Assembly: GCA_016218415.1 (NCBI GenBank)
Contig: JACRED010000042.1
Span: 1-64,000 of the forward strand
Direction of reading: 5' to 3'
DNA length: 64,000 nucleotides
DNA from: Nitrosomonadales bacterium
GTDB taxonomy: Bacteria; Pseudomonadota; Gammaproteobacteria; Burkholderiales; Gallionellaceae
Part shown: piece by piece, positions 1 through 64,000 of the stretch
Layout of the letters: every line of letters starts with the position of its first letter
Numbering within the stretch: the first letter of the stretch is position 1
Translations under genes and position numbers: made by a program
The notes under the pieces: generated by a model
Database searches by the model: none
What the model saw: the letters and a program-made list of their open reading frames with translations, nothing else
What the model was told of the DNA's origin: nothing

Positions 1-79
1 ACAGAATGCCACCTGCGAAATTTGCAGCGCTGCACCGGCAAAACGAAGATGGAGCAATACAACCGAGCTATGAAATAGT

Positions 80-1246
80 TTAAGCTCGCAACCCAAGGGC
101 TTTACTATTGATTGATGGTAGGGCTACGGGGGGCAGGTCAGGGGCACCAGATTTCCACTTACATTCGACACTTTGAACAAACCTATCTACTAATGAGGAT
201 GTTAGTTCATTTCTGGAATATCCATCTTGAGAGACTAGGCGTGATACTTCATATGACTGCAGAGCTGAATATGTAACAGATGTAAATTTTTTTATTTTAG
301 TATTAGCGCCTTTGAGTCTGCTTAAGATATCGTCTTCATCGAAAAGCCCAGAAAATAAAAATAGGTTATAAAGCGAGCCTATTACTTCGTCCGCAGAAAA
401 TTTAATCTTTGTCCTATCAGTTACCTTCTGTGCGATTCTTCCCATCAGTTGATCATTTAGTGTATCGCTAAGAATCTCCATTGGCGAAATAAAACCAGCC
501 TTTAGCGCATCTTCAAGATCATACGTTGAGTAAGCAATATCATCTGCCAAATCCATAATTTGGCATTCAATAGTTTTAAAGTCTCCACGATACCCAGTCT
601 TAGCAATCACGTTTCTTTTAATGTTTTTTACTAAGCCCGCTTCTGAACTGTAATAACCTTTCTGGAGTTTATCGCTCGTTTTGACTGGGATAATTTTGTC
701 GTATTTAAGGATGGAAGCTAACGTTCTATGAGTCAGGTTCAATCCAATTCTGGAGTCAGTCTTTTTTGCCCCGGAGAAAGGAGTTTCTTTGTTTCCTTTT
801 TTTTCTAGTTTTGCCAATATCCTGAGCGTTTGAGCATTACCTTCAAATCCGCCTGCATTTCGCATGCATGCGTTAAGTGCAAGTTCCCCATTATGACCAA
901 ATGGGGGATGACCAAGATCATGAGCCAATCCAGCGAATTCAACTAAATCTAAGTTAATTAGATCGTTGCGAGTCTTACCTTGATATGTTGTTTCGTTGAT
1001 ACGGATGGCAATTGACTTGGCAATCTGAGCGACTTCCAAGGAATGAGTTAAGCGATTCCTAAAGAAATCTGACTCTATGCCTGGGAAGAGTTGTGTCTTT
1101 CCTTGAAGGCGACGAAATGCTGGCGAATGAATAAGCCGAGCATAATCTCGCCGAAATGGTGGGCGCAGCTTTAAATCATTGCTATTTGTTTGAAGCGGAT
1201 ATTCTCGTTCTAAATCACCCTTGGAATATAACAATGTACCTCCCAA
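80..1246 (-). CDS. dGTPase-like HD-domain triphosphohydrolase
   Basis: 388 aa; motifs RRLQGKTQLFP, NRLTHSLEVAQIA, HDLGHPPFGHNGE and DLADDIAYSTYDLEDA are typical of the Dgt family. Confidence 0.85.
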   Translation of the reverse strand: MGGTLLYSKGDLEREYPLQTNSNDLKLRPPFRRDYARLIHSPAFRRLQGKTQLFPGIESDFFRNRLTHSLEVAQIAKSIAIRINETTYQGKTRNDLINLDLVEFAGLAHDLGHPPFGHNGELALNACMRNAGGFEGNAQTLRILAKLEKKGNKETPFSGAKKTDSRIGLNLTHRTLASILKYDKIIPVKTSDKLQKGYYSSEAGLVKNIKRNVIAKTGYRGDFKTIECQIMDLADDIAYSTYDLEDALKAGFISPMEILSDTLNDQLMGRIAQKVTDRTKIKFSADEVIGSLYNLFLFSGLFDEDDILSRLKGANTKIKKFTSVTYSALQSYEVSRLVSQDGYSRNELTSSLVDRFVQSVECKWKSGAPDLPPVALPSINSKALGLRA

Positions 1247-1247
1247 A

Positions 1248-1424
1248 TTACGCTACAGCTCTTTTCTTATGCGAGGTAGCTGTAGCTTGCTTATCCGTAA
1301 CGGCTTTTTTAGAAGTTGGAAATCCACTTGGAAATAACCCCTCTATGCGTTGCATTCTTTTTTTCGCGTCCTTATTTGCGTTCACGAAAACCTGCAAAAT
1401 TTCGAATTTTTCATTAGTAGCCAT
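1248..1424 (-). CDS. Small hypothetical protein immediately upstream of the dGTPase gene
   Basis: ORF 1248..1499; likely start at MATNEKFEILQVF (ATG at 1424); 1 nt from the dGTPase start. Confidence 0.45.
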   Translation of the reverse strand: MATNEKFEILQVFVNANKDAKKRMQRIEGLFPSGFPTSKKAVTDKQATATSHKKRAVA

Positions 1425-1776
1425 AGTTCCTCCGAAATATTGATGTTGGAAAATTAACCCATTAATTTTCATCATAGTTGACAATTCAATTATATACAAG
1501 CATCTCCCAAGTAGGATTGGGGGCTGTCAGCGTCAGTTAAATTGACGTATATTTCAACGCCTGCTTCTCGGTTGCAAGCGGTCGTTAAATTGCTGATTAA
1601 TGAAGTGCGGTTCTTGGTATATAGCGGCAGTATAACTTCCAGTTTATCAACGTGACCAAAACGTGACGAACTGCTGTTCACTTACTGCATTTCTTGTCCA
1701 TTTTAGTCACAATCACGAGGAGCCGGAGAGCGTAACCTATTGATTTGACTATTTGCAAAAATTCAGTAGAGGATTC

Positions 1777-1818
1777 ACACGGCAGGGGTCACTGGTTCGA
1801 ACCCAGTACCGCCCACCA
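1777..1818 (+). other. 3' fragment of a tRNA (anticodon loop to CCA), likely tRNA-Val(GAC): att site
   Basis: ACACGGCAGGGGTCACTGGTTCGAACCCAGTACCGCCCACCA: complete T-arm (ACTGG-TTCGAAC-CCAGT), 3' acceptor strand ACCGCCC-A-CCA; no matching 5' acceptor GGGCGGT or D-arm upstream. Confidence 0.8.
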
Positions 1819-1823
1819 GATAC

Positions 1824-1856
1824 AAAAGGACTCCGGCGCAAGCCCGAGTCCTTTTT
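1824..1856 (+). terminator. Rho-independent terminator after the tRNA fragment
   Basis: AAAAGGACTC-CGGCGCAAGCCC-GAGTCCTTTTT hairpin. Confidence 0.85.
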
Positions 1857-2370
1857 ACTTTCTTATGGTTGGCAGGCGTGCTTGATAAAGCGCGAGGTCG
1901 CTTGCCGAGTAGCAGCAGAAGATCACCTCATGCAATGAGCATGGCGATTGCAGAAAATCGCGCACTGCCACGATCGCCACCCCGGCGGCCAGTTCCGGCG
2001 GATAGCCATAAACGCCTGTGCTGATGCAGGGGAAGGCGATGCTGGAAAGCTGTTGCACGGCGGCGAGGGACAGGCTCTCGCGGTAGCACGAGGCCAGCAG
2101 CTTTGCTTCGCCCTGCGTCCCGCCATGCCACACCGGTCCAACGGTATGGATCACAAATTTTGCAGGCAAGCGGTAAGCGCGCGTGAGCCGCGCCTGCCCG
2201 GTCGGACAGCCGCCCAGTGTGCGGCATTCCTCCAGCAGCTCCGGTCCTGCCGCTCTATGGATCGCCCCATCCACGCCGCCTCCGCCCAGCAGCGAAGAAT
2301 TCGCGGCATTGACGATGGCGTCTACGCTCAATTGTGTGATGTCGGCCTGGAGTGCGCGCAGAGTGGTCAT
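1855..2370 (-). CDS. Macro-domain protein (O-acetyl-ADP-ribose deacetylase-like)
   Basis: 171 aa; [27 protein letters not shown] and [10 protein letters not shown] macro-domain motifs. Confidence 0.9.
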
Positions 2371-3290
2371 GGAAGTATGTCGAGTACCTTCTGCAATAAA
2401 TCAGGCGCAAGGCAATCCAGTTCGATGTTGTCCGGCATAGCACGCAGCCAGGTGAGCTGACGCTTCGCCAGTTGCCGCGTCGCGACGATGCCGGTCTCCA
2501 GCAGTTGTGCTTCGTCGATCTCGCCCCCGATGAATTGCCATGCCTGGCGGTAGCCTACGCAGCGCATCGCGGTCATGTCCGGGTGCAGCGGGTATTTCTT
2601 GCGCAGCCTGCGCAGCTCATCCACCAGTCCCTGTTCGAGCATGGTCTTGAAGCGGGTGGCGATGCGGGCGTGGAGTTTTGCGCGGTCGGATGGGATCAGC
2701 GCGATGGAGGTGAGGGAGTAGGGCAGGTCGGCGCTGTGTTGCTGGCCGATCAACGAGGTCATGGTCTTGCCGCTGATGCGATAGATTTCCATCGCGCGCT
2801 GGATGCGCTGCGTGTCGGTGGATTTCAGGCGTGTGGCGGTCTCGGCATCGACCCTGGCGAGTTCGCCGTGCAACCATTCGATACCGTGCTCTGCGATCTC
2901 GGCATCGAGTGCGGCGCGCACTTCGGGTTCGGATGGCGGCAGGTCGCTGAGTCCTTCACGAAGAGCTTTGAAATACAGCATCGTGCCGCCGACCAGCAGC
3001 GGAATTTTCCCTCGCGCCGTGATGTCCTGCATCAAGCGTAGCGCATCGTGGCGGAACGCGGCGGCGGAATAGGCCTCGGTGGGGTCTATGATGTCGATCA
3101 GGTGATGCGGCGCTTTCGCGAGTGTTGCGGCATCCGGCTTGGCCGTGCCGATGTCCATATCGCGGAACACCAGCGCCGAGTCCACGCTGATCAGCTCCAC
3201 CGGCAGGCGCTGTGCCAGCTCCACCGCGACACCGGTCTTGCCGCTGGCAGTGGGGCCCATCAGGAAAATGGCGGGGGGCAGGGATTTCAT
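2367..3290 (-). CDS. miaA: tRNA dimethylallyltransferase
   Basis: [52 protein letters not shown]; true start is internal to the 615-aa track ORF. Confidence 0.95.
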
Positions 3291-4570
3291 GCCAGCTCCC
3301 TGTCTCGCGTCTCGCCCATCATCCACACCGCGAGCAGACTGATCGCCGCCGCAACCGAGATATACCCGCCCACCCAGGCGAGGCCGCCGTATTGCACCAG
3401 CTGTTGCGCGAGGTAAGGCGCGAGCGAGGCGCCGAGGATGCCGCCCAGATTGTAGGCCGCGCCCGCGCCGGTGTAGCGCACCGCTGTCGGGAATAATTCC
3501 GGCAGCAGCGCGCCCATCGGTGCGAAGGTCGCGCCCATCAGGAACAGCTCGATGGAGAGAAAGACGGTGATCTGCCACAGCGAGCCGCTGCCCAGCATCG
3601 GTGCGAGCAAGAATCCGGACAGCAATGCCGCAAAGCCAGCAACCAGCAGTACCGGGCGGCGGCCGTAGCGGTCGCCCGCGATGGCGGAGAGCGGCGTGGC
3701 CGCCGCCATGAACAGCACCGCGACGCACAGCATCGCCAGGAATTGCGGGCGCGGGATGCCGAGCGTGGCGACGCCGTAGCTCAGCGCGAACACCGTGGTG
3801 ATGTAGAACAGTGCATAGCACACCACCATCGCCAGCGCGCCCAGCAGCAGCGGCTTGGCGTGATGCTTGAATAATTCGGCCAGCGGCAGCTTGACCGGCT
3901 GGTGCGTTGCCAATGCCTTCGAGAACACCGGGGTCTCCGCGAGTTTCAGCCGCACATACAGCCCGACGATCACCAGCGCCGCGCTGGCGAGGAACGGGAT
4001 GCGCCAGCCCCAGGCGCGGAACTCGGCATCGTCCAGCCACTGCGACAGCAGCAGGAAGCTGCCGACCGCGCACAGGAATCCTATCGGCGGGCCGAGTTGC
4101 GGGAACATGCCGAACCAGCCGCGCCTGCCCTTGGGCGCATACTCCGCCGCCAGCAACGCCGCGCCGCCCCATTCGCCGCCGAGGCCTATGCCCTGCCCGA
4201 AACGCAGCAGGCACAGCAGCGCTGGCGCGGCCCAGCCTATCATGTCGTGGCCGGGCAGGAAGCCGATCAGCATCGTCGATATACCCATCACCAAGAGCGA
4301 CGCGACCAGCGTGGTCTTGCGCCCGATCCGGTCGCCGAAATGCCCGAACAGCAGCGCGCCGAACGGGCGCGCGAGGAAGGCGATGCCGAAGGTGAGAAAG
4401 GCATTCAGCGCCTGCGCCGCCGGGTCGCTGCCGGGGAAGAAGATGGGGCCAATCACCATCGCCACCGCGAGGCCGTAGATGTAGAAATCGTAGAACTCGA
4501 TAGCGGTGCCGATGAAGCTGGCGAAGGCGATGCGGGTGGTGCTGAAGGAAAAAGAGGTGTTAGTGTTCAA
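3287..4570 (-). CDS. MFS transporter, metabolite:H+ symporter (MHS)-like
   Basis: 427 aa, 12-TM-like, FIGTAIEFYDFYIYGLA, RPFGALLFGHFGDRIGRK. Confidence 0.85.
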   Translation of the reverse strand: MNTNTSFSFSTTRIAFASFIGTAIEFYDFYIYGLAVAMVIGPIFFPGSDPAAQALNAFLTFGIAFLARPFGALLFGHFGDRIGRKTTLVASLLVMGISTMLIGFLPGHDMIGWAAPALLCLLRFGQGIGLGGEWGGAALLAAEYAPKGRRGWFGMFPQLGPPIGFLCAVGSFLLLSQWLDDAEFRAWGWRIPFLASAALVIVGLYVRLKLAETPVFSKALATHQPVKLPLAELFKHHAKPLLLGALAMVVCYALFYITTVFALSYGVATLGIPRPQFLAMLCVAVLFMAAATPLSAIAGDRYGRRPVLLVAGFAALLSGFLLAPMLGSGSLWQITVFLSIELFLMGATFAPMGALLPELFPTAVRYTGAGAAYNLGGILGASLAPYLAQQLVQYGGLAWVGGYISVAAAISLLAVWMMGETRDRELA

Positions 4571-4594
4571 GGCGTGCTCACGAATAAATTGCTG

Positions 4595-5149
4595 CTAGTC
4601 TCGATCATCAACTTCTTCGTAGTCACATGAGACTTTTGTCTGGTCCAATACTTCGAGTTTCCTCGTTTTTAGGTTTGTTTGAATGGCGTAGAACACATGA
4701 GTTTTGAATGAGTTTGCTCCGCTTTTTATGTATGGGCCGACTATTGCAATAGTTGTGACTGTTGTCTTTGAGGTCCTGTCTAATTCGTAAATACACTCAA
4801 TATCACCAAAACCTTGGCCTTTCTTTAAGTCAGGAAACTTAATAATGTCCTGTAGCTCCCAGATTGGTTCGCCACTTTCATTTCGTGAAGTCATATGCAA
4901 AAGCACTGCATATATTGTTGATCCGCACTTTCTTCGTTCAATCGATAGATCGTTATCCACAAGAATTCCGAAATCCTCACTACAGCGATTTAGTGCCGCG
5001 AGAATGTCTGTTGATGTGCGAGAGGCTTCTTTGAAGCTATGCGCTAAATCTAAAGGAGGCTGACTCAAGTTGTTTTCAGCCGCCACCACGCCCGATACAA
5101 AGCCCATTCCGCATAACAGCACAATCAAGTTAACGACTATCGTTCTCAT
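4595..5149 (-). CDS. Hypothetical exported protein
   Basis: Signal peptide MRTIVVNLIVLLCGMGFVSGVVAAENN; no recognised family; lower GC than neighbours. Confidence 0.6.
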   Translation of the reverse strand: MRTIVVNLIVLLCGMGFVSGVVAAENNLSQPPLDLAHSFKEASRTSTDILAALNRCSEDFGILVDNDLSIERRKCGSTIYAVLLHMTSRNESGEPIWELQDIIKFPDLKKGQGFGDIECIYELDRTSKTTVTTIAIVGPYIKSGANSFKTHVFYAIQTNLKTRKLEVLDQTKVSCDYEEVDDRD

Positions 5150-5166
5150 GTGATTCTCCTTGTGTG

Positions 5167-6960
5167 TCATTTTCCGCGCATGAACATCGCGTCGAGTTCG
5201 TTCAGCGTCACCTGAAACCACGTCGGCCTCCCATGGTTGCACTGCCCCGAGCGTTCGGTCTGTTCCATCTCGCGCAGCAGCGCGTTCATCTCGGTGACGC
5301 TGAGGATGCGGTGGGCGCGCACCGCGCCGTGGCAGGCGAGGGTGGCGAGCAGCTCGTCGCGGCGTTCGGTCATCGTGCGGCTAGCACCGTATTCGCGCAG
5401 CTCGGCGATCACGTCCTGTGCGGCGGCTTCGGCTTCGGATTGTTTGAGCATCACCGGCATCGCGCGTATTGCCAGCGTGGTCGGCGACAGCGGGGCGATG
5501 TCGAAGCCCAGTCTGTGCAGCGCATCCTGTTCCGCCTCGACGGTCGCGACATCCAGCGGCTCGGCATAGAAGCTCACCGGGATCAGCAGCGGCTGGGTGG
5601 CGATGCGCTCGTTGTCCAGCGCGGTCTTGAGTTTTTCGTACATGATGCGCTCGTGCGCGGCGTGCATGTCCACGACGATCAGGCCCTGCGTGTTCTGCGC
5701 GAGGATGTAGACGCCGGAGAGCTGGGCCAGGGCGAAGCCGAGGGGGTGTTCGGATTCTTGTAGGATGGGTGGAGCAACGCGATACCCATCGTTTGCTTGC
5801 GTTGAGGAGTGATGGGTATCGCGTTGCTCCACCCATCCTACGTTATTGTTCGTTTGCGATTCCCAAAGCCGATAAGCGGCTTCCCGCTCTGCAACACCTA
5901 GCCGCATGGATTGCTGTGTCGGGATATACGGCGCGGGCTGCGGTGCTTCCGACGCGCGGTTCTCCCGCCCGCTGGCGGGAACTGCGAGCGCTTCCTGCAA
6001 GGTATGGAAGATGAATTGATGGATGCCTTGGCTCTCGCGGAAGCGCACTTCGCTCTTGGCGGGATGCACGTTCACATCCACCTGTTCCGGTGGCATGGTC
6101 AGGAACAGCACGTAGGCCGGGTGGCGCTGGTGGTGCAGGATGTCCTGGTAGGCCTGGCGCAGCGCGTGGCTGGCGACCTTGTCGCGGATGAAGCGGCCGT
6201 TGACGAAGAAGTATTGCGCGTCGCGTGAGCTGCGCGAGTAGGCGGGCAGCGCGGCAAGGCCCTGCAGCGACAGGTGCGCAGCCTGGCGCTCCACCGACAC
6301 GGCGGCATGGCCGAACTCCGCGCCGAGGATAGAGGCGATACGCTCGGTGATGGCTTGCGCGGGCAGTTGCAGCACGGTCCTGCCGTTGTGTTGCAGCAAG
6401 AACGCGACATCGGGGCGCGACAGCGCGATGCGGTTGAAGGTTTCTTCGCACCAGGCGAATTCGGTGGATTCGGTTTTCAGGAACTTGCGCCGCGCCGGGG
6501 TGTTGAAATACAGCTCGCGTATTTCCACCGTCGTGCCTTGCGCATGGCTGGCGGGGATGGGGTCGCTGAGTTGCCCGTCCATCGCCTCGACCTTCCATCC
6601 GTGTGTGTCTTCAGCGGTGCGACTCGACAGTGTGAGCTGTGCCACCGCCGCCATGCTGGCCAGTGCCTCGCCGCGAAAGCCCATGCTGGCGACGCGTTGC
6701 AGGTCGTCCAGCGTGGCGATCTTGCTGGTGGCGTGGCGCATCAGCGCGAGTTTCAGCTCGTCTTTGGCGATGCCCTTGCCGTTGTCGCGCACGCGCAGCA
6801 GCTTGATGCCGCCGCCTTCCAGTTGCACCGCGATATCGGTCGCGCCCGCATCCAGACTGTTTTCCAGCAATTCCTTGAGGGCGGCTGCGGGACGCTCGAT
6901 GACCTCGCCGGCGGCGATCTGGTTGATGAGTAAATCGGGGAGCAGGTGTATGGAAGGCAT
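5167..6960 (-). CDS. mutL: DNA mismatch repair protein MutL
   Basis: MPSIHLLPDLLINQIAAGEVIERPAAALKELLENSLDAGATDI; C-terminal dimerisation domain ALAQLSGVYILAQNTQGLIVVDMHAAHERI. Confidence 0.97.
   Translation of the reverse strand: MPSIHLLPDLLINQIAAGEVIERPAAALKELLENSLDAGATDIAVQLEGGGIKLLRVRDNGKGIAKDELKLALMRHATSKIATLDDLQRVASMGFRGEALASMAAVAQLTLSSRTAEDTHGWKVEAMDGQLSDPIPASHAQGTTVEIRELYFNTPARRKFLKTESTEFAWCEETFNRIALSRPDVAFLLQHNGRTVLQLPAQAITERIASILGAEFGHAAVSVERQAAHLSLQGLAALPAYSRSSRDAQYFFVNGRFIRDKVASHALRQAYQDILHHQRHPAYVLFLTMPPEQVDVNVHPAKSEVRFRESQGIHQFIFHTLQEALAVPASGRENRASEAPQPAPYIPTQQSMRLGVAEREAAYRLWESQTNNNVGWVEQRDTHHSSTQANDGYRVAPPILQESEHPLGFALAQLSGVYILAQNTQGLIVVDMHAAHERIMYEKLKTALDNERIATQPLLIPVSFYAEPLDVATVEAEQDALHRLGFDIAPLSPTTLAIRAMPVMLKQSEAEAAAQDVIAELREYGASRTMTERRDELLATLACHGAVRAHRILSVTEMNALLREMEQTERSGQCNHGRPTWFQVTLNELDAMFMRGK
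5760..5841. repeat. 82-bp palindromic element inside mutL: perfect 31-bp inverted repeat, 20-nt spacer
   Basis: 5760-5790 gtaggatgggtggagcaacgcgatacccatc is the exact reverse complement of 5811-5841. Confidence 0.97.
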
Positions 6961-7110
6961 GGCGCGGATTATACCGGATACACTGAGTTGCCCTTGCCGC
7001 CATGCATGATGCAACGCGGGGGGTGTGGTCGTCATCCGGATGCTCCGGTCTTTGCGCTGTTGCACGGATAGCGAGTGAACAATGCCGCGCAGTTGGGCAA
7101 GGAGGTCGTA

Positions 7111-7116
7111 TATAAT
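7111..7116 (+). promoter_or_regulatory. Candidate -10 box TATAAT upstream of pntAB
   Basis: Exact TATAAT 80 nt upstream of the pntA ATG; -35 is not convincing. Confidence 0.45.
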
Positions 7117-7139
7117 TACCAGATAAACAGAGAAATTTG

Positions 7140-7162
7140 CGCCCGGCCATTCGGGCGTTTTT
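7140..7162 (+). terminator. Terminator/attenuator-like hairpin in the pntA leader
   Basis: CGCCCG-gccatt-CGGGCG followed by TTTTT, 34 nt before the pntA ATG. Confidence 0.6.
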
Positions 7163-7195
7163 CAGAATAACGTCAACAGTTAAGAGGAAGGCTAC

Positions 7196-8782
7196 ATGGC
7201 TCTAACGATAGGAATTCCCCGTGAAACAGCCGCAGGGGAGAAGCGTGTTGCGACGGTGCCGGAAGTCGTTGAGAAGCTCGTCAAGCTGGGTTTCAAAGTC
7301 GCGGTTGAATCTGGCGCCGGAGATGGGGCGAATTGCAGCGATGATACCTACCGCGCCGCAGGTGCCGAGATCATCGTGGGTGCCCCACAACTGTGGGCTG
7401 CATCCGACATCGTGTTCAAGGTGACCGTTCCGGCGAGTGCCGAGGTTGACTTGATGCGCGAAGGCGGCACGCTGATCGGCTTTATCTGGCCGGCGCAAAA
7501 TCCGGAATTGATGAAACAACTGGCGGCGAAGAAGGCCACCGTGCTGGCTATCGACTGTCTGCCGCGCATGCTCTCACGCGCCCAGAAGATGGACGCGCTG
7601 ACTTCGCAGGCCGGTGTCGCCGGTTACCGCGCCGTGATCGAGGCCGCCAATGCCTTTGGCCGTTTCTTCAACGGTCAGATTACGGCTGCGGGCAAGGTGC
7701 CGCCGGCCAAGGTCTTCATCGCCGGCGCCGGTGTGGCCGGTCTGGCTGCGATCGGCACCGCCGCAGGTCTGGGTGCGATCGTGCGCGCCAACGACACCCG
7801 TGCCGAAGTGGCCGACCAGGTCAAATCGCTGGGCGGCGAATTTGTGAAGGTCGAGTATGAGGAAGAGGGCGGCGGCGGCGGTGGTTATGCAAAGGTGATG
7901 AGCGAGGGCTTCCAGCAGGCCCAGCGCGACATGTATGCCAAGCAGGCCCGCGAGGTGGACATCATCATCACCACCGCGCTGATCCCCGGCAAACCCGCGC
8001 CCAGACTGATCACCGCCGAGATGGTGCAGAGCATGAAGCCGGGTAGCGTCATCGTTGACATGGCGGCCGAGCGTGGCGGCAATTGCGAGTTGACCGAGCC
8101 CGGTCAGGCGGTGGTCAAACACGGCGTGACCATCATAGGCTACACCGATCTGAATTCGCGCCTGGCCAAGCAATCATCGACGCTGTATGGAACCAACCTG
8201 TTCCGTCTGACCGAGGAGCTGTGCAAGACCAAGGACGGCATCATCAACGTCAATATGGAAGACGATGCGATCCGCGGCCTGACGGTGATCAAAGACGGCG
8301 AAGTCACCTGGCCTGCACCCGCACCGAAACTGCCTGCCGCTGCGGCTAAACCGGCTGCGGCCAAGCCGGTTGCTGCGCCTGCCGCACATGGTCACGGCGC
8401 GGGTGGTGCGCCTGCATCGGCGGGAAAGACGGCTGCAATATTTGGCGTTGCCGCATTGCTGTTCCTGCTGATCGGCGCCTATGCGCCCGCAGCGTTCCTG
8501 GGACACTTCACCGTGTTCGTGCTCGCCTGTTTCGTCGGTTACATGGTGGTGTGGAATGTCACCCCGGCGCTGCACACCCCCTTGATGAGCGTGACCAATG
8601 CGATCAGCAGCATCATCGCCATCGGTGCGCTGGTACAGATCGCGCCGCCGCTGGCGTCAGGGCTGGATCGTCCGGATGAATGGATACGCTGGCTGGCGGT
8701 GGTGGGCATCACGCTCACTGCGGTCAATATGTTCGGCGGCTTCGCCGTTACTAAACGCATGCTGTCGATGTTTCGCAAATAA
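7196..8782 (+). CDS. pntA: NAD(P) transhydrogenase subunit alpha
   Basis: 528 aa; [33 protein letters not shown] plus C-terminal TM region. Confidence 0.95.
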
Positions 8783-8793
8783 GGATAATAAAT

Positions 8794-10215
8794 ATGTCTG
8801 CAAGCCTGGCAACTGTTTCTTACATTGGTGCGATCATTCTCTTCATCCTCAGTTTGGGCGGCCTGTCCAACCCCGAGTCTTCGCGGCGCGGCAATCTCTA
8901 CGGCATGATAGGCATGGCGATTGCCGTGCTGGCGACGGTGTTCGGCCCGCGCGTTTCGGCGGCGGGCATTCCGTGGATCATCGCCGCGATGGTGGTGGGC
9001 GGCAGCGTCGGACTCTATGCGGCGCGCAAGGTGCAGATGACGCAGATGCCGGAGCTGGTCGCGCTGATGCACAGCATGGTCGGTCTGGCGGCCTGTCTGG
9101 TCGGCTACGCCAATTACATCGACCCGATGGCGGCACTGAATCTGACCAGTGCTGAAAAGGGCATACACGAGATCGAAATCTATCTCGGCATACTGATAGG
9201 CGCAGTGACCTTCTCCGGTTCTCTCATCGCCTTCGGCAAGCTGTCGGGCAAGATAGGCGGCAAACCGCTGTTGCTTCCGGGACGGCACTTCATGAATCTG
9301 CTGGGCCTGTTGGTCGTTATCGCATTCGGCTGGCAATTCCTGCACGCCGAAGCTGTCAGTGCGGGCATGATAGGCCTGGCCGTGATGACGGTGATCGCAC
9401 TGTTGTTCGGCATCCACATGGTGATGGCCATCGGCGGCGCCGATATGCCGGTGGTGGTGTCCATGCTGAACAGCTACTCCGGCTGGGCGGCAGCGGCGAC
9501 CGGCTTCATGCTGAACAACGACCTGCTGATCGTCACCGGCGCGCTGGTGGGCTCCAGCGGCGCGATTCTTTCCTACATCATGTGCCGCGCGATGAACCGC
9601 AACTTCATCAGCGTCATTGCGGGCGGATTCGGCAGCGGGGGCGGCAAACCGGCCAAGAAGGCCGACGGCGATGGGCAACCGGCGGGCGAGGTGGTGTCTA
9701 TCAGCGCAGTCGAGACTGCCGAGCTGCTGCGCGAAGCCAAGAGCGTGATCATCGTGCCGGGATACGGCATGGCGGTGGCCCAGGCCCAGCACACGGTCTA
9801 CGAGATCACCAAGTTGCTGCGCGAGAAAGGCGTCAACGTGCGCTTCGGCATCCATCCGGTTGCCGGTCGCATGCCCGGCCACATGAACGTGTTGCTGGCC
9901 GAAGCCAAGGTGCCATACGACATCGTGATGGAGATGGATGAGGTCAATCCGGATTTCCCCGATACCGATGTTGCCATGGTGATAGGCGCCAACGACATCG
10001 TGAACCCGGCTGCGCAGGAAGAACCGGGCAGCCCCATCGCCGGCATGCCGGTGCTGGAAGTCTGGAAGGCCAAGACCTCCATCATGATGAAACGCAGCAT
10101 GGCGACCGGCTATGCGGGCGTGGAAAATCCGCTGTTCTACAAAGAGAACAACCGCATGCTGTTCGGCGATGCCAAGAAGATGCTGGAAGAGGTTTTCGTG
10201 GCGCTGAAGGCATAG
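8794..10215 (+). CDS. pntB: NAD(P) transhydrogenase subunit beta
   Basis: 473 aa; multi-TM N-terminus and [21 protein letters not shown]...[19 protein letters not shown]. Confidence 0.96.
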
Positions 10216-10238
10216 CGCATCAATTTACTGAACACGAT

Positions 10239-10268
10239 AAAAAAGAGCCGCAATCGCGGCTCTTTTTT
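10239..10268 (+). terminator. Rho-independent (bidirectional-looking) terminator after pntB
   Basis: AAAAAAGAGCCGC-AATC-GCGGCTCTTTTTT. Confidence 0.95.
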
Positions 10269-10284
10269 ATTCAGGCTTGCTTCT

Positions 10285-10737
10285 TTATTGCCTGGACTTG
10301 ATGACGAGAACGGCGCCGAGCAGGCTAAGGATCAGGTAGAGCATGCTGGAGATGCCGTGCAACATTTTGAAACGGTCGGCGAACGCGCTGTGCATCACAT
10401 CCAGCGGCAGCGCCTGCGCCTTGAGGTCGGCCATCACCGGCTGGATGCCGCACTGGATCACCAGCGTGATCAGCAGCATCGCCGCCACGATCCGGAACAG
10501 CGGCTGGCGCATGGCGGATCGGCCGGATACGGCGAGGCGCTGGATCAGCAGATACGCGCCGCACACCATGCCGAGATAGCCGACCAGCGCGAACATCTGC
10601 CCGGCCAGCATGCCCGCCAGCTGCCTGTCCGGCTGCGCGTAGAACAGCACCGGCACGGCGAGATAGCCGGTCGCCCACAGGCCGCCGACCCAGGCGGTCA
10701 TCAACAGCGTAGCGAGATATTGCGATAAATTTTTCAT
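10285..10737 (-). CDS. DUF4149-like small membrane protein
   Basis: MKNLSQYLATLLMTAWVGGLWATGYLAVPVLFY; four hydrophobic segments. Confidence 0.65.
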   Translation of the reverse strand: MKNLSQYLATLLMTAWVGGLWATGYLAVPVLFYAQPDRQLAGMLAGQMFALVGYLGMVCGAYLLIQRLAVSGRSAMRQPLFRIVAAMLLITLVIQCGIQPVMADLKAQALPLDVMHSAFADRFKMLHGISSMLYLILSLLGAVLVIKSRQ

Positions 10738-10865
10738 GGGGGCAGGGTAGCACAGTTGCGATTGTTGGCAAGCGCACCATCGCAAGCTGGACAAGGGTGT
10801 CTTCTGTCGGGACAATGACGCATCCCCGATTTGCCGGGCAATATCGATACAACAAGGAGACAGAC

Positions 10866-11249
10866 ATGTATTACATCGTAGAGAGCCACAAATCATTCGA
10901 GCAGGCAGCGACCGATCTGGAGGCGGCGGTCAAGCGCAACGAATTCGGCGTGCTGCACATCCACGATCTGGGCAACACGTTGCGCGGCAAAGGTGTCGCC
11001 TTCGCCGAGAACTGCAAGGTCTTCGAGGTATGCAATCCGGGCCAGGCCGGCAAGGTGCTCTCCACCGACATGCGTTTGAACATGGCGCTGCCCTGCCGCA
11101 TCTCGGTGTACACCGAACAGGGCAAGACCAAGATCGGCATGATCAAGCCCGTCCCGATGCTGGCCTCGCTTTCGCAGGACGCCACGCTGGCCAGGGTGGC
11201 GCATGAGGTCGAAGCCAAGACCCGGCAGATGATAGACGAAGCAAAATAG
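10866..11249 (+). CDS. DUF302 domain protein
   Basis: MYYIVESHKSFEQAATDLEAAVKRNEFGVLHIHDLG...KVFEVCNP. Confidence 0.85.
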   Translation: MYYIVESHKSFEQAATDLEAAVKRNEFGVLHIHDLGNTLRGKGVAFAENCKVFEVCNPGQAGKVLSTDMRLNMALPCRISVYTEQGKTKIGMIKPVPMLASLSQDATLARVAHEVEAKTRQMIDEAK

Positions 11250-11289
11250 CCCGCGCCATGATCGCAATCCTGATACTCAAGGTCCTCTG

Positions 11290-11934
11290 ATGACGCTGCT
11301 CCCGATCTGGGCGGAACAGGTCAAATACCTCATCGGTATTTTCGCCATCCTGAATCCGCTCGGTACCATCCCCATCTACCTCAGCATGATGACGGATCGC
11401 CGCCCGGAGGTGATGCACCGCACCGCGCTGAAAGCCTCGGTCGCGGTCGCGGTGATCCTGACGCTCGCGGTCTGGGTCGGCGATGCGCTGCTGTCGTTCT
11501 TCGGTATCGGCATCCCCGCGTTCCGCATCGCCGGCGGACTGCTGGTGCTGATCATCGCGGTCGCGATGTTCGGCGCCCGCACCAGCCCGGCGCGGCACAC
11601 CGATGCGGAACAGGCGGCAGCGGAAGCCAAGGAGGACATCGCCGTGGTGCCGCTGGCGATCCCGTTGCTGGCCGGGCCGGGCGCGATCAGCCTGACCATC
11701 GTCGATGCGCATCAGTTGTCCAGCCTGGCAGACAAGGCCGTGTTCAGCCTGGGCATCGTCTGGGTAGCGGGCATCGTCTGGCTGGTGTTGCGGCTGGCCG
11801 AACCGATCGGCGAACGACTGGGCACCGGCGGACTCAACATCGCCACCCGCGTGATGGGCCTGATACTCGCCGCGATGGCGGTGCAATTCATGGCGGACGG
11901 GATGCTGGAATTGTTTCCGGGCTGGTCTCACTGA
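11290..11934 (+). CDS. MarC family integral membrane protein
   Basis: FAILNPLGTIPIYLSM...AIPLLAGPGAISLTIV...VMGLILAAMAVQFMADGM. Confidence 0.9.
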   Translation: MTLLPIWAEQVKYLIGIFAILNPLGTIPIYLSMMTDRRPEVMHRTALKASVAVAVILTLAVWVGDALLSFFGIGIPAFRIAGGLLVLIIAVAMFGARTSPARHTDAEQAAAEAKEDIAVVPLAIPLLAGPGAISLTIVDAHQLSSLADKAVFSLGIVWVAGIVWLVLRLAEPIGERLGTGGLNIATRVMGLILAAMAVQFMADGMLELFPGWSH

Positions 11935-12285
11935 TTGAATCCTGGGTGGCAGTTAGGCTGTGTATCAGGAATTGACCGTGGTAACACTGGAGCGAACTTC
12001 CGTATCACTGCTAAGAGCGGATATTGGTGAGAGGCAGGTATATACCACTGCAGATGCCATTTCATCATTCACCCCGATAAATTGAACGGCTGTTGAGAAG
12101 ATCATCCGCCACACGATGTGGCCTGGCTGAAGCGGTCTGCAATACTGCCAGCCCCTGCAACACTCATCAAAAATATATGCGTAATTTATTTGGTTGATTT
12201 ATTCATGAATGGCGAATTACGGTATATACTGTTTTCGGATGTTTTTTGTCACCTAAATCTCCAATACTCCTGACAGGAGGCTGTT

Positions 12286-15200
12286 ATGCAACTGCTCAGT
12301 GTACTTCGCCACATAAGCCGATACGGTATCAGCCTCACTGTCTTCTCCAGCTTGTTAATCATCGGTTGCGGTGGAGGCGGAGGCAATTCACCCGCTGTTG
12401 TGCATGAGGTTGCAAGTTTCTCTGACTACTACCCGATGTCCAAAGGTACGTACCGCACCTACCGAATTACTGCACCCGGTCGCGACACACAGACACTCAC
12501 TCAAACGTGGACAAATGGCGCGACCTACAATGGGAACTCCGGTGTGCGCACCTGTGAATCCGCAATCGAGTGGGAAGACATAGCGCGTGTTGGCGATAAG
12601 ACTCTCAGTTATGCGTTCGTCGATTCGACAACCAGTGTAGTAATTAGGCCCAGTACACCGGTTGTTCTTGGCGTGGACAACTGGCAGCCGGGTCAGACTG
12701 TGTCCACGAATACAACGATCCAAGGAATTCAGATTAAGACCGATGTGACATACATAGACAAGCAAGCGGTTGTCGTTCCTGCAGCGACATTTTTGGACAC
12801 CATGAGAGTCAATTTCTCTATCAATGACGGGGCCGTCTCTGGAACGTCATGGTATGCGCGAGGTGTCGGGCTCGTTAGGGAAACGCATTCTGACGGGGAA
12901 ACTTGGGAGCTAGTCGAATCGGGACAAAGATCGTCTCCAGCACCGGTTCTCACCTCCTTCCTACCGGCAGCGGGCGCTGTCGATGGCGGAAGCCTCCTGA
13001 CCCTCACCGGAGGTTTGTTCCAGCAGGGCGCACAAGTAATTGTCGGCAACAAGCGCGCGCCATCTCCGTTGCTCAATGGGGCTGGATCGATTACGGCATA
13101 CGTACCGCTCGGTGCATTGGGTGTAACCGATGTCACTATAGTAAATCCTGATTGCCAAGTTGCATTATTGGAAAACCAGTTTGAGTACAAAAATGTCTGG
13201 ACATCGACTTCCACCGCTGGCGCGCCCGACGCGCGTACCTCGGCAGGAGGGATATGGACAGGTACCGAAATGATTGCTTGGGGAGGACACGACGGCAACT
13301 CGATTGCAAAAAATACCGGAGCAAGATTCGATCCGGTCAGCAACGCTTGGCGGCCGATGTCTACAGTGGGAGCGCCGTCCCCTCGTTGGGGGCACACGTC
13401 CGTGTGGACTGGGCAAGAAATGATCGTTTGGGGTGGATTTAGCGGGGCCTTCCAATTTCAGACGCTTGCCGACGGCGCGCGCTACAACCCCCAGACCGAT
13501 ACCTGGGCGCCAGTGAGTTCAACAGGCGCTCCCACCGCGCGTTACAACCATACCGCCACATGGACCGGTAGCGAAATGATCGTGTGGGGTGGATATGCGT
13601 GTACCGCCTGCACCAACTCTGGCATGTCCACGGGCGCGCGGTACAACCCAATCACGGATAGTTGGGTGCCCGTACAAAGCACCAACGCCCCTTCCGGTCG
13701 CGGAAACCACACCAGCATCTGGACCGGTTCAAGAATGATTATTTGGGGGGGCGACACGGGCAACCCCGGTTTGCTCAACGATGGAGGGATCTATGATCCC
13801 GGAACGGACACGTGGTCGGCGACGAATTTGTCAGGGGCGCCGACGCCGAGGGCTGTCCATGGAGCGGCTTGGACCGGATCGGAAATGATCGTGTTCGGCG
13901 GGCAGACATCAACAATCAGTTCGAGCGCATCTAATACTGGTGGCCGCTATAACCCGAGCACGGATACATGGGCCCAGATGAATTCTGTCGGCGCACCTAG
14001 TTCCTTCTTTACGGCCTCGGCGCCGCTCTTGTGGTCAGGCACGGAAATCATTGCGTGGGGTGGTAGTGGCGCACGCTACAACCCGGTTGCAGACGTATGG
14101 TCAGCTATGTGGACAACGGGTCAACCTGCGGGGAGTTCCGGACATGTTGCAGTCTGGACAGGTTCAAAGCTGGTTGTGTGGGGGGGACAATTCGCGGTCG
14201 TGCTCAATTCGGGCGGTATATACGACCCCAATGTTGACCCTAGTACCGGGTCAGCGCCGTTGCCCGCCATATCTACCATCACTCCAGCCAATGGCCCAAT
14301 AGCGGGCGGAACAGCATTGACAATCACCGGAACGAATTTCAGACCCGAGGCGACGGTCTTGATCGGAGGCAAGCCTGCAACCAATGTCATCGTGATCGGG
14401 ACCGATACGATCCAGGCGATTTCGCCTTCTGGAAACCCTGGTTATGCTGATGTCGTCATTACGATTCCAGAGATTCCTTGGTGGAAGGTAACTGCGGTAG
14501 CAGGATTCACTTACACGCCATTTTCATTTGAAGGATGGATCGGCGGCGGCACAAGCGGTTGGCAAACGGGGCTTGCGCCGTCGGGTAGACCCGGTGATGC
14601 AGAATTTATCAGGCCTTCCGGAATCGTAGTTGACTCGGCGGGGAACATTTATGTCGCAGATGAGGGAAATAATCGGGTTCAAAAATGGAATATCGCGGGT
14701 ACTTATTTGGGTTGGATTGGAGGGGGTGTGCCCGGTTGGCAAACCGGTGCGGCCCCGGTGCCAGGGTCCGGGAACGGTCAGATGTCAGGACCAACGAAGA
14801 TCGCCATTGACGACAGCGGGAATATCTACGTCTCAGATTCGCAAAACCACAGAATACAAAAGTGGAGCGCCTCCGGTTCCATCCTCGGTTGGATAGGCGG
14901 GGGACTCGGCGGTTGGCAATCAGGTTCGGCTCCTGCGGCAGGCAGCACGAATTGCCATTTCAACCAACCCATGGGGGTGGTACTGGACAGTTCTGGAAAC
15001 ATTTACGTTGCTGATAAGGAGAATCATCGTGTCCAGAAATGGTCAACAAACGGAGTTTGTCTGGGTTGGATCGGGAGCGGAGTTGCCGGTTGGCAAACCG
15101 GCTCAGCACCCGCATCCGGCAATGCGAACGGAGTATTCAAGTTTCCCATGGATGTCGCCACCGACTCTATCGGAAACATCTACGTTGCGGATACGTGGAA

Positions 15201-15588
15201 TTGGCGGATTCAGAAATGGGATAGTGCAGGAAACATACAGGGTTGGATCGGCGGCGGCGCTAACGGGTGGCAGACCGGCACGGCGCCTTCAACAGGCGGG
15301 ACCGCGACCGGTGAATTTAAAGAGGTGTTCGGTGTTTCCGTCGATGCCAACGGCAACATCTATGCCGCCAATAGCGGGGCACATGCCATTAACAAGTGGA
15401 CCGCGCAGGGAAATATCGTTGGCTGGATTGGAAACGCTCAGTATGGCTGGCAAACGGGTGCGATCACGGGAACATACGGTGACGCACTGGGATTCTTCAA
15501 ATTTCCGTGGGATATGACAATTGGACCCGATGGGAAACTCTATGTCGCGGATTCCTATAACGCGCGAATACAGCGATGGAAAGAGTGA
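12286..15588 (+). CDS. Large lipoprotein: TIG - 7x Kelch - TIG - 6x NHL
   Basis: Lipobox-like LLIIGCGGGGG; seven WTGxEMIxWGG repeats; two IPT/TIG-like segments; six GWIGGG..GWQTG..GNIYVAD..NxRVQKW repeats. Confidence 0.85.
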   Translation: MQLLSVLRHISRYGISLTVFSSLLIIGCGGGGGNSPAVVHEVASFSDYYPMSKGTYRTYRITAPGRDTQTLTQTWTNGATYNGNSGVRTCESAIEWEDIARVGDKTLSYAFVDSTTSVVIRPSTPVVLGVDNWQPGQTVSTNTTIQGIQIKTDVTYIDKQAVVVPAATFLDTMRVNFSINDGAVSGTSWYARGVGLVRETHSDGETWELVESGQRSSPAPVLTSFLPAAGAVDGGSLLTLTGGLFQQGAQVIVGNKRAPSPLLNGAGSITAYVPLGALGVTDVTIVNPDCQVALLENQFEYKNVWTSTSTAGAPDARTSAGGIWTGTEMIAWGGHDGNSIAKNTGARFDPVSNAWRPMSTVGAPSPRWGHTSVWTGQEMIVWGGFSGAFQFQTLADGARYNPQTDTWAPVSSTGAPTARYNHTATWTGSEMIVWGGYACTACTNSGMSTGARYNPITDSWVPVQSTNAPSGRGNHTSIWTGSRMIIWGGDTGNPGLLNDGGIYDPGTDTWSATNLSGAPTPRAVHGAAWTGSEMIVFGGQTSTISSSASNTGGRYNPSTDTWAQMNSVGAPSSFFTASAPLLWSGTEIIAWGGSGARYNPVADVWSAMWTTGQPAGSSGHVAVWTGSKLVVWGGQFAVVLNSGGIYDPNVDPSTGSAPLPAISTITPANGPIAGGTALTITGTNFRPEATVLIGGKPATNVIVIGTDTIQAISPSGNPGYADVVITIPEIPWWKVTAVAGFTYTPFSFEGWIGGGTSGWQTGLAPSGRPGDAEFIRPSGIVVDSAGNIYVADEGNNRVQKWNIAGTYLGWIGGGVPGWQTGAAPVPGSGNGQMSGPTKIAIDDSGNIYVSDSQNHRIQKWSASGSILGWIGGGLGGWQSGSAPAAGSTNCHFNQPMGVVLDSSGNIYVADKENHRVQKWSTNGVCLGWIGSGVAGWQTGSAPASGNANGVFKFPMDVATDSIGNIYVADTWNWRIQKWDSAGNIQGWIGGGANGWQTGTAPSTGGTATGEFKEVFGVSVDANGNIYAANSGAHAINKWTAQGNIVGWIGNAQYGWQTGAITGTYGDALGFFKFPWDMTIGPDGKLYVADSYNARIQRWKE

Positions 15589-15774
15589 ACGAGTAACCAG
15601 TGTTCGCTAACGGGTGACCTATATAAACTACCTGATAGCAAAATTCGATGGCTGCTTTAGGGTGAGTTGCTTCAAAAATAGTATGGCGGCAGCGTGTCGT
15701 TAGCGGCCATACACAAGGCCATTACTTTGTTTTCATTGATCGATCAGGCATCGGGCTATCCTTACTGGATCAGT

Positions 15775-16011
15775 TCACGGCTGGGCCTGGCCGACCGACT
15801 TCAGCATTTGCGACAAATCCCCGGCGGTCTGCGCCTGCGGCCCTTGCACCCAGTCCACCAGCGCACCGGCTCCCCATGACACCAGGGCGGCAATCGTGAA
15901 GATAAGCACGCCGCGCGTCATTCCCTTGGGTATTTCCTGTTCATCCAGATATTTTTTGAGATACCAGGAGGCAATGAAGAATACGATGGTGGAGACGATC
16001 AGGTTGAGCAT
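15775..16011 (-). CDS. Small membrane protein, unknown
   Basis: 78 aa with two hydrophobic segments. Confidence 0.5.
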   Translation of the reverse strand: MLNLIVSTIVFFIASWYLKKYLDEQEIPKGMTRGVLIFTIAALVSWGAGALVDWVQGPQAQTAGDLSQMLKSVGQAQP

Positions 16012-16022
16012 GTTGGGGATAC

Positions 16023-17039
16023 CTAGCGCAGGGCGGGCACCACCGGGGCCTTGACTGGCATCGCCGCAGGCGCGGTTACCTTTGCCGCGATCACCGTCAC
16101 GGTGGCGGAAGCGAGTGTCTGGTTGCCTGTGGCGTCGGTCGCCGAATAGATCACGGTGTAGATCCGGTCGGTCGCGCCATGACGGACCGCGCGGAGTTTG
16201 AAATACCGGTCATCCAGTCCCGGACTCGCATCGAGGATATCGTCTGCTGCAACGGTTTCGTTGGCGGTGATGGATTCGAGTCTGATCCGGGGCATGCGGT
16301 CGAAATCGTCCTGTACCGCGAAAGTCGCCTTGACCGGCACCGGCTTGAGGCCGGACTCGGGGCCGGCTGTGTCGCTCGGCAGCGTGATCGTGCCGGGGCT
16401 CAGGCTCACCGTGAGAGTGGGCGGCGTGTTGTCGAGGCGCTCGATGGGGACGACCAGGCTGGGCGGATTGCCTTCCGGGAAGGAGATCAGCGCGTGCCCG
16501 GTCAGGTAGCTGGCGTCGGCCCTGTCCACGGTGACGCTCAGCTTGGACATCGACTGTCCGGCAAACAGTTTGGGGGATTTCTCATTCAACGGCTCCCACG
16601 TGACCGCGAGGGAACCGGCGCCAGTGTCCGGGGATGCCGTGTTGACTGCGATATCCGGGGCTGCGCTATCGGGGACATCTTCAGCGGGGGTGGCCATGCT
16701 GACGCGCCAGCCGGTGGGGGCGTTGTAGCTGGTCGTGGGGATGCCGAACTTCGGGTTCCATCCGGAAGGGCGTTCCAGGAGTTCATAGATGTCGGTGACG
16801 GTGTCGCCGTCAACCCGGCGGTCGCGCCCGACCGCAACGGCGGCAACGCTTTGCGGGCTATTGTTGGCCACGCGATAGTAGTACACGATCTTGTCGCCGG
16901 CGTGCTGGGCATACCCGCCCACACTGACCGGCAGTGCCGCATCTTTGGCCGTGGCGACCGGCGCATAGGCTGCGCCGGCCAGACAGAGTCCGGCCCAGCC
17001 GGTTAATCCGATGAATTTTTTTGTCCAGCCTGGTTTCAT
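16023..17039 (-). CDS. Hypothetical exported protein
   Basis: 338 aa; signal peptide-like N-terminus, Ig/cadherin-like C-terminal IYSATDATGNQTLASATVTV. Confidence 0.6.
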   Translation of the reverse strand: MKPGWTKKFIGLTGWAGLCLAGAAYAPVATAKDAALPVSVGGYAQHAGDKIVYYYRVANNSPQSVAAVAVGRDRRVDGDTVTDIYELLERPSGWNPKFGIPTTSYNAPTGWRVSMATPAEDVPDSAAPDIAVNTASPDTGAGSLAVTWEPLNEKSPKLFAGQSMSKLSVTVDRADASYLTGHALISFPEGNPPSLVVPIERLDNTPPTLTVSLSPGTITLPSDTAGPESGLKPVPVKATFAVQDDFDRMPRIRLESITANETVAADDILDASPGLDDRYFKLRAVRHGATDRIYTVIYSATDATGNQTLASATVTVIAAKVTAPAAMPVKAPVVPALR

Positions 17040-17225
17040 GTCACATCCTTATGCCTGTCGATATGAATAATGCGCGGCGCATCTTTGCCGCGAATGATAC
17101 TGCATGCGCCGGTCTAATTCCCGTGTGTCATTTTCCGCATCGGCTTTCCCCGCTGTGCGGCCTTTGCAATAAAATCGCAACCCTGCGGATCGCCGCCGTC
17201 ATCCGCCCATTTTAAAGGACGCATC

Positions 17226-18467
17226 ATCAGCTATTACCTCGGCCTTGATTTCGGCACTTCGGGCGCGCGCGCCTGCGCGATCGGCGACGACAAGGCCGTC
17301 GCCTGGGAGCAGCGCGCAGCCTATGATTATCCCGCCAGCCAGACCCCGTCGGACTGGCGCAGCGCGTTGCATGGGCTGTTATCCGCGCTGCCCGGACACA
17401 TCGCGGGGCAATTGCGCGGGCTGGCGATCGATGGCACCTCAGGCACCGTGCTGCTGTGCGACGCCGGGCTGAGCCCGGTTTCCGATGCGTTGCTCTACCA
17501 CGACAACCGCGCGCAGCAACAGGCGGAGCAGCTCAAGATCATCGCGCCCGGGGGGCATACCGTATGCAGCGCCACCTCGGGTTTGGCCAAATTCCTCTGG
17601 CTGACGCAGCGGGATCACATCGATCACGCCGCCCATTTTCTGCATCAGGCCGATTGGCTCACCGCGCTGCTCGGCGGGCAGGCGGGTGTCAGCGACTATC
17701 ACAACGCGCTGAAGACCGGCTACGACGTGGAACGCCTGTGCTGGCCGGAATGGGTGCGGGCGCTGCCGCATGCGCATCTGCTGCCGGAGGTGCTGGCGCC
17801 GGGCGCGGTCATCGGCAAGATCCGGCCCGACATCGCCGCGCATTTCGGCATCCATCCGCAATGCGCCATACACGCGGGCACCACCGACAGCACCGCGGCG
17901 TTCATCGCGGCGGGTGTCGATGAGACCGGCGTCGGCGTGACCTCGCTCGGCTCGACGCTGGTGCTCAAGCAGCTTTGCGCGCAGCGCATCGAGGCGCCGG
18001 AATACGGCGTGTACAGCCATCGCTACGGGGACCGCTGGCTGGCCGGCGGCGCGTCGAATGCCGGTGCGGCGGTGCTGCGCCGCTATTTCGACGACGGGCA
18101 ACTGGAGGCGCTCAGCGCGCGCATCGATCCGTCCCGCGACAGCCCGCTGGATTACTATCCGCTGTCCGGCATCGGCGAACGTTTCCCGGTCAACGATATG
18201 CGGCTCATGCCCAGACTGGAGCCGCGCCCGGCTGACGATGCGGAATTCCTGCACGGATTATTGCAGGGCCTGGCGCGTGTCGAAGCCGCTGGTTACGCCA
18301 GGCTTGCCGGACTGGGCGCGCCGCCGCTCGTGCGTGTTGTGAGCAACGGCGGCGGGGCGAAGAACCGGGTGTGGGAAGCACTGCGCTCAAGGTCGCTCGG
18401 CGTGCCGGTCAGCGCGGCGGCACATTCCGAGGCGGCTTATGGCAGCGCGCTGTTGTGCGCGCGATGA
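17226..18467 (+). CDS. FGGY-family carbohydrate kinase; start codon non-canonical or uncertain
   Basis: In-frame translation ISYYLGLDFGTSGARACAIGDD...AIDGTSGTVLLCD...LYHDNRAQ; the track ORF starts at an internal TTG (17367). Confidence 0.85.
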   Translation: MSYYLGLDFGTSGARACAIGDDKAVAWEQRAAYDYPASQTPSDWRSALHGLLSALPGHIAGQLRGLAIDGTSGTVLLCDAGLSPVSDALLYHDNRAQQQAEQLKIIAPGGHTVCSATSGLAKFLWLTQRDHIDHAAHFLHQADWLTALLGGQAGVSDYHNALKTGYDVERLCWPEWVRALPHAHLLPEVLAPGAVIGKIRPDIAAHFGIHPQCAIHAGTTDSTAAFIAAGVDETGVGVTSLGSTLVLKQLCAQRIEAPEYGVYSHRYGDRWLAGGASNAGAAVLRRYFDDGQLEALSARIDPSRDSPLDYYPLSGIGERFPVNDMRLMPRLEPRPADDAEFLHGLLQGLARVEAAGYARLAGLGAPPLVRVVSNGGGAKNRVWEALRSRSLGVPVSAAAHSEAAYGSALLCAR

Positions 18468-20653
18468 TCAGACAATCTGCGCAGCTCGCTTTCGAACTGG
18501 TGCAGCGGGACCGGTCTGCCGAACAGGTAGCCCTGGAACGCGCGGCAACCGTAGAGCTCCAGGATGTCGCGCTGCTCCTCCGTCTCGACCCCTTCCGCGA
18601 TCACGTCCATCGTCAGCGCATCCGCCATCGCGATAATGGCTTTCACGATCGCGGTATCGTTGGCGTCGTGGGCGAGGTCGCGCACGAACGACTGGTCGAT
18701 CTTGATCTGGTCCAGCGGCAGGCGTTTCAGGTATTGCAGCGAGGAATAGCCGGTGCCGAAGTCATCCATCGAGAACCCGATGCCGAGCTGTTTCAATTCG
18801 CGCATCTTGGCGATGGTGCCCTCGACGTTCTCCAGCACGGTGCTCTCGGTCAGCTCCAGTTTCAGCCCGGACGGATCGCAGCCGCTGCCGATCAGCACCC
18901 GGCTGACCTGCGAGACGAAATCCGGCTGGCGGAACTGGCGGGCGCTGACGTTCACCGAGACCGAGATATCCCGGTTCGTGGCGCCCTGTTGCCAGACCTT
19001 GAGTTGGGTGCAGGCCGCCTGCAGGACCTGCAATCCGATCGGCACGATCAGGCTGGTGTCCTCGGCCATCGGGATGAACTGCATCGGATAGATCATGCCC
19101 TGCGCCGGATGTGCCCAGCGCAGCAGCACTTCCGCGCCGATCGGGCGCATGCGGTGATCCACCTGTATCTGGTAATGCAGCAACAGTTGCTTGCGCTCGA
19201 TGGCCAGTCGCAGGTCGTTTTCCATCTGGATGCGCGCGCTCAGGGCCACCTGCATCGCCGGGTCGAAGAAGCGGATGGTGTTGCGTCCGGCGGTCTTGGC
19301 CTCGTACATCGCGGTATCCGCGTTTTTGAGCAGGTCCTCGATGCTGTGCTGCTGTCCCTTGTACAGCACGATGCCGATGCTGGGCGAGGTGTAGTGCGCA
19401 ATCTCCTTGATCAGGTATGGCTGGTTGAGCGCGAACTGGATTTTTTCGGCGACCAGCTCGGCTTGCGTGGCCGCTCCTTCGGGGACGGCCCCGAGCGATT
19501 CCAGCAGCACGACGAATTCGTCGCCGCCCAGCCGCGCCACCGTGTCGCCGTCGCGCACGCACTGGTTCAGGCGTTTGGCCACTTCACACAGCAGCAGGTC
19601 GCCGGCCTCATGGCCCTGCGTGTCGTTCAGCGCCTTGAAGTTGTCCAGGTCGAGGAACAGCACGGCGCCGTGCTTGCCGTTGCGCGCGCCGGACTCGACG
19701 GAGATGCCCATCCGCTCGAGCAGCATGCGACGGTTGGGCAGGTTGGTCAGCGGATCATAGTACGCCAGCTGGTGGATCTGCTCCTCGGCCCTTTTGCGTT
19801 CGCTGATGTCGGAAAAGATACCGACATAGTTGGTGAGCGTGCCGTCCCTGTCCAGCACCGGGCTGATGCTCAGCCATTCCGGATAGACCTCGCCGTTCTT
19901 GCGCCGGTTCCAGATCTCGCCCTGCCAGTGCCCCTTGTCGTTGATCGCGCGCCACATCTCCTGGTAGAAAGGCCAGTCCTGGCGGCCCGATGACAACCAT
20001 TGCGGGTTCTTGCCGCGGATCTCTTCCGGGGTATAGCCGGTGATGCGGGTGAACGCCGGATTGACCTCGATGATATTGACGTCGGCATCGGTGAGCATCA
20101 CGCCGGAAGAACTGCTTTCGAACACGCCCGCCAGCAGATTGCGCTCGGCCACCAGTCCGCGGTTGCGCTCATCGTTGTTGCGGCACAGCACGATGGCCTT
20201 GGCCAGCAGCGCCATCACCGGCGTGAACATCAGCGTCAGCGGCAGCGTGGTCTCGGGAATCTCCGGCGCGAGCAGCACGATCACGCTGTTGTGGTCGATC
20301 GGCAACCTGAAGAAGGATCGGTAATGGGTATGCCTGCTCACCAGCGGCGCCAGCAACTCGGGCCGCTCGATCCCGCGCATGCCGTTGCCGCACAGCAGAT
20401 CCTTGTGCAGCTGGATGCTCTTCCCGATCAGGCCGATCAGATGGTAATCGCCGACCGCCGCATCGATCTTCACGGCGAGGTGGTCATCCGATTCGGCACA
20501 GTGCGGGGTGTCCAGGCAGACGAAGCCGGCGGGGAAAGAGGTATAGAACAGCAGGCGCTGCAGCGTGCGGGTCAACAGCGGATGCAGGCTGGTCTCGCTG
20601 CCTATGGTGACCGCGAAGTCATACAGTACCGGAAGGATCTCGTCGCGGGCCAT
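18437..20653 (-). CDS. GAF-like/PAS-GGDEF-EAL protein
   Basis: LGGDEFVVLLE, GAEVLLRW, MDDFGTGYSSLQYLK. Confidence 0.93.
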   Translation of the reverse strand: MARDEILPVLYDFAVTIGSETSLHPLLTRTLQRLLFYTSFPAGFVCLDTPHCAESDDHLAVKIDAAVGDYHLIGLIGKSIQLHKDLLCGNGMRGIERPELLAPLVSRHTHYRSFFRLPIDHNSVIVLLAPEIPETTLPLTLMFTPVMALLAKAIVLCRNNDERNRGLVAERNLLAGVFESSSSGVMLTDADVNIIEVNPAFTRITGYTPEEIRGKNPQWLSSGRQDWPFYQEMWRAINDKGHWQGEIWNRRKNGEVYPEWLSISPVLDRDGTLTNYVGIFSDISERKRAEEQIHQLAYYDPLTNLPNRRMLLERMGISVESGARNGKHGAVLFLDLDNFKALNDTQGHEAGDLLLCEVAKRLNQCVRDGDTVARLGGDEFVVLLESLGAVPEGAATQAELVAEKIQFALNQPYLIKEIAHYTSPSIGIVLYKGQQHSIEDLLKNADTAMYEAKTAGRNTIRFFDPAMQVALSARIQMENDLRLAIERKQLLLHYQIQVDHRMRPIGAEVLLRWAHPAQGMIYPMQFIPMAEDTSLIVPIGLQVLQAACTQLKVWQQGATNRDISVSVNVSARQFRQPDFVSQVSRVLIGSGCDPSGLKLELTESTVLENVEGTIAKMRELKQLGIGFSMDDFGTGYSSLQYLKRLPLDQIKIDQSFVRDLAHDANDTAIVKAIIAMADALTMDVIAEGVETEEQRDILELYGCRAFQGYLFGRPVPLHQFESELRRLSDHRAHNSALP

Positions 20654-20656
20654 GCA

Positions 20657-21820
20657 TCAGCCCTTGAGCCAAAGCGATGCGACCAGCGTGGCATTGTGGA
20701 ACAGCGGGTAGCCGTGCACCGTCGAGCCGCCAATCTCGCCCAGCGACAGTGCGCCGGCGACCCTGCGACCCCGCGAACGGCTGGTGAAATCGCTTAACTC
20801 GGCCTGTGCGGCCTCGACGCCGAGATGCATGCGCCGCCCGGCGCAATAGAACAGCAGCAGATCGGCATTGACCGGCCCGCCGTTCAGCGTGGCCAGCCCG
20901 TCGCACAGCACGCGCATGGTCTCGACCGAATCCACGGCGGGCGCCTCGAGCAGCGTCAGCAGCGAGTTCGGCGGCACTTCGCCGACGCAGAACAGCGAAC
21001 CGTCCCCGGCCAGCATCACCGGGATGCGTACCACCACATGGTGGTTGGCGCGCATGATGCCGAACGGGAAATGCGCCGCATACTGGTAGAAGTTTTCCGG
21101 TGTCACCTCCACGCCGTAACGCTCGCGCACCAGGTCGCGGTAGACATCGAAGGCGGGCTTCCAGTCGATCTGCGAGATGCGGTTGCCATCGGTGGCGGTG
21201 GCGAAGACGGTCTTTTCCGGGGCCTTGTAGCCGTGTTCCAGGATCGCGCCATGGTGGTGTTTCAGCAGCATCAGCAGCACGCCGTTCTGCACCAGTCGGT
21301 TGCTGTCGAACAGGCAGGGCATGGGCTGGAAAGTCTCGCTGCCGGCATTGCCGCCGGCATAATGCACGCGGTTGGCCAGGTGCAGGTACAGGTCATCGAG
21401 CAGCGTGCCGATATTGGGCACCATCGCGTCGAACAGCATGAACAGGGTGATGTTGGATGAGTCGTCGAGTTGCGCCGCGATCTCGGCGGCGATCTTCCGT
21501 GCGCTTGTTTCGGCTCCGGCGTTGTCGGACGGGAGGTCGGCGATCAGCGAGTGGTAGGGCATCTCCGGCAGGCACAACAGCCAGATACCGTGCTTGCAGA
21601 ACGCGCCTTCCAGGATCAGCTCCGGAAAGATGCCGCCCGCCACCGGCACGCCGTGTCTGGCGCAGGCGGCTTGCAGCATTGCGACGCTTTCTTTTTCTGC
21701 TTCCGGCAACAGTGCGAATACCCCCGCGGCGGGATGCTGCTGTTTCCACGCAAGCAGCGTCGCGTCGATCGCTGCGGCTTCCACCGCGGGCAGGTATTCC
21801 ATCATCTCGTGTTCGGCCAT
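20657..21820 (-). CDS. FIST-domain (FIST_N/FIST_C) sensory protein
   Basis: 387 aa; GGIFPELILEGAFCKHGIWLLCLPEMPYHSLIADLPS and C-terminal DLLLFYCAGRRMHLG; 3 nt from the downstream GGDEF-EAL gene. Confidence 0.8.
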   Translation of the reverse strand: MAEHEMMEYLPAVEAAAIDATLLAWKQQHPAAGVFALLPEAEKESVAMLQAACARHGVPVAGGIFPELILEGAFCKHGIWLLCLPEMPYHSLIADLPSDNAGAETSARKIAAEIAAQLDDSSNITLFMLFDAMVPNIGTLLDDLYLHLANRVHYAGGNAGSETFQPMPCLFDSNRLVQNGVLLMLLKHHHGAILEHGYKAPEKTVFATATDGNRISQIDWKPAFDVYRDLVRERYGVEVTPENFYQYAAHFPFGIMRANHHVVVRIPVMLAGDGSLFCVGEVPPNSLLTLLEAPAVDSVETMRVLCDGLATLNGGPVNADLLLFYCAGRRMHLGVEAAQAELSDFTSRSRGRRVAGALSLGEIGGSTVHGYPLFHNATLVASLWLKG

Positions 21821-21947
21821 TTTCCTCCCGGGTATTTGTATGAGTTATATGGGAACGGCTGGGCTGGTACATCCTGGCGCTGGTACATCCTAGCCTGGGG
21901 AAGCAGGGTGTATCATAAACCAATCATCGGCAATTTCACCGCGGAGT

Positions 21948-24900
21948 TTAAGATTTTTGCACGCCGGATTGTCTGTGCATCAACGCCTCGAACTGTTCCA
22001 GCGGCACCGGCTTGCTGAACAGATAGCCCTGGAAGGCGTGACAGCCGTGCCTGTCGAGGAACTCGCGCTGCGCCTCGGTCTCCACGCCTTCGGCGATCAC
22101 GTTCAGGCCCAGCGCATCGCTCATCGCGATGATGGTCTTGACGATGGCGGCATCGTTGGGGTCGCTGACGATGTCGCGCACGAACGACTGGTCGATCTTG
22201 ATCTGGTCCAGCGGCAGGCGTTTGAGATATTGCAGCGAGGAATAGCCGGTGCCGAAATCGTCCATCGAAAAACCGGCCCCGAGCAGTTTCAGTTCGCGCA
22301 TCTTGGCGATGGTGTCCTCGACATTCTCCAGCACGGTGCTTTCGGTCAGCTCCAGTTTCAGCAGGGACGGCTTGGCGCCGCTCTCCTGCAGCACGCGCTG
22401 CACCTGCGGGACGAAATCGGCATAGCGGAATTGTTTGGCGCTGACGTTCACCGACAGGGCCAGGTCGCGGGTCAGCGCATTCTGCTGCCAGACCTTGATC
22501 TGGGCGCAGGCGGTTTGCAGCACCCATAGCCCGATCGGCACGATCAGCCCGGTCTCCTCGGCCAGCGGGATGAATTCGACCGGGGAGACCAGACCCCGTT
22601 CGGGATGCTTCCAGCGCAGCAGCACTTCCGCGCCCAGCGGGCGGCCCAGGCTGTCCACCTGGATCTGGTAATACAGGTGGAATTGTTCTCTTTGCAAGGC
22701 GTGGCGCAATGCCGCCTGCAATTCGTCGCGCCGTTCCAGTGTCGCCTGCATGGCCGGATCGAAGAAGCGCACGGTGTTGCGCCCGGCAGCCTTGGCCTGG
22801 TACATCGCCACGTCGGCATGCTTGAGCAGATCGTCCACGCTTTCCTGATGGCCGCGGAACAGGCTGATGCCGATGCTGGGCGTGGTCAGACACTCGTAAT
22901 CTTTCAATATGTAAGGCTGCCCCAATTCATGGCGGATCTTTTCCGCGACCAGTTCCGTCTGGGAAGCGGCTTCGTTCAACTCGCCGCTCAGCTCTTCCAG
23001 CACCACGACGAATTCGTCGCCGCCCAGCCGCGCCACGCTGTCTCCCTCGCGCACGCAGGTCTGCAGGCGGCGGGCCACCTCGATCAACAGCAGGTCGCCT
23101 ATGGTATGTCCCTGCGTGTCGTTGATGGTCTTGAAGTGGTCCAGGTCCAGGAACAGCAAAGCACCGTGGAGGCCATTGCGCATGCTGACCGCCATCGCCT
23201 GCTGCAAACGGTCCACCAGCAGGCGCCGGTTCGGCAGCCGGGTCAAGGGATCATAGAAGGCCAGCTGGTGGATTTCCTGTTCCGATCTCTTGCGGTTGCT
23301 GATATCGCGGAACACCGCGACATAGTGGGTCACCCGCTGGGTAGCATCGCGAACTGCCGTGATGGTGGTCAGCTTGGGATAGATCTCGCCATTCCTGCGC
23401 TTGTCAAAAATCTCGCCCGACCATTTTCCGGTGGTGTGCAGCGCAGACCACATATCCTGATAAAAAGCTGCATCGTGCCGGCCGGATTGCAGGATGCGCG
23501 GGTTCTGCCCGATCACCTCCTCCGCGGGATAGCCGGTAATGTCCTGGAATGCCTGGTTGACGCGCAGGATGTTCGCCTCGGGATCGGTGATCATGATCGC
23601 CTCCTGGGTTTCGAACGTGGCTGCGGCGAGGCGCATCGACTCTTCGGCCCGTCTGCGTTCGGTCAGGTCGCGCACAAAGGCATTGAAATAGTAATGCCCC
23701 TGCCGCTGCAGCGCGGACAGGGTGAGCTCGATCGGCAATTCCGAACCGTCGGCGCGCATCCCGGTTATTTCAATGCGCTTGCCGATAATCCTGGCGTTGC
23801 CGGTTTCCACATAGCGTTGCATACCCTGCCGATGCGCCTGACGGTGTACCGGCGGCACGATCAATTCGGACAGCTCCTTGCCGAGCGTCTGGTCGGCGCT
23901 ATAGCCGAACATGCGTTCCGCCTCGCGGTTCCAGTTAACCACCAGGCCGTTTTCATCCGTGCCGATCACCGCATCCATCGCCATGTCCATGAACAGTTTG
24001 GTGAGAGACTCGCTTTCCCGCAACGCATTCTCGGCCTGGTTGCGCTCTGCTTGCAGGGCATAGCTGCCCAATGCATAGTCGATGTCCATCGCCATTTCCA
24101 CCAGCAGGTTGCACTCGGCTTCATCGAAGGCGTTGATGTCGCCCGAATAAAGCATGAAAGCGCCAATGACCTTGTCGCGGCGATGCAGGGGCAGCGCGGC
24201 AACACCGGCCCAGCCGTAACGCGCGCCGCGCTCGCGCCAGGGCATGAGGCGCGGATCGTTCTGGAAATCCTGTATCCATACCGGCCGGTTTTCGCGGATG
24301 GCTGTCCCGGTCGTTCCCTGCCCGGACGGTTCGTCGGCGCTCACGGAGATTTGAATGTCGTCCAGATATTCCGTGCCTGAGCCGAACCAGGCGACCGGTT
24401 TGACCAGCTGGCTGGCCTCGTCCAGCATGCCTATCCACGCCATCTTCATGCCGCCGAATTTCACCGCGTCCCGGCAGATTTCCGGGAACAGCTCCTCTTC
24501 GCTGGCGCAGCGCACGATGGCCTGGTTGCACTGGCTCAGGGCCGCATAGAGCTCGGTCAGGCGCCGCAGCTTGGTTTCGTTTGCCTTGCGTTCGGTGATA
24601 TCGCGTACCGTGGAAAATATATGGGGAACGCCTTGTATCGAGGTTGTTCCGGCAGACAATACCCCGGTGCGCACGCTGCCGTCTTTTTTCCGGAATTGCC
24701 CCTCGAAATTCTCGCAGGACCCGATGGTTTGCAACAGATGAATAAAATCCTTGCGGTCATCCGGGTTCACCCAGAAGTCGAGGCCTAGCGTCGTATTCCC
24801 GATCGCCTCCTCTTTGCGGTATCCGCTGAGCTGGACAAACGCTTCATTGACTTCGGTGATGCGGCCATCGGACAAACGACTGACCAGCATGGAATCCGGG

Positions 24901-25892
24901 CTGGTATTGAAAATGGTCTCAATGCGGTCTTTGGCTTCCAGTATTGCCCGCTCTGCATTTCTGCGCCCCGCTTGCAAGGCCGCCACCATCAGCTGGATCA
25001 ATATCAGCGTGAAGAAGAACGCCCACAGCTGGAACAGGGCTTGACGGGTGTTTTCCGAATAGAACGGCCCCAACCCGTTTGCGGTGGCCAATGTCGCAAT
25101 GAACACCGGCAGCAACACGCCCAGTGACGAACCCGTCACACCGAAGCGCATCGCCGCCCAGACTACGGTCGGGAACCCCGCAAAAGCCAACTGATGCACG
25201 TAACTGAGTTCGTTGCTGCTGTAGTAGAACAAGCCGCAGTAAATAGCGAGCGTGGCCATGAGCCAGACCGAAAATTCCATCCGCTGCTGCCACAATGCAC
25301 GGAGTTCCACGCGGGAGATATTGAGCAGCAGCGGCGCCGCCAGCAGCACGCCGACGAAATCGCCCGCCCACCATGACAGCCAGGACTGGGCGGCGTCCGT
25401 CGCGGGCACCACGTTGAACATCACCAGGCTGCCCACCCCGCCGCTGGCGGTGATCAGCATGCCGATGGCGGCGGCGGCGACCAGCAGAAGGATGTCATAA
25501 GCGCGATCGAGCGCGGCATGAAATTTCATCCGGCGCAGCAGCCAGGCGGCCAGCAACGTGCCCAGCGTATTGCCCACCGAGATGCTCAGGCTCAGCGGCA
25601 GCGACGGATCGAGTGAATAATTGGTGGTCAGCGCACCGATGAAGACACCCGGCCAGCAGCTATATCCGTAGCGCCATAAAGCGGCCACGGCGATGCCGGT
25701 GGGCAGCCAGATCAGCGTGATGTGGGATTCGAGGTAGGGGATCGCCAGGCCCAGCCTGCCGCTGACGAAGTAGGCCAGCGCCAGGAACAGCAGTATTGCA
25801 GCGAACCGGGCAGGGGACTGAGCCGTGGAATTTCCTGTGGATGGGGTGCTTGCCATGGTTTTAATTCTGTTCAGGTAAGCAGCTGCTGTCAT
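21948..25892 (-). CDS. MASE1-PAS-GAF-PAS-PAS-GGDEF-EAL protein
   Basis: 1314 aa; MASE1-like N-terminus, several PAS segments, LGGDEFVVVLE, GAEVLLRW. Confidence 0.92.
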   Translation of the reverse strand: MTAAAYLNRIKTMASTPSTGNSTAQSPARFAAILLFLALAYFVSGRLGLAIPYLESHITLIWLPTGIAVAALWRYGYSCWPGVFIGALTTNYSLDPSLPLSLSISVGNTLGTLLAAWLLRRMKFHAALDRAYDILLLVAAAAIGMLITASGGVGSLVMFNVVPATDAAQSWLSWWAGDFVGVLLAAPLLLNISRVELRALWQQRMEFSVWLMATLAIYCGLFYYSSNELSYVHQLAFAGFPTVVWAAMRFGVTGSSLGVLLPVFIATLATANGLGPFYSENTRQALFQLWAFFFTLILIQLMVAALQAGRRNAERAILEAKDRIETIFNTSPDSMLVSRLSDGRITEVNEAFVQLSGYRKEEAIGNTTLGLDFWVNPDDRKDFIHLLQTIGSCENFEGQFRKKDGSVRTGVLSAGTTSIQGVPHIFSTVRDITERKANETKLRRLTELYAALSQCNQAIVRCASEEELFPEICRDAVKFGGMKMAWIGMLDEASQLVKPVAWFGSGTEYLDDIQISVSADEPSGQGTTGTAIRENRPVWIQDFQNDPRLMPWRERGARYGWAGVAALPLHRRDKVIGAFMLYSGDINAFDEAECNLLVEMAMDIDYALGSYALQAERNQAENALRESESLTKLFMDMAMDAVIGTDENGLVVNWNREAERMFGYSADQTLGKELSELIVPPVHRQAHRQGMQRYVETGNARIIGKRIEITGMRADGSELPIELTLSALQRQGHYYFNAFVRDLTERRRAEESMRLAAATFETQEAIMITDPEANILRVNQAFQDITGYPAEEVIGQNPRILQSGRHDAAFYQDMWSALHTTGKWSGEIFDKRRNGEIYPKLTTITAVRDATQRVTHYVAVFRDISNRKRSEQEIHQLAFYDPLTRLPNRRLLVDRLQQAMAVSMRNGLHGALLFLDLDHFKTINDTQGHTIGDLLLIEVARRLQTCVREGDSVARLGGDEFVVVLEELSGELNEAASQTELVAEKIRHELGQPYILKDYECLTTPSIGISLFRGHQESVDDLLKHADVAMYQAKAAGRNTVRFFDPAMQATLERRDELQAALRHALQREQFHLYYQIQVDSLGRPLGAEVLLRWKHPERGLVSPVEFIPLAEETGLIVPIGLWVLQTACAQIKVWQQNALTRDLALSVNVSAKQFRYADFVPQVQRVLQESGAKPSLLKLELTESTVLENVEDTIAKMRELKLLGAGFSMDDFGTGYSSLQYLKRLPLDQIKIDQSFVRDIVSDPNDAAIVKTIIAMSDALGLNVIAEGVETEAQREFLDRHGCHAFQGYLFSKPVPLEQFEALMHRQSGVQKS

Positions 25893-25969
25893 TCATATAA
25901 GTGTCTGGGCAGGGGGCGATGATACGCTATCTCGGAATGTACTGAAATACGTGGCATGGCGGCGGCGTT

Positions 25970-28900
25970 TCACACGGCGGGGTGATTGAAGTCGCGGTGC
26001 ATCAGCGTTTCGAACTGGTCCAGCGGGACCGGCTTGCCGATCAGGTATCCCTGATAGTTGTGGCATCCCCGGCTATCGAGAAACTCGCGTTGCAGCTCGG
26101 TCTCGACCCCTTCGGCGATCACCTGCAAGCCCAGCGCCTGGGTCATCGCGATGATGGTCTGCACGATCGCGGCATCGTTGGGGTCGATGCCGATATCGCG
26201 CACGAACGACTGGTCGATCTTGATCTGGTCCAGCGGCAGGCGCTTGAGGTATTGCAGCGAGGAATAGCCGGTGCCGAAATCGTCCATCGAGAAACCGGTC
26301 CCGATTTCCTTCAGGGCGTGCATCTTGGCGATGGTGTCCTCGACATTTTCCAGCACGGTGCTTTCGGTCAATTCCAGTTTGAGCAGTGAGGGACGGATGC
26401 CGCTCTCCCGCAGTATGCGCCGCACCATCGGGACGAAATCGGGATCGCGGAACTGCCTGGCGCTCACATTCACTGACAGGGGCAAATCCCTCATCAGCGC
26501 ATCCTGTTGCCAGGCCCTGATCTGCGCGCAGGCGGCCGCGAACACCCATGCGCCTATCGTGTTGATCAATCCGATGTCTTCCGCGAGTGGGATGAAAATC
26601 CCGGGAGGGATCATCCCTCTTGCCGGGTGATTCCAGCGCAACAGCACTTCCGCGCCCAGTGCCCGGTTCCGGTTGTCCACCTGGATCTGGTAATTCAGGT
26701 GGAATTGCCGCTGCTCGACCGCCAGGCGCAGATCCGCTTCCAGCCCGGCCCGTGCATCCAGTTCGGTCTGCATCCCGGGATCGAAGTAGCAGATTATGTT
26801 GCGCCCCCGCAGCTTGGCCTGGTACATCGCGACATCGGCGTGCTTGAGCAGGTCGTCGACGCTTTCCCGGTGGCCATGGAACATGCTGATGCCGATGCTG
26901 GGCGTGACGGTGCAATCAAACCCGTCCAGCGCATAGGGTTCCCCGATCACATGGCGGATTTTTTCCGCGATCAGTCCCGTTTGCGCGGCCGCCTCCTGCG
27001 GTGCATTGCTCAGGTCTTCCAGCACCACCACGAACTCGTCTCCGCCCAGCCGGGCGATGCTGTCGCCCTCGCGCACGCAGGTCAGCAGGCGTTTGGATAC
27101 CTCGATCAGCAGCTTGTCGCCGGTCGCATGGCCCTGGGTATCGTTGATCTTCTTGAAGTGGTCGAGGTCCAGGAACAGCAGGGCGCCACAATGGCCGCTG
27201 CGCTGGCTGGATGCCAGCGCATGCTGCAACCTGTCCATCAGCAGGCGGCGGTTAGGCAGGCCGGTCAGCGTGTCGTAGAAGGCCAGCTGGTGGATCGCCT
27301 GCTCGGACACTTTCCGGTTGGTGATATCGCGGAATACCGCCACATAATGCGTGACCCGGTGCCGGTCGTCGTATACCGCAGTGATGGTCATGCTCTTGGG
27401 GTAGATGTCGCCGTTCTTGCGCTTGTCCCATACTTCGCCCGACCATCTGCCGGTATCCAGCAGCGTAGCCCACATCTCCCGGTAGAAGGCGGCATCGTGC
27501 CGCCCGGACTGGAGCAGACGGGGGTTCTGTCCGGCGACCTCTTCCGCGCTGTAACCGGTGATCTCCTCGAAAGCCCGGTTGGCGCGCAGGATTCTGGCCT
27601 CGGGGTCGGTGATCATGATCGCTTCCTGGGTCTCGAAAGTGACCGCGGCGATGCGCTGCAACTCCTCGTATTGTTTGGTCAGCGTGACATCGTTGTAGAC
27701 CCCGAGTATTCCGACCACCTTGCCTTCGCCATTCCGCAGCGGTACCTTGGACGTGCGCACCCATGCCGAGCTGCCATCCGCAAAATGCACCCGTTCATCG
27801 AAGTTCAGCTTGCTTGCGCCGGAGTCCATCACCGCCCTGTCATCGGCGCGATACACATCGGCAAATTCTTTCCAGATCAGATCGTCGTCGCTCTTCCCGG
27901 CCAGCTCTGCCGAGCTGCCCAACCCGGCCGCCCTGGCTACGGCGGCATTGCCGCCGAGATAGCGCAATTCCCGGTCTTTCCAGAATATCCCGGAAGGAAC
28001 GGTATCCATCACCAGCTGGAGGAACCGGCTGGATGCGGCTACCGCCTGTTCCGCCTCCAGCAGGCGCTCGCGATCTTCCAGCATCAGGCTCTGGCGCAGC
28101 GCCGCGAGCAATACGACTGAAAGGGCGACCAGCAGTATCATGTCGCGGAGTTGCGCGAGCATCCCGGGATTCGACAATACCAGCATGGCGGACAGCGAGG
28201 CCATGACGACCGCGAGTATGGGCAGCATGCGCAGGAAGCCGTCGCACCATTTCGCATAGGCCGGATTGTTGGCGGGCGCCATCCGCCAATGCATCGCAGC
28301 GTAACCGATCACCAGGGAAGCCACCGAAAACAGCTCATTGAGGAGGGAGCCGTCGACCGTCGTGCCCGACATGGCCTGGACGTTCCACCACATCCATACC
28401 AGCCCCTGCAATCCCAATCCGATCTGGAATACGATCCATGGCCATGCAACTGCGGGGCGCACATGCAGCACCATCAGCACGCCAAAGCAGGCTGCGCTCA
28501 GCAGCACCACGGGGTAGGCGGTCATGACCGTCAGCGTGAGCAAATCGATTTCTGAACTTCTGGGCAGGTAAACGGTGAGCGTCAATGCGATGAGGGCGAT
28601 GCTCATCATGGTCGCATCCAGCAGCGTGATACGCCGGTTGCCTGCGGGAAGCAGTTTGAACATCGCCGCTACCAGGCCGAGCAGGCATCCGGGACCGAGC
28701 ATCAGGTAGAAAACGTCGGAGGGGGCGGGGAAGGGGTTCCAGCCGATATATACCTGGATATCCCAGAATATCTGCCCGATCAGATAGGCGGCCAGTCCGA
28801 TCAAGAACCAGCGCCGTGCGGCCCGTTCTGTTCCGCTGCTGTTGGCATATCCCACCCAGGCCATGGCGGCGGCGGCCGCATTGCCGGTCGTCCAGTGGAC

Positions 28901-29017
28901 ATTGTCCAGCAGCATCAGCCATGCCTTGTCGGCGGTCAATTGCTGGGCCGCAAATATCGCGGCCAGTATCGTGGCCGATGCCCGGAAAATCGCGCTGCCC
29001 GTTTTTTCAGTTCTCAT
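25970..29017 (-). CDS. Multi-TM-PAS-PAS-GGDEF-EAL protein
   Basis: 1015 aa; hydrophobic N-terminal half, LGGDEFVVVLE, GAEVLLRW, DDFGTGYSS. Confidence 0.92.
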   Translation of the reverse strand: MRTEKTGSAIFRASATILAAIFAAQQLTADKAWLMLLDNVHWTTGNAAAAAMAWVGYANSSGTERAARRWFLIGLAAYLIGQIFWDIQVYIGWNPFPAPSDVFYLMLGPGCLLGLVAAMFKLLPAGNRRITLLDATMMSIALIALTLTVYLPRSSEIDLLTLTVMTAYPVVLLSAACFGVLMVLHVRPAVAWPWIVFQIGLGLQGLVWMWWNVQAMSGTTVDGSLLNELFSVASLVIGYAAMHWRMAPANNPAYAKWCDGFLRMLPILAVVMASLSAMLVLSNPGMLAQLRDMILLVALSVVLLAALRQSLMLEDRERLLEAEQAVAASSRFLQLVMDTVPSGIFWKDRELRYLGGNAAVARAAGLGSSAELAGKSDDDLIWKEFADVYRADDRAVMDSGASKLNFDERVHFADGSSAWVRTSKVPLRNGEGKVVGILGVYNDVTLTKQYEELQRIAAVTFETQEAIMITDPEARILRANRAFEEITGYSAEEVAGQNPRLLQSGRHDAAFYREMWATLLDTGRWSGEVWDKRKNGDIYPKSMTITAVYDDRHRVTHYVAVFRDITNRKVSEQAIHQLAFYDTLTGLPNRRLLMDRLQHALASSQRSGHCGALLFLDLDHFKKINDTQGHATGDKLLIEVSKRLLTCVREGDSIARLGGDEFVVVLEDLSNAPQEAAAQTGLIAEKIRHVIGEPYALDGFDCTVTPSIGISMFHGHRESVDDLLKHADVAMYQAKLRGRNIICYFDPGMQTELDARAGLEADLRLAVEQRQFHLNYQIQVDNRNRALGAEVLLRWNHPARGMIPPGIFIPLAEDIGLINTIGAWVFAAACAQIRAWQQDALMRDLPLSVNVSARQFRDPDFVPMVRRILRESGIRPSLLKLELTESTVLENVEDTIAKMHALKEIGTGFSMDDFGTGYSSLQYLKRLPLDQIKIDQSFVRDIGIDPNDAAIVQTIIAMTQALGLQVIAEGVETELQREFLDSRGCHNYQGYLIGKPVPLDQFETLMHRDFNHPAV

Positions 29018-29313
29018 CTGACTGATTTCCCCGGTTCAGGGCGGGTCGTCTGACAGGCATGCGCCGCGCCAAAAAGACATAAAAATATACAGGCATGCAG
29101 CAAGACTGCATGAAAGGCGCTGACTCGGTACCATAAAGTTTATGCAATGATCTAAACTCGCAGGTGAAGTGGCCGACAAATAATATCAGACAATTCAACC
29201 GCGGAGTTTCAGTGTGCGCATGTTCGCAGCGAATTGCTGATTTTCGAATCGGCGAAAGTAGCGATAACGCTTATAATCGCCTTTTGTGTCGTCTCGGAAA
29301 TCCGGAGTTATTC

Positions 29314-32163
<2,850 letters not shown>

Positions 32164-32260
32164 TATGATCGCGGCAGGGCTTGCGCGATCGCCATGGCTG
32201 ACGGCGGATGATGCACGGACAGGTTTTTTGGTTGCTTCCCTTATGTTGAAAGGAATAGAG

Positions 32261-33505
32261 ATGGTTTCCTTCAAGCGCTGGATATTTCCCCTGGCTGCAT
32301 GTTCATTGTGCCTGGTCAATGTTGCCGTTGCGGATGAATTTCACTACAACAATCTGCTGATCGGAGACCGTGCCTCCGGCATGGGCGGCGCCTACACCGC
32401 AGTTTCCGATGATGCGACCGGCATGTACTACAACCCGGCAGCCATCGTCTATGTGGGCGACCGAAACTTCTCCGCGAGCGTCAACGCCTACTACTCGCAG
32501 TCTAAAAAAATAGAAAATGTCGTCGGGACCCGGCCTTACGAACGAAAATCCAGCGCGCTGCTGGCGAATTACTTCGGTATCGTCAAGCCGTTGGGCAAGT
32601 ACAAGATCGGTTTCTCGTATGCCGTGCCGGATGCGGTGAGCGAGGATCAGCATCAGACTTTTGAAAATGTCGATAGTTTTGTATCGCGTTTAACCATCAA
32701 CCTGAACAACAAGGACAACACCATCAATATCGGGCCGTCGATCGCGATGGAGATCAGCGACAAACTTGCTGTCGGCGTCACGCTGTATGGCCATCAGCGC
32801 GATGCCTTGGTCATCCTCAATCAATTCCAGGAAAGACCGGACACCACGACCCACTGGGAGAACAAGTACTTCAGGTTGAGCGAAATGGGCGTGCGGCCTA
32901 TCCTGGGTGTGTCCTGGGCGCCCGCCGAAAAACTGTCTCTCGGTCTTTCCATGTCGCAGACATATGTGTTGAACTCCGAAACAAAGAGCCAGCGGACCTG
33001 CTGGGATTCGACCGCAGACATTTGCATCGTCAACGGTCTGACGCCGTCGATACAAGTGCCTTACATTTCACAATCCGGCATCAAGCGGCAATATCCGTTC
33101 CGAACCGCGATAGGCGCGGCCTATTTCGTCGACAGGAATTTATTGTTCTCCGGCGATGTGACCTATCACACGGCGGTCCATGATCCTGTCTATGGCGACA
33201 AAATGGCGACTGTTAACGCGGCGGTCGGGACCGAATATTATCTGTCCAAAAAATGGGCGGTCAGGGCTGGGCTATATACCAACATGGCCAGCTCACCGAG
33301 CATACAGGCGGGCGTAACGAATATTGAAGAGCACATCAATATGTACGGGGTCAGCCTGAGCGTTTCCAACTTTTCCGGGAGTTCGTCGGTCACCCTGGGC
33401 GGCAGCGTGAGATACGGCCAGGGTCAGGCGCAGTTGCTCACCGACAAAAGCGTGCAGAACGCTACCACATTGGGCTGGCTGATCTTCCTGTCGTCCTCGT
33501 ATTGA
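32261..33505 (+). CDS. OmpP1/FadL-like outer membrane protein
   Basis: Signal peptide MVSFKRWIFPLAACSLCLVNVAVA; DRASGMGGAYTAVSDDATGMYYNPAAI. Confidence 0.75.
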   Translation: MVSFKRWIFPLAACSLCLVNVAVADEFHYNNLLIGDRASGMGGAYTAVSDDATGMYYNPAAIVYVGDRNFSASVNAYYSQSKKIENVVGTRPYERKSSALLANYFGIVKPLGKYKIGFSYAVPDAVSEDQHQTFENVDSFVSRLTINLNNKDNTINIGPSIAMEISDKLAVGVTLYGHQRDALVILNQFQERPDTTTHWENKYFRLSEMGVRPILGVSWAPAEKLSLGLSMSQTYVLNSETKSQRTCWDSTADICIVNGLTPSIQVPYISQSGIKRQYPFRTAIGAAYFVDRNLLFSGDVTYHTAVHDPVYGDKMATVNAAVGTEYYLSKKWAVRAGLYTNMASSPSIQAGVTNIEEHINMYGVSLSVSNFSGSSSVTLGGSVRYGQGQAQLLTDKSVQNATTLGWLIFLSSSY

Positions 33506-33514
33506 TACCGCGCA

Positions 33515-34381
33515 TCAACGGTTTTGCGGAGCGGCAGGCTTAAGGCCTTTGGTCGCCGAGGAAAAGCGCTTCTGACGGGTGGCGAGTTTGGCGGTATCGA
33601 TGCCATTTTTGGCGATGACCTCGTTGATCCGGGATATCCTCGTATCGAATGAAGGGTGGGTCTGGTCCGTATCGGGGACCAGGACCTTTTCCTTGATCGC
33701 GCGGGTTTTGTCCAGATACTTCGCCAGTGCGGACGGATCGTAGCCGCTGAGTGCGCACAGGATGACCGCGGTGCTGTCCGCCTGCAGCTCGTCGTCGCGC
33801 TTGTAGGCATCCTTGAATATCATGTCCAGCCCCTTGTCGACGGCCTGTGAGAAAGCGGCACGCGCGGATTCCGAGCTGCCCCCCACCAATTGCGCCAGCC
33901 CCGACATGACCGAGTCGTCGGCTCCCTTGATGTTCAGCTCCTTCACGACATGCATTTCGGCGACATGCGCGATCTCATGCGCGAGCACACCCGCCAGTTC
34001 GGATTCGTTCTTCATCAGCTGCAACGCGCCGGTGGTCACGAACACATAGCCGCCGGGTGCGGCGTAGGCATTGACTTCGCCGGTGTCGAGGATCGCGAAA
34101 TGGAAATCCAGTTCCGGCCTGTTGGTGTTCCGGGCGAGGGCAAGCCCGACGAGATTCACGTATTTGACGAAAGCCGGATTGTCATAGGCGCGGTATCTGC
34201 CCAGTATCCGCGCCGCAATTGCGCGGCCGAATTCAACCTCGGCGGCGATGTCCCCGGAAGTGATTTCATCCGCTGCCGAGGCGCGCGTGCGCCAATTCTC
34301 ACCGGCGGCCCAGGCGGAAACCGGCACGGAAAAACACAGTGTGGCGATCAGTGCCGCTTTGAACAGGCTGGTCGATCTCAT
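33515..34381 (-). CDS. M48-family metalloprotease
   Basis: LAGVLAHEIAHVAEMH (HExxH), signal peptide. Confidence 0.9.
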   Translation of the reverse strand: MRSTSLFKAALIATLCFSVPVSAWAAGENWRTRASAADEITSGDIAAEVEFGRAIAARILGRYRAYDNPAFVKYVNLVGLALARNTNRPELDFHFAILDTGEVNAYAAPGGYVFVTTGALQLMKNESELAGVLAHEIAHVAEMHVVKELNIKGADDSVMSGLAQLVGGSSESARAAFSQAVDKGLDMIFKDAYKRDDELQADSTAVILCALSGYDPSALAKYLDKTRAIKEKVLVPDTDQTHPSFDTRISRINEVIAKNGIDTAKLATRQKRFSSATKGLKPAAPQNR

Positions 34382-34866
34382 TGGTCGCCTCCATTCATGA
34401 ATTGCGTCACTTCATCATCGGTGAACGTCAGGGCTTCCATCCTGCCCAGGGATTTTAGATCGACACCCTCTTCGATATCGGCACGTTCACGGTCTTCCTT
34501 CGTCAGCCCTCTGGCTGCGGCGGCGCTGGCGAAAGAGGAGGTCCTGCGCCGCACCCCTTCCTTGATATCGGCATCCTCCGCCTTGATGATTTCAGCTTTC
34601 TTGAGCGGGGGGTGCGTGGCGAGCAGCAGCGACGATACATAGCCCGTCTTACCCTCTATCGTGACTCTGGTCCAGCCGCCCTCCCTGCCGGTGGAAGTGA
34701 GCATCTGGCCCATCCTGGCCTCGGCGACCACCTGTGATTTGAAGGAGGGTTCGGACAGGATCTTCGCGTTGACGCTCTGGACGTAACAGGACGCATCGGC
34801 GTACAGCGCTCCCGCATACAACGCGTTTGCAACGAACATCGAAAATAGCAAAATTCTCCCGGTCAT
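34378..34866 (-). CDS. Exported SH3-domain-like protein
   Basis: CYVQSVNAKILSEPSFKSQVVAEARMGQMLTSTGREGGWTRVTIEGKTGYV; overlaps the M48 gene by 4 nt. Confidence 0.75.
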   Translation of the reverse strand: MTGRILLFSMFVANALYAGALYADASCYVQSVNAKILSEPSFKSQVVAEARMGQMLTSTGREGGWTRVTIEGKTGYVSSLLLATHPPLKKAEIIKAEDADIKEGVRRRTSSFASAAAARGLTKEDRERADIEEGVDLKSLGRMEALTFTDDEVTQFMNGGDQ

Positions 34867-34921
34867 GGTCTTCTCCCTTGAATGATCGTCCGTGTCGATT
34901 ATATCCCTTGCATCTGCCCGT

Positions 34922-36862
34922 CTATACATCACCCGCCGCATGGCTGACCGTGTAAATATCCACCGCCTGCTCCCTGCCTTTTACCGTCACATTGCCGATG
35001 CGTTTGCAGTCTATCCTGTCCTTGATTTTCGCATAGGTGTACTCCGAAAAAATCAGCGGCACTTTCTGTTCCTTGGTGATGCTTTCCAGCCGCGAGGAAA
35101 GATTGACCGTGTCGCCCACGACAGTGTAGTTCTTTTTGAGTTCGGAGCCGATGTTGCCTATCGTGGCGATGCCGGTGTTGATGCCTATCCCGATCTTGAT
35201 CTCGTGTTCGAAGCCGCGCTCCCTGAGTATCCGGTTGACTTCCTTCAGGCCCTCGAGCATTTCCTGGGCCGCCAATACGGCCTGCTCGGCATGGTCGGAC
35301 GTTTGCACCGGCGCGCCCCAGAAGGCCATGATTGCATCGCCTATGTATTTGTCTATCGTGCCGTTGTGTTTCAGGATGATAGCCGCCATCACCGAGAAGT
35401 GCACATTCAGCATTTCGACTATCCTTTCCGGCGTGGCGGTCTCGGATATCGTGGTGAATCCCCGGATATCGGAGAACAGCACGGTGATCTCCACCTTCTG
35501 CCCCGCGTTCGATTTGAGGTAATCCTTGTAGTGATGCAGCACCTCGTCGAGCACATCCTTGGACACGTACTGGGTGAAGAGATGCGCAACTCTGCGTTTC
35601 TCCGCCCCCTCGGTGAAAGTCAGGTAGCCGAAAGAAATGAAGCCGGTCGAGAAGGTGGAGAAAAGGAACGGGATGATTTCGACCTGCATGTTCGCCTTGA
35701 ACGCAACGAGCGCAACGCTGATATACACGCCAAGCAGGGACAGGGGAAGATAGATGCGCGCCGAGAACTTTTTGGAAAACATCACGGCCCATGCGGTCAG
35801 GAATACGCCGATCACGACAGACAGGAAGGTGAGCCTGCGGTCGGGCGGGTTCATGAAATCGTTCTGCAGGTAGTTGCCGGCCAGGAAGGCGTGGAGCATC
35901 ACGCCGGGTGCCCTGGCATCCATCGGGATCGCCTTGAGGTCGGCCGTCCCGATCGCGCTGGCGCCGACGAATACGATGCTGTCCCTGAACACCTCCGGAT
36001 TCACCAGAATATTTTCCACATCCCCCTGCCTGATCTTCTGCAGCGAGGCGAACACGCCGCTCATCGAATAGGTGTCCACCTTGTCCAGCGCATACATATT
36101 GATGATGGAATTGCCGTCGGCATCGACGGGGAGGGCGCGCCCGTCTATCGTCAGCGCAGCAGGGCCGATGCGGATGGGAGTCGTGCTGTCGATGAAAGGC
36201 GCCAATCCGAGCACCGGAAAATACTTGCCCTGGTATTCGCGCAACAGCCGGGTGCGCCGGTAGCTGCTGTCGGCGTCCGGCGTGAATTCGACCACGGCCA
36301 GTCCCCTGGACGCTTCGGGAAGGCCGCCGATGGGCAGCGCGAATTCATTGTTCTCTTTGCCGGGCGGGATGACCATCGAGCCGGTCACATTTTTAAGCGC
36401 GAACCGTTCAACCAGATCTGCCGGCAGGGGCCTGCCGGGTGCCGTGCCTGCTTCCCTGTCCGCATCTTCGCGGTAGATCATCATGCTGTGGTAGGCATTG
36501 CCGTAGTCTCTGGTCGCGCTTTGCAGCGCGCTGTCGTTGACCCGGTCCTGTCTTTCCAGAAACAGGATATCGAACAGCACCGCGCGCGCGCCGCCCATGG
36601 AAAGGTAATCCAGCAGGTCTGACCAGATCGCGCGGGGCCAGGGCCACCGGCCCGCAATCTCGTTCATTGCCTTGAGCGCGGCCTCGTCCACGAGGATGAC
36701 CTTGATCCTGCTGTCCAGCTTCTGTCCGGAGCGCAACAGCTTGGTCTGCACATCGTAGGCGAACAGCTCCGGCCTGTTGAATAGGCCTTGCATATAAGCG
36801 GTCAGGGTGACGACGCATACCAGTACGGCGATCAGGAGCGATATGCTGGTTTTATTGGTCAT
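34922..36862 (-). CDS. CHASE2-domain adenylate/guanylate cyclase
   Basis: CHASE2-like RIKVILVDEAALKAMNEIAGRWPWPRAIWSDLLDYL; cyclase ITVLFSDIRGFTTISE...IDKYIGDAIMAFWGAP. Confidence 0.93.
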   Translation of the reverse strand: MTNKTSISLLIAVLVCVVTLTAYMQGLFNRPELFAYDVQTKLLRSGQKLDSRIKVILVDEAALKAMNEIAGRWPWPRAIWSDLLDYLSMGGARAVLFDILFLERQDRVNDSALQSATRDYGNAYHSMMIYREDADREAGTAPGRPLPADLVERFALKNVTGSMVIPPGKENNEFALPIGGLPEASRGLAVVEFTPDADSSYRRTRLLREYQGKYFPVLGLAPFIDSTTPIRIGPAALTIDGRALPVDADGNSIINMYALDKVDTYSMSGVFASLQKIRQGDVENILVNPEVFRDSIVFVGASAIGTADLKAIPMDARAPGVMLHAFLAGNYLQNDFMNPPDRRLTFLSVVIGVFLTAWAVMFSKKFSARIYLPLSLLGVYISVALVAFKANMQVEIIPFLFSTFSTGFISFGYLTFTEGAEKRRVAHLFTQYVSKDVLDEVLHHYKDYLKSNAGQKVEITVLFSDIRGFTTISETATPERIVEMLNVHFSVMAAIILKHNGTIDKYIGDAIMAFWGAPVQTSDHAEQAVLAAQEMLEGLKEVNRILRERGFEHEIKIGIGINTGIATIGNIGSELKKNYTVVGDTVNLSSRLESITKEQKVPLIFSEYTYAKIKDRIDCKRIGNVTVKGREQAVDIYTVSHAAGDV

Positions 36863-37022
36863 GATGGGTGTCGTTCGTTATTTGGAGGCGACTGTCATGC
36901 TTGGTTTTGTAGCGGGTTTATCGTGCCATACGCCGGGTAAAGTATATAGTCCTTTTGGGCTGCATATATCCTCTTGCTTATTGTGTACATGGAGTGGCGT
37001 TTGGGTGTACGATTTACCCCAG

Positions 37023-37054
37023 TTGATATCAGGGACTACACCTTGATATCGGGG
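37023..37054. promoter_or_regulatory. Direct repeat TTGATATC(A/G)GGG in the divergent intergenic region
   Basis: TTGATATCAGGG (37023-37034) and TTGATATCGGGG (37043-37054), 20-bp periodicity. Confidence 0.4.
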
Positions 37055-37094
37055 CCTGTCAGGGGTCTGGTTTTATTAACTCAAGGAGATAAAA

Positions 37095-38126
37095 ATGAAA
37101 AATCTACATTTGGTGCTGGCATCCTGTTCCGTTGTTTTGCTTGCAGCCGGTTGCGGCGGTGGGGGCAGCAGCAGTGGTGGCGGTGGCACGACCATTCCGA
37201 CAGCAGCCGTACAGATCACGCCGACCAACGCACAGGCGGTAGCCAAGGGCGCGGCGACCCCGGCTCAGGGCATGGCGAAATCAGGCAGTAAAGTTACTAG
37301 CGTAGTCGGCGCAGTGGCGAGTACTTCCGGCCACTCCCGCAGCATTCTGGATATTTCCCTGGCTGAGTTCAAACGGATACGTAATTTACACCTGACTCCT
37401 GCTGTTGTTGGGGCGGTGCAGACCATGAACTGCACAACGAGCGGTACGATGGCTTTCGATTATGTGGATGCGGCTCCTGCTGGAATGGGACTAGGTGATA
37501 GCATCACAATGACCTTCAGCAATTGTGTCGAGCCAACCGGCACGAGTAACGGCACCATGTCGTTTTCCATCGGAAGTTTTTCTGGGGGCGTAGTCGATCC
37601 TGTAACCGGCAATACCGTCGGCACGGTAGGGTCGCCGATTGTTGCAGGGTTTACCATGACGTTTAACAATTTCACCAGCGTCGACAGCGCTACCGGCGAG
37701 AACATGTCCATGAATGGCGATATGGGTTTCTCCTTCAGCGATAATGGGGATACCACGAGCGGGACGATGTCGGGAAATTCCATCAGCATGACCAGCTCAA
37801 TAGACGGGGCGTTCCAGATGTCAGGCTATTCGATGACGTTCAGCGATACGATCTCTACAGGCGCTTACAGTTTCATCATTAACATGACCACAGCCAGTGT
37901 TGTCGCAAATGGCTCGATCACCATCACTACTCCTACTGCATTTACCGGTACGGGCAATGGTGATCCAACCGCAGGCGTGATGGTCATTACCGGAGCGAAC
38001 AACAGCACCCTGACCTTGACCGCCCAACCTGATGGTGTGCAGGTGCAGATGGTGGTGGACGAAGACGGTGCTGCAGGCCCGATTGCTCCGGTCACTCTGA
38101 CTCAGACCACCTGGGCTGCGATTTGA
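37095..38126 (+). CDS. Putative lipoprotein, unknown
   Basis: MKNLHLVLASCSVVLLAAGCGGGGSSSGGGG lipobox; repetitive TMTFSN/MTFNNF beta-like segments. Confidence 0.7.
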   Translation: MKNLHLVLASCSVVLLAAGCGGGGSSSGGGGTTIPTAAVQITPTNAQAVAKGAATPAQGMAKSGSKVTSVVGAVASTSGHSRSILDISLAEFKRIRNLHLTPAVVGAVQTMNCTTSGTMAFDYVDAAPAGMGLGDSITMTFSNCVEPTGTSNGTMSFSIGSFSGGVVDPVTGNTVGTVGSPIVAGFTMTFNNFTSVDSATGENMSMNGDMGFSFSDNGDTTSGTMSGNSISMTSSIDGAFQMSGYSMTFSDTISTGAYSFIINMTTASVVANGSITITTPTAFTGTGNGDPTAGVMVITGANNSTLTLTAQPDGVQVQMVVDEDGAAGPIAPVTLTQTTWAAI

Positions 38127-38950
38127 TTCCAGGCTGCACCAGCAAGAGCGCCAGTAGTCTTGGCGCTCTTTTTTTTGCGCTAATGTCGGTGCATGCGGCG
38201 AGCGCTGCCGGGGAGATCGAGCTTGCGCCATTCAAGATCGAAGCGGGCATTGCGGCGATGCGCTTCAAGTACGACGAATATAACGGCGCCGGCGCTGTGC
38301 TGGATACCGAACAGGGCGTCATTCCCGGCTTGTCGGCCAAGTTCGGGCAGCGGCTGTCGGCCTGGGAGTGGGAGTGGGTGGGCAGTTATCACCACGGGCG
38401 TGTGGACTACAACGGCCAGACGAATCTGGGCGCGGCCTATGCCACCCGCACGGACGAGGCGATTGCCGATTTCGCGCTGCGCGTCGGGCGCTGGTTCGGT
38501 ACAGGCCATCCCTGGATGCCGTACGCCGGTCTGGGCTATCGCCGCTGGGACAGGAATATCCTGCCCGGCACCGTGGGCGGCTTGTTCGAGTCTTACCGCT
38601 GGAAATATGTCTGGGCGGGCGCAAAATTCATCGCGCTGCAAAAGGACAAGTTTCGCCTCGTGCTGGACGGGGGGATACTGGTACCGATAGATCCCGAAAT
38701 GCATGTCGATTTCAAGGGGACTTACAACATTGCGCCTGTCCTGTATCCGGAAAGCAGGACCGGCCTGCGCATGATGCTGACTTCAAGCCACGCGCTCTCG
38801 GTGAATACCGAAGTGACGCTGGAGCCATATTATGAATACTGGGAACTGGGGCGCAGCCCCATCGTTAACGAAGGCGGTATCAGTGTCTATGAGCCCGCGA
38901 GCAAAACCGGTAATCTGGGACTCAACGTGCGCCTGGTCAGGATATTTTGA
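38123..38950 (+). CDS. Putative outer-membrane/exported protein
   Basis: 275 aa, alternating beta-barrel-like sequence; TTG start overlaps the upstream TGA; alternative ATG at 38183. Confidence 0.65.
   Translation: MIPGCTSKSASSLGALFFALMSVHAASAAGEIELAPFKIEAGIAAMRFKYDEYNGAGAVLDTEQGVIPGLSAKFGQRLSAWEWEWVGSYHHGRVDYNGQTNLGAAYATRTDEAIADFALRVGRWFGTGHPWMPYAGLGYRRWDRNILPGTVGGLFESYRWKYVWAGAKFIALQKDKFRLVLDGGILVPIDPEMHVDFKGTYNIAPVLYPESRTGLRMMLTSSHALSVNTEVTLEPYYEYWELGRSPIVNEGGISVYEPASKTGNLGLNVRLVRIF
38144..38176 (+). terminator. Terminator-like hairpin + T-tract overlapping the start of the 38123 ORF
   Basis: AAGAGCGCC-agtagtctt-GGCGCTCTT-TTTTTT. Confidence 0.8.
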
Positions 38951-38983
38951 TCATGACCGGATGCGTATGAGCCAAGACAAGGA

Positions 38984-39727
38984 GTGCTGATGCAAGGTCC
39001 GGGCGAAACTGAAGATCCGCGCAGGAGGGTGCTGATCCGGGCACTCGCTGCCGGTTTGTTTGCGGCGGGGCTGCCCGGTGCCGCACTGGCCGGCGGCATC
39101 TTCGGCAGCCGGCCGGCCAGGCTGCCTGCCGGGCAGTCTATTTACCGCATATCCGGCCGGGCCACGGTCAACGGGAAAGAGGCAACGCTGGCAACCCGGA
39201 TCAATCCCGGCGACACGGTGCAGACCGCGAAGGACAGCGAGATCGTCTTCACGGTTAACGGCAGCCATTCGATGATCCTGCGCGGCGACAGCCATCTGGA
39301 CATCGAGCCGGCGCAGGACACGGCGGGTTCGTTGCTGATCGGCGGCCTGAGGTTGCTGACCGGCAAGCTGTTGTCCGTATCGCGCAACGCGCCGATGCGG
39401 GTCAGCACGGTCACCGCGACGCTGGGCATCCGCGGCACGGGTTTTTATGTGGAATCCGATCCCGCGCTGACTTACTTCTGCACGTGCTACGGCACCACGG
39501 ACATTGCCGCCAATGCCGATCCGGAAAGCAGGACAACCGTCGAGTCGAAACATCACGACAGGCCGCTGTATATCGTCAGCGATGCGGAGCGGGGCAAGAA
39601 CATCCGCAACGCGCCCTTCATCAACCATACCGACCAGGAGCTGACCCTGATTGAGGCGCTGGTGGGGCGCACCACGCCGTTCGTGTTCGAGAATGACAGT
39701 TACAGCGGGCCGCGGCGCGATTACTGA
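38984..39727 (+). CDS. FecR-domain protein with Tat-like signal
   Basis: RRRVLIRALAAGLFAAGLPGAALA; FecR-like INPGDTVQTAKDSEIVFTVNGSHSMILRGDSHLDIE...LGIRGTGFYVE. Confidence 0.8.
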   Translation: MLMQGPGETEDPRRRVLIRALAAGLFAAGLPGAALAGGIFGSRPARLPAGQSIYRISGRATVNGKEATLATRINPGDTVQTAKDSEIVFTVNGSHSMILRGDSHLDIEPAQDTAGSLLIGGLRLLTGKLLSVSRNAPMRVSTVTATLGIRGTGFYVESDPALTYFCTCYGTTDIAANADPESRTTVESKHHDRPLYIVSDAERGKNIRNAPFINHTDQELTLIEALVGRTTPFVFENDSYSGPRRDY

Positions 39728-39736
39728 TCCGTGGCG

Positions 39737-40630
39737 CTAAAAACGGACCAGGTAGGCAAGCGCATATTGATTGGTGAGATAGCCCAGCGTTGACTTGCTC
39801 CAGGAGGAGGTCACATATTCCACCGACGAGCGCGCGCGTTTCCAGGAAATATCGATGGCATCGCGCGGCCCCAGCGCCATATTCCAGCCCAGTGTGGTCA
39901 GCAGTGTCGTGCCGTCGAAGCGGTAGCTGTATATCGCCCCGCCGGAAAACGCATCGTCCGGTGTGTAGGCATTGGGATTGAATGAGCTCCAGAGCGGCGA
40001 GCCGGAGATCACGATGTCACCGCGACGGTATTCGCCGCCCAGATAGACCGTCGCGCGGTTGCCCGGCGAGTAGTCCAGATGGATGCGCGCGGAATTGTCC
40101 CGGTTGTCGAACACCGCGTGATTGCCGTCGCGCCGGTTGCGGGTCACGGCGCCGAAAATCCGGATGCGGTCGGTCAGCGCCTGCCGCAGCGAAATTCCCG
40201 CCGCATACCGGAAGCCGTCGCGCAGGTCGGACCGGTACTGCTCCGCGGAGATTTTTGCGTATAGCGCAAATACCGGTGAGCTGAATTCAGCCGAGCCGCG
40301 ATACTGTAACTCGCCCTGAACGGCTCCGGTAAAGCGGTTCAGGCCGTGGTGCCGGGCGAACTGTTCGCCGCCCAGAGAGCCGGTCAGTACTGCGCGCGCG
40401 CGTTCGTCCAACGGAAAGATGGCGGGCCGGCTCAGGTTGATGCTGTAGGAACGATCGGTCAGATTGCTGCCGCCTTGTTTGGCGCGCGTGACGTTGTCAT
40501 CGAGCATATAGCCGGCGTCGGCCTGGGTATCGGTCGCGGCGGAGTGCGCGGCTGGGCAGAGCAGCAGTGCGGCGATCAATGCCAGGGCAGGCCGGTGCAG
40601 GTCTCTTGTGCAGATGCGTAGTAAACCCAT
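39737..40630 (-). CDS. Putative beta-barrel outer membrane protein
   Basis: Signal peptide MGLLRICTRDLHRPALALIAALLLCPAAHS; amphipathic repeats and terminal F (YLVRF). Confidence 0.65.
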   Translation of the reverse strand: MGLLRICTRDLHRPALALIAALLLCPAAHSAATDTQADAGYMLDDNVTRAKQGGSNLTDRSYSINLSRPAIFPLDERARAVLTGSLGGEQFARHHGLNRFTGAVQGELQYRGSAEFSSPVFALYAKISAEQYRSDLRDGFRYAAGISLRQALTDRIRIFGAVTRNRRDGNHAVFDNRDNSARIHLDYSPGNRATVYLGGEYRRGDIVISGSPLWSSFNPNAYTPDDAFSGGAIYSYRFDGTTLLTTLGWNMALGPRDAIDISWKRARSSVEYVTSSWSKSTLGYLTNQYALAYLVRF

Positions 40631-40650
40631 GACTGATTTTCTCCTGTCTT

Positions 40651-40800
40651 TATACATAGCGACATAAATCTACTGCGCGACTCCGGGGCGGGGTCGGGCG
40701 GTGCTCGCGCTCCTCACATACTGATGTGTATGCTCCGGGCGCTGCGCTCCGGCCTCCCCCACCCCAAAGCCGCTCGCTACGATTTCTGTCGCTATGTATA
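40651..40800. repeat. 150-bp imperfect palindrome with 20-bp terminal inverted repeats (MITE/REP-like)
   Basis: tatacatagcgacataaatc (40651-40670) vs gatttctgtcgctatgtata (40781-40800): 19/20 complementary. Confidence 0.85.
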
Positions 40801-40833
40801 GCGGCCCGGCGTTGCTCCGCCGCCATGCGGGCA

Positions 40834-41376
40834 TCATTCGTCCTGCATATCCTTGCCGGGGAACAACTCGCCGGTATAGCCGAACTTGGTCATGTCGCGG
40901 ATGCGCATCGGGTAGAGTATCCCGTCGAGGTGGTCGCACTCGTGCTGCACGACGCGCGCATGGAAGCCCTTGACCGTGCGGTCGATCTGGGCGCCGTATT
41001 CATCCTGACCCTGATAGCGGATATGCGCATGGCGCGGCACCAGGCCGCGCAGGCCGGGCACGCTCAGACAGCCTTCCCAGTCTTCCTCGATGTCACTCCC
41101 TAGCGCGGTAATGACCGGGTTGATGAGCACGGTCTCCGGCACGGTCTCGGCATCCGGGTAGCGCGAATTCTGCTGCTCACCCGACACGCCGAAGATCACC
41201 ACGCGCAAATCGACGCCGATCTGCGGCGCGGCCAACCCGGCGCCGTTCAGCGCCTGCATCGTGTCGCGCATATCCGCCAGCAGGTCGTGCAGCTGGCGCG
41301 TGTCGAAATGGCTGACGGGCCTGGCGACACGCCACAAACGCTCGTCGCCCATGCGCAATACCGGTTTGATCGCCAT
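40834..41376 (-). CDS. def: Peptide deformylase
   Basis: [56 protein letters not shown]. Confidence 0.95.
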
Positions 41377-42122
41377 TATTCTTCCGAGCAATTGACCACG
41401 CATTCGAGAATGCTGCGCACCCGCACCATCGCCTCGCTGGCGGTGGCGTTGACGGTTTCCATGTGGATGCCCGCCGCGCTGTCGCCGCGACCCGCCGCAT
41501 AGTTCGCCACCACCGCGATGGTCGCATATTCAAGCTCCAGCTCTTTGGCCAGCGCGGTTTCCGGCATGCCGGTCATGCCCACCATATCCGCGCCGTCGCG
41601 CTCATAGCGGTTGATCTCGGCGATGCTGTCCAGACGCGGGCCCTGCGTGGCCGCATACACGCCGCCATCCACGCATGGCTGCTGTGCATCCTGCCCGCAG
41701 CGCAATATGCGGTTGCGCAATGCGGTGCTGTAGGGCAGCGTGAAGTCGGCGTTGCTGTAGGGCTTGTCGCGCGCCTCGAAAAAGGTTGCATCGCGGCCAT
41801 GGGTGTAATCGATGATCTGGTCCGGCACGACGATCACGCCCGGCTTGAGGTCGTCGCGGATGCCGCCCACGGTCGCCACCGAAATGATCTCGCTGACCCC
41901 CTGTTCGCGCAGCACCCAGAGGTTGGCGCGATAGTTCACCAGATGCGGCGGTATGGTGTGGCCGTATCCGTGGCGCGCCAGGAAGATCACCTCGTGGTGG
42001 TTCAGCGTGCCGAACAGGAACGCGCCGGACGGCTCGCCGTAAGGCGTGCGCATCACCTGCTGATGGGTGATCTTGAGATTCGCCAACTGGGTCAGGCCGC
42101 GCCCGCCTATGATTGCCAACAT
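41376..42122 (-). CDS. S-methyl-5'-thioadenosine / thioinosine phosphorylase
   Basis: [77 protein letters not shown]. Confidence 0.88.
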
Positions 42123-42148
42123 GAAGTTATCCTCTCTCTAACGCTTAT

Positions 42149-42200
42149 GGTGAGTGGGCAAACCGCCTGCATTTCCACTTTCTGCTCACCACTCACTAGC
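42149..42200. repeat. Intergenic imperfect inverted repeat, GTGAGTGG type
   Basis: ggtgagtgggca ... tgctcaccactcactagc. Confidence 0.6.
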
Positions 42201-42744
42201 TTTTTACCGCATAAATAGCAGGCAGATTGCGCCATGCCCCTTCGATGTCCATACCATAACCGAATACAAAACGATCCGGCAATTCCATCCCGACAAAATC
42301 GGCGCGGATGGGTTTTTTGCGGCCGTGCTGCTTGTCGGCAAACACCGCGCTGTAACATTTGCTCGCGCCCAGCGCCATCACCCGCTCGCGCAATGCCGCC
42401 AGCGTGTGGCCCTCGTCGAGTATGTCGTCCAGCAGCAGCACCACGCGGCCGCGCACGTTCTCGCGCGGTTCGACCTTCCAGTGCATCGCGCCGCCGTGCC
42501 GCGCATCGCCGTAGCGCGATACGTGCACGTAATCAAAATCCAGCGGGAAATCGAGCAGCGGCAACAGCTGTCCGGTGAACACCACCGCGCCGCCCATCAC
42601 CGACAGCACCAGCGGATGCGAGTCCGCGAGACGCTCATTGATCTGTCGCGCGACCGCGTGCAATGCTGCCTGCACCTGCCCGGCGGAATACAGCAATTCG
42701 GCCTGTTGCAGGATGTCTCGGGCATGCTGCATGGATATGGTCAT
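42196..42744 (-). CDS. hpt: Hypoxanthine-guanine phosphoribosyltransferase-like
   Basis: VLSVMGGAVVFTGQLLPLLDFPLDFDYVHVSRYGD; VVLLLDDILDEGHTLAAL. Confidence 0.85.
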   Translation of the reverse strand: MTISMQHARDILQQAELLYSAGQVQAALHAVARQINERLADSHPLVLSVMGGAVVFTGQLLPLLDFPLDFDYVHVSRYGDARHGGAMHWKVEPRENVRGRVVLLLDDILDEGHTLAALRERVMALGASKCYSAVFADKQHGRKKPIRADFVGMELPDRFVFGYGMDIEGAWRNLPAIYAVKS

Positions 42745-42752
42745 ATAACTCG

Positions 42753-42821
42753 GTAGGGGCGAGATTTATCACGCCCTGATCTATTCATAAAAAGCAGGGG
42801 CGCGATGAATCGCGCCCCTAC
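42753..42821. repeat. Nested intergenic palindrome, GTAGGGGCG family
   Basis: GTAGGGGCGAGATTTATCACGCCCTG ... CAGGGGCGCGATGAATCGCGCCCCTAC; the right arm contains the perfect palindrome GGGGCGCGAT-GA-ATCGCGCCCC. Confidence 0.85.
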
Positions 42822-42828
42822 GCATGGT

Positions 42829-43695
42829 CTATTTCAAACTGTTCAAATACGCCGCAAATCCCTCGCGCACTTCGGGATGCTTGAGCCCCAGCGCCACCGT
42901 CGCCTGAAGATAGCCCAGCTTGGAGCCGCAATCGTAGCGCGTCCCGCCAAAGCGATAGGCGAGCATCTGCTCTTCCCGCATCAGCGCGGCGATGCCGTCG
43001 GTCAGCTGGATTTCTCCGCCCGCACCGGCCTGCACTTTTTCCAGATGATGGAAGATGCGCGGGGTGAGGATATAGCGTCCGACCACCGCAAGCGTCGATG
43101 GCGCCTGTTCCGGTCTGGGTTTTTCAACGATGGCATTAACCCGCTCTATGCCTGTTTCCAGGGGGTCGCAGCTGACGATGCCATATTGCCCCGTCTGTTC
43201 GCGCGGCACATTCTGCACACCCAGGATAGAGCACTGGTGGCGCTGAAATACATCCACCATCTGCCTGATGGCGGGCGGTTCGCCGTCGATCAGGTCGTCC
43301 GCCAGGATCACCGCGAACGGCTCGTCCTGCACCACCGGTTTCGCGCACAACACCGCGTGTCCCAGGCCCAGCGGCTCGGTCTGGCGTATGTAAATGCAGT
43401 TGATGTGCGACGGCGTCACCTCGCGCACCATGCGCAGCAACTCCTCCTTGCCGCGCATCGCCAGCTCGGCTTCCAGCTCGTAGGCCTTGTCGAAATGGTC
43501 CTCGATCGCGCGCTTGTTGCGCCCGGTGATGAACACCATGTCGGTGATGCCCGCCGCCACCGCTTCCTCGACCGCATACTGGATCAGCGGCTTGTCCACG
43601 ATGGGCATCATTTCCTTCGGGCTGACCTTGGTGGCCGGCAGGAAGCGGCTGCCCATGCCGGCAACCGGAAAAACAGCTTTCGTTATTTTCTTCAT
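42829..43695 (-). CDS. galU: UTP--glucose-1-phosphate uridylyltransferase
   Basis: [46 protein letters not shown]. Confidence 0.97.
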
Positions 43696-43716
43696 GGCAA
43701 TTTTCCTCTGCATTAA

Positions 43717-45851
<2,135 letters not shown>

Positions 45852-45925
45852 TCAAGAATATCGTTACAGAGAAACACAGCCGCCACTCTCTCTGTGGTCT
45901 CTGTAGCTTAAAAACCGCAGTCGAT

Positions 45926-46053
45926 CACGCGGAGACGCGGAGTACGCGGGGGAATTCAAAGAGATATGACCAATGTAATTATCACCCAATTGGTGAGATG
46001 CATATTTTGTGCAATGGTTTGGCTTTACTCCGCGTTCCCCGCGTCTCCGCGTG
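45926..46053. repeat. Intergenic inverted repeat (CACGCGGAGACGCGGAG family)
   Basis: cacgcggagacgcggagtacgcgg ... ccgcgttccccgcgtctccgcgtg, 22/24 complementary. Confidence 0.85.
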
Positions 46054-46084
46054 AAACTGCTTTTTCTAGGTTCAAGGCAGGACA

Positions 46085-47167
46085 TTAGGAAAATAGCCTG
46101 CGCGCCTGCGCGCTGCCGGGCGCAATCCCGCGTGCGCGCATTTTTTCTTCGACCTCGGCGATGCGCTCGCGGATGCGCGCCAGGCCGGCTTCGTTGAGCT
46201 CTACGCGATGATCGTCCACCAGATTGACCTGCAAGCTCCTGGCGAGCCCGTGCGCGACATGCATCAACTTGTCGAAATGTTGCGTTGGATCTTCCACGCG
46301 CGGCACATCCAGCAGCAGCGTGACGCCCTTCGTGCCGAAGGTTTCCAGCAGGTGATGCTGGAACGGCTGGGCATCCCGGTTGCTCAGGCTGAACAGGCTG
46401 TGCCCCTGCGCATCCAGCAGATGGAACGCGCCGTCCGATTCCAGCGTCATGCCCAGCAGCGCGGCGGATTGCGCGATCTTGGCGCCCATCAGCAGGCGCT
46501 CGCCGGGCGGCACCAGATTGACCCCGACCATCTGGTCCACGCTGGCGCAGAACGCATCCAGCTCGACCGCGTGATGGTGGATTTCGTCTACAGCCGGGAC
46601 AGTGGCATCCGCCCTGATGTGCTTAGCGATGCCGGCGAGCAGATCGCGGAAATCCGCCAGCTTCGCCGCGCTGATCGCGCCGCCCCGGTCCGCCAGTTGC
46701 AGCGCGACGCGGAAGCGGTCGTACAGCGCCGGGCTTTCGGCGATCACGCGCTCCCACTTTGCGGAAGCCGGCTGCCCGGCCAATGTTAGCCCGCACACCT
46801 GCACCGGTTTGCCGAAATCAAATTTGCGCTGCCACAGCCCGTCCAGCACGGACGCCGGGCTGGCCTCGTTCAGGTGCAGCTCGATGATGAAATCGCTGCG
46901 CCCATCCAGCAACGAGCACGACTCGTCCGGCAACGGGGCGGCGGCATCGGCTGGCGGAACGGCTTCGCCGGTCTCATCTTCGACGCTAGCCGCTGTTGCA
47001 TGGCGCTGGCCGGCAGCGGCGGTCTGATAACGCGTGTCCGGACGCACGGTCTGGAATGCCTCGCCGAATTTGCGCCGATATTGTCTTTGCTGCCACCAGC
47101 CAAAAGCGTACAGCGCAACGATCACGACTATGCCGATGATCAGCAAAGCAGTCTGTAATTCACTCAC
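46085..47167 (-). CDS. zipA: Cell division protein ZipA-like
   Basis: N-terminal TM MSELQTALLIIGIVVIVALYAFGWWQQRQYRRKFGEAF, C-terminal ZipA-like domain, position after ligA. Confidence 0.85.
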   Translation of the reverse strand: MSELQTALLIIGIVVIVALYAFGWWQQRQYRRKFGEAFQTVRPDTRYQTAAAGQRHATAASVEDETGEAVPPADAAAPLPDESCSLLDGRSDFIIELHLNEASPASVLDGLWQRKFDFGKPVQVCGLTLAGQPASAKWERVIAESPALYDRFRVALQLADRGGAISAAKLADFRDLLAGIAKHIRADATVPAVDEIHHHAVELDAFCASVDQMVGVNLVPPGERLLMGAKIAQSAALLGMTLESDGAFHLLDAQGHSLFSLSNRDAQPFQHHLLETFGTKGVTLLLDVPRVEDPTQHFDKLMHVAHGLARSLQVNLVDDHRVELNEAGLARIRERIAEVEEKMRARGIAPGSAQARRLFS

Positions 47168-47220
47168 GGGAACCTCACGGGAAAACCATCAAAATATCGG
47201 TGGGGACGGGGCGGATTATC

Positions 47221-50085
47221 TCATGCCGGCGGGCGTTTCAGATTCCGTCCCGACACCATCAGCTTCCTGAATTCATCCGCCGGCAGCGGTTTGCTGAAGT
47301 AATAACCCTGCATCTCGTCGCAATCGAGTTCTTCCAGGAAGCGCAATTGTTCCGTGGTCTCCACGCCTTCGGCGATCACATTCAGGCTGAGGCTCTGTGC
47401 CATGCCGATCACCGCCTTGACGATTGCCGCGTCATCGTTGTCCACGGACAGGTCGCGCACGAAGGACTGGTCGATCTTGAGCACGTCGATCGGAAATTTC
47501 TTCAGGTGCGCAAGGCTGGAATAACCGGTCCCGAAATCGTCGATGGAGATTCTTGCGCCCAGTTCATGCATGCTTTGCAGCATGGCGGTGGTTTTTTCGG
47601 GGTTCGCCATCATCGCCGATTCGGTGATCTCGAATTCGAGCGCGCTGCCCGGCAGGCCGTTGCGGGTCAGCGCCGCAAAGATAACCCACATCAGGTCCCG
47701 CGCCAGAAATTGCAGCGGCGACAGGTTGACCGCCATCACGATATCGCGCAATCCCATTTCCCGCCATTCACGGGTCTGGCGGCATGCCTCGTTGATCACC
47801 CATTCCCCCAGCGGCACGATCATGCCGGTTTCTTCGGCGATAGGAATGAAGTCGGCCGGCGAGATCAATCCGTCATCCGGATGCTGCCAGCGCACCAGCG
47901 CCTCGACCGCGACGATCTCCCCGCTGCGCAAATCAACCTTGGGCTGGTAATGCAGCAGCAACTCGTTGTTCTTCAGCGCGTTGCGCAGCATGTTTTCCAG
48001 TCTGACGCGCTTGGCGATGGAGTTGTTCATTTCCTGGGTGAAGAAGCGGTAACGGTTGCGTCCGGCATCCTTGGCCTGGTACATCGCGGTGTCGGCGTTT
48101 CTGAGCAGCGTTTCGCTGTCGTGGCCATCCTGCGGATAGATGCTCACTCCCACGCTGGTGGTCACATGCATCGTATATCCCGCCAGTTCATATGGCGTGG
48201 CGACGTTCTCTATCAGCTTGTTGACGACCTGCACGATGTCGCCCAGGTCGTCCAGATTGGGCAGCATGATCACAAATTCGTCGCCGCCCTGGCGGCTGAC
48301 GGTATCGCTGCTGCGCACGCACTGCAGGATGCGCTGCGCCACTTCCTGCAACAGCAGGTCGCCGACATGATGGCCCAGCGTGTCGTTGACGTTCTTGAAT
48401 CGGTCCAGATCCATGAACAATAACGCCACCTTGGTCTGCTGTCGCCCGGCGTAGGTGATTGCCTGCTGCACGCGGTCCTGGAACACCATCCGGTTCGGCA
48501 GGCCGGTCAGCACATCGTGCTGGGCCAGGTAGGCCATGCGTTCCTCGGCCGCCTTGCGCTCGCTGATGTCCGACATCAGCGCGATATAGTGTGTCAGCTT
48601 GCCGGCGCTGTCGCGCAACGTGCTGATACTCAGCCATTCCGCATAGATCTCGCCATCCTTGCGCCGGTCCACCACCTCGCCCTGCCACTTGCCGTCGGTC
48701 TTGAGCGCCAGCCACATGTTCCGGTAAAAATCCTCGTCCATCAGCCCCGAGGCGAAGATGCGCGGATTTTTGCCTATCGCTTCTTCCGGGGTATAGCCGG
48801 TCACTTCGGTAAACGCGGGATTGACGGCCAGGATGTTGTTGTTCGCGTCGCTGATCAGGATGGCTTCGTTGGCATTGGCGAATACCTTTTCGAACAGGTG
48901 TATCTGCTCTTCGGCAAGCTTGCGGGCGGTGATGTCGATCTGTTCGGACAGAAAATGGGTGATGCCGCCCCGGTCGTCCAGTATCGGACTGATGCAGAGC
49001 TCCTCCCAATACAGCCTGCCGTGCTTGCTCCTGTTCAGCAGCTCGCCGCGCCATACCCGCCCCGACTTGATCGTGTTCCATAATGCTTCATAAACCTCCC
49101 TGGGCGTCTGTCCCGACTGGTGTACGCGCATGCTCTTCCCGATCACTTCTTCCGCCGCATATTCCGTGACCTTGCAGAAATGCGGGTTCACGTATTCGAT
49201 GATGCCGTCGGCGTCGGTGATGATGATGCTGTTCGGGCTTTGCTCCACGGCCAGCGAAAGTTTGCGGATCTGCGCGGAGGATTGCGCCATCTTGCGCACC
49301 ATGCCGTCGAACGCCAGGCCGAGCCGTCCTATCTCGTCCGGTCCGCCTATCCGGGTCAGGACATTCAGGTTGCCCTCGCCCACATGCTCTGCGGCATGCA
49401 GCAATCTCACCACGCGGCGCGTCAGGGTCCAGTGCAGCAGCAGGCCGATCAGCAGCGCCAGACTGGTGAAACTGATCAGCAGGCGCTGCATCTGCGCCCT
49501 GACATACAGGCGATGCGCGGCCAGCGGGGCGGTGACATCGGTGTATATGAGCAGCTTGCCGATCTTGTAGTGGCCCAATGCGGCGCCCGGCGCATCCAGG
49601 CGCACCGGTGCGGCGACCAGAATCGCGTTGCGTTCCCGGTAAACGGTTTGCTGGATGGTCATTTTGGCGGCGTTCGCCGTCGGGAGCGCTTCCAGCCAGG
49701 GCTGTGCGGAAAATTGCTGGGCCGCCTGCATCAGGTTCGACCCTGTCAATGACAGGCGGCTCGATGCGATGACCCGGTCCTGCTCGTCCGCCAGCAGCGC
49801 CACCAGCACTTCCGGCCTCAGGCTGAGTTCGGAAAAACTCTGTTGCAGCCGTTCCGTGAATCCCATGCGCATATCGCGTTCGAGGTTGGCCTGCAGGCGT
49901 TCGGCCATTTCCATCTGCTTGGCCCGGTATTCGCTGTAGACTTCGTCGTCCTCGTGCTGGATCTGCTGCCCGAACACATAAACCAGCATCAGCAGCACGA
50001 TCAGCACGATCAACAGCGGGATCAGCACGCGCAGCGAGAGGACTTTCTGGCTGATCTGGCCGGAAATGTGGCGCTGTTCAGTCAA
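47221..50085 (-). CDS. Periplasmic sensor-HAMP-PAS-PAS-GGDEF-EAL protein
   Basis: TM-periplasmic-TM-HAMP N-terminus, QGGDEFVIMLP, VEALVRWQHP, DDFGTGYSSLAHLK. Confidence 0.93.
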   Translation of the reverse strand: MTEQRHISGQISQKVLSLRVLIPLLIVLIVLLMLVYVFGQQIQHEDDEVYSEYRAKQMEMAERLQANLERDMRMGFTERLQQSFSELSLRPEVLVALLADEQDRVIASSRLSLTGSNLMQAAQQFSAQPWLEALPTANAAKMTIQQTVYRERNAILVAAPVRLDAPGAALGHYKIGKLLIYTDVTAPLAAHRLYVRAQMQRLLISFTSLALLIGLLLHWTLTRRVVRLLHAAEHVGEGNLNVLTRIGGPDEIGRLGLAFDGMVRKMAQSSAQIRKLSLAVEQSPNSIIITDADGIIEYVNPHFCKVTEYAAEEVIGKSMRVHQSGQTPREVYEALWNTIKSGRVWRGELLNRSKHGRLYWEELCISPILDDRGGITHFLSEQIDITARKLAEEQIHLFEKVFANANEAILISDANNNILAVNPAFTEVTGYTPEEAIGKNPRIFASGLMDEDFYRNMWLALKTDGKWQGEVVDRRKDGEIYAEWLSISTLRDSAGKLTHYIALMSDISERKAAEERMAYLAQHDVLTGLPNRMVFQDRVQQAITYAGRQQTKVALLFMDLDRFKNVNDTLGHHVGDLLLQEVAQRILQCVRSSDTVSRQGGDEFVIMLPNLDDLGDIVQVVNKLIENVATPYELAGYTMHVTTSVGVSIYPQDGHDSETLLRNADTAMYQAKDAGRNRYRFFTQEMNNSIAKRVRLENMLRNALKNNELLLHYQPKVDLRSGEIVAVEALVRWQHPDDGLISPADFIPIAEETGMIVPLGEWVINEACRQTREWREMGLRDIVMAVNLSPLQFLARDLMWVIFAALTRNGLPGSALEFEITESAMMANPEKTTAMLQSMHELGARISIDDFGTGYSSLAHLKKFPIDVLKIDQSFVRDLSVDNDDAAIVKAVIGMAQSLSLNVIAEGVETTEQLRFLEELDCDEMQGYYFSKPLPADEFRKLMVSGRNLKRPPA

Positions 50086-51052
50086 GTCTGCTCCCTTCGA
50101 TCAGGCGCGGATTGATCAATTGCGACAGGTCATCGCTGCCGGTGGTCAGCCCGTTCTCTTTCAGGATGCGTTGAATCTCATTGCCCGTTGCCAGCAGCGG
50201 GGGAGGGTTGCCGGCAAGCTGCTGGAGGTTTTTTTGTTTGTCGAGCAGGGTCAGGCCGTTCATTGTCGCAGCGATCTCCGCCACCGATGCCTGTTCGCGC
50301 TTGGCGATGATAGGGTAGGTGCGCACCTGGTCGCGCTGGATCACGCTCAGGGCGCGAAACCAGGCGCGGATGAATTCATGCAATTGGCTCTGGTGTGCCT
50401 TGGCATCCGCCGCGCGCACCACCAGCGTATCCACGATCTTGCCCGGGATCAGGGTGCTGTCGAACAGCACCTCGGCGCCCTCGCGCCGCAAATCGCCGGC
50501 TGCCAGCCCGAAGGTGACAACCGCATCCACTGCGCCCGTGCGGAAAGCCTGCACCTGCTCATCCAGCGGCAGCGAGATGATTTTGATGTCCCGGCCGGAA
50601 AGCTGCGCCTCGTGCAATATCAGGCTCAGGAAATAGGCGCCTAGCGCGGTCTTTTCCACGCCGATGCGCTTGCCCTTGAGCTGGCCCAGGTTCTTGATGC
50701 TGCGCCGCGCCATCAGCATGTCCGCGCCGTTGGAAAAGTCGGTCACCAGGAACACCTGCAGATCGGGGATGTCGTGCCGCAGTTCCAGCGCTTCGTCCAG
50801 CGTCAACCCGGCGATGTTCAATTGCCCGTTGCGGAAGGCGCGCAGCACTTCGGTGGTGTTGGTGAATTCGGCCAGGTGAACCCGGTCTCCTTTCAGATAG
50901 CCCAGTTCGCGCGCGACGTATGCGGGTTCGTATCCCGGCCAGATCACCGCGCCGAACACCAGAGGTTCGACGTACTGGTCTTCACATGCTGCCAGCGTCA
51001 GCAACAGGAATAAACAACAGAATTTTTTCACCGCGTGTGCCTTGCATGACAT
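50078..51052 (-). CDS. NMT1/SsuA/TauA-type substrate-binding lipoprotein
   Basis: Lipobox LLLLTLAACEDQ; IWPGYEPAYVARELGYLKGDRVHLAEFTNTTEVLRAFRNGQLNIAGLTLDEAL; stop overlaps the GGDEF-EAL start by 8 nt. Confidence 0.85.
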   Translation of the reverse strand: MSCKAHAVKKFCCLFLLLTLAACEDQYVEPLVFGAVIWPGYEPAYVARELGYLKGDRVHLAEFTNTTEVLRAFRNGQLNIAGLTLDEALELRHDIPDLQVFLVTDFSNGADMLMARRSIKNLGQLKGKRIGVEKTALGAYFLSLILHEAQLSGRDIKIISLPLDEQVQAFRTGAVDAVVTFGLAAGDLRREGAEVLFDSTLIPGKIVDTLVVRAADAKAHQSQLHEFIRAWFRALSVIQRDQVRTYPIIAKREQASVAEIAATMNGLTLLDKQKNLQQLAGNPPPLLATGNEIQRILKENGLTTGSDDLSQLINPRLIEGSRLD

Positions 51053-51072
51053 GACCGGACTATGCCACAACG

Positions 51073-52122
51073 TCAGGCCAGCGGCAATTCCGCGTTGCTC
51101 ATTCCGATCGCGGAAACCTCGTCCAGCGCCCTGAGGAAATGATGCTGCTCGCGCAACTGCGCCAGCGATTCCGCATGGGATTTGCCGCGCATCTGGGCGA
51201 GGCGGGCGCGGCTGGTGGCGGGCATTTCCCAGTGCAGTCCCCGCAGCAATTCGTCCGCTGATTCCGGCTTGTTGCACACCAGCACCATATCGCACCCGGC
51301 GTGCAGCGCGGCTTCGGCGCGCTGCACGATGCCGCCCGCGACGGTCGCGCCTTCCATGCTCAGGTCGTCGCTGAAGATGCAGCCCTCGAAACCCAGTTGC
51401 CCGCGCAGGATGTTCTTCAGCCAGACCGGCGAGAATCCCGCCGGACGGCTGTCCACCTTCGGATAGATCACATGCGCCGGCATCACTGCGGTCAGGCCGT
51501 AATCCACCATCTGCCGGAACGGGATCAGGTCCGCCATCTCGATGTCGACGAACTCGCGTTCGTCCACCGGGATGTCCAGATGCGAATCGGCCCGCACATA
51601 GCCGTGGCCGGGGAAGTGTTTGCCTACGGCGGGCATTCCGCCCAGTTTGAGTCCGATCAGCAGGCTGTGCGCCAGCTCGGCAATCGCCTGCGGGTCGCTG
51701 TGGAAGGCGCGGTCGCCGATCACGCTGCTCTGCCCGTAATCCATATCCAGCACCGGTGTGAAGCTGAAGTCCACGCCGCAGGCGCGCAGTTCGGCGGCCA
51801 GCACATAGCCCGCCTGCTGCGCCAGATGACGCGCGCGCTGCGGGTGCGCGTCCCATATTTTGCCGAGTTCGCGCATCGGGGGGATCCTGGTGAAGCCGTC
51901 GCGGAAGCGTTGCACCCGTCCGCCCTCGTGGTCCACCGCGATCAGCAGCGGCGGGGTATGCAGCGCGTGGATCGCGGCGGTGAGTTCGGCCAGCTGGCCG
52001 GGCGATTCGTAATTGCGCTTGAACAGGATCACCCCGCCGACCAGCGGATGGCGCAGCCGCGCTTCATCTTCGGTGGTCAGTGTCGTTCCTGCTACATCCA
52101 GCATTACGGGGCCTAGTCCCAT
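51073..52122 (-). CDS. nagZ: Beta-N-acetylhexosaminidase
   Basis: [52 protein letters not shown]. Confidence 0.95.
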
Positions 52123-52141
52123 ACTATCTCCTGATTAAAAG

Positions 52142-52177
52142 GAGAGTGGGGAGTGGAAAAACCCACTTCCCACTCCC
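52142..52177. repeat. Intergenic hairpin repeat, GAGTGGGGAGTGG type
   Basis: gagagtggggagtgg-aaaaa-cccacttcccactccc. Confidence 0.7.
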
Positions 52178-52183
52178 TATTCC

Positions 52184-52567
52184 CTACATATTGCTTTCCA
52201 GCACGACGAACGCGACGATCATGCTGCGTTCGTCGCTGATTGAAAGGTGGTGGCCGTTGATGCCCAGTTGCGCCAGATGGGCGCGCAGCGTTTCGTCGAA
52301 CATCAGCACCGGTTTGCCGAGCCCGTCGTGGATGGTGCTGATGCGGCGCAGGCTGACCGGCTCGCGCAGGCCGCTGCCGACCGCTTTGGCGAACGCTTCC
52401 TTGGCGGCGAAACGTTTGGCCAGGAAGCGCGCCGGATGCGCATGCGGCTCAAATTCCGACAATTCGTGCTCGCTTAGAATGCGCGCCGCGAAGTGTTCGC
52501 CGTAACGCGCCCACAGCGCTTCGATGCGGGCGTATTCGACGATGTCGGTTCCGATGCCGAAGATCAT
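52184..52567 (-). CDS. acpS: Holo-[acyl-carrier-protein] synthase
   Basis: MIFGIGTDIVEYARIEALWARYGEHFAARILSEHEL; RFLAKRFAAKEAFAKAVGSG. Confidence 0.95.
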   Translation of the reverse strand: MIFGIGTDIVEYARIEALWARYGEHFAARILSEHELSEFEPHAHPARFLAKRFAAKEAFAKAVGSGLREPVSLRRISTIHDGLGKPVLMFDETLRAHLAQLGINGHHLSISDERSMIVAFVVLESNM

Positions 52568-52570
52568 CTG

Positions 52571-53305
52571 TCATTCCCGCGACGGCGGGAATCCGGCAAT
52601 TAACAAGGCTTTCATTTTTTTTACCGCAGCCTCCAGCCCGATGAACAGCGATTCGGCGACGATCGCGTGGCCGATGTTGAGCTCGACGATATTGGGTATC
52701 GCGACGATGTCCTGCACATTGTGGTAGTTCAGGCCGTGCCCGGCATTGACCTGCAAACCCTGTGTGTGGGCATGGGCTGCGGCGGCGCGGATGCGCTCGA
52801 GTTCGTGTTCGCGCTCCGGCACGCTGTCCGCATCGGCGTATTTTCCGGTGTGCAGCTCGATCACCGGCGCGCCGCTATGGAGCGCCGCGTCGATCTGTTT
52901 TTTGTCCGGGTCGATGAACAGCGACACGCGTATGCCCGCCGCCGCGCAACGCTCGCAGGCCGATTTGATATTGTCGAAATAGCGCAGCACGTCCAGCCCG
53001 CCCTCGGTGGTCAGCTCTTCGCGGCGTTCCGGCACGAGACAGATGTCGTGCGGTTTGATGCGCAGCGCGTTGGCGATCATTTCTTCGGTGACGGCGCATT
53101 CCAGATTCATTCGCGTTTGCAGCATGTCGCGCAGGATCTCGACATCGCGATCCTGGATGTGGCGGCGGTCTTCGCGCAGATGCAGCGTGATCGCGTCGGC
53201 GCCGGCTTCCTCGCAGATCAGCGCGGCGCGCACCACGTTCGGGTAACGTGAGCCGCGCGCCTGGCGCAGCGTGGCGATGTGGTCGATGTTCAGTCCGAGC
53301 TTCAT
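52571..53305 (-). CDS. pdxJ: Pyridoxine 5'-phosphate synthase
   Basis: [50 protein letters not shown]. Confidence 0.97.
52573..52592. repeat. Short repeat hairpin ATTCCCGC-GACG-GCGGGAAT overlapping the pdxJ 3' end
   Basis: Perfect 8-bp stem; matches the widespread TCATTCCCGCG...CGGGAATCC repeat type. Confidence 0.85.
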
Positions 53306-54042
53306 AGTTTTTGCATGTCCTTAATCAATTCGCGCGTGTGCAGTATCTTGCCGCCGAGATGGTGGTTCAGCAGCACGCGCATCAGCTGTTTGCTCTGTTG
53401 CGCGGTGACCGGGTCGGCATAATCGTCCGCCGCCATGTCGAGCAGCGTCTTGCCCGTTACCGGCACACCCGCCCTGAAATCGTCGACGCCATCGCCGTCG
53501 TCCGGCACGGCACCGTGTTCCACGGCGTAACGATAGCAGAGTTCGGCCTGTATGGCTTGACCGTTGCCCGCCTCGCGCTCCAGTGTCAGCGCGTAACCGA
53601 GCTCCTGCAACAGGTGCTTTTCAAAGCAGCGTAGCGTGGCGGCGTGGTCGGTTTCCTGGGCCAGGCGGAGCAGGGTGGCGCGGTAGTAGTCGAACAAATG
53701 ATCGTGCGGGTCGTCGCGCGCCAGCAGGTTGACCAGCAGCTCGTTCAGGTAGAAGCCGCACATCAGCGCCGTGCCCTGCAGATAGGGTTGCCCGCCTTGC
53801 CATTCCGCGCTGTGCAGCGTGCGCACCTCGCCCTTGCCGAACCACGAGAGCAGCAGCGGCTGGAAATTCATCAGCAGGCCGCGCAGCGCCGATCTGGGAC
53901 GCCGCGCGCCGCGCGCGACGATGGCAAGCCGCCCGTGGTGGCGGCTGAACACATCGAGTATCAGGCTGGTCTCGCGGAACGGATAGCTGTGGATCACGAA
54001 CGCCGGCTCGTCCTGGTGTCTGTTGCGGTTTGTGGCGTTCAT
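53302..54042 (-). CDS. recO: DNA repair protein RecO
   Basis: [48 protein letters not shown]. Confidence 0.95.
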
Positions 54043-54199
54043 TTCGAATCTTTAAACATGGATTACTGGGTGCTGACCGGGCTGGCGCTGCGTATTTTGC
54101 CGGATTATAAAGGGAAGGATGAGGGTAAGCGGGGAAGTTTGCGACGGGAAAATAAAACGGGGCGGATGTCCGCCCCGTTGTTTGGCCTGCCTTCGGTGG

Positions 54200-56236
54200 T
54201 TAAAGCAGCGGCACGATCATCAGCGCGACGATGTTGATGATCTTGATCAGCGGGTTCACCGCAGGCCCGGCGGTGTCCTTGTAGGGATCGCCCACGGTAT
54301 CGCCGGTCACGGCGGCCTTGTGCGCTTCGGAACCCTTGCCGCCATAGTTGCCTTCCTCGATGTATTTCTTCGCGTTGTCCCAGGCGCCGCCGCCGGTGGT
54401 CATCGAGATCGCGACGAAGATGCCGGTGATGATGGTGCCGACCAGCACGCCGCCCAGCGCCTGCGGACCGAGCAGCAGGCCGACGACCAGCGGCACCGCG
54501 ACCGGCAGCAGCGAGGGGACGATCATTTCGCGGATTGCGGCCTTGGTCAGCATGTCCACGCAGGTGCCGTATTCCGGCTTGCCGGTGCCTTCCATGATGC
54601 CGGGGATATCCTTGAACTGGCGGCGCACTTCGACGACCACGCTGCCGGCGGCGCGTCCGACCGCTTCCATGCCCATTGCGGCGAACAGGTAGGGCACCAT
54701 GCCGCCGATGAACAGGCCGATGATGACCATGTGGTTGGACAGGTCGAAGGTCAGCGCCGGGCCGCCGTGGGTGGCGAGGGCATGGGTGTAGTCGGCGAAG
54801 AGAACTAAAGCAGCCAACCCGGCGGAGCCGATCGCGTAACCCTTGGTCACGGCCTTGGTGGTGTTGCCCACTGCATCGAGCGGGTCGGTGATGTTGCGGA
54901 TATTGTCCGGCAGGCCGGCCATCTCGGCGATGCCGCCGGCGTTGTCGGTGATCGGTCCGTAGGCGTCCAATGCGACGATGATGCCGGCCATGGATAACAT
55001 CGAGGTCGCGGCAATCGCGATGCCATACAGTCCGCCCAGTTCGTAGGCGCCCCAGATCGACAGGCACACCGCGATTACCGGCAGGGCGGTGGACTTCATC
55101 GATACACCGAGTCCGGCGATGATGTTGGTGCCGTGACCGGTGGTGGAGGCCTGCGCGATGTGGCGCACCGGGCCGTATTCGGTGGCGGTGTAATACTCGG
55201 TGATCCACACCATCGCGGCGGTCAGCGCGAGGCCGATCAGCGAGGCCAGATACAGGTTCATAGACGACACGAGATTCCCGTCTATCATCACGCCTTCACC
55301 GAGTATCCAGGTGGTGACCGGATAGAAGGAGATTACGGCAAGCACGCCCGAGACGATCAGGCCGCGGTATAGCGCGTTCATGATCTTGCCGCCCTCGCGG
55401 GTGTTGACGAAGAAGGTGCCGACGATGGAGGCGATGATGGACACGCCGCCCAGCACCAGCGGATAGATCACCGCTTCGGGACTGCCTGTGATCAGCAATC
55501 CGCCCAGCACCATGGTCGCGATGATGGTCACCGCATAGGTCTCGAACAGGTCGGCGGCCATGCCCGCGCAGTCGCCGACGTTGTCGCCGACGTTGTCGGC
55601 GATCACCGCCGGGTTGCGAGGATCGTCCTCGGGGATGCCGGCCTCGACCTTGCCGACCAGATCGGCGCCCACATCCGCGCCCTTGGTAAAGATACCGCCG
55701 CCGAGACGGGCGAAGATCGAGATCAGCGAACTGCCGAATGCGAGGCCGACCAGCGCATGGGTCGCCTCGGCGGTCTCGTTGCCCAGCACCAGCGTGAGGA
55801 AGGTGTAGTAGCCGGCGACACCGAGCAGGCCCAGGCCTACCACCAGCAGGCCGGTGATCGCGCCGCCCTTGAACGCGACGTTCAGCGCGGCGTTCAGGCC
55901 GTCATGGGCTGCCTGCGCGGTGCGGATGTTGGCGCGCACCGAGACGTTCATGCCGATGTAGCCGGTCAGGCCGGACAGCACCGCGCCGAGCGCGAAACCG
56001 ACCGCCGTCTGCCAGCCCAGCGCGACGAAGATCGCGATCAGCAATATCGCGCCGACGATGGCGATGGTGGTGTATTGCCGGTTCAGGTAGGCCTGCGCGC
56101 CTTCCTGCACCGCTGCGGCGATCTCCCGCATCCGGTCGTTGCCGGTAGGCAAACCCAATATCCACTTGATTGAGAACGCGCCATACAGGATTGCGGCTAT
56201 GGCGCAGAGTAGTGCGAAGACGAGACCAGCTGACAT
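54200..56236 (-). CDS. hppA: Membrane-bound proton-translocating pyrophosphatase
   Basis: Start [79 protein letters not shown]. Confidence 0.97.
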
Positions 56237-56509
56237 AATTACCCTCCCTGAAAGATGAAGCAATCAAACGTCCTGATACACGATACATACTCGACATGCT
56301 TGCTGAAACGCACTGGCTCCGTTTCAGGCCATTAGCATACTGCGGATTTCCGGCAAGGGCATGATAATTTTCATGGGTTGCCGGTTGGGTGGGCGTTCCT
56401 GTCCGGGAGAGAGTGATATACGAGTTGATCTTTATGCGCGCGCGGTGTACGCGCCAACAGGTTGCGCCTCCATTCTGGGGGGCAGGCAATATCCGTCGGG
56501 GAAGGGTTT

Positions 56510-56643
56510 TCGCGCAAAGACGCAAAGGCGCGAAGAAGAACGGGAATTCGAAAAGCTTTGCGTTCCAGTTTAATGGGGCAATGAAATGTATCCCGCGAGG
56601 GTGAGATTTTGATTTTCTTCGCGTTCTTGGCGTCTTTGCGCGA
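56510..56643. repeat. Intergenic inverted repeat (TCGCGCAAAGACGC family), copy A
   Basis: tcgcgcaaagacgcaaaggcgcgaagaaga ... tcttcgcgttcttggcgtctttgcgcga. Confidence 0.88.
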
Positions 56644-56666
56644 GTATTGTTTTCGCTTTCGGCGCG

Positions 56667-58508
<1,842 letters not shown>

Positions 58509-58512
<4 letters not shown>

Positions 58513-58697
58513 CGCAGTGCTTCGACTTCTTCGGCGCTGAGTTTGCGGGCTTCGTCGGCCAGCATCACCGGGATATCGTCCTCTATTTTGAAGGCCAAGC
58601 GGTCGGCCTTGCAGATCAATTCCTGCGCGGCCTTCTGGTAAACCAGCGGGGATTTGCACAGCGGACAGACGAGGATATCAAGCAGTTTGGCGTCCAT
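58509..58697 (-). CDS. Trm112-family small protein
   Basis: [53 protein letters not shown]. Confidence 0.93.
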
Positions 58698-59670
58698 GGG
58701 GTTCGATCTTCCTCAGTATGTGGTCGAGCAGGGCGGTGTCGATCCGGGCATCCACGCGCAATGCCCAGAATCGCGTATCGGCGAATGCGGCGCATTTTAC
58801 CGCATCTTTTTCGGTCATGAGTACCGCATCGCAATCCGTGAAGGCGAGATCGGCCGCGCTGTAGGGGTGATGGTCCGGAAATGCATGCGCTGTAAATGCG
58901 ATGCCCAGATTTTCCAGATGCCGGAAGTAGCGTTGCGGGTTGCCGATGCCGGCCACGGCGTGGTTCCGCGATGCATGGAAGTCTGCCGCTGTGGCAGTCC
59001 GCGCGGGATCGGCGAGGTTATAGAAAACCTCACCGGCCAGGGTCATCGCAGATTGCTGCGGCGCGGGATCCCCGCCGTTGACGACTACGGCATCCACCGT
59101 TTGCAGCCGCGCTACCGGTTCGCGCAGCGGCCCGGCCGGGAGTAGCCAGCCGTTGCCGAAACCGCGCGCGCCGTCGACGACGGCGATTTCGACATCGCGC
59201 TGCAGCCGGTAATGCTGCAATCCGTCATCGCACAGGATGACATCGCATTGCGGGTGGGCCTGCATCGCCGCATGTGCCGTGGCGATGCGGTCCCGGCCTG
59301 TCCATACCGGACAGATGTCGCGACGCGCCATCAATAACGGCTCGTCGCCCACTTGTTGCGCAGCGCTGTCGGCAGCAACCTGCCGGGGTTGTGTAGACGT
59401 GCCACCGTAGCCCCGGCTGACGATCAGCGGATGCCAGCCGCGTCCGGTCAGCTGGAGCGCAAGCGCAAGCGTGAGCGGGGTTTTCCCGGTTCCGCCGACG
59501 CTGATGTTGCCGACCACGACGACGGGCAGCAGCAGCCGTTCGCTGCCCAGCATGCCGTTCCGGTACAGCGCGCGGCGCAACGCCACCAGTGCGCGGAAAA
59601 CCAGGCTGACCGGGAGAAGGATCAGGTGCAGCGGGGTAATGCGATACCAATGTTTTTGTAGCCAGTGCAC
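58678..59670 (-). CDS. lpxK: Tetraacyldisaccharide 4'-kinase
   Basis: [79 protein letters not shown]. Confidence 0.95.
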
Positions 59671-59715
59671 GTTAATCTCTTGTGGTTATATCTGCGCATT
59701 CAGTGCGGTAGAAAG

Positions 59716-59787
59716 TTCGCGCAAAGACGCCAAGGCGCGAGGCAAAACAAAATACCGGTTAAATTTTATTCGCGCCTTGGCGCGAGA
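59716..59787. repeat. Intergenic inverted repeat (TCGCGCAAAGACGC family), copy B
   Basis: ttcgcgcaaagacgccaaggcgcga ... tcgcgccttggcgcgagaa; right arm is shortened. Confidence 0.85.
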
Positions 59788-59825
59788 ATATTCTTTGGTT
59801 CCGGTTCGACCGGTTCATGGGGCCG

Positions 59826-60245
59826 TTACTTCGGCTGGCTCTGTGTGGTAAAGGTGATCCGCCCGTAGCCCGCCTGTCTGGCGGCTTCCATCACGTTGAT
59901 GACGGACTGGTGCGGCGCTTTGGCATCGGCGTTGATGATGATGGTCGGGTCGGTCTGGTCGCCTGCGGCCCGTTTCAGCGCGGCGGCCATCTTGCCCACG
60001 CCGGCATAGGTCACCCCCTGGTTGTTGATGGCATAGTGCTCCGAGGAATCCACCGAGACGTGGATGGCTTTTTCCTGGCTGGATGAGGCATCGCCGCCGG
60101 CTTCCGGCAAATTGATCTGCAACTCGGAAAACTTCGCATAACTGGTCGTGACCATCAGGAAGATCAGGATCACCAGCAGCACGTCTATCAGCGCGATCAG
60201 ATTGATTTCCGGCTCGTCGCGGCTTTGTCCGCGTTGAAAATTCAT
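59826..60245 (-). CDS. exbD: ExbD/TolR-family biopolymer transport protein
   Basis: MNFQRGQSRDEPEINLIALIDVLLVILIFLMVTTSYAKFSELQINLPEA. Confidence 0.93.
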   Translation of the reverse strand: MNFQRGQSRDEPEINLIALIDVLLVILIFLMVTTSYAKFSELQINLPEAGGDASSSQEKAIHVSVDSSEHYAINNQGVTYAGVGKMAAALKRAAGDQTDPTIIINADAKAPHQSVINVMEAARQAGYGRITFTTQSQPK

Positions 60246-60249
60246 CGCG

Positions 60250-60858
60250 TTAGCCCTTGCGCTGACCGTGCACGATCTCGACCAGCTTGATCGCCTGCTG
60301 CTCCATTTCGATGGTCAGGCTCTCGGCGCGCGCGCGGAAATGGCGGTAGAAGATCATGCTGGGGACTGCAACGATCAGTCCGAAGGCGGTGTTGTACAGC
60401 GCCACGGAAATGCCGTGCGCCAGGACCGCAGGATTGTTGCCGGCGGGATTTTGCGAGCCGAAGATCTCGATCATGCCGACCACCGTGCCGAACAGCCCCA
60501 GCAAGGGACTGATCGTGGCGATCGTGCCCAGCGCGCTGAGGAAGCGGTTCAGATCATGCGCGACCGCGCGTCCGGCTTCCTCGATGGACTCTTTCATCAC
60601 GTCGGGCGGGCTTTTGATGTTCTTGAGTCCGGCGGCGAAGATGCGCCCCAGCGGCGAACCCTCGGCGAGTTTGGCCAGCATGCCGTCGCTGACGCCGCGT
60701 GCTTTGAGTTCATTGACGACATCGTTCAGCAGCGTGGAAGGGGCGATGCGATTACCGCGCAAGAACATCAGTCGTTCAACGATCAAACCGACGGCGATGA
60801 CGGATGCCAGGATCAAAAACCAGATCGGCCAGCCGGCCGCTTCAACGATTGCAAACAC
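60250..60858 (-). CDS. exbB: MotA/TolQ/ExbB proton channel family protein
   Basis: LNRFLSALGTIATISPLLGLFGTVVGMIEIFGSQ...ISVALYNTAFGLIVAVPSMIFYRHF. Confidence 0.93.
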   Translation of the reverse strand: MFAIVEAAGWPIWFLILASVIAVGLIVERLMFLRGNRIAPSTLLNDVVNELKARGVSDGMLAKLAEGSPLGRIFAAGLKNIKSPPDVMKESIEEAGRAVAHDLNRFLSALGTIATISPLLGLFGTVVGMIEIFGSQNPAGNNPAVLAHGISVALYNTAFGLIVAVPSMIFYRHFRARAESLTIEMEQQAIKLVEIVHGQRKG

Positions 60859-61001
60859 GCGGATTCTCCAAATGTGCTTAAATTGACAAGCCCCAACTGT
60901 ATCGTGTCATCCCCAGTTGAGCAACATTTCTCAGGTTCTCCTTGAAGAGTATTTTGCTAACTTGGCATTTGAAAAGGATATTTCCGTTTACTCACAAAAT
61001 C

Positions 61002-61022
61002 TGTGGATAACTTTGTGGATGA
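61002..61022. promoter_or_regulatory. Tandem DnaA-box-like sites
   Basis: TGTGGATAA (61002-61010) and TGTGGATGA (61014-61022). Confidence 0.35.
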
Positions 61023-61204
61023 TTCCCCGGCTTATTGCTTTAATACGGCGCGGCATCAAGGCTTTTGTTACGCTGCCTATTTTTTGCGATGCAATTTTAT
61101 CCTTTTAAAACAATGAGTTGTTGTAAGTTTGCGATTTCTGCGCAAGACGGTCTGACGCAAAGCGGCGAATTCTCTTGGAGTGTGGATTATTTCGTGTTGT
61201 CAAT

Positions 61205-62545
61205 ATGAATTTGAACCTTTTTTTTGAAGAAAAAAACCGTGTATTCCGCATCGCGGAACTCAACTTTGCAATCAAACAGTTGCTGGAAAGCAATGTTCCT
61301 TTGCTGTGGGTGCGCGGGGAAATTTCAAATTTAGTCAAGGCCGCTTCCGGCCATTTTTATTTTTCGCTGAAGGACGATCAGGCGCAAGTTCGCTGCGTGA
61401 TGTTCCGGCATAAAAACCAGTTATTGAAAGAGGCTATCGCCAACGGACAGCAGGTCGAAGTATTAGCCGTCGCTACTTTGTATGAACAGCGCGGCGACTT
61501 CCAGCTGACCGTCGAGCAGATGCGCCCGGCGGGACTGGGCATACTGTATGAGCGATTCGAGCGGCTGAAGCAATTGCTGCAAGGCGAAGGACTGTTTGCC
61601 GCCGAGCGCAAGCGTGCCTTGCCCGCATTTCCCAAAAGCATAGGCATCATCACCTCGCCGCAGGCCGCCGCGTTGCGCGATGTGCTGACCACGCTAAAGC
61701 TGCGCATGCCGAGCGTGCCGGTGGTGTTGTATTCCACACCGGTGCAAGGGACGGGCAGCGCGGAGAAGATCGCGCAGGCGATCCAGACTGCCAACCGCCG
61801 CAAAGAATGCGATGTGCTGATTGTCTGCCGGGGCGGCGGCAGCATCGAAGACCTGTGGGCGTTCAATGAAGAAATCGTCGCGCGCGCGATCGCCGCCAGC
61901 GACATCCCCATCGTCAGCGGCGTCGGCCACGAGACCGATTTCACGATCGCCGATTTCGTCGCCGACGAACGCGCACCGACCCCCACCGCCGCCGCGCAAC
62001 GCGTCGCCCCGGATCGCCAAGCGCTGCTCAGGGGTTTGCAAGACCAGGCGCTGCACCTGCAACGCGCGCAGCGCAACCGGCTGCAGAACGCGATGCAGGC
62101 GATGGACTATCTGCAAAGACGCCTGATTCATCCCTCGCAACAATTACAACGGCAGGCGCAGCGGCTGGATCAATTGCAGCTGCGCATGCAGCGTGCTTCC
62201 GCCTACCGCAAGCAGCACTGGCATTGGCAATGGCAAACGCTGGCGCAACGGCTGCGCGCGGCAAGCAGCGATTTCGCGCGCCTGAACGAGCGGCAGGCCA
62301 ATCTGGCTCAGCGGTTGGTGAGCTCTATGCGTGTGGGACAGGCACAGCGATTGGCGCGGGTGGATAACGCTGCGCAGCATTTGATTTTGCTCGGTCCGAC
62401 CAAAGTGTTGGCACGGGGGTATAGCATGGTGCAGGATGCAAGCGGCGCTGTGGTGTCGGATGCGAGACAGTTGACCATTGGTGCGGAGCTGCGCATCACC
62501 TTTGCCAAGGGGTGGGTGAGGGGTGAGGTGAAAGAGCGGGGCTGA
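61205..62545 (+). CDS. xseA: Exodeoxyribonuclease VII large subunit
   Basis: LLWVRGEISNLVKAASGHFYFSLKDDQAQVRCVMFR; GVGHETDFTIADFVADERAPTPTAAA. Confidence 0.96.
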   Translation: MNLNLFFEEKNRVFRIAELNFAIKQLLESNVPLLWVRGEISNLVKAASGHFYFSLKDDQAQVRCVMFRHKNQLLKEAIANGQQVEVLAVATLYEQRGDFQLTVEQMRPAGLGILYERFERLKQLLQGEGLFAAERKRALPAFPKSIGIITSPQAAALRDVLTTLKLRMPSVPVVLYSTPVQGTGSAEKIAQAIQTANRRKECDVLIVCRGGGSIEDLWAFNEEIVARAIAASDIPIVSGVGHETDFTIADFVADERAPTPTAAAQRVAPDRQALLRGLQDQALHLQRAQRNRLQNAMQAMDYLQRRLIHPSQQLQRQAQRLDQLQLRMQRASAYRKQHWHWQWQTLAQRLRAASSDFARLNERQANLAQRLVSSMRVGQAQRLARVDNAAQHLILLGPTKVLARGYSMVQDASGAVVSDARQLTIGAELRITFAKGWVRGEVKERG

Positions 62546-62553
62546 TTATAAAA

Positions 62554-62685
62554 GGGCCGTTCGCCCTGAGGTATCGAAGGGTGTAGCGTGTGCAGCATAA
62601 ATCAAAACCAAAACCGCCGGGGGTAGCCCGGCAGTTTTGATTTGCTTTTGACATTCATGCTTCGACAAGCTCAGCACGAACGGCC
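62554..62685. repeat. Inverted-repeat element (CTTCGACAAGCTCAG..GAACGG family) enclosing a hairpin
   Basis: gggccgttcgccctgaggtatcgaaggg ... cttcgacaagctcagcacgaacggcc. Confidence 0.85.
62601..62643. terminator. Terminator-like hairpin between xseA and aroA
   Basis: atcaaaac..ccgccggg-ggta-gcccggcagttttgat. Confidence 0.7.
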
Positions 62686-62777
62686 TTTGTTGCAGGGCTG
62701 CTCCCGTCAACCATGCGCACCGCTCCCCTCTGCGGTATCATCTCGCCCTCACAAAATCGCCACCCAGTTCAACCGCA

Positions 62778-64000
62778 ATGACATCCGCAAGTTTTATCGA
62801 CCTCCCACCACTATTAACCGCACACGGCACCATCACGCTGCCCGGCTCGAAGAGCATTTCCAACCGCGTGCTGCTGCTGGCTGCGCTGTCCGAAGGAACC
62901 ACCGAGGTGCGCGATGTGCTGTTGTCTGACGATACCGAGCGCATGCTGGATGGCTTGCGCACACTGGGTGTGGCTGTGGAGCAACTGGAGTCGCATGTGT
63001 TCCGTGTGACCGGCTGCAGCGGGAATTTTCCGGTCAAGCAGGCCGAGTTATTTCTCGGTAATGCCGGTACGGCATTTCGCCCGCTGACGGCTGCACTGGC
63101 ATTGTCCGGCGGCGAGTACAAGTTGTCCGGCGTGGCGCGTATGCACGAGCGACCGATAGCCGATCTGGTGGATGCGTTGCGCGAACTCGGCGCGGACATC
63201 GAATGTCTGGACAACGAAGGTTTTCCGCCGCTGCAGATCCATCCGGCGACGTTGACCGGGGCAGAACGCATCAGCGTGCGCGGCGATGTGTCCAGCCAGT
63301 TCCTCACCGCGTTGCTGATGGCATTGCCGCTGCTGGATCGCGAGGTCACGGTAGACGTGGTTGGCGAGTTGATCTCCAAGCCATATATTGAAATCACATT
63401 GACGATGATGGCGCGGTTCGGCGTAACCGTGCAGCGCGATGGCTGGCGCAGCTTTACGGTAATGGCAGGCAGCCGATATGTGTCGCCCGGCGTGATCTAT
63501 GTGGAAGGTGATGCGTCGTCGGCCTCATATTTTCTTGCTGCAGGTGCGATCGGCGGCGGGCCGCTGCGCATCGAGGGAGTGGGTAGCGACAGCATACAGG
63601 GCGATGTGCGCTTTGCAGATGCGCTGGCGTTGATGGGCGCGCAGATAGAAAAGGGCGCGAACTGGATGGAGGCATTTGCGCCCAAGGATGGAAAACTGAA
63701 AGCAATCGATCTGGATTGCAATCACATTCCCGATGCGGCGATGACGCTGGCGGTAGCCGCGCTGTTCGCCGACGGCACGACCACGCTGCGCAACATCGCC
63801 AGTTGGCGCGTCAAGGAGACCGACCGCATCGCCGCGATGGCGACCGAGTTGCGCAAGGTCGGCGCGACGGTGGAAGAAGGGGCGGACTACATCCGCATCA
63901 CGCCGCCCGCGCAGATCAAACATGCCTTTATCGACACCTACGACGACCACCGCATGGCGATGTGTTTCTCGCTGGCGGCTTTCGGCGCTGAGGGGATGAG
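62778..64000 (+). CDS. aroA: 3-phosphoshikimate 1-carboxyvinyltransferase (truncated by window end)
   Basis: [95 protein letters not shown]. Absent from the ORF track because it has no stop in the window. Confidence 0.95.

Follow-up and report, generated by a model that had tools for sequence, protein, structure and literature searches.

A gene for a solute-binding lipoprotein of the NMT1/SsuA type and a gene for a transmembrane HAMP-PAS-PAS-GGDEF-EAL enzyme overlap in the 64,000-nt stretch of DNA analysed here (the window), and their products very probably form a two-gene extracellular sensor, in which a solute-binding protein (SBP) would feed a receptor that sets c-di-GMP output. In the proposed mechanism, the lipid-anchored SBP, no longer part of a transporter, would bind a small molecule in the periplasm. 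In its closed (or open) form, it would dock on the Cache-like ectodomain of the receptor encoded next to it, which sits in the inner membrane. Through the HAMP and PAS domains of the receptor, the signal would reach the GGDEF-EAL part and tip it towards c-di-GMP synthesis or breakdown. By analogy with NspS–MbaA, how far the enzyme makes or breaks c-di-GMP would depend on whether the lipoprotein is occupied by its ligand. What we infer in this scheme is the physical contact, which way the switch goes and what the ligand is. The pair belongs to a large and, it seems, undescribed family of sensor pairs, as no description of an SBP–receptor family of the NMT1 type was found in open-access papers. 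A “fetcher” protein of the nutrient-pump kind is here paired directly with the kind of enzyme that controls biofilm and motility decisions, and the family lends itself to testing: its SBP is encoded by a gene of its own, its outputs are interchangeable, and it offers a class of ligands to start from.

Architecture of the lipoprotein–enzyme pair

Table 1. Features of the gene pair in window coordinates.
Feature	Position	Strand	Basis
HAMP-PAS-PAS-GGDEF-EAL transmembrane enzyme, 954 aa	47221..50085	-	ORF and Pfam
EAL domain, catalytic motifs apparently intact	47287..47994	-	Pfam and motif reading
GGDEF domain, RxxD I-site and GGDEF motif	48052..48525	-	Pfam and motif reading
Two PAS domains, ~residues 284-387 and 397-516	48538..49236	-	Profile matches
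HAMP domain, residues 216-265	49291..49440	-	PF00672, 39.7 bits
Second transmembrane stretch, ~residues 199-217	49435..49491	-	Kyte-Doolittle scan
Periplasmic ectodomain, ~residues 40-203, predicted long helix and single-Cache/PDC-like sheet	49477..49968	-	AlphaFold, Foldseek
First transmembrane stretch, ~residues 11-44	49954..50055	-	Kyte-Doolittle scan
8-nt overlap TTGACTGA	50078..50085	-	Enzyme TTG start and lipoprotein TGA stop
NMT1/SsuA-type solute-binding lipoprotein, 324 aa	50078..51052	-	PF09084 match and profile scores
Lipobox L-A-A-C	50984..50995	-	Sequence; C23 predicted lipid-anchored residue, +2 residue Glu

The stop/start overlap of 8 nt reported in the initial annotation is present in the sequence: the lipoprotein stop TGA occupies 50078-50080 and the enzyme start TTG 50083-50085, with GAAGGGAG upstream of the latter. 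Among 120 relatives, four genomes carry SBPs of ~61-70% identity that precede the same receptor with the same overlap. The junction TTGACTGA is identical in these four orthologous loci (L036-L039) although the binding proteins have diverged this far, arguing that the overlap has been retained and did not arise by chance. From the overlap we infer that translation of the lipoprotein and the enzyme is probably coupled. A chance overlap was dropped, the junction being identical in five loci, and so was a pseudogene or sequencing artefact, as both frames are open, the motifs look intact and orthologues exist.

The lipoprotein starts at the ATG at 51052, with a GTG at 51031 as alternative start. 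It passes the Pfam cut-offs of NMT1 (PF09084; 45.5 bits, cut-off 20.5) and NMT1_2 (42.7 bits, cut-off 24.7), and its Pfam matches, NMT1, NMT1_2 and Phosphonate-bd, do not include any polyamine SBP family, to which kind the PotD/PotF-type protein of NspS–MbaA belongs. Together with the lipobox, these scores agree with the earlier description of an NMT1/TauA-type binding lipoprotein. Its scores stay under the curated cut-offs of TIGR01728 (aliphatic sulfonate SBP SsuA; 90.3 bits, cut-off 163.5), TIGR03427 (putative urea/guanidine SBP; 83.2 bits, cut-off 333.9) and the taurine binding protein model. A structure model of the SBP, with a mean pLDDT of 64, is too uncertain for pocket geometry, and the residue arguments below were therefore confined to alignments.

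All domains of the enzyme (HAMP, two PAS, GGDEF and EAL) score above the Pfam cut-offs, in agreement with the HAMP-PAS-GGDEF-EAL order first read, its PAS part comprising two domains. The I-site plus GGDEF stretch reads RSSDTVSRQGGDEF, and the EAL domain carries the signature EALVRW and the motifs DDFGTGYSS, FEITE, KIDQSF and EGVE; on this reading of the translation, both active sites look intact, as had been claimed. The orthologous enzyme in L037 (3147-6005) is interrupted, one frame encoding HAMP-PAS and another GGDEF-EAL, either because the gene is truly broken or because the assembly is wrong.

The two transmembrane segments enclose a periplasmic domain, as described before, but at ~160 aa it is of moderate size and not large. 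The AlphaFold model of this ectodomain (mean pLDDT 64.8; ~70-82 over most of residues 30-120) consists of a long helix and a PAS-like sheet, and its best PDB matches in Foldseek are the WalK ectodomain, the TlpQ dCache domain and DctB. Cache sequence matches are all sub-threshold (dCache_1, 17.2 bits, cut-off 45), and Pfam gives no confident family name for the ectodomain. With moderate confidence, the model points to a Cache-like fold.

The pair lies between zipA (46085-47167) and a nagZ-like GH3 gene (51073-52122), with no adjoining ABC genes, as first noted, and the orthologues stay beside the nagZ-like gene. By the orthologous pair in three genomes, integron integrases adjoin the nagZ-like gene (L036:4904-5419, L037:8110-9144 and L039:216-1196; TIGR02249, 482-493 bits in L037 and L039, a short frame in L036); the window has acpS- and pdxJ-like genes at this position instead.

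Distribution, phylogeny and co-divergence of the pairs

A contig scan with short peptides turned up no more than three relatives, and whole-genome searches were therefore used. Conservation of the gene pair, proposed as a check in the initial annotation, extends beyond the four orthologous loci in searches across the class and the phylum. In the wider set, obtained by a class-wide profile search and the reading of 60 neighbourhoods, a receptor-type gene lies immediately downstream of the SBP gene at 67 measured loci, and a phylum-wide search yielded 20 further loci, each with the SBP gene followed by a receptor of the histidine kinase or GGDEF kind. SBPs at ~30-38% identity still precede a receptor, be it a GGDEF-EAL protein with a short ectodomain, a histidine kinase or a receptor with a PhnD-like ectodomain, and the output module of the pairs varies among GGDEF-EAL, GGDEF and histidine kinase. 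An annotated plasmid pair occurs in Niveispirillum (WP_158660217.1/WP_102115244.1). With start codons taken mechanically as the first possible, the gap between SBP and receptor genes is exactly -4 nt in 29/67 loci, and an overlap of 1-40 nt is seen in 50/67. A few loci are exceptions: L145 has no receptor on the strand of its SBP gene, and a convergent gene 1.7 kb off encodes a two-TM kinase of the usual architecture, while L136 has no receptor and an SBP frame containing a stop. In L184, two related SBP genes stand in tandem ahead of the kinase gene.

Because sensor-linked SBPs went into the search profile, its score and the class of a protein are not independent, and a tree is the fairer test. 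A quick tree was built from 109 SBPs. A single clade (SH-aLRT 97) unites 73 of its rows, none of which has an ABC or EamA-like neighbour directly downstream, and transporter-linked rows lie outside it. The likelihood rises when all 76 non-transporter rows are constrained to group together (p-AU 0.79), which favours, without proving, a single origin of the sensor role. Outputs switch many times within the sensor clade, the GGDEF-EAL label alone needing 14 changes. PhnD-type ectodomains gather in one subclade of the SBP tree (L044, L048, L051, L127, L130, L150, L154, L160-L163, L167 and L035), in which an SBP lipoprotein is paired with a receptor that is itself of SBP type.

Distances among the SBPs follow those among the short ectodomains (Mantel r 0.73, 0/5000 permutations), also in 27 spread representatives (r 0.58, 0/5000 permutations). 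In histidine kinase pairs, the SBP–ectodomain correlation is 0.72 versus 0.15 for the SBP and the output domain, and in GGDEF pairs the values are 0.67 versus 0.55. This co-divergence agrees with the two proteins being partners on the periplasmic side.

The membrane anchor likewise sets the sensor-linked SBPs apart: a lipobox is found in 63/69 of them, 0/16 ABC-linked SBPs and 2/15 others. Four of the six misses show, on inspection, a Cys with a near-consensus box, and the lipobox Cys is present in 66/66 aligned sensor-clade SBPs. The sensor SBPs thus appear membrane-tethered, as expected of a dedicated receptor subunit. At +2 after this Cys, Ser, Gly, Thr, Ala and Glu predominate, and Asp occurs only three times; the sorting rule of E. 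coli would send many of these SBPs to the outer membrane, opposite the receptor.

Candidate ligand and alternative readings

Guanidine-I riboswitches are found in the loci of transporter-linked (ABC or EamA-like) sister clades in ten sampled cases (L057, L059, L063, L067, L073, L075, L078, L173, L178 and L181), and a named ABC example adjoins urea carboxylase genes; operons for the uptake and breakdown of guanidine are known to be controlled by riboswitches of this kind (PMC12186494). W38, D105, S107, G109 and D111 are common to the sensor clade and the riboswitch-linked transporter SBPs in the alignment; NrtA of this genome has none of these residues, and TauA and SsuA are without D105 and S107 in HMMER alignments. 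Going by the general SBP fold, the five residues probably line the cleft. However, the Guanidine-I riboswitch is absent from the window genome and from the four genomes with orthologues, and no sensor gene under such a riboswitch was found in 19 sensor loci or the window. Across 121 relatives, riboswitch and sensor co-occur marginally (5/21 versus 8/100, Fisher p 0.049, relatedness uncorrected). Weighing the sister-clade riboswitches and shared residues against the riboswitch-free orthologue genomes, we take guanidinium, or a similar small cation rich in nitrogen, as the leading but weak guess for the ligand. If it is guanidinium-like, the pair would be an outside sensor for a compound of open physiological role (PMC12186494). 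Doubtful is the broader picture of a clade of extracellular guanidinium-like-cation sensors that arose once from guanidine-importer SBPs, became lipid-anchored and, in several Pseudomonadota classes, were connected to histidine kinases as well as c-di-GMP enzymes; such a clade would be the outside counterpart to intracellular guanidine riboswitches.

Rather likely, the same sensor pair reads a ligand unrelated to guanidine, such as a sulfonate, a thiamine precursor, a muropeptide, a polyamine or another amine, which would alter the ligand part of the scheme only. The NMT1/SsuA families bind many ligands, and position 87, Glu in the sensors, is Asp or Gln in the transporters; given this difference and position 41 (Tyr or Trp), the ligand may have changed between transporter and sensor SBPs. 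The missing riboswitches and the constant nagZ-like neighbour of the orthologues point the same way, whereas D105, S107, D111 and W38 in the Guanidine-I-controlled sister transporters speak for guanidine.

It is unlikely that the SBP is a ligand-free accessory co-regulator, as YycH/YycI are for WalK, with the Cache-like or PAS domains sensing the signal. Cache domains commonly bind ligands themselves, PAS domains such as the two present here can sense redox or gases, and the modelled ectodomain resembles that of WalK; yet W38, T84, E87, D105, S107, D111 and D208, putative cleft residues, are conserved in nearly all sensor-clade SBPs, which argues that ligand binding has been kept.

Least likely, the SBP would serve a distant or promiscuous ABC importer (e.g., NrtBD), its place beside the enzyme being incidental or only co-regulatory: ABC importers are the usual partners of SBPs with this fold, an NrtB permease is encoded in the genome, and the assembly (2.5 Mb, 86% complete) could miss the cognate transporter, but no transporter stands beside any orthologue, clade SBPs are followed by receptors and not permeases in dozens of genomes, many of them nearly complete, and the ABC-linked relatives differ in the lipobox. 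A cognate permease or ATPase elsewhere in this 86%-complete genome, which the initial annotation had named as counting against a sensor if shown to use this binding protein, was looked for and not found. Among nine PF00528 permease matches, a single one is of the NrtB/TauC type, and its locus has its own adjoining NMT1_2 protein, permease and ATPase; the other loci look, from their sequences, like polyamine, phosphate, peptide and sugar importers. The one other PF09084 match in the genome is a PhnD-like protein. The SBP of a nitrate importer was dropped as a candidate, since the genome has its own NrtA.

Comparison with known systems

Outside the sensor clade, the closest relatives of the SBP are guanidine importer SBPs (TIGR03427/TIGR01728 neighbourhood), with which the conserved residues are held in common. 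Their genes lie near urea/guanidine carboxylase or agmatinase-family genes, followed by an ABC permease/ATPase or EamA-like transporter, many with a Guanidine-I riboswitch, whereas the sensor clade is without these; the ABC-linked importer SBPs, in turn, are without a lipobox.

In LuxP–LuxQ, a ribose-binding-like SBP is read by a PDC/Cache-type receptor ectodomain, an arrangement that the present pair would share, as related pairs share the histidine kinase output; LuxQ, however, lacks a GGDEF-EAL part, and its PDC domain is double. DctP–DctB and AioX–AioS likewise consist of an SBP that activates a membrane kinase, yet these SBPs belong to other families and DctP still serves a transporter. 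The same holds for BctC–BctE, including the continued service of BctC to a transporter (PMC9602780).

A review of c-di-GMP sensing from 2022 points out that GGDEF/EAL proteins frequently carry SBP-clan domains, with SBP_bac_3 as the only one studied by then (PMC8846402). The nearest parallel is NspS–MbaA of Vibrio cholerae and Sinorhizobium meliloti, in which a non-transporter SBP gene overlaps the gene of a two-TM HAMP-GGDEF-EAL receptor, by 16 bp in V. cholerae and 3 bp in S. meliloti (PMC9993111, PMC8967002). Norspermidine-bound NspS docks and favours the cyclase, free MbaA being a phosphodiesterase (PMC8967002); there the SBP sets the c-di-GMP balance of the receptor. The same architecture of overlap, SBP and two-TM HAMP-GGDEF-EAL receptor is found here, and at this level it supports the earlier proposal of an NspS–MbaA-like sensor built on a different SBP family. 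The two systems differ in their parts: NspS is a PotD/PotF-type SBP and the lipoprotein is of the NMT1/SsuA type; the periplasmic part of MbaA spans residues 24-256 in S. meliloti, as against a shorter, probably Cache-like domain; for the cytoplasmic part of MbaA, only HAMP, cyclase and phosphodiesterase domains are listed (PMC9993111), as against two additional PAS domains here; and outputs in the present family include histidine kinases. By analogy, the best reading is that the pair would work like NspS–MbaA or LuxP–LuxQ while not being a member of the NspS family.
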